IMG/VR virus record: IMGVR_UViG_3300036820_000040
Span: 1 to 40,113 of that record
Reading direction: 5' to 3' (one strand)
Source of the DNA: a virus
DNA: 40,113 nucleotides
Shown: positions 1-40,113 of the stretch, one piece after another
How positions within the stretch are numbered: position 1 is the first letter of the stretch
How the letters are laid out: every line of letters begins with the position of its first letter
Position numbers and translations under genes: made by a program
The notes under the pieces: model-generated
The model's database searches: none
Seen by the model: the letters and a program-made list of their open reading frames with translations, nothing else
What the model was told of the DNA's origin: nothing

Positions 1-132
1 CCAAACCCCTTGGTGGCGCAGTAACCGGGCGACTCAGCGCAGAAGGTCAGAACCGTGGTCTGCGACCAGCCCGAGTCGACCAGGACAAGGGACGGCGTCA
101 GGGGCTCGCCGTTCTCTTCTCCCTGCCGATAC
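1..132. repeat. Terminal overlap, left copy
   Basis: Bases 1-132 repeat at 39982-40113 with one difference: C at 127 versus A at 40108. The terminase frame is continuous across the join, so this is best read as the overlap of a circular or circularly permuted assembly rather than a biological long repeat. The mismatch would change a terminase Arg codon to Leu and is either an end-of-contig error or a real variant. Confidence 0.9.
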
Positions 133-1496
133 CAGCCCCGCGACGCCACCTCGTCGCGAAACTGGCGGAGGGCAATCAGAAGCGCGACCTCGAAGGCCTG
201 GATCTCCAACGCGACTTCGAGCCGGTCGTAATCGAACACGTGGGGCGTGGCGTTCGGACGCCAGGCGATTCCAACCCAATGACACAACCGCATTCCCACG
301 TCGATGCCGAACGTGATGCGCGTCGCATCGGCCGGGATCACGCCGCGGGCCAGGGGAAGCGTGCGGGCGGTGATGATGTTCGCCTGCAGCCCGACGACAT
401 CGACCGCATCCGGAGCCTGGGGGATGGCCCATTTGAACTGCTTGAGCGCCTTGTCTTTGGAGGCGTCCTCCGGGTTGCGCGCCGCTTCCCATTCCTGTTG
501 CCCGACCAAGCCCATGTGAACGGTCAGGTTGTTCAGACAATTCCAGCGGAAGGCGAGCGTGTTGGACCGCGGGGCATCGCCGGTGATCTTCCCGTCGGCG
601 TCAATCTCCTGACCCCGGTGAAGCAGGACGGCGTCACGGTTGGCCGCGTGCCGCTCGGCTTCATCCCAGAGCACTCCGCAGCTCGGGCAAGCAACCCGCG
701 TCCTCTCCCGCGCGGCCATCACATCCGGGGCATCCTGCCAACCGACCAGGTGCTTGCGTTCGGGCGAAACATACTGGCGGCAAGAGGGGCATCGGATGGC
801 GATGCGGCTGGCGGTACCGGCGCAGTATTCTTTCCATGTGCGGCCGGCTTCCGTGGAAACCGTGCATTCCATGAACACGCGCGCCTGATCCGAAAAGGCC
901 TCGGTCCGGGCGGCGATCTGGCTGATCGGGTCGGTCTCCCGGCTCCCCTTGCCGGCTTGATCCATCTTGTCGGTCTCGGTGATCACCGCGACGCGCGTCG
1001 TGGCGCCCGAGCGTTTCTCGTCGCCGCCGCCGCCAGTCATGAACTTGAGCGAAGGACCGTGCTTGAACTCGATCGACTCGAAGTCGCCGCCGCGGCTGCC
1101 GGCGCCGGTCTCGGGCATGAGGCTGGCATAGTGCGATGCTTTGATCGCCGGCAGCAGGTCCTTGTTCCACTTGTCACGCGCCATCTCGGCCGTGGGCACG
1201 CCGCAGATCACGTCCTCCTGCACTTCAAAAAGGTGGTACATGATGACGATCACGAAGCCGTGAAGCGTCTTGCCCGACTGGACCGCGCCGGTGATGACGA
1301 AGCGGATCCACCCGTTCACGGCGGCCGTCTCGATGGCGCCAAACCAGAGCAGGGAGATCGATGGGTTGGTCTGGTCCGAGAACTTACGGTTTTTTCTTGG
1401 CCCGGTTGCCAGGACGATTTCCCCTTGGGCGAACTCCCGCATGCTTCGCAGGCGCGGGGCTCTTGCGCGCTGGGCGAGGCTCAGCAGGAGCTGCAT
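1..1496 (-). CDS. terL: Large terminase subunit, GpA family (N-terminal 499 residues; gene continues at 39981)
   Basis: Packaging motor ATPase and nuclease that cuts concatemeric DNA and pumps it into the prohead. Reading the minus strand from 1496, the frame stays open to base 1 and continues in the same frame at 39981 down to a stop at 39534, giving 647 aa, normal for the GpA/lambda gpA family. Walker A is GAVQSGKT (about residues 70-77), the Walker B-like strand is VAVITETD (about 169-176), and paired CPSC motifs form the zinc-finger-like insert seen in this family. GIDVG begins the nuclease domain. I chose ATG 1496 because AGGA lies 7 nt upstream; ATG 1442 is the alternative. The start overlaps the end of the small subunit by 113 bp. 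Confidence 0.93.
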   Translation of the reverse strand, partial: MQLLLSLAQRARAPRLRSMREFAQGEIVLATGPRKNRKFSDQTNPSISLLWFGAIETAAVNGWIRFVITGAVQSGKTLHGFVIVIMYHLFEVQEDVICGVPTAEMARDKWNKDLLPAIKASHYASLMPETGAGSRGGDFESIEFKHGPSLKFMTGGGGDEKRSGATTRVAVITETDKMDQAGKGSRETDPISQIAARTEAFSDQARVFMECTVSTEAGRTWKEYCAGTASRIAIRCPSCRQYVSPERKHLVGWQDAPDVMAARERTRVACPSCGVLWDEAERHAANRDAVLLHRGQEIDADGKITGDAPRSNTLAFRWNCLNNLTVHMGLVGQQEWEAARNPEDASKDKALKQFKWAIPQAPDAVDVVGLQANIITARTLPLARGVIPADATRITFGIDVGMRLCHWVGIAWRPNATPHVFDYDRLEVALEIQAFEVALLIALRQFRDEVASRGWYRQGEENGEPLTPSLVLVDSGWSQTTVLTFCAESPGYCATKGF

Positions 1497-2001
1497 CGTC
1501 CCGTCCTGCGGGGACAGGTCCGAGCATGTGCCGCCAGTTCCGCACTGCTTCGTCGATGGCTTCGATGAGGACGTTGCCGGCATCATTTCCATGCAGCCGG
1601 GTGATCGTCTCCCCGGCCTTGCGGAGGATCGAAGCGAACCGGGCGATCGCGGGTTCGAGCTTGTCCAGGCGAACCACCTGGGCGGTGCGCTCGGAAAGTT
1701 CGAGTTCCGCAAGCTGCGCCCGGGCCAGGCGGAAGCGCTCCATCGCCGGCGAGTCAGCGCCTTCGGTCATCAGCGCTTCGGCGTCGCGCTCGTCTGCACG
1801 TTCGACGGCGCGATCGCGCGCGTCGAGGAATCTGCGGCCGTGCAGGAACACGATTCGATCGACGCGCTTGATCGCATCTTCGGGGACGCGCTCGCGGAGC
1901 TCGTCCACCTGGCGGGGGTTCACGTTCAGAACCCGCGCCATCTCGGTTCGCGTGAACCATTCAGGGCCGGGGCGTCGCGGTTTCTTCTTGGCGCTGGCCA
2001 T
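1384..2001 (-). CDS. terS: Small terminase subunit (Nu1-like)
   Basis: DNA-recognition subunit of the packaging terminase, 205 aa. The N-terminal part reads as a helix-turn-helix (EWFTRTEMARVLNVNPRQVD, about residues 14-33), as in Nu1-type proteins. A central helical region with AQLAELELSERTAQV probably oligomerises, and the C-terminal tail is very basic and Ala/Pro-rich. It lies directly upstream of and overlaps the large subunit, the Nu1-A arrangement of lambda. No strong Shine-Dalgarno is seen before the ATG, so the start is the least certain part. Confidence 0.85.
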   Translation of the reverse strand: MASAKKKPRRPGPEWFTRTEMARVLNVNPRQVDELRERVPEDAIKRVDRIVFLHGRRFLDARDRAVERADERDAEALMTEGADSPAMERFRLARAQLAELELSERTAQVVRLDKLEPAIARFASILRKAGETITRLHGNDAGNVLIEAIDEAVRNWRHMLGPVPAGRDDAAPAEPRPARKSPAPAKHAGVRPRGNRPGNRAKKKP

Positions 2002-2147
2002 CAGGTGCGCGAGTTGTGGTTGTGGTGGTCCGGAAAACGAGCGCCGTGCTTACATGGATACCGGCAGCTTTAGCACCGCTCCCACCGGCCCCCGCCCCGG
2101 AAGGACCCATGCCGGGGGGGAGTGCCATGTTGGCAGATGCCATCGTG
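2002..2147 (-). other. Non-coding gap upstream of terS; candidate cos region
   Basis: 146 bp without a convincing gene, immediately 5' of the small terminase. In lambda-like phages this is where cos lies. It contains the palindromes TGGCAGATGCCA and GTCACGGTGAC (the latter runs past the gap into the end of the 2148 gene) and a G-run. No known cosN sequence is recognised, so the assignment rests on position only. Confidence 0.35.
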
Positions 2148-2903
2148 TCACGGTGACTGCCTGCCCAATGCTTGATTGACACTGAATGGCGTCCCGTTCG
2201 ACGGCGTGCTGAACGTCGACCACGCGCCTCCATCAATCCGAACCTGGTAACTGCTGGACTGCATGAAGGGTCGGCTGATGGAGCCGCTCGGTCCGCTGTC
2301 GACCGGGACGGTGCGACGCATGAACGCCCCACCGGGCGCGCCCTGCGTTGTGCTGATCAGTTGGAACTCGACAAGCGTGTTCACCATCGCGTTGCCGTCG
2401 CCGTCGTAGACGGTCATGGTGCCGACCACCTGGTTGGCATTGGGGCTCAGCAGCAGCGACGCTGGCACAGTCGATCCAACGAACGTAGTGCCGTTGATCT
2501 CAACGATGTTCGCATCCGCATCGCCCACAAACCAATCGCCGGATCTGAGGAAACCGAACGCGCCGCGCGTCCGGCGCACCGTGGTGCTCGCAGCGTACGC
2601 CGCGGCGACGCCAGCCATGTTCGTCAGGTCTGTGCCGGTCGGGACCTGACGCGCTTGATATTCGTAAGGCAGCGTCACGGCGTCCGGAAGCTCGGGGCTC
2701 ACGATCACCTGGCCCGAATAATCGCCGGTGGATCCATCCTCGCTCAGGGGAACGTCGAGCGTGGTGCCGGCCGTCGCCAATGTCCAACCATTGTCAGTCG
2801 TGATCCCGGCCGGCCACGTGACGCCGGCGGGCGCGAAGAGACGCGCCACGACCTTCTGGCCCGTGGGAGCAGCGACACCGAGTATGCGCACCGTTGCGGA
2901 CAT
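2148..2903 (-). CDS. Putative virion/tail-associated protein
   Basis: 251 aa, no family recognised. The sequence is Ser/Thr/Gly/Val-rich with many short beta-type stretches (for example VVARLFAPAGV and VVGTMTVYDGDGNAMVNTLV), resembling beta-sandwich tail or appendage proteins. It ends with QVRIDGGAWSTF and a short polar tail. It sits downstream of the tail-fibre gene and upstream of terS in the same minus-strand run, consistent with a host-range or baseplate accessory protein. The function is inferred from position and composition only. Confidence 0.65.
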   Translation of the reverse strand: MSATVRILGVAAPTGQKVVARLFAPAGVTWPAGITTDNGWTLATAGTTLDVPLSEDGSTGDYSGQVIVSPELPDAVTLPYEYQARQVPTGTDLTNMAGVAAAYAASTTVRRTRGAFGFLRSGDWFVGDADANIVEINGTTFVGSTVPASLLLSPNANQVVGTMTVYDGDGNAMVNTLVEFQLISTTQGAPGGAFMRRTVPVDSGPSGSISRPFMQSSSYQVRIDGGAWSTFSTPSNGTPFSVNQALGRQSP

Positions 2904-2911
2904 TGGACGGT

Positions 2912-3187
2912 TTACCGTGCGATCTTCAGGAGCGCGTTAAGCAGCGCGTTGCTGTTGGCGGTGAGCACGGCGTTGACGGCTGCAATGGCGCTCATGGCGG
3001 CGGCAATGTCGGCCGGCGCCAGGTCGGCGACAGAGCCGGTGAAATCGGCCGTCGTCAGTGCGGCGGCAAAGTACGCCTGATACTTGCTGGCGTCGGCTGC
3101 GGCATCTTCGATGGCTGCGATCCCAGCCAGCGCGTGGGCGCAGGCGCCGACGATGAAGTTGCGGTTGACGGGATTGGGTCCGGGCAT
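2912..3187 (-). CDS. Small alanine-rich protein of unknown function
   Basis: 91 aa, rich in Ala and predicted mostly helical, with no signal peptide or clear membrane segment. AGGA lies 8 nt before the ATG. It sits between the fibre gene and the 251-aa protein with about 10-bp gaps on each side, so it is probably co-transcribed and may be a fibre chaperone or small virion part. No family is recognised. Confidence 0.65.
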   Translation of the reverse strand: MPGPNPVNRNFIVGACAHALAGIAAIEDAAADASKYQAYFAAALTTADFTGSVADLAPADIAAAMSAIAAVNAVLTANSNALLNALLKIAR

Positions 3188-3197
3188 GGAGGTGTTC

Positions 3198-4253
3198 CTA
3201 ATAATGGGTTTCGACGCTCACGACGTAAACGACCCACTGAATCTCGGTGTTGCTGCCGTCGCCGAGCAATTGCAGTTGGGCGTGATAGTTGTTCGGGGTT
3301 TGGATATTGACCGACCATCCGCTCGCGCCCCCCGTGTACTGGTCAGTGCCGACTAGGGAAATGACTGCCTCTTCGTTCCAGGGGTAGACAATGCCCTGCC
3401 GTTCGCCTCCGAAGATCGCGCCATCACCGCGTTGGGCGCAAATGATCAAGTGAAAAGTGGACGCAACCCCGGCCGGCAGAGTCCAAGGAATGGATTGCGC
3501 GTCGCCGTCCACGAATGGCTCGATCGCCGATCCGTTGTTAGGGTCGGTGATCCTCAGCAGGAATTCCGTCTTCTGGGCAGACGCCGGATTGGTGAACTGG
3601 CCGTTGGCGATCGCCTTCTGACCGGGCAGATAGGTCACCGCGCCGGCACCGCTGGCGTAATCGCCGCCCTGATTTGCGGTCCCTTGGGAATTTGCGTGTG
3701 ACCTCGCCCCTCCAGCGTGACCACCGCTGTCGGCATGCGCTTCGGCATACGCGGCGATCCCGCTGCTGTCGGCATGCGCGCCGCCGGGATCGGTATAAAT
3801 CAGCCCACCGCTGTCGGCCCAGTCGCCAGAGGAGTCCGGACCTCCCGGCAATCCGCTGTCCTCAAGGTTCCCCGTCTCAGGGTCAAACCACGGCAAATTT
3901 CCCGGCGTGCCTGTGATGACACCGCCTGATTCATCCACCCATCCAGTGTCGTAATTGGCCCCGGAGTTCTTTGCGAGCACCTGTCCGGTTGTCCCGCCAG
4001 CCGGAACGCCGACGCCGTTCGTGCCATTCGTGCCGTTCGTTCCGTTGCTCCCGTTGGTTCCAGCGTTGGCCAGAAGCTGCCACTTCGTGCCATCGGTCCC
4101 AGGCGTGACGCCCGTGCTTCCAACCAGGGCGAGGTAACTGCTGCCGGCGTTGGTGGTGCCGTCGCCCTGCGCGTACGCGGTGGCGCCGTTGTAGGCGCCG
4201 CGCCAGTTGATGCTGGCTCCCGGTACGTAGGTGTTCTGGCCGCCCTGGATCAT
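3198..4253 (-). CDS. Tail fibre protein with carbohydrate-binding-like N-terminus
   Basis: 351 aa. Residues about 15-60 (YVPGASINWRGAYNGATAY) look like the short aromatic carbohydrate-binding module found on phage fibres. A GTNGSNGTNGTNGTNG collagen-like run follows, then the common fibre segment VPAGGTTGQVLAKNSGANY. The middle is Gly/Ser/Asp/His repeat-rich (AHADSSG, AHADSGG) and the C-terminus is a beta-rich domain. It probably forms a trimer at the tail tip and binds the cell surface. Its ATG overlaps the stop of the glycosidase-like gene (ATGA), indicating coupling. Confidence 0.82.
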   Translation of the reverse strand: MIQGGQNTYVPGASINWRGAYNGATAYAQGDGTTNAGSSYLALVGSTGVTPGTDGTKWQLLANAGTNGSNGTNGTNGTNGVGVPAGGTTGQVLAKNSGANYDTGWVDESGGVITGTPGNLPWFDPETGNLEDSGLPGGPDSSGDWADSGGLIYTDPGGAHADSSGIAAYAEAHADSGGHAGGARSHANSQGTANQGGDYASGAGAVTYLPGQKAIANGQFTNPASAQKTEFLLRITDPNNGSAIEPFVDGDAQSIPWTLPAGVASTFHLIICAQRGDGAIFGGERQGIVYPWNEEAVISLVGTDQYTGGASGWSVNIQTPNNYHAQLQLLGDGSNTEIQWVVYVVSVETHY

Positions 4254-5425
4254 GGCTGGGTTGTCGCAGCCGCTTTCGCGATCGCGTTGAGCGCCGCGCC
4301 TTGCTGCAGGACCTGCGCCTGCAGGGCGGCGATTTGTTGCTGTGGCGATGATGGCAATGGCGTCTGCAGGATCACCTTGTTGCCGGCCGGCGCGACGAGC
4401 ACCGCGTATGCGCCCCAGGGAGCGAGGGTGACGCCGTCGTAAACGGCCGCCGCCGGCGTGTCGTTGAAAAGCAGATTCAATTGGCCCGCTGAGCTGGTGG
4501 TGGTGGCATACAAGAAGCCCTGGGCGGGGGAGCTGCTGCCACGGAACCCGGAACCGAGGTAAGGGGCGATCGTGAGCAGCTCAGCGCTGAGCTGCGGAAG
4601 ACCCGCGGCAATTTCGGGTGGCGTGCCGTCGAAGGTGAACACCCCACCAGGTCCAAACTGGCACGGGAAGAAGCAGATGCCGCCGGTCACGCCGGAGAAG
4701 ATCGCGTTGTACGATTCGTATCGCACCGCGCCGAGGGTTGGGGTGAGGCTGGCGGGGTGAAGCTGCTGACTCGTTTCGATGAAGGCGAATTGCGGCTTCG
4801 CGCCGCTCCATGTGAGCATGCGCGCGACGGCGGATCCGGAGGAGCTGAGCGGGACCAGTGATTGAAGCCCCCAGTCGTACGGGTAGACGTCCGTGCCGAG
4901 CCAATCGCCACTCGTGAGCAGCGGCGTGTAGTTGGCCTGGGTGAGACCGCCCTGGTAACCCAGCACGCGGCTGCCGTCGCAGTTCAGGAAGACAGGCCGC
5001 TTCGGGGCGACGGCTTTGTATGACAGATAGTTGGCGCTCAACGTCGACGCCGGCACCGCGTTGTAGTCCGGTTCATCCGGCTGGTTCCACGCGACCAGGT
5101 GCGGGGTGGCGTTGTCCGCCGCCAAGGTGCCGATCGGCTGCCGGATCTGCCAGAGCCCGAGCTGCTCGGCCGCGGCGACCCACTGCTGCAGCACCGCCGG
5201 CGTCCAGGTGGATCCAGTTGGCGCGTCCCACAGACAATTGCACCCGCGCGCGATCCACGTGGGGAAATTTTCCTTCGGCTGCTGCCAGACCCCGATGAAA
5301 AACGGCGGAGGAGCTGGTTGAGTGGCCGGAGCGGTGGTCGCGGCCGCGGCGGCACGCGCAGATGTACGGTTCCCCCCTGGGGAAAGTGCAACAACAAGGG
5401 CGAAAAACAGGAGGAAACGCTTCAT
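4250..5425 (-). CDS. Secreted TIM-barrel glycoside-hydrolase-like protein
   Basis: 391 aa. A Sec signal peptide is clear (MKRFLLFFALVVALS, with Ala-rich cleavage zone to about residue 28), followed by a planctomycete-style Thr/Ala/Pro/Gln linker. The body resembles clan GH-A hydrolases: the candidate acid/base Glu is in WNQPDEPD (E118), the candidate nucleophile in FAFIET (E217), with TDVYPYDW between them. The last 40 residues (QQQIAALQAQVLQQ) predict a short coiled coil for oligomerisation. GGAG lies 7 nt before ATG 5425; longer upstream reading lacks coding character. It is flanked by a fibre gene and a membrane protein, so roles in envelope degradation at exit or as a tail depolymerase are both possible. 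Substrate unknown. Confidence 0.75.
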   Translation of the reverse strand: MKRFLLFFALVVALSPGGNRTSARAAAAATTAPATQPAPPPFFIGVWQQPKENFPTWIARGCNCLWDAPTGSTWTPAVLQQWVAAAEQLGLWQIRQPIGTLAADNATPHLVAWNQPDEPDYNAVPASTLSANYLSYKAVAPKRPVFLNCDGSRVLGYQGGLTQANYTPLLTSGDWLGTDVYPYDWGLQSLVPLSSSGSAVARMLTWSGAKPQFAFIETSQQLHPASLTPTLGAVRYESYNAIFSGVTGGICFFPCQFGPGGVFTFDGTPPEIAAGLPQLSAELLTIAPYLGSGFRGSSSPAQGFLYATTTSSAGQLNLLFNDTPAAAVYDGVTLAPWGAYAVLVAPAGNKVILQTPLPSSPQQQIAALQAQVLQQGAALNAIAKAAATTQP

Positions 5426-5721
5426 GGAACGGCTCCGGTGCGCGTGCGGGGCTGCAAATAGGGGTCGGTGCGGTCCATCAGAACCTTCACGTCGCCGGCC
5501 ATCTCCGCAACCATGTCGTGAGTTTCCTTCTCCTGGGCACGCAGCTCGGAGATCTGCCGATCGTGCGCCTCGGTGATCTCTTTGAGCGTGAAGAAGGCGC
5601 CGGACACCGAAACGACGATCGTCAGAAGCGTCACCAGCAGCGACGGCGTCCAGGGGTTCCGCGCGCGGCGGTCCGTGGAAATGGGATCGAGCGTTCCGCT
5701 GAGGGTTCGTGCGCTGGACAT
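5422..5721 (-). CDS. Small membrane protein with coiled coil (holin or inner spanin candidate)
   Basis: 99 aa. One hydrophobic segment (PSLLVTLLTIVVSVSGAFF, about residues 26-44) is followed by a charged helix (KEITEAHDRQISELRAQEKE) of coiled-coil type. An N-terminal anchor plus periplasmic coiled coil is the layout of inner spanins (Rz); small one-pass holins look similar. It overlaps the secreted glycosidase-like gene by ATGA and follows the lipase, so it belongs to the presumed exit cassette. A choice between spanin and holin cannot be made from sequence. Confidence 0.7.
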   Translation of the reverse strand: MSSARTLSGTLDPISTDRRARNPWTPSLLVTLLTIVVSVSGAFFTLKEITEAHDRQISELRAQEKETHDMVAEMAGDVKVLMDRTDPYLQPRTRTGAVP

Positions 5722-5743
5722 GATCCACCGGGGGGAGCGAGGT

Positions 5744-6517
5744 TCAGGAATGAACCACGGCGACCGAGGCCTGGAGGGCCAGCAGCGCGGAGTGGTATTG
5801 CTCGATCGAGTGCGCCTGAATCGGCAGCTCGCCCCGCGCGTCGCTGGCCAGATCATCCTTGAGCTGATCCCAGGGGCCTTCACCGATCGCGAGAGTGCCA
5901 TCGGGGCGGAGGTGGCAGAAGGTGCCGCAATGTTTGTACATCGCCACCTGCAGCGTGCAGGGCGGGATGAATGGGACGCCCGGCGGCAGGTGGGGCACGA
6001 TGTCATCCTCATGCACGATCCGATATCTCGGCACCTGGCACGAGGACGCAGACGCGTGGTTGCGGTGGCGTGGGGCCCCAAAGTCATACGCGGGCATCAC
6101 CTTGAACCCGTCCCGCGCCAGCCACTCCAACGTAATTGAGCTTTCAGCGGCGCCTTTGGAATGACCGCCGCCGGCGACGGGGCAATCTTTGGAGAGCTTG
6201 GCCTTGACCTGGTCGAACACGCTGGAAGCACTCACGAACAAACCGCGGTGCAATTTGCCAGGTGCGTAAGGGTCAGCGACCAGGCCGGCGTTGAGATCGG
6301 TGAGCCAGTCCCGAATTTTCTCCGGGTTGGTTCCCTTGTGGAACACATACTGGCAATCCGTCGCCTGCACCACCGCGGCCGTGGCCAGGCCGCTGAAGAT
6401 GAAATCCACCTTGCATCGCGGGAAGAGGACTTCCAGCGGGGTCGCGTCGTCGTAGACGGCCGCGGAGCCGGCGCAGGCGATGAGCGCGCGGGGCAGATCG
6501 AAGGGGACTTCATTCAT
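5744..6517 (-). CDS. Class 3 lipase family protein (alpha/beta hydrolase)
   Basis: 257 aa. The nucleophile elbow GGGHSKGAA (Ser120) matches the GxSxG signature of fungal-type class 3 lipases. The other triad members are probably Asp171/172 in HEDDIVPHL and His236 in AHSIEQYH near the C-terminus, spaced as in the family. No signal peptide is visible, so export would need a holin, or the enzyme acts in the cytoplasm or virion. The start at 6517 (MNEVPF) was chosen because earlier in-frame codons run into the preceding gene. It probably hydrolyses membrane or outer-membrane lipid esters during lysis; substrate not shown by sequence. Confidence 0.85.
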   Translation of the reverse strand: MNEVPFDLPRALIACAGSAAVYDDATPLEVLFPRCKVDFIFSGLATAAVVQATDCQYVFHKGTNPEKIRDWLTDLNAGLVADPYAPGKLHRGLFVSASSVFDQVKAKLSKDCPVAGGGHSKGAAESSITLEWLARDGFKVMPAYDFGAPRHRNHASASSCQVPRYRIVHEDDIVPHLPPGVPFIPPCTLQVAMYKHCGTFCHLRPDGTLAIGEGPWDQLKDDLASDARGELPIQAHSIEQYHSALLALQASVAVVHS

Positions 6518-6533
6518 GGTGGCTGGGAGTCGC

Positions 6534-6788
6534 TCAGATCTCGGCCATCTGGCCTTCGATCGAGGCGACATGCGATCTGAAGTGTTGGAGCAACGCATCA
6601 CGAAGCCATTCGGCTTCGTCGCCGGCGAAAGTCTCGAAGGTCTGCCTTCCGCCGCCGATCGACATCCGGAGGTGCCCGTCCGGAATCGCCAGGTCCTGCA
6701 CGGCCTGCTCGAACTTGGCGAGGCGACGCTTCAAAGCGTCGTATCGTGAGACCCGTTTCGCCTGGTCGAGGTGCTCCAGATCGTTCAC
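6534..6788 (-). CDS. Small conserved-looking protein of unknown function
   Basis: 84 aa, starting at a GTG (6788) preceded by AAGGGGGG with good spacing; the GTG shares GTGA with the stop of the upstream 67-aa gene, a translational-coupling signature. It is mostly charged helix (DALKRRLAKFEQAVQDLA) followed by GGGRQTFETFAGDEAEW. No membrane segment and no recognised domain. Its position directly before the lipase suggests a virion or lysis accessory role, but this is only context. Confidence 0.62.
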   Translation of the reverse strand: MNDLEHLDQAKRVSRYDALKRRLAKFEQAVQDLAIPDGHLRMSIGGGRQTFETFAGDEAEWLRDALLQHFRSHVASIEGQMAEI

Positions 6789-6988
6789 CGGCGCCCCCCT
6801 TGATAGCAGGCCCACGATGGCTTCTTCTTCCGCCGGCGGTGAACGGCCGGGCCGCTGTTGCGGTGCATCCCATTCACCCCGCGATCATCGCTGGCCAGGA
6901 TCATGCTCGACAGAACCGCCCACATTCGGTTCAGTGCGCTCGTGCGAGACAGCGCGTTAGGCGACGTTGCAAATAGAGCTCGGGCCAT
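6785..6988 (-). CDS. Small basic protein of unknown function
   Basis: 67 aa. GGAG lies 8 nt before the ATG, and the stop overlaps the next start as GTGA, both favouring a real gene. The N-terminal half is mildly hydrophobic (RMWAVLSSMILAS) and the C-terminal half very basic (HRRRKKK). It could be a short membrane-associated lysis factor, but no family is recognised. Confidence 0.5.
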   Translation of the reverse strand: MARALFATSPNALSRTSALNRMWAVLSSMILASDDRGVNGMHRNSGPAVHRRRKKKPSWACYQGGRR

Positions 6989-7000
6989 CGACTGGTCTCC

Positions 7001-7516
7001 CTACGCTGGTTTGGCCGCCGCTGGCTTGGCGCCGGCGGCGATCGTGGCTTTGTGCGTGCTCGTCTGCAGAGCCATGCCAGCCCCGCTGAGCAAGTAGGGA
7101 AGCAGGAGTGAGATGAGCGGCGCATAGGGAGATGGGATCGCACTCACCGCCGTCGACGCGGCCGATTGCACCGCGGGATTGCTCAGCACTTGGCCAGCGT
7201 TGCTCCCCGCCGCTTGCACGACCGCGGCGGCGGTCTGGGCGCTGGCCAGCGCGGCGTTGGCTTCGGCTTCGACGGTCTGGGCCTGCTGCAGGACCTGCTC
7301 AGCCTGGGCGTAGGAGGGACCGGTGGTTGGACCAGCTGCGAGCTGCTTCTGCGCGGCGGTCGTCGCCGCGATCGCGGCCTGGTCGGCAGCCTGCAGTTGG
7401 CCGATTGCCGTCTGGGCTTGCGTTGCCTGGCTGCTGCAGCCGGCGGTGCTGAGGAGCATGACGGCAGCAGCGAAGAGCATGAGCGCCGCGGCAAGGAACG
7501 TGCTTCGAGTTTTCAC
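7001..7516 (-). CDS. Ala-rich lipoprotein with C-terminal membrane segment (spanin-like)
   Basis: 171 aa from a GTG preceded by GGAGG. A typical lipoprotein signal peptide (residues 1-27) ends in the lipobox STAGC with Cys27 as the lipidated residue. The middle is a long Ala/Gln helix (about 30-125), then a second hydrophobic segment near the end (YAPLISLLLPYLLSGAGMAL, 131-150) and a short basic tail. Outer-membrane lipoprotein signal plus C-terminal transmembrane helix is the plan of unimolecular spanins such as T1 gp11. If instead the 5422 protein is an inner spanin, this could be its outer partner. Function is inferred from topology. Confidence 0.75.
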   Translation of the reverse strand: MKTRSTFLAAALMLFAAAVMLLSTAGCSSQATQAQTAIGQLQAADQAAIAATTAAQKQLAAGPTTGPSYAQAEQVLQQAQTVEAEANAALASAQTAAAVVQAAGSNAGQVLSNPAVQSAASTAVSAIPSPYAPLISLLLPYLLSGAGMALQTSTHKATIAAGAKPAAAKPA

Positions 7517-7620
7517 GACGCCTCCGAAGGGGAAGAGTGACGCGGCCGGCGTGTCGGCACCTGGTGTGGTCACACCTGGTCCGTCACGGCCGCATTGACC
7601 GAAAGACAAGTCGGCCGGAG

Positions 7621-7654
7621 AAAAACCCGGCCACGCGTCTTACTCCACGTGGCC
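7621..7654 (-). terminator. Rho-independent terminator after the 7670 gene
   Basis: On the minus strand GGCCACG and CGTGGCC form a 7-bp stem with a 12-nt loop, followed after GGG by TTTTT. It separates the 111-aa gene from the lipoprotein gene, so the exit cassette may have partly separate expression. Confidence 0.55.
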
Positions 7655-7669
7655 AGGTTGATGTGACGT

Positions 7670-8005
7670 TCACGATCCGCTGATGGTGTCGCTACCGATC
7701 GACGCCGGCAGAGTGGCAGCCGGGGGCGGCGTGGCGGTCGGCACCAGCGGCTGCAAAACCTGAAACGCCTGGCTCACCTGGCTGGCGGCTCCGGAGACCG
7801 CGCTGGCGGAGCTCGCGTCCGCGGACTGCGCCTGGGCCAGCGCGGTATCGCTGGTCGCCTTGGTGGCGTTGGCGGCGTCGAGTGCGATGGCGGCGGTCAC
7901 GAACTGCTGAGCGGCGATCGTCAAGGCCGACGGCGTCGGGCTGGTGTCGGCGGGAGTGGATCCGGTCGAGTCGGTGGAACGGCAGAGGCGGGGGAAGCGG
8001 TTCAT
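7670..8005 (-). CDS. Ala/Ser/Pro-rich small protein of unknown function
   Basis: 111 aa; AAGGAG lies 5 nt before ATG 8005. After a short basic N-terminus comes a Thr/Ser/Pro linker, then an Ala-rich helix (ALDAANATKATSDTALAQAQ), and a Pro-rich tail. Composition resembles the middle of the neighbouring lipoprotein, so the two may be functionally or evolutionarily linked, but this one lacks a signal peptide. No family recognised. Confidence 0.6.
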   Translation of the reverse strand: MNRFPRLCRSTDSTGSTPADTSPTPSALTIAAQQFVTAAIALDAANATKATSDTALAQAQSADASSASAVSGAASQVSQAFQVLQPLVPTATPPPAATLPASIGSDTISGS

Positions 8006-8103
8006 GGGAGCTCCTTCGAGGGGTTGAGTATCGCGGCTGCCCAGCGCGGTGGTGGCTGTTGCCTTCCAGAATCCGAGCTTCGGCGTCCGCATGGTTTGTG
8101 TGG

Positions 8104-8319
8104 TCAGTTGACGCGGCGGATCTCGACATCGCCGAAAACCAGCTCCGTCTCCGGTTCACCGCGGCCGTTGCGCAACACTTCCTGCGAAACAGGATCGGTC
8201 GCGTAGCGCGTCACGTAGCCTTGGGCCGCGTTCGCACGGACAGCCAACGGCTCCCGAACCCCGTCGCGGTACACCTCATCAAGATGGCTGTCTTTGGTCT
8301 CGCCGGCGATCCAGAGCAT
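8104..8319 (-). CDS. Small protein of unknown function
   Basis: 71 aa, beginning 5 bp after the stop of the 144-aa gene. The C-terminal half (PETELVFGDVEIRRV) is beta-like and the middle contains RYATDPVSQEVLRNGRGEP. Strong third-position GC bias supports coding. The Shine-Dalgarno is weak, suggesting translation coupled to the gene before it. No function is assigned. Confidence 0.58.
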   Translation of the reverse strand: MLWIAGETKDSHLDEVYRDGVREPLAVRANAAQGYVTRYATDPVSQEVLRNGRGEPETELVFGDVEIRRVN

Positions 8320-8324
8320 GGCAT

Positions 8325-8759
8325 TCAGGTTCCGATTGCGGCGACGACGGCGGCCAGCGACTCGGCCAGCGTGATGGTCTTGTCTTCCATCCGCTTGAAT
8401 GTGAGGCGTGATGGACCCTTCTCCTGGGCGCTGATCTTGGCCAGTTCCTTCTCGGAGAAGATCTTTCGGGCCGGCTCGACGTGGACCGCGATCATGCGGA
8501 GGAAATCCACCCTGCTGAGCTTCTTCTGCTCGTAGAGTTTCAGGCAGGCGTCCGTGTCGATCACGGTCTTATCCCCGCCGACCAGGCGGCACCGGAAGAG
8601 GTTCGCCTCGGCGAAGGTGGCCAGCTTGAGCTGCATCGTCTCCTTGATTTCACCCCGAATCGGCTTGGCGAACATGTCGTCAAGCTCTTCGAGGAAGCCC
8701 ACGCGATCAACGTCGGCGCATTTGATCGTCTTGGGCTCTGAGGTTTCGGCTTTGGCCAT
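8325..8759 (-). CDS. Hypothetical protein
   Basis: 144 aa, highly charged and mainly helical (GFLEELDDMFAKPIRGEIKE; KKLSRVDFLRMIAVHVEPARK). No signal peptide, membrane segment or metal motif. It is the first longer gene after a perfect hairpin in the late minus-strand run, ahead of the exit cassette. I recognise no family; a role early in the late programme is only suggested by position. Confidence 0.62.
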   Translation of the reverse strand: MAKAETSEPKTIKCADVDRVGFLEELDDMFAKPIRGEIKETMQLKLATFAEANLFRCRLVGGDKTVIDTDACLKLYEQKKLSRVDFLRMIAVHVEPARKIFSEKELAKISAQEKGPSRLTFKRMEDKTITLAESLAAVVAAIGT

Positions 8760-8776
8760 GGCTCGCTTGTTTTAGA

Positions 8777-8812
8777 AGCCGGCGCGGGCTCTCTCGGAAA
8801 CTCGCGCCGGCT
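8777..8812 (-). terminator. Strong hairpin between two late genes (weak terminator)
   Basis: AGCCGGCGCG and CGCGCCGGCT form a perfect 10-bp stem with a 16-nt loop, just downstream of the 60-aa HTH gene on the minus strand. Only a short U-poor tail (TCTAAAAC) follows, so it may attenuate or protect the transcript rather than fully terminate. Confidence 0.4.
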
Positions 8813-8840
8813 CAGGGAAGGAGGACTGTGGGGCAACTGC

Positions 8841-9023
8841 TCAACGCCGCGGCAGTGATTCGCACAGCTTGCGGACCGCATTGAACGACGCCTGGGCGCG
8901 CCGGTGGAGCTGCTGCAGGCTTTGCCGGTGCTTGAGACCCATGGCCGCCGCGGCCTGGCTCGCCGTATAGCCGCGGTTGAGCAGCTCCACGGCCTGAATC
9001 TGTTTCTGGGTCACAACCGGCAT
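8841..9023 (-). CDS. Small HTH regulator (sigma-70 region 4/LuxR-like helix-turn-helix)
   Basis: 60 aa, almost entirely one DNA-binding domain: VTQKQIQAVELLNRGYTASQ followed by AAAMGLKHRQSLQQLHRR reads as the GYTASQAAAAMGLK helix-turn-helix of sigma region 4 and LuxR-type proteins. I start at ATG 9023; the much longer frame upstream has no coding character and overlaps the 9113 gene. A perfect palindrome lies 32 bp upstream, consistent with autoregulation. It may act as the late-gene activator or as a packaging-linked regulator. Confidence 0.65.
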   Translation of the reverse strand: MPVVTQKQIQAVELLNRGYTASQAAAAMGLKHRQSLQQLHRRAQASFNAVRKLCESLPRR

Positions 9024-9054
9024 AACAAATGTGCTCCCTCTACAAGCAGCGCAC

Positions 9055-9081
9055 GGGTGCAAGTATAAAATGCTTGCACCC
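9055..9081. promoter_or_regulatory. Perfect 9-9-9 palindromic operator
   Basis: GGGTGCAAG, a 9-nt AT-rich spacer, then CTTGCACCC: a perfect 27-bp inverted repeat about 32 bp before the HTH gene start. Read on the minus strand, the spacer contains TATAC, a possible -10 element, so a bound repressor or activator would sit over the promoter. Confidence 0.6.
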
Positions 9082-9112
9082 CCCGAGATTTTTCCCAGAT
9101 TCTTCATGGGAT

Positions 9113-9784
9113 TCAGGCGGCCTGCGGGTCGTCGCCGGCGATCGCCGTCTCCCCCTCGAGAGAATTGAAATCGGCGCTGGTTCGTCCATCGCGCGGAACC
9201 AGCATCGTCAAATGGCGGCTGGGGATGCGCACCAGGCATTCCCGATCCCCGTGGTAGGTCGTCGCATCCGGAGCGACGAACTGGACGGCCCGGCTGGGGC
9301 GCTTGGGCGTCAGGCCGGCTTCCATTGCCTCGGTTTTTTTCATCCGGTGAATGCCCGACCGCATTGGCCATCCCTTGCTGGCTGCCGGGCAGAAGGCGCA
9401 CAAGCATTCGTAGCAGATCCCGTCGCTGGTCAGCATGTGCGCCGGCATCTGCCCGTGGCATCGTCCGCAGCAGGTCGCTGCCTGCGACGGCCGCCAGACT
9501 GCCAGCAGCATCTCTGGTGGAAGATCCAGGAGCAGCGCCAGACGTTCGATCGCTGTCCACGTGTCCCGGCCACACTGGAGAGCCGACGGCGAGTCACCCG
9601 TGTCCCGCCCGTGCTGAGGATCCCGTGGGGCCCGGCGGTCGCGGATTTCCATGCGAGCGTAATGGAGGAACGTCCGGGAGCTCCGAGCCAGGTGGTGCAT
9701 GTGCTCTATCACCTGCAGCAGACCGGGTAGGGGAGAGGGAGAGGGCGCAACTGCATCCGGCACGGCGCAGACGATCCCGGCCAT
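9113..9784 (-). CDS. Cysteine-rich protein, first gene of the late minus-strand run
   Basis: 223 aa from ATG 9784 (MAGIVCAV); an earlier in-frame start at 9832 is possible. A zinc-finger-like cluster CCGRCHGQM-x8-CYECLCAFC lies in the middle (about residues 104-132), preceded by a helix (LALLLDLPPEMLLAVW) that could be protein- or DNA-binding. The C-terminus has VQFVAPDATTYHGDRECLVRIP. No family recognised. As the first gene after the putative late leader it could be a late regulator. Confidence 0.6.
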   Translation of the reverse strand: MAGIVCAVPDAVAPSPSPLPGLLQVIEHMHHLARSSRTFLHYARMEIRDRRAPRDPQHGRDTGDSPSALQCGRDTWTAIERLALLLDLPPEMLLAVWRPSQAATCCGRCHGQMPAHMLTSDGICYECLCAFCPAASKGWPMRSGIHRMKKTEAMEAGLTPKRPSRAVQFVAPDATTYHGDRECLVRIPSRHLTMLVPRDGRTSADFNSLEGETAIAGDDPQAA

Positions 9785-9863
9785 AAGTGACCCCAGCAAA
9801 GTTGTCGATCGGAAGCCCGCGCCACGCCGCAAGCATTATATCAGATCCCCTCCATCGTTGAAG

Positions 9864-9894
9864 AAAAAAGGCCGGCGGTAGTGCTCCGCCGGCC
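9864..9894 (-). terminator. Rho-independent terminator upstream of the late genes
   Basis: Perfect 9-bp stem GGCCGGCGG/CCGCCGGCC with a 7-nt loop, followed on the minus strand by six Ts. It lies 80 bp upstream of the first late minus-strand gene rather than after a gene, so it would stop transcription entering the late region unless antiterminated. Confidence 0.75.
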
Positions 9895-9954
9895 CGAGCA
9901 GCCGGCGATCGGGGCAGCGTGGCAGCGTTGCCCCTGCAGACTGGCTCCGGCTGG

Positions 9955-9963
9955 ATTGTAACA
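9955..9963 (-). promoter_or_regulatory. Extended -10 promoter candidate for late transcription
   Basis: Minus-strand TGTTACAAT fits an extended -10 (TGnTATAAT, one mismatch). No good -35 hexamer is seen. A start about 7 nt downstream would give a transcript of roughly 85 nt ending at the 9864-9894 terminator, or readthrough into the late genes. Confidence 0.4.
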
Positions 9964-10055
9964 GATGAGTACAGGGAAGAGGGCAGGGGTGAGGGACGGC
10001 GGCAATCTCGATTTTTGTTGGGTCTCATCGATGGCGCGCTGAGCGGGATCACATC

Positions 10056-10460
10056 TTGAGGTTGTTGGGCAACGGCCACAGCAAGCCCGAGGTGGCCGCG
10101 CTCTGCCAAGTCAGCCTTCGCCGCGTCTACCAGGTGGCCGGCGTCAAGCGGCCCAAGCCGCGCGTCACGGCCGTGTTGATCGCCGAGATCGCCAAGCGGC
10201 GCGGGCGCGGAGAGTCGGTCCGCAGCATCGCCGCCGACTTGAAGATCTCCCGCCTGACTGCGTCACGCGCCACGCCGGCCGCACCGCCAGCGAAGCGACG
10301 GCCGACGCACCAGGTCACGGATGCGGAGCGCGCCGACGTGATCCGGCGTCTGCGGTCGAAGCAGGCAAAGCGCTGGATCGCGGAAGAGGTGGGCGTGAGC
10401 AGGGGGACGGTGGATCGAATCGAAGCGTCGCTTCGTGAGTCAGTAGTCAGCAGTCAGTAG
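10056..10460 (+). CDS. DNA-binding protein with two or three helix-turn-helix motifs
   Basis: 134 aa from a TTG start (GGGA 8 nt upstream). Three resolvase/transposase-like HTH segments are visible: GHSKPEVAALCQVSLRRVYQ, ESVRSIAADLKISRLTAS and RWIAEEVGVSRGTVDRIE. There is no recombinase catalytic domain, so it is probably a regulator. Divergent from the late genes, it could be the immunity or early/late switch protein. Its last codons (ESVVSSQ) lie within a 14-bp repeat, so the natural C-terminus may have been replaced by repeat insertion. Confidence 0.7.
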   Translation: MRLLGNGHSKPEVAALCQVSLRRVYQVAGVKRPKPRVTAVLIAEIAKRRGRGESVRSIAADLKISRLTASRATPAAPPAKRRPTHQVTDAERADVIRRLRSKQAKRWIAEEVGVSRGTVDRIEASLRESVVSSQ

Positions 10461-10465
10461 TCAGG
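10438..10465. repeat. Two copies of a 14-bp AGTCAGTAGTCAGC-type repeat
   Basis: AGTCAGTAGTCAGC followed by AGTCAGTAGTCAGG. The same family recurs in the same orientation at 10906-10933, so the two flank a segment of about 440 bp. Confidence 0.8.
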
Positions 10466-10477
10466 TACAATGCGGAG

Positions 10478-10813
10478 ATGAAACCGGACGACCGACAGTT
10501 CCTCCTGCAGGTGGCCGCGCTTCCTGGGAGCGCAGCCACCAAGGCGCGCAGAATCCTTGACGCCGAGGTGGAGCACGTCGGCAGGGGCGTTGGGATCCGC
10601 TTCGATGAGGGCGCTACTTTTTCGGCTTTGGACCGGCTTCGGATCGAGACTGCACGGCGCTCACCCGCCGCAAAATCTGGATCGCGACGTCACAGGCAAG
10701 ATCCGCCAGCTCGCCCGGATCCAACTCGGCTGCACCGGACTTCGGCTTCGCAGCCTCGAACAAAACCAGCGCCGTCGCCGACGAAATCGCCGCGGCGGCG
10801 ACCGGTCCGTTAA
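10478..10813 (+). CDS. Doubtful ORF overlapping an antisense gene
   Basis: 111 aa. The first 45 residues (MKPDDRQFLLQVAALPGSAA...) read like real protein, but from 10614 the frame is antisense to a better-supported minus-strand gene and becomes Arg/Pro-rich, typical of a non-coding shadow. There is no convincing Shine-Dalgarno. It may be a gene remnant whose 3' part was replaced, or not a gene at all. Confidence 0.3.
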   Translation: MKPDDRQFLLQVAALPGSAATKARRILDAEVEHVGRGVGIRFDEGATFSALDRLRIETARRSPAAKSGSRRHRQDPPARPDPTRLHRTSASQPRTKPAPSPTKSPRRRPVR

Positions 10814-10829
10814 GATCGATCTTCGACAT
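10614..10829 (-). CDS. Small Ala-rich protein of unknown function
   Basis: 71 aa; GGAG lies 7 nt before the ATG. The sequence MSKIDLNGPVAAAAISSATALVLFEAAK suggests a semi-hydrophobic N-terminal helix, followed by ELADLACDVAIQILRR and a basic tail. It is oriented with the other minus-strand genes of the control region and could be read from the 11299-11328 promoter candidate. It sits between two copies of a 14-bp repeat, as if part of an inserted cassette. Confidence 0.55.
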   Translation of the reverse strand: MSKIDLNGPVAAAAISSATALVLFEAAKPKSGAAELDPGELADLACDVAIQILRRVSAVQSRSEAGPKPKK

Positions 10830-10905
10830 GGACTTCTCCAGTTCGTCGCCGCCCCCGAGTCGCCAAACTTACGGGGGCGGCGTTGTTGAGGAGTTTAACC
10901 GGGGG

Positions 10906-10933
10906 AGTCAGTGGTCAGTAGTCAGTGGTCAGC
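10906..10933. repeat. Second pair of the 14-bp AGTCAGTGGTCAG repeat
   Basis: AGTCAGTGGTCAGT followed by AGTCAGTGGTCAGC, differing from the 10438-10465 pair mainly at one R position. It resembles heptamer-type tandem repeats scattered between genes in planctomycete and cyanobacterial genomes (recollection, not searched). Confidence 0.75.
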
Positions 10934-10954
10934 AGGGGAAGAAGTTTAGCCACG

Positions 10955-10977
10955 GATGGACACAGATGAACACAGAT
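10955..10977. repeat. GATGRACACA decamer repeat
   Basis: GATGGACACA and GATGAACACA in tandem, followed by GAT. Strings of this type are common intergenic repeats in planctomycetes and relatives (recollection), so this looks like host-derived DNA carried by the phage. Confidence 0.65.
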
Positions 10978-10996
10978 AAGCGGGTTTTTTGGAGCG

Positions 10997-11272
10997 TCGC
11001 GCCGGCGCGAATACCCGTGCAAATTCTAGGCAGATTCTTGGGGTCGATGCGATGCAAGCGCGCGCTGGCGCGCGCTTTATGACAAATCTCCAGCTTTCGC
11101 GCCGGCGCGAATACTGTGCAGAATTCGCGCCGGCGCGAAGCTCAACGTGCGGGCGCGCTGGTCAGCACGCTGGCGCGAAAACCGGGCGGTGCAGCTTTCG
11201 CGCCAGCATCCCGAGCTTCGCGCCACCGTGCCGAGCTTCGCGCCCGCATGTTGAGCTTCGCGCTGGCGCGAA
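10997..11272. repeat. Block of TTCGCGCC palindromes and 20-bp iterons (possible origin or partition site)
   Basis: About ten copies of TTCGCGCC/GGCGCGAA in 276 bp with no convincing gene. Two are the full palindrome TTCGCGCCGGCGCGAA (11096-11111 and 11124-11139), with a near copy at 10997-11010. A 12-bp inverted repeat GCTGGCGCGAAA/TTTCGCGCCAGC spans 11169-11207. AAGCGCGCGC-TG-GCGCGCGCTT lies at 11056-11077. Direct repeats starting GAGCTTCGCGC recur every 20 bp at 11213, 11233 and 11253. Iterons two helical turns apart beside a control region suggest an initiator, ParB or repressor array. Confidence 0.7.
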
Positions 11273-11298
11273 TGCTGATCGTCGGCCAATGGCGACAC

Positions 11299-11328
11299 CT
11301 TATATTGTTTGGTGGTCTTGGTGGTTAA
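11299..11328 (-). promoter_or_regulatory. Minus-strand promoter candidate
   Basis: TTAACC, an 18-bp spacer, then TATAAG (5/6 match to a -10). It points toward the palindrome block and the 10614-10829 gene. Surrounding GGT/ACC triplet repeats (11311-11375) lower confidence in the -35. Confidence 0.3.
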
Positions 11329-11434
11329 TACCCACCACCACCAACGCTCAGCGCGCGCAGGGGGAGTGGTGGTGGTGGATTTCTTCGACGGGAAGGAAGA
11401 GACGCCGGGCTGTGTTATCCGGACTCGGATTGAT

Positions 11435-11463
11435 CGCTCCGAAAGGCGATTTTCGGGCGTTTT
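11435..11463 (+). terminator. Plus-strand terminator
   Basis: CGC(T)CCGAAA pairs with TTTCGGGCG (one bulged T), 6-nt loop, followed by TTTT. It would stop plus-strand transcription leaving the control region before the convergent minus-strand membrane-protein gene. Confidence 0.5.
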
Positions 11464-11488
11464 ACCCCCCTGCTTAACATAATCCGTC

Positions 11489-11680
11489 TTATGGGCGGGA
11501 ACTCGCAACGGCCAGGAGTTCCCGTCGCTTCCTTTCATCTTGGCCGCCGGCAGCATGGCCCTGCTTGTAACCCTTCTCGAAGCCGGTCGTATATGCAACC
11601 CTCAGCAGTTGCCAAAGCGAGAGCGCCACCACCAAAAGAACGAGCAGTCCGAGTAGCAGCCGACTGATCCAAAACCACAC
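11489..11680 (-). CDS. Small one-pass membrane protein with GYKQGH tail
   Basis: 63 aa from a GTG with GGAGG 5 nt upstream; an ATG at 11728 would add 16 residues but lacks this site. A strong membrane helix (LLLGLLVLLVVALSLWQLL) is followed by AYTTGFEKGYKQGHAAGGQDER. The same motif ends the 48-aa protein at 17232-17378, so the two are diverged copies. Perhaps a superinfection or envelope-modifying lysogeny gene; function unknown. Confidence 0.65.
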   Translation of the reverse strand: MWFWISRLLLGLLVLLVVALSLWQLLRVAYTTGFEKGYKQGHAAGGQDERKRRELLAVASSRP

Positions 11681-11710
11681 GGCGGCCTCCTTGTTCGGGA
11701 TGCAGGTGGC

Positions 11711-11729
11711 AATGGACTCATAGTCCATT
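11711..11729. promoter_or_regulatory. 8-3-8 palindromic operator candidate
   Basis: AATGGACT-CAT-AGTCCATT, a perfect inverted repeat between the upstream terminator and the membrane-protein start. It could bind a repressor, for example the neighbouring ribbon-helix-helix-like protein. Confidence 0.4.
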
Positions 11730-11736
11730 GCCCTAT

Positions 11737-11767
11737 AAAAACGCCCTCTCGATTCAAAAACGAGGGC
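11737..11767 (-). terminator. Terminator after the ribbon-helix-helix-like gene
   Basis: On the minus strand GCCCTC/GAGGGC forms a 6-bp stem with a 13-nt loop, followed by GTTTTTAT. It lies directly after the 11774-12019 stop. Confidence 0.55.
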
Positions 11768-11773
11768 TGCCGA

Positions 11774-12019
11774 TCACCGGAACGATCGCCGCGGGCGCTG
11801 CGCATCCAGTAGCCCATTGCTCGCAAGCGCTTGGTGAATCAGTAAGCGTGCGGCGTCCGCGTCGGCCGAAAGCTCCATGCGCTCACGGAACGCCTTGACC
11901 GCTTCAGCCATCTCTTCGGAGACGCCGAAACTAAGATTCTTCTTCAACACGTCCACGCCCTTTCGCGGACGTCCGACTGATCGCCGAGGCTCATTTTGCA
12001 CAGCATTCATCTTAGACAT
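11774..12019 (-). CDS. Ribbon-helix-helix-like transcription regulator
   Basis: 81 aa. AGGAG lies 5 nt before ATG 12019 (a second ATG is adjacent at 12022). After a basic N-terminal arm (RRSVGRPRKG), KKNLSFGVSEEMAEAVKAFRERM and a second helix (DADAARLLIHQALAS) fit the beta-strand/helix/helix layout of Arc/CopG-type dimers. It is divergent from the integrase with a 183-bp spacer holding a palindrome, so it may control integrase expression or lysogeny. Confidence 0.6.
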   Translation of the reverse strand: MSKMNAVQNEPRRSVGRPRKGVDVLKKNLSFGVSEEMAEAVKAFRERMELSADADAARLLIHQALASNGLLDAQRPRRSFR

Positions 12020-12112
12020 CATAGCTCCTGTTTTTGGCTCGCGCTAGCATTTTTTAATTTTTCCATTTGAAATTGAAGGCGGGCGTGGTATTCTTCTGCC
12101 CCGCCGCTCAAC

Positions 12113-12135
12113 TGATCGGGGTTTCCGACCGATCA
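12113..12135. promoter_or_regulatory. Palindrome between regulator and integrase
   Basis: TGATCGG, 9-nt spacer, CCGATCA: perfect 7-bp arms in the 183-bp gap between the divergent regulator and integrase. The gap also has an AT-rich tract (12049-12075). The 11-mer CCGATCACCGG at its right edge recurs at 11770-11780 near the regulator stop. Confidence 0.4.
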
Positions 12136-12202
12136 CCGGGAAGAGGCGGCGACGCTTGGCACCTTTAACGCCGCCCGAGATTTCACCTCCCGTGGGGAAC
12201 TC

Positions 12203-13234
12203 ATGCGGCCATTGAACGATCGGCCATGTCCGCCACGAAGCCACCTCATGTATCGCGCCCCTCCCCCACCGCCGCTGTTGCCGCGCGCGGAGGAATTCAA
12301 GGATGTAATCCTCTCTCGCGGACGGACACCCCAGCACGCACACACGACCTGCCGGCACATCAAGGAACTGCTCGCACTGGTCAAAACCATGCGCACGCCT
12401 CCGCGCGATCCTACGCATGCGGACCTCAAGAAATCGGAGGTGGAGCGGGCGCTGGGCGTCTTGCTGGTTCAGGGCCGATCCCACCGAACGCGGATGAGCT
12501 ACGCCCGGTCGCTCAAGAGCTTCCTGCGCTGGATGGGAGAAGAGGACGACGATCTGCGCGACCCGCTGCGAGCGCTCAAGCTGACCAGTTCCGACTGCGA
12601 CCGCCGGCACACGCGTCGGCCGCTGGCCGTCGAAGAACTCTACGCGGTGGTCCGCGCCGCTTACGCAGGCCCGATCTATTCGGGAATCACGGGAAAAGAG
12701 CGTGCGCTCTTGTACATCATCGCCGCATGGACCGGGATGCGCGGAGGCACGCTCCGCAAGTTGACGGTGAGCAGCTTCGCACTCGACAAGCCAATCCCGA
12801 CCGTGCGGGTGCAGGGGAACCAATCGAAGGGACGACGCCCCTACTACCTCGTGATCCGGCCGGACCTCGGCAAGCTGTTGGCCGAACACTTCGGCCAGAA
12901 GATGCCGGCCACGCTCGCCTTCAAAATGCCCGAGCGCACCAAGCTGGTCAGGATGCTGCGGAAGGATCTCAAGGCCGCCGGAGTTGCGTACTGCGACATC
13001 GAGAAGGACGACAGCGGTGTGACGCGGCGCGTGAACGTGCTCGACTTCCACGCGTTCCGTGGCACCTTTGCCAATACGCTGGCCATGGCAGGCAAGCCGA
13101 TCACGTGCGTGCAGGAATTGTGCATGCACGCCGACGCGCAGACCACGATGAAGTTTTACACGCAGGCGCGTCATCTCGATCAGCTCGAAACTTTGAATGC
13201 CCTTCCAGCGATCCCGAAGCTGGAAGCTTCCTGA
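12203..13234 (+). CDS. int: Tyrosine site-specific integrase
   Basis: 343 aa. Catalyses integration and, probably with an unidentified factor, excision. The full active-site set is visible: Arg180 in WTGMRGGTLR, Lys209 in GNQSKGRR, His283 and Arg286 in DFHAFRGTF, His309 in CMHADAQT, and Tyr319 in MKFYTQ. Residues about 30-120 form the core-binding SAM-like domain. ATG 12203 has GGGGA upstream; Met16 is an alternative. attP begins 1 bp after the stop, the usual tight int-attP pairing, and a terminator follows at 13337-13367. Confidence 0.93.
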   Translation: MRPLNDRPCPPRSHLMYRAPPPPPLLPRAEEFKDVILSRGRTPQHAHTTCRHIKELLALVKTMRTPPRDPTHADLKKSEVERALGVLLVQGRSHRTRMSYARSLKSFLRWMGEEDDDLRDPLRALKLTSSDCDRRHTRRPLAVEELYAVVRAAYAGPIYSGITGKERALLYIIAAWTGMRGGTLRKLTVSSFALDKPIPTVRVQGNQSKGRRPYYLVIRPDLGKLLAEHFGQKMPATLAFKMPERTKLVRMLRKDLKAAGVAYCDIEKDDSGVTRRVNVLDFHAFRGTFANTLAMAGKPITCVQELCMHADAQTTMKFYTQARHLDQLETLNALPAIPKLEAS

Positions 13235-13235
13235 A

Positions 13236-13290
13236 CATGGCCTCTATCGGAGTCGAACCGATACGCCCTTGCGGGCACAGGATTTTGAGT
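13236..13290 (-). other. attP core: 3' half of tRNA-Leu(CAA)
   Basis: Read on the minus strand this is the 3' half of a tRNA-Leu: anticodon loop CTCAAAA on an AGGA/TCCT stem, long variable arm GCCC-GCAA-GGGC, T-stem ATCGG/CCGAT with loop TTCGACT, acceptor strand AGAGGCC and discriminator A, no encoded CCA. No matching 5' half is present, so it is not a working gene. Integrating into the host tRNA 3' end would leave an intact tRNA. The exact crossover limits are unknown. Confidence 0.85.
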
Positions 13291-13336
13291 CCTTCCGTGG
13301 GCGCTAATTTGTGCGGTTTATGCGGTCGGTCTATGA

Positions 13337-13367
13337 CGCCTCGGCAATCTGGTGCCGGGGCGTTTTT
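13337..13367 (+). terminator. Integrase terminator
   Basis: CGCCTCGGCA/TGCCGGGGCG stem of 10 bp including one G-U pair, 6-nt loop, then TTTTT. It separates the integrase from the early operon. Confidence 0.8.
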
Positions 13368-13416
13368 ATGCGCGCCGGGCGGAGCCCGTAGCGAGCTTTG
13401 AAAGCCGGAGGCTTTG

Positions 13417-14535
13417 ATGGGAATGGATAAAACCCGCGGTTCGTCGCCCAAGCCAGCCGCACGGCCCATGCACATGGTCGTGACGCAGTCGGACACGCCG
13501 CTCGCGCATTCGAGCGTGACGTTGATCGACCCGAGGTATCGTGTGCTACAGCGTGCGGAAGAGCTTATGGGGTGCATGGAGATCAAAGGATCGAGGGGCA
13601 AGACCCGGTGTAGCGGGATGCTGGGAGCTCACTACAGGGCGATGATGCAGCTCCTGAAAATCGGAGATGTGGTCGCCACGGCCGCGGGCTGTCATTTCCG
13701 GGCCGAAATCTCCATGGCCAGACTCGCAGAGCGCGCGGCGATCGAGGGCCGCGCTGCCTACCGCGTCTGCGGCGAGCTTCATCTTGCCGGCGTGATGCGG
13801 CGGTTTGGAAGTGGCAGGAACGGCCCTAAGAAGAGCGACGAAGCGAAGCCGGTCCTCTTCGAGATCCCAATTCCGGAGGAGCCGAACGACGGGATTGCCC
13901 CTTCACAGGAAGCGGAGCATGTCGCCGGACACGCGCCCCAACAGTCCCCCGCCGCTCCCGAGCCTTACGACGACGACGGCGGTGACAGCGCGCGTGGCAA
14001 GCAACTGCTCACCGACTACGGCGTGTTTGAGCCGGAGCTGTCTCAGATCGTGGAATTGCCGGGGTTCACCGCGTACGCGGTGGAACGTGCGATTCAGGAT
14101 GCGGAGAAGTCCGCGGACAGCAATGGCCCCGGCTTCGTCGTCGCCCGGTTCCTGCGCCGCAACCAGATCGGGCAGATCCAGCGGGAAATCGAGAAACGCG
14201 AGATCGAAAACCGCCGGAAGGCCGAAGTGCAGGCGCAGGCGGCGGAGCGCGCCAAGAAGGCAGAGTCGGAGGCGGCGGCAACCGCAGCTCGCGAGAGTGC
14301 TCAGCTCACCCTCTTGTCTTCCCTCGCCCCTGCTCGACTGCGCGAGCTGTACGACGCGGCGATCCGCCTGACAACGAATCAGGTGATCTTGAACCTGTGG
14401 AAAAAGGCTTCGGCCGATCCGCTCCGCAGCCCAACCCTGCGTGACGCGATGTTCAAGCTGCTGCAGCAACGACGCGCGCCCGATCGATTCACCACTGCAG
14501 GGAAGGAAGGAGGTGCCACCACACAAACCACATGA
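13417..14535 (+). CDS. Probable replication initiator with winged-helix-like N-terminus
   Basis: 372 aa; GGAGG lies 5 nt before ATG 13417. The region ISMARLAERAAIEGRAAYRVCGELHLAGVMRRFGSG (about residues 93-128, quoted in parts) reads as a winged helix like those of phage replisome organisers. After an acidic linker, a domain with LLTDYGVFEPELSQIVELPG and PGFVVARFLRR resembles the C-terminal domain of DnaD/O-type initiators. A long Lys/Glu/Ala coiled coil (about 245-295) follows, then a helical tail. First gene of the early operon, next to attP. Initiator is the best guess; a transcription factor is possible. Confidence 0.55.
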   Translation: MGMDKTRGSSPKPAARPMHMVVTQSDTPLAHSSVTLIDPRYRVLQRAEELMGCMEIKGSRGKTRCSGMLGAHYRAMMQLLKIGDVVATAAGCHFRAEISMARLAERAAIEGRAAYRVCGELHLAGVMRRFGSGRNGPKKSDEAKPVLFEIPIPEEPNDGIAPSQEAEHVAGHAPQQSPAAPEPYDDDGGDSARGKQLLTDYGVFEPELSQIVELPGFTAYAVERAIQDAEKSADSNGPGFVVARFLRRNQIGQIQREIEKREIENRRKAEVQAQAAERAKKAESEAAATAARESAQLTLLSSLAPARLRELYDAAIRLTTNQVILNLWKKASADPLRSPTLRDAMFKLLQQRRAPDRFTTAGKEGGATTQTT

Positions 14536-14553
14536 GTGTTCTCCCCGATGTTG

Positions 14554-14585
14554 GGCCGGCGGAAGGATTGTCCCTTCCGCCGGCC
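14554..14585. promoter_or_regulatory. Perfect 13-bp hairpin between the first two early genes
   Basis: GGCCGGCGGAAGG/CCTTCCGCCGGCC with a 6-nt loop and no U-tract. It sits 18 bp after the initiator stop and 27 bp before the next start. Its base GGCCGGCGG is the same as the 9870-9894 terminator stem. Likely an attenuator or RNA-processing element. Confidence 0.55.
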
Positions 14586-14612
14586 ACTTTGAAACAAAGA
14601 AAGGAAAGTCCC

Positions 14613-15191
14613 ATGGTCGCTCATCCACTCTCTGTCTCCGATGCAGAACGCGGCTCGGAGCTCCTGTGTCGTTTCCCGGTCGACCGTCTCATTCCCCTGG
14701 CTGCCGCGTCTCTGGAATTGGCGGCGCTCGATCGACTCGCCGACGGTGACGACGGTCACGCCGAACAGCTCATGCGCCTGCAGGGGATGACGGTCCAAGT
14801 CCAGGAGGAGATCGCCGGGTCGCTGGACACGGTGACCATCGACATCACGCCGGCGGGATTCTCCCCGGACAACCCGGATGCAGCGGCCAACGCACAGCGG
14901 GCCAACGCGGCATCGGCGCGGTTGGAGCAGGTCATCCGCGCGAAGGCGGATTTCCTGCGTGTGCTTGTGGACGCCTTCGGGAGCATCGAGCAAGCGTGCG
15001 AGAAGCTGGGGGACGAGTTGGAACCGGACGCCGGACCAACTGAAGAGGAAGTGGCCGAGCTTCAAGAACGCTATCACTGCCTTGAGCGGGAACACGACGA
15101 AGCCGGCGAGGAACTCCTACTGGCGATGAGCGGGCGCGCGTCTGTGGAGGGCCGAGACATTGGAGCAAAGCCCAGCGCGATCATCGTTTGA
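14613..15191 (+). CDS. Early protein of unknown function, helical
   Basis: 192 aa; AGGA lies 7 nt before ATG 14613, preferred over ATG 14532 because the hairpin lies between them. Acidic and mostly helical: LASLELAALDRLADGDDGHAE-type segments, then ARLEQVIRAKADFLRVLVDAF and PTEEEVAELQERYHCLEREH, likely coiled coil. No catalytic motif seen. Operon neighbours suggest a DNA-metabolism or recombination accessory, but I do not recognise it. Confidence 0.65.
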   Translation: MVAHPLSVSDAERGSELLCRFPVDRLIPLAAASLELAALDRLADGDDGHAEQLMRLQGMTVQVQEEIAGSLDTVTIDITPAGFSPDNPDAAANAQRANAASARLEQVIRAKADFLRVLVDAFGSIEQACEKLGDELEPDAGPTEEEVAELQERYHCLEREHDEAGEELLLAMSGRASVEGRDIGAKPSAIIV

Positions 15192-15205
15192 ACGGGACAG
15201 CAGCC

Positions 15206-15469
15206 ATGCACGCACGCAACACACAAGCCCGCGACGGATTTTGGCCGTGCGCCTGCACACTGCACGGTCACGATGGGAACGTGATGCACTACAAGCTGAA
15301 CGCCCCGCACGTGCGGCGGTGTCCCGACTGCATGTGCCCTCAGTTGCAATCTTACGCCGCGATGGCTGCTTCGCAGAGAAGGGCCGCCAGAAAGCCGCCC
15401 GAAGTGGTCCATCGGTTTCAACGGTGGAATCGCAATTCCTCAGTCCTCCGTCCTACGGGTGGGCAATGA
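15206..15469 (+). CDS. Small zinc-finger-like protein
   Basis: 87 aa. The motif WPCACTLHGHDGN...HVRRCPDCMCP supplies Cys and His ligands for one zinc ribbon in residues about 14-44; the rest is basic. It ends in ATGA with the next gene. Start is ATG 15206 (GGGA upstream) or TTG 15188 overlapping the previous stop. Probably a nucleic-acid or protein-binding early factor. Confidence 0.6.
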   Translation: MHARNTQARDGFWPCACTLHGHDGNVMHYKLNAPHVRRCPDCMCPQLQSYAAMAASQRRAARKPPEVVHRFQRWNRNSSVLRPTGGQ

Positions 15470-15939
15470 CCGTCCTCAAGGTCCGCAACGCCAGCAGCAC
15501 GATCGTGAGCGATTACCGCTATCAGAGTGGCGCGGGCGTGCCCAGCGTGTGCGGGCTGCAGATCTACCGGATCCCGTGGGGACCGCGGCTGGTCATCGCC
15601 AATGCGCACAGTCTGAACGACGGCGTGTCGATCACCACCTGGGCTTGCGAGCTGGCCACCCTCGTCTGTCACGAGCACAAGATCCCGCCCAAGCAAATGG
15701 TGTGGGTTGAGCATTATCCGGGCTGCTGCGGTCTCCGCGGCGGGTGGGATCTCGTCAACTTCCGTCTGCAGGAATTCCGGCAGTGGTACGCGGTCCCCGG
15801 TCCTGGCTGCGCGTGCGCTGTCTGCCGAGGGAGCTTCCTGCCCGAGACCTGGCGGTTTGTTCAACCGGAGTGGCGGCCGATGACCCGCGACGATTTCTGG
15901 GAGCTGGGGGCCGTGCCCCCTGATGAGGTGACCGAATGA
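15466..15939 (+). CDS. Early protein of unknown function, Cys/Trp-rich
   Basis: 157 aa, coupled by ATGA on both sides. Notable parts: CGLQIYRIPWGPRLVIANAH, ATLVCHEHKIPPKQMVWVEHYPGCCG, and CACAVCRGSF near the C-terminus, a possible metal site. The front half looks like a compact alpha/beta fold. It directly precedes the polymerase-X-like gene, so they may work together. No family is recognised. Confidence 0.65.
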   Translation: MTVLKVRNASSTIVSDYRYQSGAGVPSVCGLQIYRIPWGPRLVIANAHSLNDGVSITTWACELATLVCHEHKIPPKQMVWVEHYPGCCGLRGGWDLVNFRLQEFRQWYAVPGPGCACAVCRGSFLPETWRFVQPEWRPMTRDDFWELGAVPPDEVTE

Positions 15940-16517
15940 GCACAACCACCACCAAAAGAACCTATGCCCACGCGATGCGGGACGCGCTGACCATGCGTGA
16001 TCTCTTCGAGCGTGACGCCTGGATCAAATGGGACTTCGCCGGCAGCCTGCGCCGGGGCAAGCCCGACGTCGGCGACATCGACCACGTGGTCTTGCCGCGC
16101 TTCGGAGATCTCCCCAACGCCAGCCTGTTTGCTGAGGGGCAGACGAACCTGCTCTTCGCGCGGTTGGACGAGCTGCTCGCCCAGGGGGAGATTAGCAAGC
16201 ACGTTTACCGTTATGGCGAGAGCGGGCAGCCGATTCACCGCTGGGGCGCCAAGTCCAGGGGCGTCGACTTCCGCGGATTCAACCATGAGTTTACCGTCGC
16301 GGACGCGCTGAACTGGGGATCAGTTCTCCTGATCAAAACCGGGCCGGCTGACTTCTCCCGGCACTTCGTTGACCGCTTCAACCAGGTCGGGATCCTCCGT
16401 CAGATGGATGGATACCTGCGCAGCATCGGCACCGGCGAGATCACGCCGGTCCCCGATGAAGCCAGCTACTTCCGATTGGCGGGGCTTCCCTTCCTCCGAC
16501 CGGAGGAACGGCGATGA
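15936..16517 (+). CDS. Stand-alone polymerase-X/beta-type nucleotidyltransferase domain
   Basis: 193 aa. GSLRRGKPDVGDIDHVVLP (residues 36-54) is the family-X palm signature GS-x-RG-x(4)-GDID, with metal-binding Asp47 and Asp49 and a probable third Asp111 in GVDFRGF. Later LLIKTGPADFSRHFVDR resembles the nucleotide/TGS-N(F) segment of DNA polymerase beta. It lacks the 8-kDa lyase and fingers domains, so it is a minimal palm/thumb protein. It could add nucleotides to DNA ends, act in repair, or be a tRNA/protein nucleotidyltransferase. Confidence 0.7.
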   Translation: MSTTTTKRTYAHAMRDALTMRDLFERDAWIKWDFAGSLRRGKPDVGDIDHVVLPRFGDLPNASLFAEGQTNLLFARLDELLAQGEISKHVYRYGESGQPIHRWGAKSRGVDFRGFNHEFTVADALNWGSVLLIKTGPADFSRHFVDRFNQVGILRQMDGYLRSIGTGEITPVPDEASYFRLAGLPFLRPEERR

Positions 16518-16822
16518 ACGCAATTCAGGACGTCAGCGTCACGACGCGGATCACGGTGGCTAACGACGGCAAGACGGTCGCGATCGTCCACCAACTCCGC
16601 GGCATCGTCGGCGTGGGCGAAGGATGGAGCGACGCCAGCTTCATCCGGGCCGCGCTGGAGAGCGGGCAGACCGTCATCCGCGAAGCTCTGCTGAACGGGC
16701 TGCGGATTTCAAGCGAGTTCATCCCGCTGGATCCAGAGTCGCCCGAGGGCCGCGCGGTTCGCGGTGATCGGGTCCGTGTTGAAAGCAAAGTCGTCCCGGA
16801 CGGCGAACCGCAAGGAGCCTGA
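16514..16822 (+). CDS. Small early protein of unknown function
   Basis: 102 aa, coupled by ATGA to the polymerase-X-like gene. The N-terminal beta-rich half (VSVTTRITVANDGKTVAIVH) and acidic C-terminus could bind a partner. No metal motif, membrane segment or known domain. Its fixed pairing with the nucleotidyltransferase makes it a candidate partner subunit. Confidence 0.6.
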   Translation: MNAIQDVSVTTRITVANDGKTVAIVHQLRGIVGVGEGWSDASFIRAALESGQTVIREALLNGLRISSEFIPLDPESPEGRAVRGDRVRVESKVVPDGEPQGA

Positions 16823-16824
16823 AA

Positions 16825-17235
16825 ATGTGGGAGCGAATCGAACTGGATCCGCACGACTCCACCAATGTGGCCAGGTGGCAAAGCCCCGGCGCCCGCTGGG
16901 TCGTACGCGTCACCCAGGTGCTCTACGGCTTCCGGGTGCAGGTGCAGGAACGCACGGACAATCTCGGCTTCCTGGTCGTGTACTGCGCGGGCAGGAACCG
17001 CCTGACGCTTCTGCTGCTCCCCGCGGTGGTGATGACGATTCTCGACGGCCTCGGCGAGCATGCGACCAACGAACAGGTGATGAAGGCGTTCCCGGAGCAG
17101 AACGTCAAACCGATGTACCGGGATCCGCCCTGCTGGCGGCTGCTCTGCTCCATGGCCGGCGTCGACGCGATCGACCTGACCGACCATGACATCGAAGAAT
17201 CACGGCCGGCCGTGCCGGCGGAGGTGGCGTCATGA
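16825..17235 (+). CDS. Early protein of unknown function
   Basis: 136 aa. A beta-rich first half (RWVVRVTQVLYGFRVQVQER) is followed by a hydrophobic helix (LTLLLLPAVVMTILDGLG) that is more likely a buried core than a membrane span, then EQVMKAFPEQNVKPMYRDPP. It begins 2 bp after the preceding stop and overlaps the next gene by ATGA. No family recognised. Confidence 0.6.
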   Translation: MWERIELDPHDSTNVARWQSPGARWVVRVTQVLYGFRVQVQERTDNLGFLVVYCAGRNRLTLLLLPAVVMTILDGLGEHATNEQVMKAFPEQNVKPMYRDPPCWRLLCSMAGVDAIDLTDHDIEESRPAVPAEVAS

Positions 17236-17378
17236 TGCGTCTTATGTGGTTCGCCCTGTCCTGTTTGGTCTTCGCATTCTGGGTCTGGCTGATCCGGTGC
17301 GCGTACAAAGCCGGCTTCGAGGCAGGCTACCGGCAAGGACACCGCGCCGGTGTCGGGGACGAACGAGGTGCGAAATGA
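17232..17378 (+). CDS. Tiny membrane protein with GYRQGH tail
   Basis: 48 aa. ATG 17232 overlaps the preceding stop (ATGA) and its own stop overlaps the next ATG (ATGA). One membrane helix (WFALSCLVFAFWVWLI) is followed by CAYKAGFEAGYRQGHRAGVG-DER, closely matching the tail of the 11489-11680 protein. It is clearly in the operon despite its size. Possible envelope or exclusion function; unknown. Confidence 0.65.
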   Translation: MMRLMWFALSCLVFAFWVWLIRCAYKAGFEAGYRQGHRAGVGDERGAK

Positions 17379-17773
17379 AGCGACGAAAAACGAAAGCCGA
17401 GCCGGAGCTCGAGGAATCCCCGGACGTATGCTGCGGCGTGTGCGGCTGCACCGAGAACGACGCGTGCGACGGCGGCTGTCAGTGGGATCGATCGGGGGTC
17501 ACGATGACGGACGTCTGCGATCGCTGCACGTCGAAGATGCCGTTTCGCGTGGGGTCGGCGCGCGGGGTGTGCTCCGTCGTCGGCCCTGGTCCGCGGCGGA
17601 AGCGGATCTCGATCGTCGTTGGATTCAATGCTGCCGAAACACGCGCGACCTGCGCAAAGCTCAACCGAGTCTGGTTCATGGGGATGCTCGCCATGGGCCT
17701 GCTCATTGATGGCCGCGGCGAAACAGATCGCGCCGCCGAGCTCCTGCGCACTGCGGAGGCTGGCAATGGTTGA
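17375..17773 (+). CDS. Zinc-binding protein with CxVCGCTENDAC motif
   Basis: 132 aa. Residues about 19-50 carry CCGVCGCTENDACDGGCQW ending in CDRC, a cysteine pattern found in many phage-encoded small proteins (known from general experience). The C-terminal half is a helix (NRVWFMGMLAMGLLIDGRG-ETDRAAELL). Coupled to neighbours by ATGA and by an 8-bp overlap with the next gene. Probably a host-takeover or regulatory factor; exact role unknown. Confidence 0.65.
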   Translation: MKRRKTKAEPELEESPDVCCGVCGCTENDACDGGCQWDRSGVTMTDVCDRCTSKMPFRVGSARGVCSVVGPGPRRKRISIVVGFNAAETRATCAKLNRVWFMGMLAMGLLIDGRGETDRAAELLRTAEAGNG

Positions 17774-18056
17774 ACAAGAAATTCCACAAATGATCGATCC
17801 TCTCGGCGAAAGCTGGGAGCAGCCGAAAGCCTCGGAAATCGTCATCGATCGGTGGTGTGCTGTGATGACGCGCGGGACCTTCATGCAGCTCAAGGATTAC
17901 TCCCTTTCTCTGCCGACCGGGGTCTATGCGGGGAAGATGTGGCGATTACTTGCGGGGAACGGCACCTGGTGGCTTTGCTGGTACGGTCCCAGTGACCATG
18001 ACCAGAACAGCATGGGCATCTGTCTGCGCCAGATTCTTCTGCTGGGGGACAATTGA
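17766..18056 (+). CDS. Small early protein of unknown function
   Basis: 96 aa. Starts at ATG 17766 within the end of the previous gene; its stop overlaps the TTG start of the ATPase (TTGA). Trp-rich: KMWRLLAGNGTWWLCWYG and MGICLRQILLL. It could fold as a small beta domain and, being directly before the ATPase, may be its partner. No family recognised. Confidence 0.55.
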   Translation: MVEQEIPQMIDPLGESWEQPKASEIVIDRWCAVMTRGTFMQLKDYSLSLPTGVYAGKMWRLLAGNGTWWLCWYGPSDHDQNSMGICLRQILLLGDN

Positions 18057-19657
18057 AGCATCCACAGACGATTCATCTCGGCTTCGAGGTTGGAACGGGG
18101 AAACCCGTCGAGATCCCGGTCAAGCATATGGCCGTCACCGGCCAGAGCCAGGAGGCCGGAAAGACTACCGCGCTCGAAGCGCTCATCACCCGATCGGGCC
18201 TGCGCGCGGTCGTGTTCAAAACCAAGCGCGGCGAGGGGAGCTTCGCGGCCGGCCGGAAGCTCAAGCCCTATTTCCGGGAGCGGGCCGATTGGGTTTTCGT
18301 GGCCAGCGTGATCGACGCCACATTGGGGGAGAAGAACAAGCTGCTCCGGTCCTTCTTGATGAAGGTCTGCCGGAACACCAAAACGCTGGCCCAGGTGCGG
18401 GCCAATGTGAAGGAAGTGTTGAAGACGGCCAAAGGGTTCAACGAATCGATCTACACCGAGATCGATGGTTACCTGGACCTGGTGGTGCCGCAGTTGAAAC
18501 AGCTTCCGCCGGCGGCGTCGATCGTGCTCGGGGCCGGGCTCAATGTCATGGACTTGTCGGATTACTCGTCGCAGCTGCAGGGGCTGGTGATCCGCTCGGT
18601 GATGGAGCACGTGTACGAACACGAGGAAGGCGTCATCACCGTGGTACCCGAGGCCTGGGAGTTTCTGCCCGAGTCGCGCGGCAGCCCGGTGAAGCTGGCG
18701 GCGGAGTCGCTGATCCGCAAGGGCGCATCCCTGCGAAACTACATGTGGCTCGACAGCCAGGACATGGGCGGCGTCTGGAAACTTCCGCTTCGCCAGGCCG
18801 GCGTCTGGCTGATCGGCGTGCAGCGGGAAGCCAACGAACTCAAGCGCGCGCTGTCGAACATCCCTGCCGGGATCCACAAGCCCAGCGCCGCCGACGTCGC
18901 CCGCCTGCAGCTCGGGCAGTTCTACGCCTGCTGGGGAAGCCATTCGATCCGAACCTATGTGCAGCCGGCGTGGATGGATGACACGAGGGCGAAGCTCGTC
19001 GCTAAGGGCGAAGTGCTGTTCGATGCGCCATCGCTCGCTCGCGCGGTCAATGCCGGCGACTTGCGGGCACAGGCTTTTGAGTCCAGCGCCACCAAGGGCG
19101 AAGCGGCTCCCGATCCAACCCCAACCGAGGAAGATGAAATGTCCAAGGAAGATGTCGAGTCAATCCGCGGCGCCATCAACGAACTCACCATGGCGATCCA
19201 CACGGCGTTGGGCACGAGAACTGGTGAGCCGGCGTCGACGGTCCCCAACGGTCAAAGCTCCGCGCCGCTCCCTGATTTCGAGCAGCTCTACCAAGCCTTC
19301 AAGAGGCGGTTCATCCAGGAGGCCGGCGACGACCCGGCGTTCCTCAAGGTGCTCGCTAGGCGGCCAAGGATGGAAGTCGAAGTGGATGAACCGACGATCA
19401 CCGCTGACGCCAAGGGCGGCGACGGGTTCATCGGGTTGCTCATCTCGGAGAAGTTCTTCGACGGCGTCGGCGCGACCGGAAACGCCGTGTTCATGCAGAT
19501 GCAGCAACGCGGGATCTCTGGCGCAAACCCCACGGCCTATGGCTGGTGTGACTCGATGGTCTCCAAAGGCTTCCTCACCAAAGTCCAGGACGGAAAGGTG
19601 AAGGTGTATCGCGCCGTGCCTGGGATGAAGGTGAACATCGTCAGGAAGAAATCGTGA
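18053..19657 (+). CDS. HerA/VirD4-like P-loop ATPase with C-terminal winged-helix-like domain
   Basis: 534 aa from a TTG start. The P-loop is GQSQEAGKTT (residues 30-39), followed by FKTKRGEGSF, and the Walker B position reads ITVVPEAWEF (residues 195-204), with Pro where Asp is usual but the catalytic Glu present. DSQDMGGVWK and QREANELKRALS fit later sensor regions of HerA/FtsK-type translocases. An acidic linker with MSKEDVESIRGAINELT leads to a C-terminal domain (DGFIGLLISEKFF...GWCDSMVSKGFLTKVQDGKVKVYRA) that reads as a winged helix. Probably a DNA translocase or loader acting with the initiator and methyltransferases. Confidence 0.7.
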   Translation: MKHPQTIHLGFEVGTGKPVEIPVKHMAVTGQSQEAGKTTALEALITRSGLRAVVFKTKRGEGSFAAGRKLKPYFRERADWVFVASVIDATLGEKNKLLRSFLMKVCRNTKTLAQVRANVKEVLKTAKGFNESIYTEIDGYLDLVVPQLKQLPPAASIVLGAGLNVMDLSDYSSQLQGLVIRSVMEHVYEHEEGVITVVPEAWEFLPESRGSPVKLAAESLIRKGASLRNYMWLDSQDMGGVWKLPLRQAGVWLIGVQREANELKRALSNIPAGIHKPSAADVARLQLGQFYACWGSHSIRTYVQPAWMDDTRAKLVAKGEVLFDAPSLARAVNAGDLRAQAFESSATKGEAAPDPTPTEEDEMSKEDVESIRGAINELTMAIHTALGTRTGEPASTVPNGQSSAPLPDFEQLYQAFKRRFIQEAGDDPAFLKVLARRPRMEVEVDEPTITADAKGGDGFIGLLISEKFFDGVGATGNAVFMQMQQRGISGANPTAYGWCDSMVSKGFLTKVQDGKVKVYRAVPGMKVNIVRKKS

Positions 19658-20532
19658 CTCACCAGGCTGTGCTGTCCATCTTTCCGGGCATCGACCTTCT
19701 CGGCCGCGGGTTCGAGGAGGACGGGTGGTGCGTCGTGCGCGGGCCGGATCCACTCTGGGGCGGTGACGTGCGCCGGTTCCATCCGCCCGCTGGGCTGTTC
19801 GCCGGCGTCATCGGCGGATCGCCCTGCCAGGATTTTTCGTCATTGCGGCGCGGCGATGAAAGCGGCGTTGGCCGGGAGCTGCTCGGCGAGTTCGGCCGCG
19901 TGGTCACCGAGGCGCGCCCGGATTGGTTCCTGCTGGAGAATGTGCCGCGCGTTCCGACCGTGATCGTGCCCGGCTATCACGTCCAACGCATCGATCTCCG
20001 CGGCACCGAGGTGGGATTGCGCCAACGCCGGCTGCGTCATTTCCAATTCGGAAGTGTGACCGGCTGCGGCCTCGTGGTGGCACGTGGAGACACGGCCGTG
20101 ACCACGCAGCGGGCTTGCACCGCCTCCGAGGGGCGCAGGGCCGGCCGGCGCGGCTGGGCGGAATTCTGTGAGCTGATGGGGTTGCCCGAACCTTTGGAAT
20201 TGCCGGGCCTCTCGAAAGAGGCTCGATACCGCGCCGTCGGGAACGGGGTGCCGCTGCCGATGGGCCGGATGCTCGCGGCGGCGATCTCGGCCTGGACCCG
20301 CGGGGCGGTCGCCAACTGCTGCGCGTGCGGCTGCGGTCGCCCCGTGACTGGCCGGCGGATGATGGCCGGCCCCGCGTGCCGCAAAAGACAGCAGCGCAGG
20401 CGTGACACTCCGGACCCTGTGGCCCCGCGCGGCGTCACGCCCGCCGTCGCGTCACATCGTCGTGACTCCGCGATCGTGACAGGACCTAGTGCGGTCACGC
20501 CGGCGGAGTCACTCTTTTTCATTTCTCATTGA
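19654..20532 (+). CDS. C5-cytosine DNA methyltransferase
   Basis: 292 aa from a GTG overlapping the ATPase stop. Motif I is SIFPGIDLLGRGFEEDG; motif IV GGSPCQDFS holds catalytic Cys58; motif VI ENV (95-97); motif VIII QRRLR (124-128); motif X AVGNGVPLP (194-202). The target-recognition region between VIII and X is very short. A C-terminal extension carries CCACGCG-x14-C, a zinc-ribbon-like motif, then a low-complexity tail overlapping a GTCAC-rich stretch. Probably protects phage DNA from host restriction; no cognate nuclease is seen nearby. Confidence 0.88.
   Translation: MTHQAVLSIFPGIDLLGRGFEEDGWCVVRGPDPLWGGDVRRFHPPAGLFAGVIGGSPCQDFSSLRRGDESGVGRELLGEFGRVVTEARPDWFLLENVPRVPTVIVPGYHVQRIDLRGTEVGLRQRRLRHFQFGSVTGCGLVVARGDTAVTTQRACTASEGRRAGRRGWAEFCELMGLPEPLELPGLSKEARYRAVGNGVPLPMGRMLAAAISAWTRGAVANCCACGCGRPVTGRRMMAGPACRKRQQRRRDTPDPVAPRGVTPAVASHRRDSAIVTGPSAVTPAESLFFISH
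20402..20512. promoter_or_regulatory. Cluster of GTCAC/GTGAC motifs upstream of the ParB-methyltransferase gene
   Basis: Seven copies of GTCAC or GTGAC in 111 bp (20402, 20434, 20451, 20462, 20476, 20494, 20508), overlying the low-complexity end of the cytosine methyltransferase gene and 34 bp before the next ATG. One lies in the palindrome GGCGTCACGCC (20431-20441). Possible binding sites for the downstream ParB-domain protein. Confidence 0.4.
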
Positions 20533-20545
20533 AAGGAACGTCCAA

Positions 20546-22129
20546 ATGATCGCATCTCCAGGAACCATGGAAGGTACGAAGAACAAGCTCGCGCGTCGTT
20601 CCATGAACGGCACATCGACCGCGCTGGAGACCGTCAGGAAGACGGTTCTCAAAACGATCGCCGGGCCAATCACGATCTCCGAGGTGTCGGGCGCAGCGCC
20701 GCCTCGGCAGCAGATCGACGCCACGAGGGAGTACAAGCCGCACCCTTATGCCGATCTGCTCCCGCGCATGTCGGACGCTCAATATGCGGCCCTCAAACGC
20801 AGCCTGGGCACCGGCCCGCAGACCGATCCCATCGTGTTGTACAAAGGGATGATCCTCGACGGCCGTCACCGCTACCGCGCGCTTCGAGAGTTGAAGATTT
20901 TGCCTCGATACACCGAGTTCGTCGGCACCGACACCGAGGCCCTGGCGTTCGTGCATGCACGCTTGCTGCACCGTCACCTTACGGCGTCGCAACTGGCGTG
21001 CTGCGCGGTGGGGATTAAAGCGGTGATGGCCGAACACGCCGCGGAGCGGATGAAGCGAGGCGGCGAAGTCGCTCCGGAAGAGCAGAAGGGAAGGGCGCGC
21101 GATCTCGCCGGCGACTTTGTCGGCGTCAGCGGAAAATACGTGGATCAGGCCGAGAAGATCCTTGAACGGGATCCCGGTCTTTTTGATTCGGTCAAGGAGG
21201 GAATCGTGCCGATGGCGCGGGCCAGGCAGTTCCTGGTGAAGCGCGACCGGGTGCGGACAATGGAGACCCAGGCGCGGCGCGTCGCCAAGCTGCCATCCGA
21301 AGGCCTGGGGAAGTGGGAGATCCTGCCCGATGACAACGCCCTGCTGCTGCCGACGATCCCGCGCCGCAAAGCCAGGCTCATCTTCCTGGACCCGAAGTAC
21401 AACATCAACCTTGATGGGTACCGGGATGATGAGACGGATGACCTGCCGCCCGCGGAGTATTACGGCCGGCTCGAAAAATGCTTCGCTGAATGCGCCGAGA
21501 TCCTCACCGCCGACGGCTCGATCTTCGTGCTCATCAACGGCGCCAACGTGGCCGAGGTGATGCTGCTCTTGAAGAAGGCCGGCCTGCATCTGCGCCAGCT
21601 CATCACCTGGCACGAGGATTTTGCGGTCAACCAGAAGGGGGCGTTCGCCGCCGACCGGTTCATCTGCTACTTCACGCGCGACCCGCGGAAGTTTGTGTTC
21701 AACCAGGAAGTCTTCCTCCGTCCGGCCGATCGCGAGACCGTGCATGACGACGGCCGGGCGACGAAGTTCGCGGAAGGCGGCGGCAGGACCTGGTCGAGCA
21801 CCTGGGGCATCAACCCAAAGATCCCGCGGCTGCCGGGGACGTCCAAGGAGCGCATCCCGGAGTTCCCCACGCAACTGCCGTTGCTGTTGCTGCGGGCGAT
21901 CGTCCTGGGGATGAGCGATCCAGGCGACACCGTGCTGGATGCGTTCAGCGGCTCGGCGACGACGGGGCACGCCGCCATCGAGTCCGGGCGCAACTATATC
22001 GGAATCGAGCGCGTAAAGAAATGGGTCAACCTCTCGGCCCTGCGTCTCCGGGGCGTCACGCCCCGGCTGGCCGCCCCGTTGTTCGTGTTCCCGGAATCGT
22101 CGCCCGAACTCGCAGCGGAGGCGTCATGA
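20546..22129 (+). CDS. ParB-like domain fused to beta-class DNA methyltransferase
   Basis: 527 aa; AGGA lies 8 nt before ATG 20546. Residues about 55-230 are ParB/sulfiredoxin-like, with YADLLPRMSDAQYAALKRSL and DPIVLYKGMILDGRHRYRAL. The methyltransferase follows: motif IV DPKYNI (282-287, usual DPPY changed to DPKY) before motif I DAFSGSATTG (465-474), the beta-class order of N4-cytosine/N6-adenine enzymes, then YIGIE. Such fusions are common on phages and plasmids and modify phage DNA at their own sites. Whether the Lys in motif IV preserves activity is unclear. Confidence 0.85.
   Translation: MIASPGTMEGTKNKLARRSMNGTSTALETVRKTVLKTIAGPITISEVSGAAPPRQQIDATREYKPHPYADLLPRMSDAQYAALKRSLGTGPQTDPIVLYKGMILDGRHRYRALRELKILPRYTEFVGTDTEALAFVHARLLHRHLTASQLACCAVGIKAVMAEHAAERMKRGGEVAPEEQKGRARDLAGDFVGVSGKYVDQAEKILERDPGLFDSVKEGIVPMARARQFLVKRDRVRTMETQARRVAKLPSEGLGKWEILPDDNALLLPTIPRRKARLIFLDPKYNINLDGYRDDETDDLPPAEYYGRLEKCFAECAEILTADGSIFVLINGANVAEVMLLLKKAGLHLRQLITWHEDFAVNQKGAFAADRFICYFTRDPRKFVFNQEVFLRPADRETVHDDGRATKFAEGGGRTWSSTWGINPKIPRLPGTSKERIPEFPTQLPLLLLRAIVLGMSDPGDTVLDAFSGSATTGHAAIESGRNYIGIERVKKWVNLSALRLRGVTPRLAAPLFVFPESSPELAAEAS
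22048..22066. promoter_or_regulatory. Perfect 19-bp palindrome in the 3' end of the methyltransferase gene
   Basis: CCGGGGCGT-C-ACGCCCCGG. Its core GGCGTCACGCC also occurs at 20431-20441, so copies bracket the ParB-methyltransferase gene; the complement-centre version GGCGTGACGCC is at 4102-4112. Confidence 0.4.
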
Positions 22130-22413
22130 GAACTCTGCTCGCCCATCAAATCCATGACACCATCCTCTCCCTGATGGCCGAGGGGTGGCGTAGCGCTCAG
22201 GCCGGAGAAATCCAGCGGCGCCGGAAAGAAATGAATCGGCTGCTTCGGGCCGTGCAGCGCCGGTTTCCGTTTGTCGATTACCGAACGCTCCGAGAGGCCA
22301 TGCGCGAGATGCCCGCCCCGCCGGCGTCGTCGCCCCACGCGTACGCGCACAACTTCACGAAAGGGGATCCATGCCCGCCACCAGCGACCCCGACGCTCCG
22401 CGTCGCGAATTGA
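22126..22413 (+). CDS. Small basic early protein
   Basis: 95 aa, ATGA-coupled to the methyltransferase. One helical segment rich in Arg (EIQRRRKEMNRLLRAVQRRF) suggests nucleic-acid contact; the C-terminal third is Pro-rich and overlaps the next gene by 43 bp. No known family. Confidence 0.6.
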   Translation: MRTLLAHQIHDTILSLMAEGWRSAQAGEIQRRRKEMNRLLRAVQRRFPFVDYRTLREAMREMPAPPASSPHAYAHNFTKGDPCPPPATPTLRVAN

Positions 22414-22616
22414 TCAAACTCGTTGCCCGCCTGCTCAGTGGAGCCACCGACGTGATCGTGCAGATCGATCTGGCCCAGGGAACGGCCGCGTTGGCGCGGG
22501 ATCTCGACGCGGCGGAGCTCCGGGCCGCGCTGCTCGAGCTGAACCAGCTCCTCCGCTCGGCCGGCCAGGCGATGGGGATGCCGATCGAAGTGCCGGCGGT
22601 CGCCGGCGGGAAGTGA
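22371..22616 (+). CDS. Small helical early protein
   Basis: 81 aa; AAGGGG lies 4-5 nt before the ATG. Two amphipathic helices (ELIKLVARLLSGATDVIVQI and AAELRAALLELNQLLRSAG) suggest a small dimeric protein. It overlaps the preceding gene and is followed 6 bp later by the next start. Function unknown. Confidence 0.6.
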   Translation: MPATSDPDAPRRELIKLVARLLSGATDVIVQIDLAQGTAALARDLDAAELRAALLELNQLLRSAGQAMGMPIEVPAVAGGK

Positions 22617-22622
22617 TGACCA

Positions 22623-22946
22623 ATGGAAAACGCGGAAGAGATCGCCCGGCTTCGGAGATGGATCAACGATCTGCAGTCGGGCATGTGGATTAACTGTGTC
22701 TACTGCGGGCACCGGTATGGTCCGCGGGAAACGACGCCCGTGAGCATGGCTGACGCTCTTAAACTCCACGTCGCATCCTGCGAAGCGCATCCGATGTCCA
22801 AGCTCCTCAAGGCGTGCCGGTTGGCGTTCCACACACTCAGCTCCCTCGAAGCTGTGCGCGATGGGATCCCAGATGAAGCATTGCGAGAGTACATCGAGGT
22901 GGTGCGGAGCGCGATAGAAGAGGCGACGCGCGTCGGCGGGAAGTGA
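22623..22946 (+). CDS. Small zinc-finger protein (CVYCGH...H...C...HP)
   Basis: 107 aa. CVYCGHRYGP (residues 25-34) with HVASCEAHP (49-57) gives a C2HC-type zinc site similar to short proteins common in phage early operons. A C-terminal helix (EALREYIEVVRSAIEEA) probably mediates dimerisation. Its stop shares bases with the next GTG. Role unknown; phage-host regulation is plausible. Confidence 0.68.
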   Translation: MENAEEIARLRRWINDLQSGMWINCVYCGHRYGPRETTPVSMADALKLHVASCEAHPMSKLLKACRLAFHTLSSLEAVRDGIPDEALREYIEVVRSAIEEATRVGGK

Positions 22947-23296
22947 CCTGGTGGCTTTACGCCGCGTCAAGGGGACCGTACTCATGGTCGACGCCGCCGC
23001 GGCGGGTCGCTGCGACCTTCGCGCCTTTGGCCATTTCGGAGGGCTTGGAACAATCTCGCTGGCCTCGGTGCATCTGCGGCCGCCTTGTCCTTCGGTCAAG
23101 CTCGGGACCTCTCGACGGATCGGACGGGGAAGACGCAGGCATTCTCGCCGGGCTTCCGCCGGCGTCAAGATGTTACGGGCTGCTGATCGTTTCGCTGAAC
23201 CCGCCGCTCCCGTCATATTTCACGACCGCGATCACGATTTGCCCAGAAGGGACGCTCCCCGTCAAAGGTGGCACGCCCGGCCCGAGCGTCGAATAG
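22943..23296 (+). CDS. Last early ORF, overlapping the distal tail gene
   Basis: 117 aa from a GTG sharing GTGA with the preceding stop. RWPRCICGRLV hints at a Cys pair. The last 41 codons are antisense to the end of the tail gene, so the true product may be shorter or the frame spurious. No promoter or terminator separates the two convergent transcription units here. Confidence 0.35.
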   Translation: MTWWLYAASRGPYSWSTPPRRVAATFAPLAISEGLEQSRWPRCICGRLVLRSSSGPLDGSDGEDAGILAGLPPASRCYGLLIVSLNPPLPSYFTTAITICPEGTLPVKGGTPGPSVE

Positions 23297-25857
23297 TAGG
23301 TCCAGTTGAACGCCGAGCCCGACGGAGTCACGTACAAGTCCGCCGTCACAGTGAGACCGGCGCCCAGCACGTCGGGCACGGTGACGCTCCCGGAGACGAT
23401 GGGCAAACCAATAGCTCCGCCGGTCTGATAGGCCGGCGCCTTCGCCCACACCATCCCGTTCAGCATCGCCCTCAGCTCGATCAGGATGGCCGGTGTGATG
23501 TAGTCGCCGGCCACCTGGATGCCCGGATCCAGATGGTTGGCGGCGCTCGGGGCGTTGGCACTGCTCAGGGAATCAGGCTCCGCGTTGACGGGGATCCACT
23601 GCGTCCAGTTGCGCGGAGAGAAGACGCTCTTCGTGCGCGTCCGCTGAAGCGTGATTGTGGTCGACGTCGTCAGCTCGGTATTCGCGCCGTCGAGGCTGAC
23701 CGCCCAGAACTTGCCATTGGTCGGCATCGTGCCGGGGATCGTCACTGCGATCGAGCCTGTCGCGGTCGTCCCGCCGGCGAAGCCCGTGCCGGAGATCGCG
23801 GCGGACCGGACTCCGATCGGCTGATTCCCTGCCGAGCCGACGGCGACCTGTGTGAGGTTGATCGTGTTGCCGCTTGATGAGGCGGAGATCTGCCCGGCGT
23901 ACGTGGCGTTGCCCAGCGCGGTCAGCACCGCGGACTGGACGTCGGCCGCGGTGGTCTGGGTGAAGGTCTGATTGATCAGGGCATAGTTGTCGGTGAGAGT
24001 GACCGACGAACCGGGGCCCACCGCGAAGGTCAGCACGAAATTGTAGGGATTGCTGACCAGCGTGATGCTGTCGCCCCCGGCCACCAGGCCAGCGAATTTC
24101 AAAGTTCCCGTCGCGGCCAAGTCGGCGATGGTGACGCTGACGGCGGGGCTCTGGTTTGTGGTGCCGATGCCATTCCACACGGCGCACGTCACCGAATAGG
24201 CCCCGGCGGGCAGGAATCCCCCCGTGGAGCTTCCCGTCGCCGTGGGGGCCGACGCCGGGTCGGTGATCGCCGCCACGCATTGCCCGCAGACGCCCAGGGC
24301 AAGCGAGCTGCTGACCAGTGCGATTTGGCCGGTGGCGACCTCATTGCCTTGGTCGTCCAGCGTATCGTCGGGAAATCCCACGACGCGCGCCCGGTTGCGG
24401 TTCCACCAGCCATTGCCGATTGCGGGGTCGTAACCCTGGATGGACGACAAGCCGAAGCTAGAAACCCCATGACCGGCAAGCGCGGTGATGCCGCTGAACA
24501 CGCTGCGATCGGCGGCGCGCGCCGTCACCTGGTAGTTGCCGGCCATCAGGTCGACCGCGCAAGTCAGCGCGGCATAGATCGAGGATGCGCCCATGAAGTT
24601 GAGCAGCCCCTGGCCGGCCGATTGGCCGGTGCTGCCGTAAGTGCCGGCGGTGCTGCCGGCGTTGTCGGTGATCGTGCCGCCGCTGAAAGTGACGACCACG
24701 TTCGATCCGCCACCGGTGCCCGGAGCGAGCGTGACCGTCGCGCCATCATCCGGACGGCGGGAGAACGAAATCCAGCCGATGGTGCGGTAGGTCGCCGTGC
24801 TCAGGGGTGTCGGTTGGGCATTAGCGCGCAGGGTGGGCTCGTCCCAGGTGTTGAAACCGAACATGCTGGCTGCGGTGATCGGATTGCTCGGATTTACCCA
24901 GACGACTTCGGAGGCGCCGGTATATCCAAGCGAGGTCGTGATCGCGCCTTGCAGACCGCCGAAGAACGGCGTCTCGGTTGACTGCACATTCGTGGCCGTC
25001 GTGTCCTGCGTGGGAACCGGCTCAGGCGACGTGGGATTGGAGTAAAGCCCGAGGTCGGTGAAGGCCGCGGTTGTGCCCGAGGTGCTGGCCACGCTGGTTT
25101 CGCCGCCGGGCATGCAGCCGGCAAAGATGTTGGCGAGAGCGGCGCCGGCCGGGAGCGTCGGCACCGTGACGGTGATCTGATTAGTCTGACCTGTCGAGAC
25201 GACGATCGACGCCGCCGGGCTCGGGAGCGTTTCGCCGCCGGCGGCGAGCAGCCAGGTGTATCGCACGTAGATCGTCAGGCCGGTGGAAGAGGGAGGAGCC
25301 GGCAGGCTCGGGCCAGGAATAAATCCGAGCAGGTAGGTCGGCGGGTTCGGGCCGCCGGAGATGTGGGGGATGAACGTGGCGAGCGTGTTACTGCCGGTGG
25401 TGCTCGCGTAGACGCGGACGGCGTAGGGCCCGGTCAAGGCGAAGCTGGTCCCGTCGCCCGATGGAAGCGACGGCCAGTTGGGCATGGTGACCAGCACTGC
25501 ATTTTGACTGCCGCTGGAGAAGGTGTACGTGGCCGATGGGCTGGGGAGCGTCTCGACCACCTGACCTATCACGCGATACAACCAGGTGAAGCTGACGCTC
25601 ACGGTCGCGGCGCCGATGCCGCCGCCGGTGGACTGCGCAGTCAGCGTCGGGGCGCTGGAGGGATCGGCCACCACGCCGATCGTGCCTCCGGTGCCGCTGG
25701 CGCTCAGCGTCGGGGCGGTCGATGGGGGCGTGAAAGCCGCACTGACGACGCGGCTTTGATCGAGCCGCTGATTCCAGGCCCGCACCAGAAAGATCAGCCA
25801 CGCGACTTGCCAGAATGCTTGGGTCGGAGAAACGATCGATTCGTTCCACGTGCTCAT
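23173..25857 (-). CDS. Large distal tail/receptor-binding protein
   Basis: 894 aa starting at ATG 25857, which shares TAATG with the preceding stop. Residues 1-30 (MSTWNESIVSPTQAFWQVAW) form an attachment-like N-terminus. The rest is Gly/Thr/Ser/Val-rich with repeated Ig- or fibronectin-like patterns: ADPSSAPTLTAQSTGG, VVETLPSPSATYTFSSG and the parallel GGETLPSPAASIVVSTG. The C-terminal 150 residues (GAGLTVTADLYVTPSG) may bind the receptor. Last gene of the late transcript, after the tape measure: baseplate hub or central fibre is likely. Confidence 0.75.
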   Translation of the reverse strand: MSTWNESIVSPTQAFWQVAWLIFLVRAWNQRLDQSRVVSAAFTPPSTAPTLSASGTGGTIGVVADPSSAPTLTAQSTGGGIGAATVSVSFTWLYRVIGQVVETLPSPSATYTFSSGSQNAVLVTMPNWPSLPSGDGTSFALTGPYAVRVYASTTGSNTLATFIPHISGGPNPPTYLLGFIPGPSLPAPPSSTGLTIYVRYTWLLAAGGETLPSPAASIVVSTGQTNQITVTVPTLPAGAALANIFAGCMPGGETSVASTSGTTAAFTDLGLYSNPTSPEPVPTQDTTATNVQSTETPFFGGLQGAITTSLGYTGASEVVWVNPSNPITAASMFGFNTWDEPTLRANAQPTPLSTATYRTIGWISFSRRPDDGATVTLAPGTGGGSNVVVTFSGGTITDNAGSTAGTYGSTGQSAGQGLLNFMGASSIYAALTCAVDLMAGNYQVTARAADRSVFSGITALAGHGVSSFGLSSIQGYDPAIGNGWWNRNRARVVGFPDDTLDDQGNEVATGQIALVSSSLALGVCGQCVAAITDPASAPTATGSSTGGFLPAGAYSVTCAVWNGIGTTNQSPAVSVTIADLAATGTLKFAGLVAGGDSITLVSNPYNFVLTFAVGPGSSVTLTDNYALINQTFTQTTAADVQSAVLTALGNATYAGQISASSSGNTINLTQVAVGSAGNQPIGVRSAAISGTGFAGGTTATGSIAVTIPGTMPTNGKFWAVSLDGANTELTTSTTITLQRTRTKSVFSPRNWTQWIPVNAEPDSLSSANAPSAANHLDPGIQVAGDYITPAILIELRAMLNGMVWAKAPAYQTGGAIGLPIVSGSVTVPDVLGAGLTVTADLYVTPSGSAFNWTYYSTLGPGVPPLTGSVPSGQIVIAVVKYDGSGGFSETISSP

Positions 25858-26363
25858 TAGCTTGCTCGAATGTTGCCCCAGCCTGCGCCGGAGGAGGTGA
25901 GCATCTGAAATACCTGGTACTGCGCGCTCCCCGCGCCGATGATCGGCGGGTTGACCAGGGCGTACTTGCCGTTCGTGGCGTCGACCGCGTCGTAACGCAG
26001 CACGTCCCCGGCCTGGCCGGCGAAGCACGGCGGCGCAATGCCGGTCCCGGTCCAGTCGTTGTAGATACGCACCGTCAGGTTCGCCGCGCCGCTGGGGACG
26101 CTGGCGAGATTGCACGGGGTAAGCGTCACCGTGGCGCTGCCGGGAACCCAGGGCGTGGCGAGATAGCCATAGAGGTTCGCCACCAGCGCCGAGGGTGCCT
26201 GATCGACCGGTTGCTGGCTCGGCGGCGCGAAAATCAGATAGGCCGGCTTGTTCACGACGCCAGGGCCTTTGAAACCGTCGACCTTCTTGATGATGCGCCG
26301 CATCTCCTCCACCGCCCGGTCGGTGAGGAAATTCGCGCCTTCGGATGGGAGGGGATCACTCAT
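25857..26363 (-). CDS. Putative tail protein downstream of the tape measure
   Basis: 168 aa, overlapping the tape-measure stop (TGATG). It begins with a charged helix (DRAVEEMRRIIKKVDGFKG), then a beta-rich body (ATVTLTPCNLASVPSGAANLTVRIYNDWTG) of the kind seen in baseplate or distal-tail components. No family recognised; position supports a tail-tip role. Confidence 0.65.
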   Translation of the reverse strand: MSDPLPSEGANFLTDRAVEEMRRIIKKVDGFKGPGVVNKPAYLIFAPPSQQPVDQAPSALVANLYGYLATPWVPGSATVTLTPCNLASVPSGAANLTVRIYNDWTGTGIAPPCFAGQAGDVLRYDAVDATNGKYALVNPPIIGAGSAQYQVFQMLTSSGAGWGNIRAS

Positions 26364-28129
26364 CAGGAAACCGCCTTTACCTTGGCCACAATCGCCCCCT
26401 TCAGCGCCGCCACCAGTCCGCTGAATCCATTACTGATGGCGTGATGCACGTCCTCCACCAGCTTTGGCACGTCTTCCAGCCGGGAGCGCCGGGCCAGCCC
26501 GGCGCCGGAACCGCCGAAGTGGTCGCCGCCGATGTCCTGGGCGGCGGCGCCCAGGGCCGTGCGCGTCGCCCCCGCCTTCTCGGCGCGCGTCTCGTCTTCC
26601 TTCAATTGCAGGATCGCCTTTTCCGCCGCCATGCGCTGGGCCATGCTGGCATCCGGGTTGTCCAGGATCTTCTGCACGCGGGCGATTTCATCCGCGTACT
26701 CCCGGGCGATTTTCAGCTTCTCCGCCGCCGCCTTCGCCGCCATGTTCCCCGAGGCCGCCTCGCGCTCCAGCGTCTGCAGGTGGATGTCCGCGATCTCCCG
26801 GTCGATCGACAAGCCCTTCTCCTTCTGCTCGATCTGGTAGGCCGCCTCCGCCTTGGCCGCCTGCCCCCTGGCGCTCAGATTTTCGCCGAGAGCTTCGGCC
26901 CCGGCGGCGTTGCGGATCGCCTGCTGCTCCGCCGCGGTCTTGTGCTCGGCTTCCTTCTGCGCCTGCCTCTCGATCTCGGCCAGCCGCTTCTGGTGGGCCG
27001 CCTGCAGCTCGGCCATGTCCGCGGCATGGTACTGGCCGCTGGCGCGGAGAATCCCGATGTACCCTTGGGTGGCGATCTCCCTTTCGCGGTCGGCGCGGTC
27101 GCGCGCCCGGTCCTGCGCGGCGCGGGAGGCATCGTCGTCCGCCTTCTTCATGTCGGCGTCGAGTTTATTCTTCGCCGCAGCCTCCTCCGCGTTGTACTGC
27201 TCCCGGATCTCGGCGCCATTCTCCGGGTCCCTCGTCTGGGCGTCGACGGCCTTGCGGGCGCGGTCGATCGCTTCGGCATCATACTTCTGCTTGAGCAGCT
27301 CCTTCTCCGCTTCGGCGGTCTTGCCCGCGGCCCGCAACTGCTCGGCGTCGGCCTGCGCATTCATGGCGGCCAGGCGGGTGCGGCCGTCCTGCGCCTCGCG
27401 CGTCTGCCGCTCGTGGTTCCGCAATTCCGCCTCGCGCTGCTCTTTTTCAGCCCGCTCGTCTTCCGCCACGACCATCGGAGATTCGTTGAATTGCTGGACC
27501 GTCAGCCTGCGCCCGGTCGCCTCGATCTGCTTCTGGGTCAATTCGCGGATCTTGTCCAGGCGCTGCTCGTGCTGCGACTCCAGCGTCTGCATCTCCCTGG
27601 CGAAATTGCCGGCTCCGATCGCGGCGATGGCATTGGCGGTTTCCCTCATCTGCGTCACGATCTCGGCGCGCACCCGTTCCTGCTCCTGGCGGATCTTGGC
27701 GCTGGTCTCGGCGCTGGCGTATTCGGCGAAGTGGGAATCGCCGGCCTGCTTGGCGCTGGCCGCCTGGATGTCCTTGATCCCGTCGATGACGCTGCCGATG
27801 CCGCGGACCAGGCCTCCGACGACGGGGATGGAGCCGGCGATCTTGCCGACCAGCCCCTCATAGTTCACGCCCCCTTTTAGTGCCTCCTGGCCGAACTTCT
27901 GGATTTCCTGCCCCAGGTTGGCAAACGCCTCGGTGGCCAGGCTGGCCAGGGCCAGCGCGCCGCCCCCCTTGAGGAGCCGCTCGATGTCCTTGTCGCCGCC
28001 GGCCCGGGCCTCGGCGTTCAATTCGTGGATGCGCTGCCCCAGCGTTTTGACGCTGTTGCCCGTCTGCTCCAGCTTGGCGCTGGCGGCGTCCTTGGCGCTC
28101 AGGAGGATTTCAAGGTTGGTCTGGGGCAT
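26363..28129 (-). CDS. Tail tape-measure protein
   Basis: 588 aa, setting tail length. The N-terminus is typical (LEILLSAKDAASAKLEQTGNSVKTLG), then hydrophobic helices (KGGGALALASLATEAFANLG; VGKIAGSIPVVGGLVRGIG), and about 400 residues of Ala/Glu/Lys/Arg/Gln coiled coil. Length would predict a tail of about 85-90 nm at 0.15 nm per residue. It follows G/GT-like frames, as in lambda, though a 327-aa structural gene and a plus-strand gene intervene. Confidence 0.88.
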   Translation of the reverse strand: MPQTNLEILLSAKDAASAKLEQTGNSVKTLGQRIHELNAEARAGGDKDIERLLKGGGALALASLATEAFANLGQEIQKFGQEALKGGVNYEGLVGKIAGSIPVVGGLVRGIGSVIDGIKDIQAASAKQAGDSHFAEYASAETSAKIRQEQERVRAEIVTQMRETANAIAAIGAGNFAREMQTLESQHEQRLDKIRELTQKQIEATGRRLTVQQFNESPMVVAEDERAEKEQREAELRNHERQTREAQDGRTRLAAMNAQADAEQLRAAGKTAEAEKELLKQKYDAEAIDRARKAVDAQTRDPENGAEIREQYNAEEAAAKNKLDADMKKADDDASRAAQDRARDRADREREIATQGYIGILRASGQYHAADMAELQAAHQKRLAEIERQAQKEAEHKTAAEQQAIRNAAGAEALGENLSARGQAAKAEAAYQIEQKEKGLSIDREIADIHLQTLEREAASGNMAAKAAAEKLKIAREYADEIARVQKILDNPDASMAQRMAAEKAILQLKEDETRAEKAGATRTALGAAAQDIGGDHFGGSGAGLARRSRLEDVPKLVEDVHHAISNGFSGLVAALKGAIVAKVKAVS

Positions 28130-28150
28130 GAGAGGTTATGTTTGCGGTCC

Positions 28151-28585
28151 ATGGCTACAGCGCAACTCTCGCAAGCGGTGGAGTTCCTCCAAACCGGCGC
28201 CGCCCAGGCGATGCTGATCCTGGGCTGGCTTCTCAGCCTGGCGATCGCGTACATCCTGATTCGCCTGGGCGTCCGGCATGGGATCCGCGATGCCGATCGG
28301 GACCGGGAAAAGCGGCGTCCCGGGGCCCTGGTTGAAACCGTCGCCGGCACGCCGGCCGCGATCGGCACGCCGATCATCCGCGGCCGCGACGGTTCTCCCG
28401 TGCTCGCGGCGGCGCCGGCTGGCTTGGTGAACTATCGAATCGACGGCACCAACGATCAGACATCGGGCGCGGTCAAGACCTACATCGCCGCTTCGAGCAT
28501 CGAAGCGGCGCGGCGCAAAGCAAAGGAAAAGGGGATTACCGCGGCGACGATCACACCTGTCTCGCGCGAGCCCTCGCCGGCGTGA
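28151..28585 (+). CDS. Plus-strand membrane protein inserted in the late operon (moron candidate)
   Basis: 144 aa. One membrane helix (AMLILGWLLSLAIAYILIRLG, about residues 20-40, with basic residues after it), a Pro/Ala linker, then YRIDGTNDQTSGAVKTYIAASSIEAARRKAKEKGIT, which resembles the small alpha/beta repeat at the N-terminus of GspF/PilC-like proteins (inference). It is the only plus-strand gene between tail genes; its stop abuts the stop of the 28586 gene and its start is only 21 bp from the tape-measure start. Codon use matches the phage. Probably expressed in the lysogen. Confidence 0.7.
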   Translation: MATAQLSQAVEFLQTGAAQAMLILGWLLSLAIAYILIRLGVRHGIRDADRDREKRRPGALVETVAGTPAAIGTPIIRGRDGSPVLAAAPAGLVNYRIDGTNDQTSGAVKTYIAASSIEAARRKAKEKGITAATITPVSREPSPA

Positions 28586-29569
28586 TCAGAAGATGCCCAG
28601 CGCCGCAAACGGCTGCGGAAGCCGCTTCTTGTACTTCAGGAAAACGGCGTTGGGGGCAAACGCCGCTCCGGTCACTTCCAGGTATTTGCCGGGGACGGGG
28701 CGAGGGTTGGCCACCGGGGTGGCATAGACCCCGGGGGCGAACTGCACCTGGATGGTCGAGTCGATCGGGATCCCGGTCACGCCCAGCAGCACATTGGTCT
28801 TGAGGTTGCCGTTCTTCACGAACGGGCCGATCTCCGTCGCACTCGTCGCTGGGTTCACCGCCCACCCATTGTTGCCGACACTGACCAGGCGGTACTTGAA
28901 CGCATCCCACACCCCGTCGGGATCCTGCACGTTCCCCTTCTTCAGCTCGAACTTGAAGACCTGGTCGATGTAATTGGTGGCATCGCCGGGGGAATACTCC
29001 TGGGCGGGCATGATGCTCACGCATTTCATCTGTCCGGGGGCGAGCGTGCCGTAGCCGAAGACGCCGACGGTGTCGGAGTTGTAGGTGTCGGCATACTGCA
29101 CGGACCGCGCGGCGTTGAAGGTCGCGGGGAGGATCTGCGTGGTCACGTCCAGGTGGATCACCAGGTCATCCCGATTGAACAGCCGGCTGAAGGTGTCGCC
29201 GGCGGTGTTCACGATCGGGTTCCCCTCGATGTCCACGTCCGTCTCGATCGATTCGCCTCCCACGCCCCAGCGGATCTTCAGCGGCGCCGGGGGCGTCGGG
29301 TCGGTGAAGTTGGCCAGCTCGTAATTGACGGTCACCCGGATGACGCTGAAGCCAGGAGATTGATCGGCGACCGGCCCTTCGGAGGTGACGCGCAGCCACG
29401 GATTCCAGGGATGGCCGGCATTGATCGCGCATCCGAAAAGGTCGGCCACGAGCTGCTGCGCGGTGTACAGGTTCGCGAACGCCAGGGACGACGGGACGTC
29501 AAACGAGCGCGTGGCCGTCTTGGAGTTGTACTTCCGATCGCTCCAGCGTTCGGTGATGACGTCAGGCAT
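28586..29569 (-). CDS. Putative structural/tail protein
   Basis: 327 aa, no family recognised. N-terminal MPDVITERWSDRKYNSKTAT is tail-component-like and most of the body is beta-rich (PLKIRWGVGGESIETDVDIEG; VIHLDVTTQILPATF; TNYIDQVFKFELKKG). It starts 8 bp inside the GT-like frame and precedes the tape measure. A second tail-tube-related or tail-tip protein is possible. Confidence 0.65.
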   Translation of the reverse strand: MPDVITERWSDRKYNSKTATRSFDVPSSLAFANLYTAQQLVADLFGCAINAGHPWNPWLRVTSEGPVADQSPGFSVIRVTVNYELANFTDPTPPAPLKIRWGVGGESIETDVDIEGNPIVNTAGDTFSRLFNRDDLVIHLDVTTQILPATFNAARSVQYADTYNSDTVGVFGYGTLAPGQMKCVSIMPAQEYSPGDATNYIDQVFKFELKKGNVQDPDGVWDAFKYRLVSVGNNGWAVNPATSATEIGPFVKNGNLKTNVLLGVTGIPIDSTIQVQFAPGVYATPVANPRPVPGKYLEVTGAAFAPNAVFLKYKKRLPQPFAALGIF

Positions 29570-29972
29570 GGGTTTTGGGTTGAGCGAGCTTGGCCATCCA
29601 CTCCCCTTCCTCGGCGCGCACGAAGCGCAGGCATTGAGCGAAGCAGGCGGATTGATCGAGCAGGCCGCCGCCGACCGGGGGAAGGTTTTGCGCCTGCAGG
29701 TCGCAGGCTTCGAGGATGGCGTGAACGTCGGGCGTGACGAGCTGGCGCGGGCAGGTGGTGATCGGGGCCTGCCCTGAGCCGCCGCAGAGCGGGCAGCCGG
29801 CTACTGCTCCGCAGACGCATCGGAAGAGCAGGGGCTCGGTGGGGCTGGGTTGGTCTTCGCACTTTCCGCCTCGGCAGTCCTGGCAGATGCCGCCGAATCG
29901 CGCAGCGATGCCGAGGCGGAGAGAAAAAGCTCCGCGGCCGCGGCGCGGGTCTCGGTGATCTGCAGCCAGCAC
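29562..29972 (-). CDS. GT-like downstream frame (zinc-finger extension of tail assembly chaperone)
   Basis: Open frame in the -1 phase relative to the upstream 29801-30397 gene, overlapping it by 172 bp. The convincing coding part starts near ICQDCRGGKCE and continues RCVCGAVAGCPLCGGSG, a multi-Cys zinc-binding region, to WMAKLAQPKTHA. There is no good ribosome site in the overlap (only a weak GTG at 29972), so it is probably made by ribosomal frameshift as in lambda G/GT. I found no canonical XXXYYYZ site; a T5 run at 29924-29928 is the nearest candidate. Confidence 0.6.
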   Translation of the reverse strand: MLAADHRDPRRGRGAFSLRLGIAARFGGICQDCRGGKCEDQPSPTEPLLFRCVCGAVAGCPLCGGSGQAPITTCPRQLVTPDVHAILEACDLQAQNLPPVGGGLLDQSACFAQCLRFVRAEEGEWMAKLAQPKTHA

Positions 29973-30397
29973 AATTCCGCCATCTCGGCAAAGGAAAGCG
30001 TTGCCGCCATGTTCTCACGCGAGAAATGCAATTCCTGTTCAGTCTTCCCGCGCTCCGGGTCCCGGCAATCCGGCGGCGGCGAGGTCTGCATGCAACCCGA
30101 GTTTGCCTCGTCCTCCGGATCGTGGTCCCTGCATCCTTCGCACCGGTTTTTCTTGGGCACGAAGATGTTGCGCCAGCCGATGACGCCGACCATGATCGCA
30201 TCCAGAAGCTTGGCGGCGTACGCGTCGTCGTCGCCGGCGACGTCCGCTACGGCCTGGTCGTAGATGCGCCGCACCTGCTGGTTCTCGCGCACGCTGAGGA
30301 ATTTGCACTCAAACGCCGGCCTGCTGGCTTCGGGCTTGGCGCGGTCGGTGATGAGGCTCGTCCAAACGGTGGCCTCCGGATCGATCGAAAGTGGCAT
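29801..30397 (-). CDS. Tail assembly chaperone (G-like)
   Basis: 198 aa. AGGA lies 9 nt before ATG 30397; an earlier start at 30433 is possible. After MPLSIDPEATVWTSLITDRAKPE the middle holds HHDPEDEANSGC-type Cys/charged loops (RCEGCRDHDPEDE), then helices (MAATLSFAEMAELCWLQITETRAAAAELFLSASASL). It lies between the major tail protein and, further down, the tape measure: the chaperone position, with an overlapping -1 frame at its 3' end. Confidence 0.65.
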   Translation of the reverse strand: MPLSIDPEATVWTSLITDRAKPEASRPAFECKFLSVRENQQVRRIYDQAVADVAGDDDAYAAKLLDAIMVGVIGWRNIFVPKKNRCEGCRDHDPEDEANSGCMQTSPPPDCRDPERGKTEQELHFSRENMAATLSFAEMAELCWLQITETRAAAAELFLSASASLRDSAASARTAEAESAKTNPAPPSPCSSDASAEQ

Positions 30398-30432
30398 GGG
30401 CGTGTTTCCTGATTTGCGAATGACGAACGACA

Positions 30433-30458
30433 ACCCTGTGGAAATAATTCCACAGGGT
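30433..30458. promoter_or_regulatory. Perfect hairpin after the major tail gene
   Basis: ACCCTGTGGAA-ATAA-TTCCACAGGGT, 11-bp stem and 4-nt loop, in the 69-bp gap between the major tail gene and the G-like start. No U-tract, so an attenuator or 3'-end stabiliser is more likely than a full terminator. Confidence 0.6.
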
Positions 30459-30466
30459 CACGGGGT

Positions 30467-31384
30467 TCAGCTCGCGGTGATCGTGAGCTCGCCGTCGGGG
30501 GTGGGGCTGGTGGCCTGAAACTCCAGCTCGTCGGTGAGGATGCCAGCCCGATCCCCGTCCTGCGGCGGGTTCAGGAGCTGCAGGGCGGCGGCGGCGATGG
30601 TGATGATGTTGTTGGCCACGGTCCCGATCTGGCAGGAGAAGGCGATGCCCGTCTCGGCCAAATGGGCGGCATACCAGTCCTGGGTGCCGAGCGGCAACGC
30701 TTCGGGATCCACCTTAAAGACCGGGTTGCGGTCGGTGATGATGAAGGAATGGTAGCCCGTCACGTCGGAGACATCCTGGCGCGGGCTGACCACGTTCCCC
30801 ATGTCGAACTCGAGCTTGGACTGCTTGTAGGCGACGGTGGCATAGGTGATGACCGCCCCCGCGAAGCGAGGCGGCTGAACGGTGGGGAACGTGGGGGCGA
30901 TCATTGCCACCGACGATGGGGCGACCCACTTCCCGGTGAACTCCCATTCGATCATCGCCGGCTTGCCGTATTCGCCGGTGATTTTGAAGTTGCCCTGGGC
31001 CCCGCAGATGCTCTTGAACCGTCCCGCCTGGTAGAAGCCGAGGGTGATGGTGGTGGCGTTTCCCGTCACGGGCCCCCAGACGCCGGTATTCACCGCAAAA
31101 CCGCAGCCGGCCAGCAACACCGAGAGCCACTGCGGCGCGCTGGCCGCGTTGTAGATCTCAGTCTTGAAGGTCATCTTGCCGCTGCGGGCGCCGGGGATCG
31201 GATTGAGCTTGGTCAGGCTCCCCTGCCCCTGCCGCTGCGTGGCGGGGATGGCCGGAGTCATCTTCGGGTCGAAGATATTGAACACGCCCTGGGAGGCGCC
31301 GACGGTGGCGGCGGTCCCGGTGGTGGTCTCGACGGCCGCGGCGGCGACCCTCACCCGTGTGAGCAATGGAGTATCGGTGGCCAT
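30467..31384 (-). CDS. Major tail (tube) protein
   Basis: 305 aa, beta-rich with FKTEIYNAASAPQWLSVLLAGCGF, a pattern of lambda-type and similar tube proteins (GKMTFKTEI...). A C-terminal segment (GILTDELEFQATSPTPDGELTITAS) is Ig-like. GAGG precedes the ATG. The gene follows the gpU-like terminator protein and is followed by a strong hairpin, in keeping with high expression. Confidence 0.78.
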   Translation of the reverse strand: MATDTPLLTRVRVAAAAVETTTGTAATVGASQGVFNIFDPKMTPAIPATQRQGQGSLTKLNPIPGARSGKMTFKTEIYNAASAPQWLSVLLAGCGFAVNTGVWGPVTGNATTITLGFYQAGRFKSICGAQGNFKITGEYGKPAMIEWEFTGKWVAPSSVAMIAPTFPTVQPPRFAGAVITYATVAYKQSKLEFDMGNVVSPRQDVSDVTGYHSFIITDRNPVFKVDPEALPLGTQDWYAAHLAETGIAFSCQIGTVANNIITIAAAALQLLNPPQDGDRAGILTDELEFQATSPTPDGELTITAS

Positions 31385-31390
31385 GGGTTA

Positions 31391-31915
31391 TTACCTCGCT
31401 TGATACGGGTCGTTAAGGTTAAAGCGGTACTCCACGCGCCACTCGAAGACCATGCCGTCCATCGCACCGTAGGCGGCGGCGTTGTCGATCCAGGAGTGCC
31501 GCCCCGGCTTGGTGTCGACGGCGAGGCCGTTGCGCTGGTAATCGCCCATCAGAGCTTTGTGGATGTCGGCGGCGGCAATCTGCAGCCGGCGGCGGATGGG
31601 ATAGGTGCTGGCCTCGGACTCGAACGCCAGGATCACGATCGCGTAGGGTTGGATGTATGCCGCCGCCAGCTCCGGCGCGGCCTGCTCGTCAGTCTCGTCA
31701 TCAAGCTCGCAGACGATGCAGACCAGGTCATCGGGGGGATTGCCCCCTTTCCACACCCGCCCCACCTGGAGGTTCTGCTGGTAACCGTTGCCGATGGTCA
31801 CCTCGGCCAGCGCATCCAGGATCGACTGGGTGACCAGCTCAACGATCGGCAGCGCCACCGTCGGCTCGAAGCCGGGGTTGACCAGCTCGGCGGGAATGTT
31901 GGGGGCGCTGCTCAT
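31391..31915 (-). CDS. Tail terminator/completion protein (gpU-like)
   Basis: 174 aa; ATG 31915 shares ATGA with the gpZ-like stop. After LVNPGFEPTVALPIVELVTQSILDAL comes a beta-alpha body (AAYIQPYAIVILAFESEASTYPIRRRLQIAAADIHKALMGDY). Position between gpZ-like and major tail genes matches lambda U. Sequence similarity itself is not decisive. Confidence 0.65.
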   Translation of the reverse strand: MSSAPNIPAELVNPGFEPTVALPIVELVTQSILDALAEVTIGNGYQQNLQVGRVWKGGNPPDDLVCIVCELDDETDEQAAPELAAAYIQPYAIVILAFESEASTYPIRRRLQIAAADIHKALMGDYQRNGLAVDTKPGRHSWIDNAAAYGAMDGMVFEWRVEYRFNLNDPYQAR

Positions 31916-32541
31916 GTCTCGGCCTCTTGCTCCGCTTGTCTGGCGAGAAACCGGTTGATCTGCGAATCGAGGTTCTTCTTGAGCAACTCGCCGGCGGCGG
32001 CGGTCTCCTGGGCGATGAAACCCGGAGCCATCGTTGCCGCTTCGGACAGGGACGGCCCCCATTGTTGCTGGATCCCGAGGGCCGGACCTGTCCGAACCCA
32101 TTTGCCGGTCTTCTTGCTCTGTACCGTCCGATGCTCCGCGCCGGGATCGCGGAGGAACACTCCGACGTGCCCGCTGGGCATGGTGGCGATGAACGAGTGC
32201 GCGATCACATGCAATCCGCCCGGCGCGAAGCCGACGGCGACACCGCCGGTGGTCTTGGCGACGGTGAAGTTCTTCATGATCCCGAACCGCGCCTTGCCGA
32301 TTTTCACGATGGCGGTCTGGCTGTTGCCGGTGGCGCTGGCCCGCTGGATGAAGATGCGGCGGCGGATCTGCGCCTGCTTGAGCGCCACCACGCCCGCCAA
32401 TCGCCGAACCACGCGCGTCCGGACCTGCTCGGCGGTTCGGTTGGCTCCCGAGGCGATCGCCTTGGGGACGTTCTTCGGATCGAGCCGTGCCGTCAGATCG
32501 GCGAGCTGGGCGGGATCGATTTGCAGGTAAATCTCAGCCAT
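31912..32541 (-). CDS. Minor tail/head-tail joining protein (gpZ-like)
   Basis: 209 aa from ATG 32541 (MAEIYLQIDPAQLAD). ANRTAEQVRTRVVRRLAGVVALKQAQIRRRI is the basic helical signature of lambda gpZ-type proteins, followed by beta-rich central part. The C-terminus is an amphipathic helix (GELLKKNLDSQINRFLARQAEQEAET). Needed at tail completion before head joining in lambda. Confidence 0.75.
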   Translation of the reverse strand: MAEIYLQIDPAQLADLTARLDPKNVPKAIASGANRTAEQVRTRVVRRLAGVVALKQAQIRRRIFIQRASATGNSQTAIVKIGKARFGIMKNFTVAKTTGGVAVGFAPGGLHVIAHSFIATMPSGHVGVFLRDPGAEHRTVQSKKTGKWVRTGPALGIQQQWGPSLSEAATMAPGFIAQETAAAGELLKKNLDSQINRFLARQAEQEAET

Positions 32542-32551
32542 CGCCTGGCCG

Positions 32552-32989
32552 CTAGATCTTGAAGATGACGTTCCAGGTTGTGCCGTCCGACATGACGGCG
32601 TAGAGGCCATACTGCGAGGAAATGGCTTTCGTGCTCGCGCCGTCGATCACATCCGCCCCCGCCGGCGTCAGGGTCACCGCGTTGCCGCTGCTGTCGGTTT
32701 TCTTGACGATCAGGATCTGCCCCGTCGAAGCCGAGGCGACCGGCAGGTTCAGCGTGATGGCGCCGCCGGTCGCATTGCAGAGGATCAGGAAATCCGTCGC
32801 CAGCGCGGTGTAGGTTGCCGTCTGCACGTTCACGCCGGCCACAAAGGCGGCAGTGATCGTCTGCTGGACCGCCTTTTGAATTTGCGAGTTGAGCTGCCCG
32901 TTGTTGTCGCGCTGCGCGACCGTGTTTTTGGTGGCGACCGTGTCGGCGTTGACCACGCCAGCGCCGTAGACCAGAAGAGGGACAGACAT
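32552..32989 (-). CDS. Small beta-rich virion protein
   Basis: 145 aa; AAGGAG lies 5 nt before the ATG. GAITLNLPVASASTGQILIVKKTDSSGNAVTLTPAGADVIDG is the typical beta-helix/fibre-tip segment found in many phage appendage proteins (quoted in part: residues about 75-115). N-terminal NNGQLNSQIQKAVQQTI may form a coiled coil. Placed between the attachment and gpZ-like genes, it may be a head fibre or decoration. Confidence 0.7.
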   Translation of the reverse strand: MSVPLLVYGAGVVNADTVATKNTVAQRDNNGQLNSQIQKAVQQTITAAFVAGVNVQTATYTALATDFLILCNATGGAITLNLPVASASTGQILIVKKTDSSGNAVTLTPAGADVIDGASTKAISSQYGLYAVMSDGTTWNVIFKI

Positions 32990-32998
32990 GATCGCTCC

Positions 32999-33340
32999 TT
33001 ACAGTTCGACGCACCACCCGCCGGCGTCCTGGCGGAGAATCTTCTTGACGCGCCGCACCACGGCCGGACCGCCCTGGCGTTCAGGAAGCGCGATGGTGTC
33101 GCTCCCCTGGTCGATGGCGGTGATTCCGCCCGCGCCGTTGGGAATGAATACCTGCATTGCCTTGCTCACCACTCCGGGGCCCGCAAGGCCAGGAATCGCC
33201 TGTGTGTCATCGCGGGAGACCTGCACGTTGATGGGCCACGCCCCGCCGGAGTTGGTATACGTGACCGCTTCCCCGAACTCATCCGGATCGCAAAAGATGT
33301 TCGCGGCGTCGCAGGCGAGTTGGTCGTCAAGGATTCCCAT
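32999..33340 (-). CDS. Head-tail attachment protein (gpFII-like)
   Basis: 113 aa. Short beta-rich protein with GEAVTYTNSGGAWPINVQVSRD and VVRRVKKILRQDAGGWCVEL, matching the size and style of lambda FII. It lies downstream of the capsid region and before gpZ-like, at the expected place. No Shine-Dalgarno is obvious, so translation may depend on the gene 3 bp upstream. Confidence 0.68.
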   Translation of the reverse strand: MGILDDQLACDAANIFCDPDEFGEAVTYTNSGGAWPINVQVSRDDTQAIPGLAGPGVVSKAMQVFIPNGAGGITAIDQGSDTIALPERQGGPAVVRRVKKILRQDAGGWCVEL

Positions 33341-33343
33341 AAA

Positions 33344-33826
33344 TCAGGGGGCGAAGCTCACCTCGATGGCCAGGTGCTCGGCGACGCGATTCCAGATCCG
33401 GCCCTCGCGACGCCAGCGGTGATCGTGCCGGGTGTCGGGGGCGGAGTCGACGCCGTCCCAATCGGGGGCATTCGTGCGATCGCAGCCGAACACCTGGAGT
33501 CGCTTCACGCCCAGGGCGGAACAGAGCACCAGGGCGGCGGTGACGCTGAACGCCTGCCAGTCCCACGCCGCCGGGCAGAACTCGACCAGGTTCTCCCATC
33601 GCATGCCGTGCGTGCCGAATCTGTCGGCCAGCACTGCGCGCGTACAGACGCGCGGGATCGGGGTGGGCCGGTAGCGATCCCACACATGCGCATCGCCAAA
33701 GACCCACCAATCGCACGGATGAGCCAGCACGGCGCGGTTCACGCCGATCAGAAACTCGAACTCGGGCCGGCGCCGGAACGTCGCCAGGCTGGGCCCAGGG
33801 CAGAGTAATGCGGCGTCGGCGTTCAA
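33344..33826 (-). CDS. DUF115/sialyltransferase-like Rossmann-type protein
   Basis: 160 aa from a TTG overlapping the previous stop (TTGA). Begins ALLCPGPSLATFRR (glycine/proline loop) and continues FEFLIGVNRAVLAHPCDWWVFGDAH, a pattern of DUF115/MptE-like nucleotide-sugar-binding proteins, then LGVKRLQVFGCDR. Coupled to the upstream glycosyltransferase-like gene, so the pair probably makes or transfers a sugar on virion proteins or the cell surface. Confidence 0.65.
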   Translation of the reverse strand: MNADAALLCPGPSLATFRRRPEFEFLIGVNRAVLAHPCDWWVFGDAHVWDRYRPTPIPRVCTRAVLADRFGTHGMRWENLVEFCPAAWDWQAFSVTAALVLCSALGVKRLQVFGCDRTNAPDWDGVDSAPDTRHDHRWRREGRIWNRVAEHLAIEVSFAP

Positions 33827-34407
33827 TGCTTGAGCCTCCGACTGGCCTGCAGATGACGGATGACCGGTGAGAGCGGGCCGTAACGCTTGCCCGACAGGTC
33901 GTCGCCGGCGGCAAAGTCCGGCGCCTGGACGAAGGCATATTCGGGCGGCAACCTGAACAACGAGAGCGCGGAGGGAAACGCTTCCACCACGTCCTGCAAG
34001 TTCCGCTGGTCGCCGTATTTCCCCTTCGGATTCTCCCGGTTGCGCCGGATCCAAGTTTCCAGCAACGCCCGCGCGGCTGGGGTCGGCCCGAAGTAGAGCG
34101 TGCCGCTGAGCAGCTCGTTGCCGAGCCAGTGCGCCGCAAAGTCGCCCATCAGGGGAGAGGAGAAGAGGGCCGGCTCCTGCAGCACGCGGGCATCAGCGTC
34201 GAGCCAAACCATCGGCCGGCCGGGGTAGAGCTCCATCGCATCGCGGATGAAGATCGGCTTGTGCTGGCAGGCGGCTGCCCAGCTCGGGAACGGGTTCAAG
34301 CGAACCACTTCATGAGGCAGTCCGCGCGACTTGAGCGTCTCGACCAACCCGGCGGCTTCGTGCCGGTAGTCGAACGTATAGAAGCTGACGTAAAGCGGAG
34401 GGAGCAT
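33823..34407 (-). CDS. GT-A-type glycosyltransferase-like protein
   Basis: 194 aa. MVWLDADARVLQEP contains a DxD motif in the correct hydrophobic-strand context for nucleotide-sugar glycosyltransferases of the Nucleotid_trans type; KPIFIRDAMELYPGR precedes it and YGDQRNLQDVVEAF follows, as in the family. No membrane segment. It sits inside the head-gene cluster just after the capsid gene, with a hairpin 7 nt before its ATG. Candidate target: capsid or fibre glycosylation. Confidence 0.78.
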   Translation of the reverse strand: MLPPLYVSFYTFDYRHEAAGLVETLKSRGLPHEVVRLNPFPSWAAACQHKPIFIRDAMELYPGRPMVWLDADARVLQEPALFSSPLMGDFAAHWLGNELLSGTLYFGPTPAARALLETWIRRNRENPKGKYGDQRNLQDVVEAFPSALSLFRLPPEYAFVQAPDFAAGDDLSGKRYGPLSPVIRHLQASRRLKH

Positions 34408-34414
34408 GAGCGAA

Positions 34415-34444
34415 GCGCATCTGGCGGGAAACCGCCAGATGCGC
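34415..34444. promoter_or_regulatory. Perfect 13-bp hairpin between capsid and glycosyltransferase genes
   Basis: GCGCATCTGGCGG-GAAA-CCGCCAGATGCGC, 25 bp after the capsid stop and 7 nt before the glycosyltransferase ATG on the minus strand, where a Shine-Dalgarno would be expected; none is visible. It should limit downstream translation or protect the capsid message. Confidence 0.65.
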
Positions 34445-34469
34445 GCGGAGGGTCGAAGAGGCGGGGGAA

Positions 34470-35438
34470 TCAGGCGTCAGCCCCGGTCATCAGGTATCCC
34501 GCGCCGGCGTACAGGATCTGCTCGTCCGTGTCCTGCCGGCAGCGGATCACCGTGCCGCGCACCTTCTCTTCGCGGTAGCTTTCGACCGTCCCGCCGATCG
34601 AGCTGCCGTCCTCGCTCCAATGGAAGGTGCGGCCGATGCAGGGCTCCTTGAAGTCCTCGCTGTCGGTGGTGACATAGAAGCCGATCGAGCCCTGGGGCCA
34701 GATCGCGCTCAGGCTGACGGACTGCCCTTCATTGGCGGAGTTGGTTTGCCCGCCTGCCACGAGGACGCGCTTCACCCCGAAGGCCTGGGCGATCAGGTTG
34801 GTGGCCACGTCGAGCGGCAACTTCGGATCGTCCAGGCCGCTGAACTTGATCTGGCTGATCAGGTTCGCCGAGCGGCGGCAGTTCCAGAACTTCTTGACCG
34901 TCATCACGCAGGTGTCGGGATAGAGGCCGATGGCGGCGTAGATGGCCAGCGCCGCCGTCGACGCATCGGTGACCGGGTCGGAGGTGGCGATCGTGTTCCA
35001 ACTCACGGCGACGCCCGTGTTGCCGATCGTGCCCGTGCTGGTGAGCAACGGCACGACCCGGGATTCGTAGTTGCGCAGCACCGCGTCGCGAGCGCGCTTG
35101 GCGGCGACGGCTTCGGCGGAGAAGTAATTGACGTACATCTTCGCTTCGCGGTCATCCACCACGTCCTCCGCGCCGTTTTCCTTCACCGAGTAGGTTCCCG
35201 GCTTGAAGGTGTACTGGCCGCGGTTGTACCCGGCGCCGGGGGCGCGCTGGGTCTGGCGCATCATCAGAAGCTGCTCGATCGGGATGATGCCGAAGTTGCC
35301 GGCCTGCGTCGGCACATCGACGATGGTCAGCAGCTTGGTGCCAACGAAGCCCCGCCGGCTCGCGTCCAGGTCGTATTGCTCGAAACTGGAGGAGAGATCG
35401 GGGCGAAGGGTAGCTAACGCTTGACTTGGAGCGGGCAT
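34470..35438 (-). CDS. Major capsid protein
   Basis: 322 aa of the HK97-fold gpE/Mu-T-like type. Signs: RRGFVGTKLLTIVDVPTQAGNF, GIIPIEQLLMMRQTQRAPG, REAKMYVNYFSAEAVAAKRARDAV, and a C-terminal WPQGSIGFYVTTDSEDFKEPCIGRTF. Length is normal (lambda E 341). AAAGGG precedes the ATG. It follows the decoration gene and is followed by a strong hairpin, consistent with abundant product. Confidence 0.88.
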   Translation of the reverse strand: MPAPSQALATLRPDLSSSFEQYDLDASRRGFVGTKLLTIVDVPTQAGNFGIIPIEQLLMMRQTQRAPGAGYNRGQYTFKPGTYSVKENGAEDVVDDREAKMYVNYFSAEAVAAKRARDAVLRNYESRVVPLLTSTGTIGNTGVAVSWNTIATSDPVTDASTAALAIYAAIGLYPDTCVMTVKKFWNCRRSANLISQIKFSGLDDPKLPLDVATNLIAQAFGVKRVLVAGGQTNSANEGQSVSLSAIWPQGSIGFYVTTDSEDFKEPCIGRTFHWSEDGSSIGGTVESYREEKVRGTVIRCRQDTDEQILYAGAGYLMTGADA

Positions 35439-35500
35439 GGCGTGCCCTTTCTATTTTGAGGGTTAAGGACCAGGAATCGCGGGGAACGGGTTTCGAGCGA

Positions 35501-35875
35501 TCAATCCAATCCGCCGGCGGCGGGAAGGACTTCGACGACGCTGCCGGAACCGCTGGCGGCGTCCAGCGCGGTGCCCACGTGGTACGAGCCGGTGGCGTTC
35601 GTGCTCGATACCTGTCCGCTGGCGGCGGTGTAGACTTCCGCGCCGGCGGTGATTGCCGCCGCGGCGACGCAGTTGATCGTCCCGTTCGCATTCCGAAGCA
35701 GCACGTCGACCGGCACGCTGGTCCCAAAGACCGGACGCGTGATGACGCCGATTTCCTTGTCGGTGAGGCCGGCAACGACCAGCACGCCGGCGGACAGCTT
35801 CACGCGGATGTACTGAGCCGCGGTGAGCGTTCCGGAAAGGAACGCCTTGTGATTGCCTTCTGTGCGTTGACTCAT
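35501..35875 (-). CDS. Head decoration protein (gpD/DUF2190-like)
   Basis: 124 aa. MSQRTEGNHKAFLSGTLTAA then YIRVKLSAGVLVVAGLTDKE and IGVITRPVFGTSVPVDVLL: a small all-beta protein like DUF2190 capsid decorations. AGGA 7 nt before the ATG. Lies directly upstream of the capsid gene, as lambda D before E. An opposing gene starts 12 bp away. Confidence 0.78.
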   Translation of the reverse strand: MSQRTEGNHKAFLSGTLTAAQYIRVKLSAGVLVVAGLTDKEIGVITRPVFGTSVPVDVLLRNANGTINCVAAAAITAGAEVYTAASGQVSSTNATGSYHVGTALDAASGSGSVVEVLPAAGGLD

Positions 35876-35887
35876 GGGAGATTCCTT

Positions 35888-36124
35888 ATGAACGAAGAGT
35901 TTGAAAAGCTGCGGAGGAGCCATCCCGCGGTGTGCGGGTTCCTCAAGGCTGGCGGCACGCTGGAAGATTGCGTGGTGGCGCTGGCGGCTCAGAATGAGCG
36001 TTGGTTCAATCGGATCGTTTTGCTGGAGTCGATCTGCCCTCGGCGCATCAGGCTTGCGGACGGCACCGAGATGATCTGGCGCTGCCCAACCGAGCTGGTG
36101 CCGATGCTCGATGGCGGGACTTAG
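35888..36124 (+). CDS. Plus-strand small protein in the head operon (moron candidate)
   Basis: 78 aa; GGGAG 7 nt before the ATG. MNEEFEKLRRSHPAVCGFLK then LEDCVVALAAQNERWFNRIV and RRIRLADGTEMIWRCPTELV: compact alpha/beta, GC3-rich like the phage. It fills the gap between the protease 3' end (overlapping by 4 bp) and the decoration-gene start. Only 12 bp separate the divergent starts. No promoter is obvious; function unknown. Confidence 0.7.
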   Translation: MNEEFEKLRRSHPAVCGFLKAGGTLEDCVVALAAQNERWFNRIVLLESICPRRIRLADGTEMIWRCPTELVPMLDGGT

Positions 36125-36681
36125 TAGGACGCAGCGGCTTCGACCCGGCCCCGCTTGAACGCGGTGGCGCGCTGCTTCTCGGCCTCGGCGTACTCGTCCA
36201 GCAGACCCTTGTTTTCGACGGAGATCTGCGAAACCGCCTTGGCGCGGGAGATGCCCTTGTCGGTTTTGAGCTTCACCGCGGCCTCGAAGCGGGCCTGAAC
36301 GCTTCCGCCGCCAGCGCCGCCGTTGCGGGGCTGCCCTTCAAGCGCCGTGGTCACGCCATCGAAATCCGGGTCCGCCGCGGCGAGGTCTTTTTCGAGCTTC
36401 TCCACCTTGGCCTTCAGATCTTTGTTCTCGTTGGCGACGACGTCCGCGAACGCGGCGCGCGCCTGGATGAGCGTGGCATTGGCGCCGAGCTGGTCGACGA
36501 TGAAGCCGGAGTGGCTCGGGAACGCCGCCTTCAACTCCGCGGCGGTGGCAGGCTTGTTGCCCGCCTCGGCCCGGATCTGGGTGGTGGCGGCGGCGACGGC
36601 CGTCGCGACGGCAGCGGAAACGAGGGGGGCGAGGGCGTCGGGGTTTTTCTCCGCGAACGCCTTGAATTGAGCGAGGTCCAT
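36121..36681 (-). CDS. Nested scaffold protein (Nu3-like), internal start
   Basis: 186 aa in frame with the protease C-terminus, starting at internal ATG 36681 (MDLAQFKAFAEKN) with GGAG 6 nt upstream. Coiled-coil, Ala/Lys/Glu-rich (VANENKDLKAKVEKLEKDLA). In lambda the scaffold Nu3 is made from an internal start of gene C; the same is inferred here. Confidence 0.72.
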   Translation of the reverse strand: MDLAQFKAFAEKNPDALAPLVSAAVATAVAAATTQIRAEAGNKPATAAELKAAFPSHSGFIVDQLGANATLIQARAAFADVVANENKDLKAKVEKLEKDLAAADPDFDGVTTALEGQPRNGGAGGGSVQARFEAAVKLKTDKGISRAKAVSQISVENKGLLDEYAEAEKQRATAFKRGRVEAAASY

Positions 36682-37392
36682 TGCGGACTCCTGGTTAATT
36701 GGGACGGGGTTCGCGGCGCCACGCGGCGTCGGGGGTTTGCTGTTGGTCTCCTGAATGCGCGCGGCCACAAATCGCCGCAGTCGGTCGGGGGAATGGGCGA
36801 GCACCTGGTAATCGAAGGAGGCGGTGGCCCTGGCGGTGGGCGCATCCTCATCGTCATCGTCAACGATCGAATCGCACAGCCCGGCCGCCTTGGCCTCGCC
36901 GGCGGTGTACCAGGTCTCCGCGTCCATCGCGGCCTTCATCTCTTCGACGGTCTTGCCGCTCTTGTCGGCGTAGGTCTGGGCCAGCGTGTTGCAGATTTTG
37001 TCGAGCAGGTCGGCGGTCTTTTTCAGATCATCCGCATCGCCGAAAGCCATCGACTGCGGATTGTGGATCATCATGAAGGCGTTCTTGCCCATGCAGACTT
37101 CGTCGCCGGCCATGGCGATCACCGAGCCGATCGACGCCGCCAGGCCTTCGACGCAAACGGTGATCGTCGCCGGGTGTTCCTTGATGGCGTTGTGGATTGC
37201 CACGCCGTCGAACACGTCGCCCCCCGGCGTGTTCATCCGCACCTTGATGTTCTTGGCGGTGATGCCGTTCAGGTCATTCACGAAGCGCTCGGCGCCGATG
37301 CCCCATGCCCCGATCACGTCGTAAATCATCACCTCGGCCGAGTCGTCCGCGGCCTTGTTGACGATGCTGTACCAGCAGTTCGCTTTGCTCAT
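36121..37392 (-). CDS. Prohead ClpP/S49-like protease with C-terminal scaffold
   Basis: 423 aa. N-terminal ClpP-type domain (about 1-190): MNTPGGDVFDGVAI, catalytic Ser87 in GLAASIGSVIAMAGD, His110 in MMIHNPQS and a likely Asp131. A variable linker of acidic residues (DDDDEDAP) and a helical scaffold domain (about 238-420) follow. Matches the lambda C/Nu3 architecture. ATG shares ATGA with the DUF1737-like gene stop. Confidence 0.87.
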   Translation of the reverse strand: MSKANCWYSIVNKAADDSAEVMIYDVIGAWGIGAERFVNDLNGITAKNIKVRMNTPGGDVFDGVAIHNAIKEHPATITVCVEGLAASIGSVIAMAGDEVCMGKNAFMMIHNPQSMAFGDADDLKKTADLLDKICNTLAQTYADKSGKTVEEMKAAMDAETWYTAGEAKAAGLCDSIVDDDDEDAPTARATASFDYQVLAHSPDRLRRFVAARIQETNSKPPTPRGAANPVPINQESAMDLAQFKAFAEKNPDALAPLVSAAVATAVAAATTQIRAEAGNKPATAAELKAAFPSHSGFIVDQLGANATLIQARAAFADVVANENKDLKAKVEKLEKDLAAADPDFDGVTTALEGQPRNGGAGGGSVQARFEAAVKLKTDKGISRAKAVSQISVENKGLLDEYAEAEKQRATAFKRGRVEAAASY

Positions 37393-37739
37393 TGGGGATG
37401 CCGGATAAGGGCCTGGAGAAACGTGGGGCGGTCGCCGTGGAGGACCGCGGAAATGCCGCCGAGCGGCGTCCAGCCGTCGGCGAGCAGCTCGTTGACGCGG
37501 ATCGTCAGGTTGTCGAGCAGGATCCCGCCGACCACCTGGTATTCCTCCGCACCGAGCAACCGCACCCTCCCCGGCTCGAAGTTCTGGACTGGATCAGCCG
37601 GCGCGGATGCCGGCGATTCGCCGGCGGCTTGACCCGCGGACAAGTCGGCCGCGGTGGCAGGCTGGCCCGCCGGCTCAATCTTCTTCGGGGTCGGTTCCGG
37701 GTTCGTCGGCGGTTTCGGGGTCTTCGGGGTCTTGGCCAT
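37389..37739 (-). CDS. DUF1737-like small protein between portal and protease
   Basis: 116 aa. Pro/Thr-rich disordered N-terminus (about 60 residues), then YQVVGGILLDNLTIRVNELL-ADGWTPLGGISAVLHGD, matching the DUF1737 layout of Tyr-x-Val-Val, Val-Asn and GW-x-P-x-GG. It overlaps the end of the portal gene by 65 bp and is ATGA-coupled to the protease. DUF1737 proteins are frequent small phage proteins of unknown role. Confidence 0.7.
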   Translation of the reverse strand: MAKTPKTPKPPTNPEPTPKKIEPAGQPATAADLSAGQAAGESPASAPADPVQNFEPGRVRLLGAEEYQVVGGILLDNLTIRVNELLADGWTPLGGISAVLHGDRPTFLQALIRHPQ

Positions 37740-39288
37740 CGGGCGTTCCTGGTTGGCCGGGCGCGCCCGGCGTGATGATCGCGTCTCGGGTCATGTTCGA
37801 TTTGCTCAGCACAATATTGAGCTTCTTGAAGAGCGCCGTTTCGCGAGCCCGAACCGCGGTGATGTCGGTCAGTTCTTTCCCGTGCTGCTGCAGCACGCCG
37901 GTGACGGTTTCCAGCCCGCTGTCGATCGCCATCTGGGCGGCCTGAATCTCCTTGACCGGATCGACCCAGGCCCAGCCCGGTGCGATCCACTGGTGCTTCC
38001 ACCACTGGGGCCGCGTGCCATTGCCGGGGTCGGCCAGAAGCGAATTGGGGACGAGGAGCTGGCCGTTCTTGACCCACTTGCAGAGCCGCCACCGGTAGAT
38101 CCGGGACATGACGCATTCGCAGAAGAACTGCTGCTGCGTCCGGAAGCTGCGATACGCCTGCAGGAGGCTGGCGCGGGCGGAGGAGTAATTGGTTCTGCTG
38201 AAATCCAGCAGCACCAGCTCCAGCGGCAGGCCGAGCGTCAGGCCGGCGAACCGCAGCAGCGCCGCCATGAAGTCCGGAAAATTCTGCGTCGGCTGCGTCG
38301 GGTTGACGCCCTTCACATCCATGCCGGCGGGCAGATACCGGACCATGCCGGGCTGCATGTTGTCGATCTTTTCAAACCGCTCGCCGGTTTGCTGGGCCGG
38401 AAGGTTTCCCAGCGTCTTGGGGGCGGTCCCCCCGGTGACGATCAGGCCCTGGCAGGCGGCGATGCGCGCCGCCACGATCACCGCTTCCTTGAAGCCGTCG
38501 ATCTGGTCGAAGAGCTGATACTCCTGCGAGAAGACCGGCTCGCCACGCACCTGGCCGAGGCGCTTCATCCGCGGGTAGAAGACAAAGTTCTTGGCCGGGA
38601 TGTAGCTCTCTTCGCTCTGGGCTCCCAGGCGATTGAAGGGCACGATGTAGTAACCGAGGGCACGGTTGTCATCGTTGAACTTGATGCCGTCGACGATCCC
38701 CTCCTCCGGCTTCCACCCGCCGCCCAGGGTGTCGATCAGATCTCCCTCGTAACCCTGCAGGTAGCAGCGATCGCCCCGGCTCACCAGACCGCACCCGACG
38801 TCCCCGTCGAGCAGGTGGTGGCGGTAGAGGACCTGTTGAAAACCGGAAGCGCTGAAAACGCCACGGATGTCGGCGTTGTCGAGCCAGTCGCGCCACATCG
38901 GCTCGACCGTGGCGTTGAACTTGTCGTCCGGCGTCGTCACCTGCAGACGCATTCCATGGCCGATGACGTTCTCCACCGCCCGATCGAGCATCCCGACCGC
39001 CAGCGGATTGTTCATCACCAACTGCCGCCCCCGGTCGCGCAGCCTGGTCAAGCGCCAGCGGTTCAGCGGATCGTTACCGCCGTGGTAGGCGCGGCTTGGA
39101 GGCCAGTAGGAATCCAAGCGGTTTGGCGTGTCGGCGCCGTACAGGTTCTGGATCGTTCGGGCGCTCTCCAGTTGCACCCGCGAGAAGGCACGCTTTGCCG
39201 CCCACGCTGGCGAGACGGCCTCGATCGCGCGTTCGATGAAAGGGAGCTGGGGCACGTTGGAAAAATCAGACGCCGGAGATCGGGTCAA
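37675..39288 (-). CDS. Portal protein (lambda gpB type)
   Basis: 537 aa. Dodecameric portal through which DNA enters. Features: RDRGRQLVMNNPLAVGMLDR, VIGHGMRLQV, GDVGCGLVSRGDRCYLQ, LGYYIVPFNRLGA, and DFSRTNYSSARASLLQAYR, typical of the lambda portal family. Acidic, Gly/Pro-rich C-terminus. Start is TTG 39288, overlapping the gpW-like gene; a later GTG 39255 is possible. Confidence 0.9.
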   Translation of the reverse strand: MTRSPASDFSNVPQLPFIERAIEAVSPAWAAKRAFSRVQLESARTIQNLYGADTPNRLDSYWPPSRAYHGGNDPLNRWRLTRLRDRGRQLVMNNPLAVGMLDRAVENVIGHGMRLQVTTPDDKFNATVEPMWRDWLDNADIRGVFSASGFQQVLYRHHLLDGDVGCGLVSRGDRCYLQGYEGDLIDTLGGGWKPEEGIVDGIKFNDDNRALGYYIVPFNRLGAQSEESYIPAKNFVFYPRMKRLGQVRGEPVFSQEYQLFDQIDGFKEAVIVAARIAACQGLIVTGGTAPKTLGNLPAQQTGERFEKIDNMQPGMVRYLPAGMDVKGVNPTQPTQNFPDFMAALLRFAGLTLGLPLELVLLDFSRTNYSSARASLLQAYRSFRTQQQFFCECVMSRIYRWRLCKWVKNGQLLVPNSLLADPGNGTRPQWWKHQWIAPGWAWVDPVKEIQAAQMAIDSGLETVTGVLQQHGKELTDITAVRARETALFKKLNIVLSKSNMTRDAIITPGAPGQPGTPDGQDPEDPETADEPGTDPEED

Positions 39289-39526
39289 CGAAGCGCGTCA
39301 GCGCATACGTGGAGGAGTTAGGATTGGCTTCAAGGTACGCGGCCGACTCCCAATATTGCAGCATGCTGAGGATCTCGGCGGCGTGGCTCCGGTTGAGCGA
39401 GCGGCCGTTGACAGCGTAGCTGACTCCCGCCGTCGATACCTCGATCGAAGCGCGCTGCCACATCTTCAGTTGCTGGGCGGCCGTGTAGGTCGGCAGCGCG
39501 TCGATCTGTGCGGGGCTCAGGGCCAT
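39266..39526 (-). CDS. Head-tail connector (gpW-like)
   Basis: 86 aa. ALSPAQIDALPTYTAAQQLKMW, VNGRSLNRSHAAEILSMLQYW. Short helical protein between large terminase and portal: the lambda W position. Overlaps the portal start by 23 bp. Its stop lies within the portal gene. Confidence 0.78.
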   Translation of the reverse strand: MALSPAQIDALPTYTAAQQLKMWQRASIEVSTAGVSYAVNGRSLNRSHAAEILSMLQYWESAAYLEANPNSSTYALTRFVDPISGV

Positions 39527-39533
39527 GGATTCC

Positions 39534-40113
39534 TTAAATCGTCAGCTTCCACGGATTGTCCGACGGGGGGCGCGATTGCGGCTCTGGCTCCGGCGGCGGC
39601 TGTTCATTGATGAGCCGCTCGCCAACGGCGTGGCCGGCGACAGAGGCAAGGGCCGTGCCATCGAGCCAATGGTTGTTGCGGCTGGTGCGCACGAACTTCG
39701 TGACGAACCCTCGCTCCACCTGCGTTTCGGCAAGCAGGTGCTTGGCGAAGGGAAGGTGCGGATTACCGCCGTGCAACGTGCGGCCTGGATCGAAGAGGGT
39801 CATCGCTCCGGGCTTGCCCACCGGCGTGGCCAGGCGTGCGTGCGTCCAGGCTTTCCACTTGTCGGCATTGACGCTGAGCTGCTCTTCCCCGCCCGGTAGC
39901 GTGCGGAGCTCGTAGCCGTCGCCAAACCCCGCGGGCTTGGATCCGGGTTCGTGCTCCGGGCGTCCCGATCGCTGGCCATCTCCAAACCCCTTGGTGGCGC
40001 AGTAACCGGGCGACTCAGCGCAGAAGGTCAGAACCGTGGTCTGCGACCAGCCCGAGTCGACCAGGACAAGGGACGGCGTCAGGGGCTCGCCGTTCTCTTC
40101 TCCCTGCAGATAC
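39534..40113 (-). CDS. terL: Large terminase subunit, C-terminal part (joins 1-1496)
   Basis: Continuation of the gene starting at 1496. Bases 39982-40113 duplicate 1-132. From base 39981 down, the frame adds 148 residues plus stop, including YELRTLPGGEEQLSVNADKW and the family's C-terminal RNNHWLDGTALASVAGHAVG, then a Pro/Glu-rich tail. The RNase-H-like nuclease domain is completed here. Confidence 0.92.
   Translation of the reverse strand, partial: YLQGEENGEPLTPSLVLVDSGWSQTTVLTFCAESPGYCATKGFGDGQRSGRPEHEPGSKPAGFGDGYELRTLPGGEEQLSVNADKWKAWTHARLATPVGKPGAMTLFDPGRTLHGGNPHLPFAKHLLAETQVERGFVTKFVRTSRNNHWLDGTALASVAGHAVGERLINEQPPPEPEPQSRPPSDNPWKLTI
39982..40113. repeat. Terminal overlap, right copy
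   Basis: Same as 1-132 except A at 40108 (C at 127). See the left copy. Confidence 0.9.

Follow-up and report, generated by a model that had tools for sequence, protein, structure and literature searches.

The window is the whole of IMG/VR virus record IMGVR_UViG_3300036820_000040, a stretch of 40113 bases with a GC content of 64.7%. Its two ends have 132 nt in common at 99%, so the record is probably complete. Among the matches listed, it carries a lambda-like gene set (terminase subunits, a lambda-type portal, a ClpP-like head protease, a cement protein and a gpZ-like minor tail protein) and also codes for an integrase (12494-13234) and DNA methylases. On the minus strand, the genes of Table 1 follow one another toward terS in the order given, with three ORFs between the glycosidase gene and terS (the tail-fiber-like gene, 2912-3187 and 2148-2903) and with terL after terS. 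The upstream side of terS and terL is the usual place of lysis genes in lambda-type phages, and the genes from the lipoprotein-like protein to the glycosidase lie on that side and on the same strand. The glycosidase gene overlaps the tail-fiber-like gene by 4 nt, and its ATG overlaps the stop of the preceding gene, also by 4 nt. These overlaps suggest that the run is co-expressed with terS, terL and the structural genes. The tail-fiber-like gene is a neighbor of the glycosidase gene and perhaps belongs to the same unit. The late GTG start that the gene caller had assigned to the glycosidase was replaced by the ATG at 5425.

Table 1. Genes of the minus-strand run, in their order toward the terminase genes
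Feature	Position	Strand	Basis
Lipoprotein-like protein, 171 aa	7001-7516	-	Gene call, hydropathy, lipobox by eye
Small protein, 84 aa	6534-6788	-	Low-scoring gene call (6.2)
Class 3 lipase, 257 aa, triad S120-D172-H236	5744-6517	-	Pfam, PHROG and PDB profile matches, alignment
One-TM coiled-coil-like protein, 99 aa	5422-5721	-	Gene call, hydropathy, charge count of TM flanks
Predicted exported GH-A-type glycosidase, 391 aa, E118/E217, C-terminal helix	4250-5425	-	Profiles of relatives, alignment
Tail-fiber-like protein	3198-4253	-	phrog_5073 tail fiber, E 2.9e-7
Small terminase subunit (terS)	1384-2001	-	31.8% identity to the gene preceding terL in G001

The lipase matched Lipase_3 (PF01764) with an E value of 3.6e-14 and 53.3 bits against a curated cut-off of 22. 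This was its only Pfam match and phrog_21992 (esterase/lipase, E 1.1e-15) its only PHROG match, which places it outside the LysB esterase family. The PDB profile matches were fungal lipases (best E 3.4e-8). The Ser-Asp-His triad is present together with the GxSxG motif, and in an alignment with 16 lipases from planctomycete genomes S120 and D172 were both conserved in 16/16 and H236 in 15/16. By sequence, the protein is a class 3 lipase, as the initial annotation had claimed. No signal peptide was visible in it. Relatives were found in 27 of the 294 genomes of the planctomycete phylum. Among the 47 records searched, the family was matched in three, all of them cellular MAGs; it was found in none of the 43 related virus records, and a scan of viral contigs with the single protein as query gave no relatives either.

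The secreted GH-A-like protein of the initial annotation proved a more difficult case. Its N-terminus (MKRFLLFFALVVALSP...) resembles a Sec signal by eye. The protein itself had no family match in Pfam, PHROGs or PDB profiles, tblastn gave no match in phage records, and no relatives were found when viral contigs were scanned with this single protein. By sequence, relatives were found in 5/294 genomes of the planctomycete phylum, and by profile (E<=1e-6) in 30/294. Single relatives matched Glyco_hydro_42 below the cut-off (best 4.2e-4), and a profile of 20 sequences matched a GH42 beta-galactosidase (1.6e-4) and GH158 (8.5e-4) in the PDB with partial coverage. The relatives and their profiles thus point to a GH42/GH158-like enzyme. 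The planctomycete proteins form one family with it by profile, but they are cellular and have another C-terminal end. Both catalytic glutamates of the GH-A clan align with the 20-sequence family. E118, which lies in the motif DEPD, was conserved in 18 of 19 aligned relatives and E217 in 15; the 19 comprised the 17 of the 20 relatives that had coordinates (L240, L242 and L243 were left out) and two viral proteins, L182 and L183. The two residues would lie on strands 4 and 7 of a GH-A barrel. The glutamates and the profiles of the relatives therefore bear out the family, but the barrel itself was not recovered, as two AF2 models were both poor (mean pLDDT 35.7 and 39.6). The protein is probably an exported GH-A-type glycosidase, with its export and substrates predicted rather than observed.

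The two viral relatives raise another explanation. L182, on a 104-kb contig, has no signal, carries a C-terminal helix and has G at the position of the nucleophile E217. L183 has Q at this position, and its glycosidase domain sits in a 1479-aa tail-type protein adjoining phage structural genes. The glycosidase, together with the tail-fiber-like gene that it overlaps, might thus be an entry factor or a factor degrading slime or EPS, with the lipase as an accessory acquired from the host and lysis left to a classical endolysin that is no longer recognizable. The missing nucleophile in both viral relatives and the tail-type fusion in L183 make an entry or slime-degrading role a serious rival. The frequency of related lipases and glycosidases in planctomycete genomes also fits it. 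A further point in its favor is PghP of Bacillus phage PhiNIT1, which according to the available portion of PMC12173070 is not virion-bound, is freed at lysis and degrades extracellular polymer. Against this, the protein of the window has a signal peptide (by eye), which would be unusual in a virion part, and of the three phage versions it is the only one that keeps the intact glutamate pair. We regard this explanation as possible, although less likely than not. In any case, the tail-type fold in L183 and the 4-nt overlap imply that part of the run may serve entry or polysaccharide removal.

It could also be argued that the secreted glycosidase and the lipase are lysogenic-conversion genes, which benefit the lysogen and have no part in virion release. 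The record does contain an integrase, and both enzymes are similar to cellular enzymes of planctomycetes. However, both genes lie within the minus-strand run that leads to terS, terL and the structural genes, away from the integrase, and the gene overlaps suggest co-expression with this run. Such a role therefore seems improbable.

Two other genes of the run were described by the initial annotation as coding for a membrane/coiled-coil protein and a lipoprotein with a C-terminal membrane segment, and hydropathy agreed with the membrane segments of both. The coiled-coil-like protein has a single TM segment at residues 28-46, flanked by four positive and two negative residues on the N side and by eight positive and 11 negative residues on the C side. 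It matched no family above the cut-off and no holin family in Pfam or PHROGs; as judged from its sequence, it would fit a holin or an inner-membrane spanin. The lipoprotein-like protein has hydrophobic residues at 7-25, followed by LSTAGC, which by eye looks like a lipobox. Another hydrophobic segment lies at residues 132-150, near its C-terminus. Neither this protein nor the small protein had a family match in Pfam or PHROGs. The former might serve the exit machinery at the outer membrane. As candidates for a spanin pair, the one-TM protein would be the inner-membrane partner and the lipoprotein-like protein, which has an extra hydrophobic segment, the outer-membrane one.

A lambda-type lysis cassette would also contain a peptidoglycan hydrolase, and none was detected at the profile level. 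For 44 proteins, including those of the run, the full Pfam match lists (10 proteins at E<=1 and 34 at E<=0.05) contained no peptidoglycan-hydrolase family. The 63 gene candidates compared with Pfam, PHROGs and NCBIfam also gave none among the matches listed (the best 25 of 50, 25 of 75 and 25 of 29 families, respectively). Similarly, nothing was found in a six-frame search of the record with PF01510, PF13539 and PF00959. The initial annotation had claimed that such an enzyme is missing; this held for profiles in all these searches, but the claim does not reach beyond them. A recognizable endolysin thus appears to be absent at the profile level only. With no alternative candidate found by profile, the exported glycosidase could itself be the endolysin, a GH-A-type enzyme cleaving peptidoglycan after Sec export, which would agree with its signal peptide (by eye), its intact catalytic pair and its place in the run. 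Its closest families are nevertheless GH42, GH158 and GH2-type enzymes, and we know of no GH-A family that cuts peptidoglycan. We consider this improbable.

Relatives of the phage were sought through its terminase. The large terminase subunit as a single query found no relatives in viral contigs, but terminase alignments did, giving 80 + 80 loci from viral contigs (L008 and L009 in both). Among genomes, four terminase relatives were found, in Planctomicrobium, Phycisphaeraceae, Planctomycetaceae and one Verrucomicrobia MAG. As three of the four are planctomycete MAGs, the host is probably a planctomycete, in accordance with the earlier supposition. In a comparison with 88 related loci, terS was matched in 49, and none of them gave a match to any gene in the stretch 2148-9343; this is a weak negative because many of the loci have little sequence upstream of terS. 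No gene of the run had a counterpart in any of the 88 loci and the lipase was absent from the related virus records, so the run does not form a conserved lysis unit.

We also surveyed the three main endolysin families across the window and its relatives, 44 records in all, of which several were fragments. Phage_lysozyme and Peptidase_M15_4 were found in 0/44, and Amidase_2 in 0/44 above the cut-off. One Amidase_2 match below it, in G015, contained an internal stop and was not counted. Comparatively, the same search found Phage_lysozyme in 17 of 28 distant lambda-type (enterobacterial) records, 16 of them above the cut-off. Of the 132 upstream genes of 11 relatives, 83 were compared with Pfam (10 singly and 73 together, with the best 25 of 31 families) and showed no peptidoglycan hydrolase among the matches listed.

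At the corresponding place, six relatives had papain-type peptidases. The proteins of G007 and G020 exceeded the cut-off of PF00112, and that of G019 matched the family below it. The protein of G030 matched PDB 3ois (1.2e-6) and PF00112 weakly (0.043), and that of G017 matched PDB 3ois (3.6e-6) and a peptidase family, phrog_16701 (8.8e-6). The sixth, in L115, had no Pfam match, and it matched a profile built from the other five (2.7e-13); those five match by construction, so that L115 is the only independent find. The gene order in G019 and G030 was read across contig ends, which is an assumption. G026 was left out of the six, having only an E value of 0.049 with the papain profile. In L136, the place is taken by a matrixin-like protein with the motif HEFCHNMGLSH (PF00413, E 6.9e-4, below the cut-off). 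In the available portion of PMC9703825, a permuted papain-like amidase is listed with the tail genes, and papain-like lysis enzymes appear only as a reference in that of PMC9862828.

It is conceivable that the whole planctomycete-associated terminase clade abandoned peptidoglycan-cutting endolysins and attacks other envelope layers through interchangeable enzymes upstream of terS. The slot would then hold papain-type or matrixin-like peptidases in the relatives and a lipase with an exported glycosidase here. We think this unlikely. G012 and G020 have phrog_1128 proteins, and this family, we assume, resembles permuted NlpC/P60 enzymes; the terminase clade may therefore have peptidoglycan hydrolases after all. 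The label of phrog_1128, "enoyl-CoA hydratase-like", looks odd and was given no weight.

For the window itself, we tentatively prefer, at slightly less than an even chance, to read the genes from the lipoprotein-like protein to the glycosidase as a cassette by which a lambda-like planctomycete phage leaves its host, with the lipase and the exported glycosidase in the role of a recognizable endolysin. We infer this role from position, and late expression, export, substrates and the exit itself are likewise presumed. The small membrane protein and the lipoprotein would create openings in the membranes or a bridge between them. The cytoplasmic lipase, freed at that point, might then cleave lipids of the membranes, the outer one included, while the Sec-exported glycosidase would by then have loosened glycans of the envelope or slime. 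This reading is favored by the position, by the membrane and lipoprotein neighbors and by the lack of a detectable endolysin here, as well as by the absence of the three main endolysin families and the recurrence of non-classical enzymes at the slot in relatives. The missing conservation of the gene set and the tail-linked glycosidase fold elsewhere count against it. Thus, the exit cassette claimed in the initial annotation stood as to gene identities and position, but the tail-type fold in L183 and the overlap with the tail-fiber-like gene weaken it. The lipase without a signal peptide, the two phage relatives of the glycosidase without the nucleophile and the phrog_1128 proteins of G012 and G020 were also counted on the negative side.

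Lysis enzymes in this slot that leave peptidoglycan intact, if confirmed, would contradict the rule that an endolysin is indispensable to double-stranded DNA phages and would be a source of new enzymes for planctomycete envelopes. The comparison yields a directly testable set of one lipase/glycosidase cassette and six slots with papain-type peptidases. In the PMC literature, which leaves out most subscription papers, we found no paper on lysis genes of tailed planctomycete phages; a deep-sea planctomycete phage leaves its host without lysis, according to the accessible part of its description (PMC10945688), a mode of release that was also considered for the phage of the window.

Lipases in lysis cassettes have precedents, both accompanying an endolysin in the portions of the sources available. 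Mycobacteriophage LysB, a mycolylarabinogalactan esterase, is likewise a lipolytic enzyme of the lysis cassette directed against an outer lipid layer (PMC5707550, PMC8309991), but it comes with an endolysin, whereas the window has a class 3 lipase and no endolysin was found. In a Pseudomonas syringae siphophage, a GDSL lipase lies upstream of the holin and endolysin and has a proposed surface-lipid or EPS target (PMC12173070, in part); it belongs to another lipase family, and that phage has an endolysin. The lambda-type cassette (holin, endolysin, Rz/Rz1) shares with the window its place upstream of terS/terL, a small membrane protein and a lipoprotein. It differs in that the window has a lipase and a GH-A-type glycosidase, no detected lysozyme or transglycosylase, and only candidates for holin and spanin. 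Cylindrospermopsis phages have lipases of the same class (30.3% identity over 44% of the query), but there the gene adjoins a dCTP deaminase and hypothetical genes.

Genes for papain-type cysteine peptidases lay upstream of terS, the small terminase subunit gene, in several relatives of the window phage. Besides G007, they were present at this place in four other records of the same terminase clade (G017, G019, G020 and G030). These peptidases may be considered candidate lysis enzymes of the terminase-clade relatives. The matrixin-like metallopeptidase of another related locus, L136, contained an RCGCPD stretch, which is similar to the cysteine switch of matrix metalloproteinases. In G001 (L008, L088 and L089), a related prophage-like record whose flanks appeared by eye to carry chromosome-type genes, terS was preceded by genes for a lipoprotein, a holin-like protein of 83 aa and a second small lipoprotein. 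Among viral relatives of the window's glycosidase, that in L183 formed a portion of a large tail-type protein.

Peptidases and glycosidase relatives in other loci
Feature	Location	Remark
Papain-type cysteine peptidase, G007	L097:1439-2257	upstream of terS
Papain-type cysteine peptidase	L115:3676-4527	upstream of terS
Matrixin-like metallopeptidase	L136:3912-4871	HExxHxxGxxH motif
Glycosidase relative in phage	L182:7980-9149	nucleophile glutamate missing
Glycosidase relative in phage	L183:2-4441	nucleophile glutamate missing

Many related contigs (L147, L149, L151-L155, L157 and others) started about 600 nt upstream of the match to terL, the large subunit gene, as if a packaging end were situated near terS.

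In the window itself, the head gene cluster included two overlapping ORFs (33344-33826 and 33823-34407, minus strand), which look glycosyltransferase-like by eye. A one-TM ORF (28151-28585, plus strand) was located amid the tail genes, on the strand opposite to them. Inverted repeats, including 68-nt arms with 84% complementarity, were clustered at 10989-11277, within a gene-poor stretch.

Follow-up and report, generated by a model that had tools for sequence, protein, structure and literature searches.

The window analyzed here is the whole of an IMG/VR virus record, 40,113 bases long with 65% G+C. Its late genes are encoded on the minus strand and include those for the portal (37675-39288), the head maturation protease (36121-37392), the major head protein (34470-35438) and a minor tail protein (30467-31384), as well as tail-fibre-like and lipase genes between 3 and 7 kb. 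The early genes, on the plus strand, extend from 13.4 to ~23 kb and include two DNA methyltransferases, one of which (20489) is fused to a ParB-like domain. The tyrosine integrase of this temperate phage, 343 aa long, is encoded at 12203-13234 (+). To the left of this gene, an array of palindromes and iterons built on the 8-mer TTCGCGCC spans 10996-11277, as delimited by clustering, repeat and folding analyses. Based on this gene layout, the array occupies a noncoding control region, with the leftward late genes on one side and the rightward integrase and early genes on the other.

Directly downstream of the integrase gene, the 3′ part of a tRNA-Leu(CAA) can be recognized by eye on the minus strand (~13238-13300). 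This fragment, called neither by ARAGORN nor by Rfam, is the probable attP core, and no match to it with up to three mismatches was found in 294 Planctomycetota genomes. Relatives of the integrase that are 30-40% identical occur in many of the 132 genomes with matches among these 294, Planctomycetota being the only phylum searched, which makes a planctomycete host plausible. Single-protein scans of IMG/VR with the integrase, the portal and the methyltransferase returned no relatives, and no relatives of the phage as a whole appeared in the scans that were run. The early open reading frames (ORFs) have almost no family matches, and no recognizable initiator, helicase or polymerase is encoded in the window. 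One early protein of 534 aa (18053-19657, +) has the look of a HerA/FtsK-type ATPase by eye (TGQSQEAGKTT); it has no significant match in Pfam, PHROGs, NCBIfam, phages or the PDB and none in 246 Planctomycetota genomes.

The 8-mer TTCGCGCC is present in 17 exact copies in the window, compared with a mean of 6.3 (sd 2.6, maximum 15) in 100 shuffles, and 10 of these copies, in both orientations (TTCGCGCC/GGCGCGAA), are packed into the 269 bp from 11004 to 11272. With 10 copies per 300 bp it is the most clustered 8-mer of the window; the runner-up reaches 6 and is itself part of the array, and across 60 Markov-simulated sequences of 40 kb each no 8-mer exceeded 6 copies per 300 bp. These counts confirm that the array is real, with clustering far beyond chance. 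ORFs that cross it lack the codon-position GC pattern typical of real genes and, since its period is 20 bp, the repeat cannot encode a peptide repeat. The sequence-only reading, which had noted about ten copies in both orientations and no gene, is borne out on these points.

The perfect 16-bp palindrome TTCGCGCCGGCGCGAA occurs twice, at 11096-11111 and 11124-11139, the first copy forming the inner part of a longer palindrome (palindrome 2, CAGCTTTCGCGCC followed by GGCGCGAATACTG, 11091-11116). Two further 16-bp palindromes with one mismatch lie at 10996-11011 (palindrome 1, GTCGCGCC followed by GGCGCGAA) and at 11257-11272 (palindrome 4). A variant, fifth palindrome, AAGCGCGCGC TG GCGCGCGCTT, was identified from repeat families and direct reading at ~11056-11077, where it forms the 22-bp near-palindrome AAGCGCGCGCTGGCGCGCGCTT. 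Tandem direct repeats of 20 bp with the consensus TTCGCGCCAGCATGCCGAGC extend over 11197-11277 (+; TRF score 92), with phased starts at 11197, 11217, 11237 and 11257. The two perfect palindromes and the phased repeats had already been described from the letters and were recovered here, and an architecture of inverted arms, absent from that description, can be added. The stretches 11119-11186 and 11210-11277 are mirror-image arms of a 68-nt inverted repeat, 84% complementary and with 23 nt between them. Each arm has a palindrome at its end followed by 20-bp steps inward: the left arm holds palindrome 3 (11124-11139) and units from 11132, 11152 and 11172, and the right arm, counted from its outer end, holds units at 11257 (part of palindrome 4), 11237 and 11217, the series continuing to 11197, where the first direct-repeat unit starts inside the hairpin loop. 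Some of the palindromes lie outside the arms.

Folded as single-stranded DNA, 10990-11290 reaches -116.4 kcal/mol (z -11.3), and none of 100 shuffles was as stable. By a simple score the array hairpin (37) ranks above the best hairpin of all 104 other viral loci compared, the next best scoring 26, although these loci had been retrieved for other purposes and do not form a random sample. A protelomerase/tos-like telomere was considered for the palindromes and discarded, the recombinase being an ordinary phage integrase. Next to the array there is also a perfect 12-bp inverted repeat, CCACCACCACCA and TGGTGGTGGTGG, with a 23-nt loop (11332-11378).

When units were compared within arms, column identity was 0.90 in the 8-mer and 0.42 in the remaining 12 bp (permutation p=0.0001, an optimistic value because the 8-mer was picked for recurring, so that the true significance is lower). 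An 8-mer kept over diverged spacers would favor iteron-like repeats rather than simple slippage repeats. Spacer identity is 0.69 between arms, from which the arms appear to be related by inverted duplication as well, or to be kept alike by the hairpin. The most parsimonious history would be tandem growth, followed by spacer divergence with the 8-mer kept and then by inverted duplication, and such a history would favor, short of proof, a word that is bound by protein.

The array was not found in other phage records, blastn against phages gave no match, and blastn against plasmids gave one weak 45-bp match in unannotated DNA. The exact 16-bp palindrome is present in 18 other IMG/VR contigs, none of which has an array. 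Two looser patterns were set aside: three copies of TTCGCGCC with gaps of up to 30 occur in at least 119 contigs, with a spacing mostly in multiples of 15 bp, and were taken, going by that spacing, as probable coding repeats of the pentapeptide type, and the mixed-orientation 8-mer pattern in 6 contigs was put down to chance, as isolated matches within coding sequence. Among the loci fetched, a single other viral type carries a mixed-orientation TTCGCGCC array. In this phage type (loci L023, 607-801, and L028, 13011-13205), eight copies of TTCGCGCC/GGCGCGAA lie within 195 bp. They occupy all three reading frames, in either orientation, and sit at the 3′ terminus of a gene that has no match in Pfam and whose distant tblastn relatives are annotated as AAA ATPase and DNA primase/helicase. 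Copies in all frames would argue for selection on the DNA word, although the parallel concerns one phage type and was found by scanning with TTCGCGCC, a biased probe. The two arrays share the 8-mer, its two orientations and their phage-borne nature. Unlike ours, the L023/L028 array lies inside a coding region, a regular 20-bp unit and a large hairpin were not noted in it, and the phage is otherwise unrelated as far as could be seen.

As judged from the sequence, the array is probably a cis-acting protein-binding site. The dedicated binding array proposed in the sequence-only reading would be the best fit because the 8-mer is conserved over diverged spacers, its copies lie in both orientations, the region is noncoding and the array is not a general repeat in the sampled Planctomycetota. 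One candidate binder is a 134-aa protein (10056-10460, +) that has helix-turn-helix motifs, two or three in number (HTH_23, HTH_38, HTH_7), and lacks a catalytic domain; it also shows a weak likeness to Cbp1, a protein that binds repeats (E 0.003, well short of the cut-off), and to the helix-turn-helix domains of IS21 transposases. Another is an 82-aa protein (11774-12022, -), ribbon-helix-helix-like by eye only and with no family match; structure predictions for two candidate binders, this one included, were of low confidence. The early protein 13414 is a candidate initiator by position only. It is without known relatives, with none in 246 Planctomycetota genomes, and its gene contains no iterons or repeat array. 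The array does not fit arm-type attP sites of the integrase, which should lie within a few hundred bp of the core, as it is 2 kb from the tRNA-like att fragment.

Regarding function, we favor an iteron array of a temperate phage that acts in cis, most likely as a replication origin or copy-control site, with a probability of about 0.4. What favors an origin is the 20-bp phasing together with the independent TTCGCGCC array in the primase/helicase-like gene of the L023/L028 phage type. A phage-encoded DNA-binding protein, possibly that of 10056, 11774 or 13414, would bind TTCGCGCC half-sites; the 20-bp spacing would bring consecutive sites to roughly one side of the helix, which could lead to a nucleoprotein filament along each arm, and the palindromes would take dimers. 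The mirror-image arms could permit bidirectional loading of the complex, or extrusion of a hairpin that aids DNA opening or priming. The protein complex would open or mark the DNA for replication, and the inverted arms could provide symmetry or a handcuffing type of control, iteron handcuffing having been described for plasmids (PMC6312765). The standard plan of an oriV consists of iterons, DnaA boxes and an A+T-rich region (PMC6312765). Here, repeats of a conserved word are phased at 20 bp in both arms. Against an origin, the A+T-richer stretch adjoining the array (11295-11334, 60% A+T), a possible melting region, is modest, only one DnaA-like site lies inside the array (11115, one mismatch), the exact match being 700 bp off at 11994, and family searches found no Rep domain near the array or any recognizable initiator in the window. 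GC skew, which had been suggested as a check, has no clear switch at the array and was uninformative. If the array is an origin, it would mark where replication is controlled in a phage type, probably one of planctomycetes, whose early genes match almost nothing known. It would then serve as a test case for iterons whose inverted arms are able to fold into a long hairpin. The presence of a TTCGCGCC array in the primase/helicase-like gene of an unrelated phage would also make TTCGCGCC a candidate origin iteron to seek in other G+C-rich phages.

A multi-site operator, on which a regulator would bind cooperatively to palindromes and half-sites, perhaps with looping, and so set the switch between lysogeny and lysis, ranks below origin or copy control and is rather unlikely. 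Such a switch would be well placed in this long stretch of noncoding DNA, which separates the leftward late operon from the rightward integrase and early genes and has small genes of DNA-binding type on its flanks, and the palindromes, with their outer conserved CAG/CTG, resemble dimer sites. However, no promoter-like (sigma-70-like) site overlaps the array, although promoters of the host group may differ, and no CI- or Cro-like repressor was recognized. Strict 20-bp phasing of tandem iterons in two inverted arms is seldom seen among repressor operators. The origin is placed above the operator mainly because the L023/L028 copies lie in all reading frames.

It is doubtful that the array is a noncoding minisatellite with an inverted duplication, similar to those in bacterial intergenic DNA and without a dedicated function. 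Its surroundings lend some weight to this explanation, as it adjoins tracts of AGTCAGT (10906-10933) and CACGGATGGACACAGATGAACACAGAT (10945-10982) with many copies in Planctomycetota; AGTCAGT heptamer and CACAGATGAA tracts at 10438-10464 and 10906-10977 of the window are repeats dispersed in planctomycete chromosomes that here lie inside a phage. Part of 10900-11300 is matched in 50 of the 294 Planctomycetota genomes, mostly through the AGTCAGT and CACAGATGAA tracts. The array itself, whose scattering through the host genome would have spoken for a general repeat, was not found in these 294 genomes, a set that may lack the true host; only scattered short partial matches were seen, and the nine that were fetched are short partial alignments with no arrays, apparently due to chance in coding sequence. 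Three TTCGCGCC copies at 20-bp phase are present at 13 bacterial genomic sites spread over many phyla, and those inspected are direct tandem minisatellites, mostly intergenic, none of them inverted. Several (L031, L033, L036-L039, L042 and L043), from unrelated bacterial phyla, contain TTCGCGCC mostly as (G)CTTCGCGCC. They share the word with the phage array, and the 20-bp period by construction of the search, whereas they are direct only, chromosomal and, in most, nearly identical in the spacers between units. The spacer identity of 0.69 between arms and 0.42 within them is what inverted duplication predicts, but the 8-mer has not diverged while the spacers have. Long hairpins are, moreover, usually purged.

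A segregation or dimer-resolution site, either a parS-like centromere or accessory sites for Xer recombination, is very unlikely. A dif-like 28-mer, CCCGCCCATAA-GACGGA-TTATGTTAAGC, does lie ~200 bp to the right of the array (11472-11499, -), with an exact core CATAA-N6-TTATGTTAA at 11474-11493, and the 11774 protein is of ribbon-helix-helix appearance. The same core pattern, however, is found in Planctomycetota no more often than control patterns and was picked out post hoc, and the 28-mer overlaps the 3′ end of a small ORF (11489-11728). In cer-type sites the accessory DNA lies on the other (XerC) side, and a phage with its own integrase and tRNA-like att fragment has no need of plasmid maintenance. 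The partition site that the sequence-only reading had included among the possible roles of its binding array is the part that fared worst: no ParA was found among the scanned proteins, nor a ParA/ParB pair, and the ParB-like domain belongs to the methyltransferase. A combined scheme, in which array and dif-like site would form a plasmid-like maintenance cassette of an integrating phage, with hairpin-forming inverted iterons that start or regulate replication, host XerCD that resolves multimers and persistence in integrated or plasmid form, strikes us as far-fetched. A structured RNA or transcription barrier, with the hairpin acting in a leftward transcript as terminator, attenuator or small RNA, is highly improbable. 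RNA folding on the two strands (z -8.7 and -7.3) speaks for it, but no Rfam family reaches threshold, no T-tract follows the stem, conservation tracks the repeated 8-mer and the hairpin does not take in all of the palindromes.

Compared with known systems, the array resembles REP/BIME palindromic repeats (PMC3733652) in its clustered, G+C-rich, hairpin-capable palindromes, but it is not dispersed in any genome searched and, by eye, lacks the GTAG/CGTC tag. The replication origin or copy-control reading brings it closer to iteron origins, such as the plasmid oriV of RK2 and R6K and phage origins whose iterons lie within the initiator gene or close to it. With these it shares a short conserved word, a phase of about two helical turns, inverted copies, a noncoding location and an A+T-richer stretch nearby, whereas it differs in its mirror-image arms that form one hairpin, its weak A+T-rich region and its want of an adjacent recognized Rep gene or DnaA-box cluster. 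The oriV of IncQ plasmids (RSF1010) has tandem 20-bp iterons and hairpin priming sites. By description rather than by sequence, the array is like it in having 20-bp tandem units near strong inverted repeats; unlike the IncQ oriV, no RepA/RepB′/RepC-like genes were found, and in the phage the iterons themselves form the hairpin. The array belongs to a known kind of element but is laid out in an unusual way.
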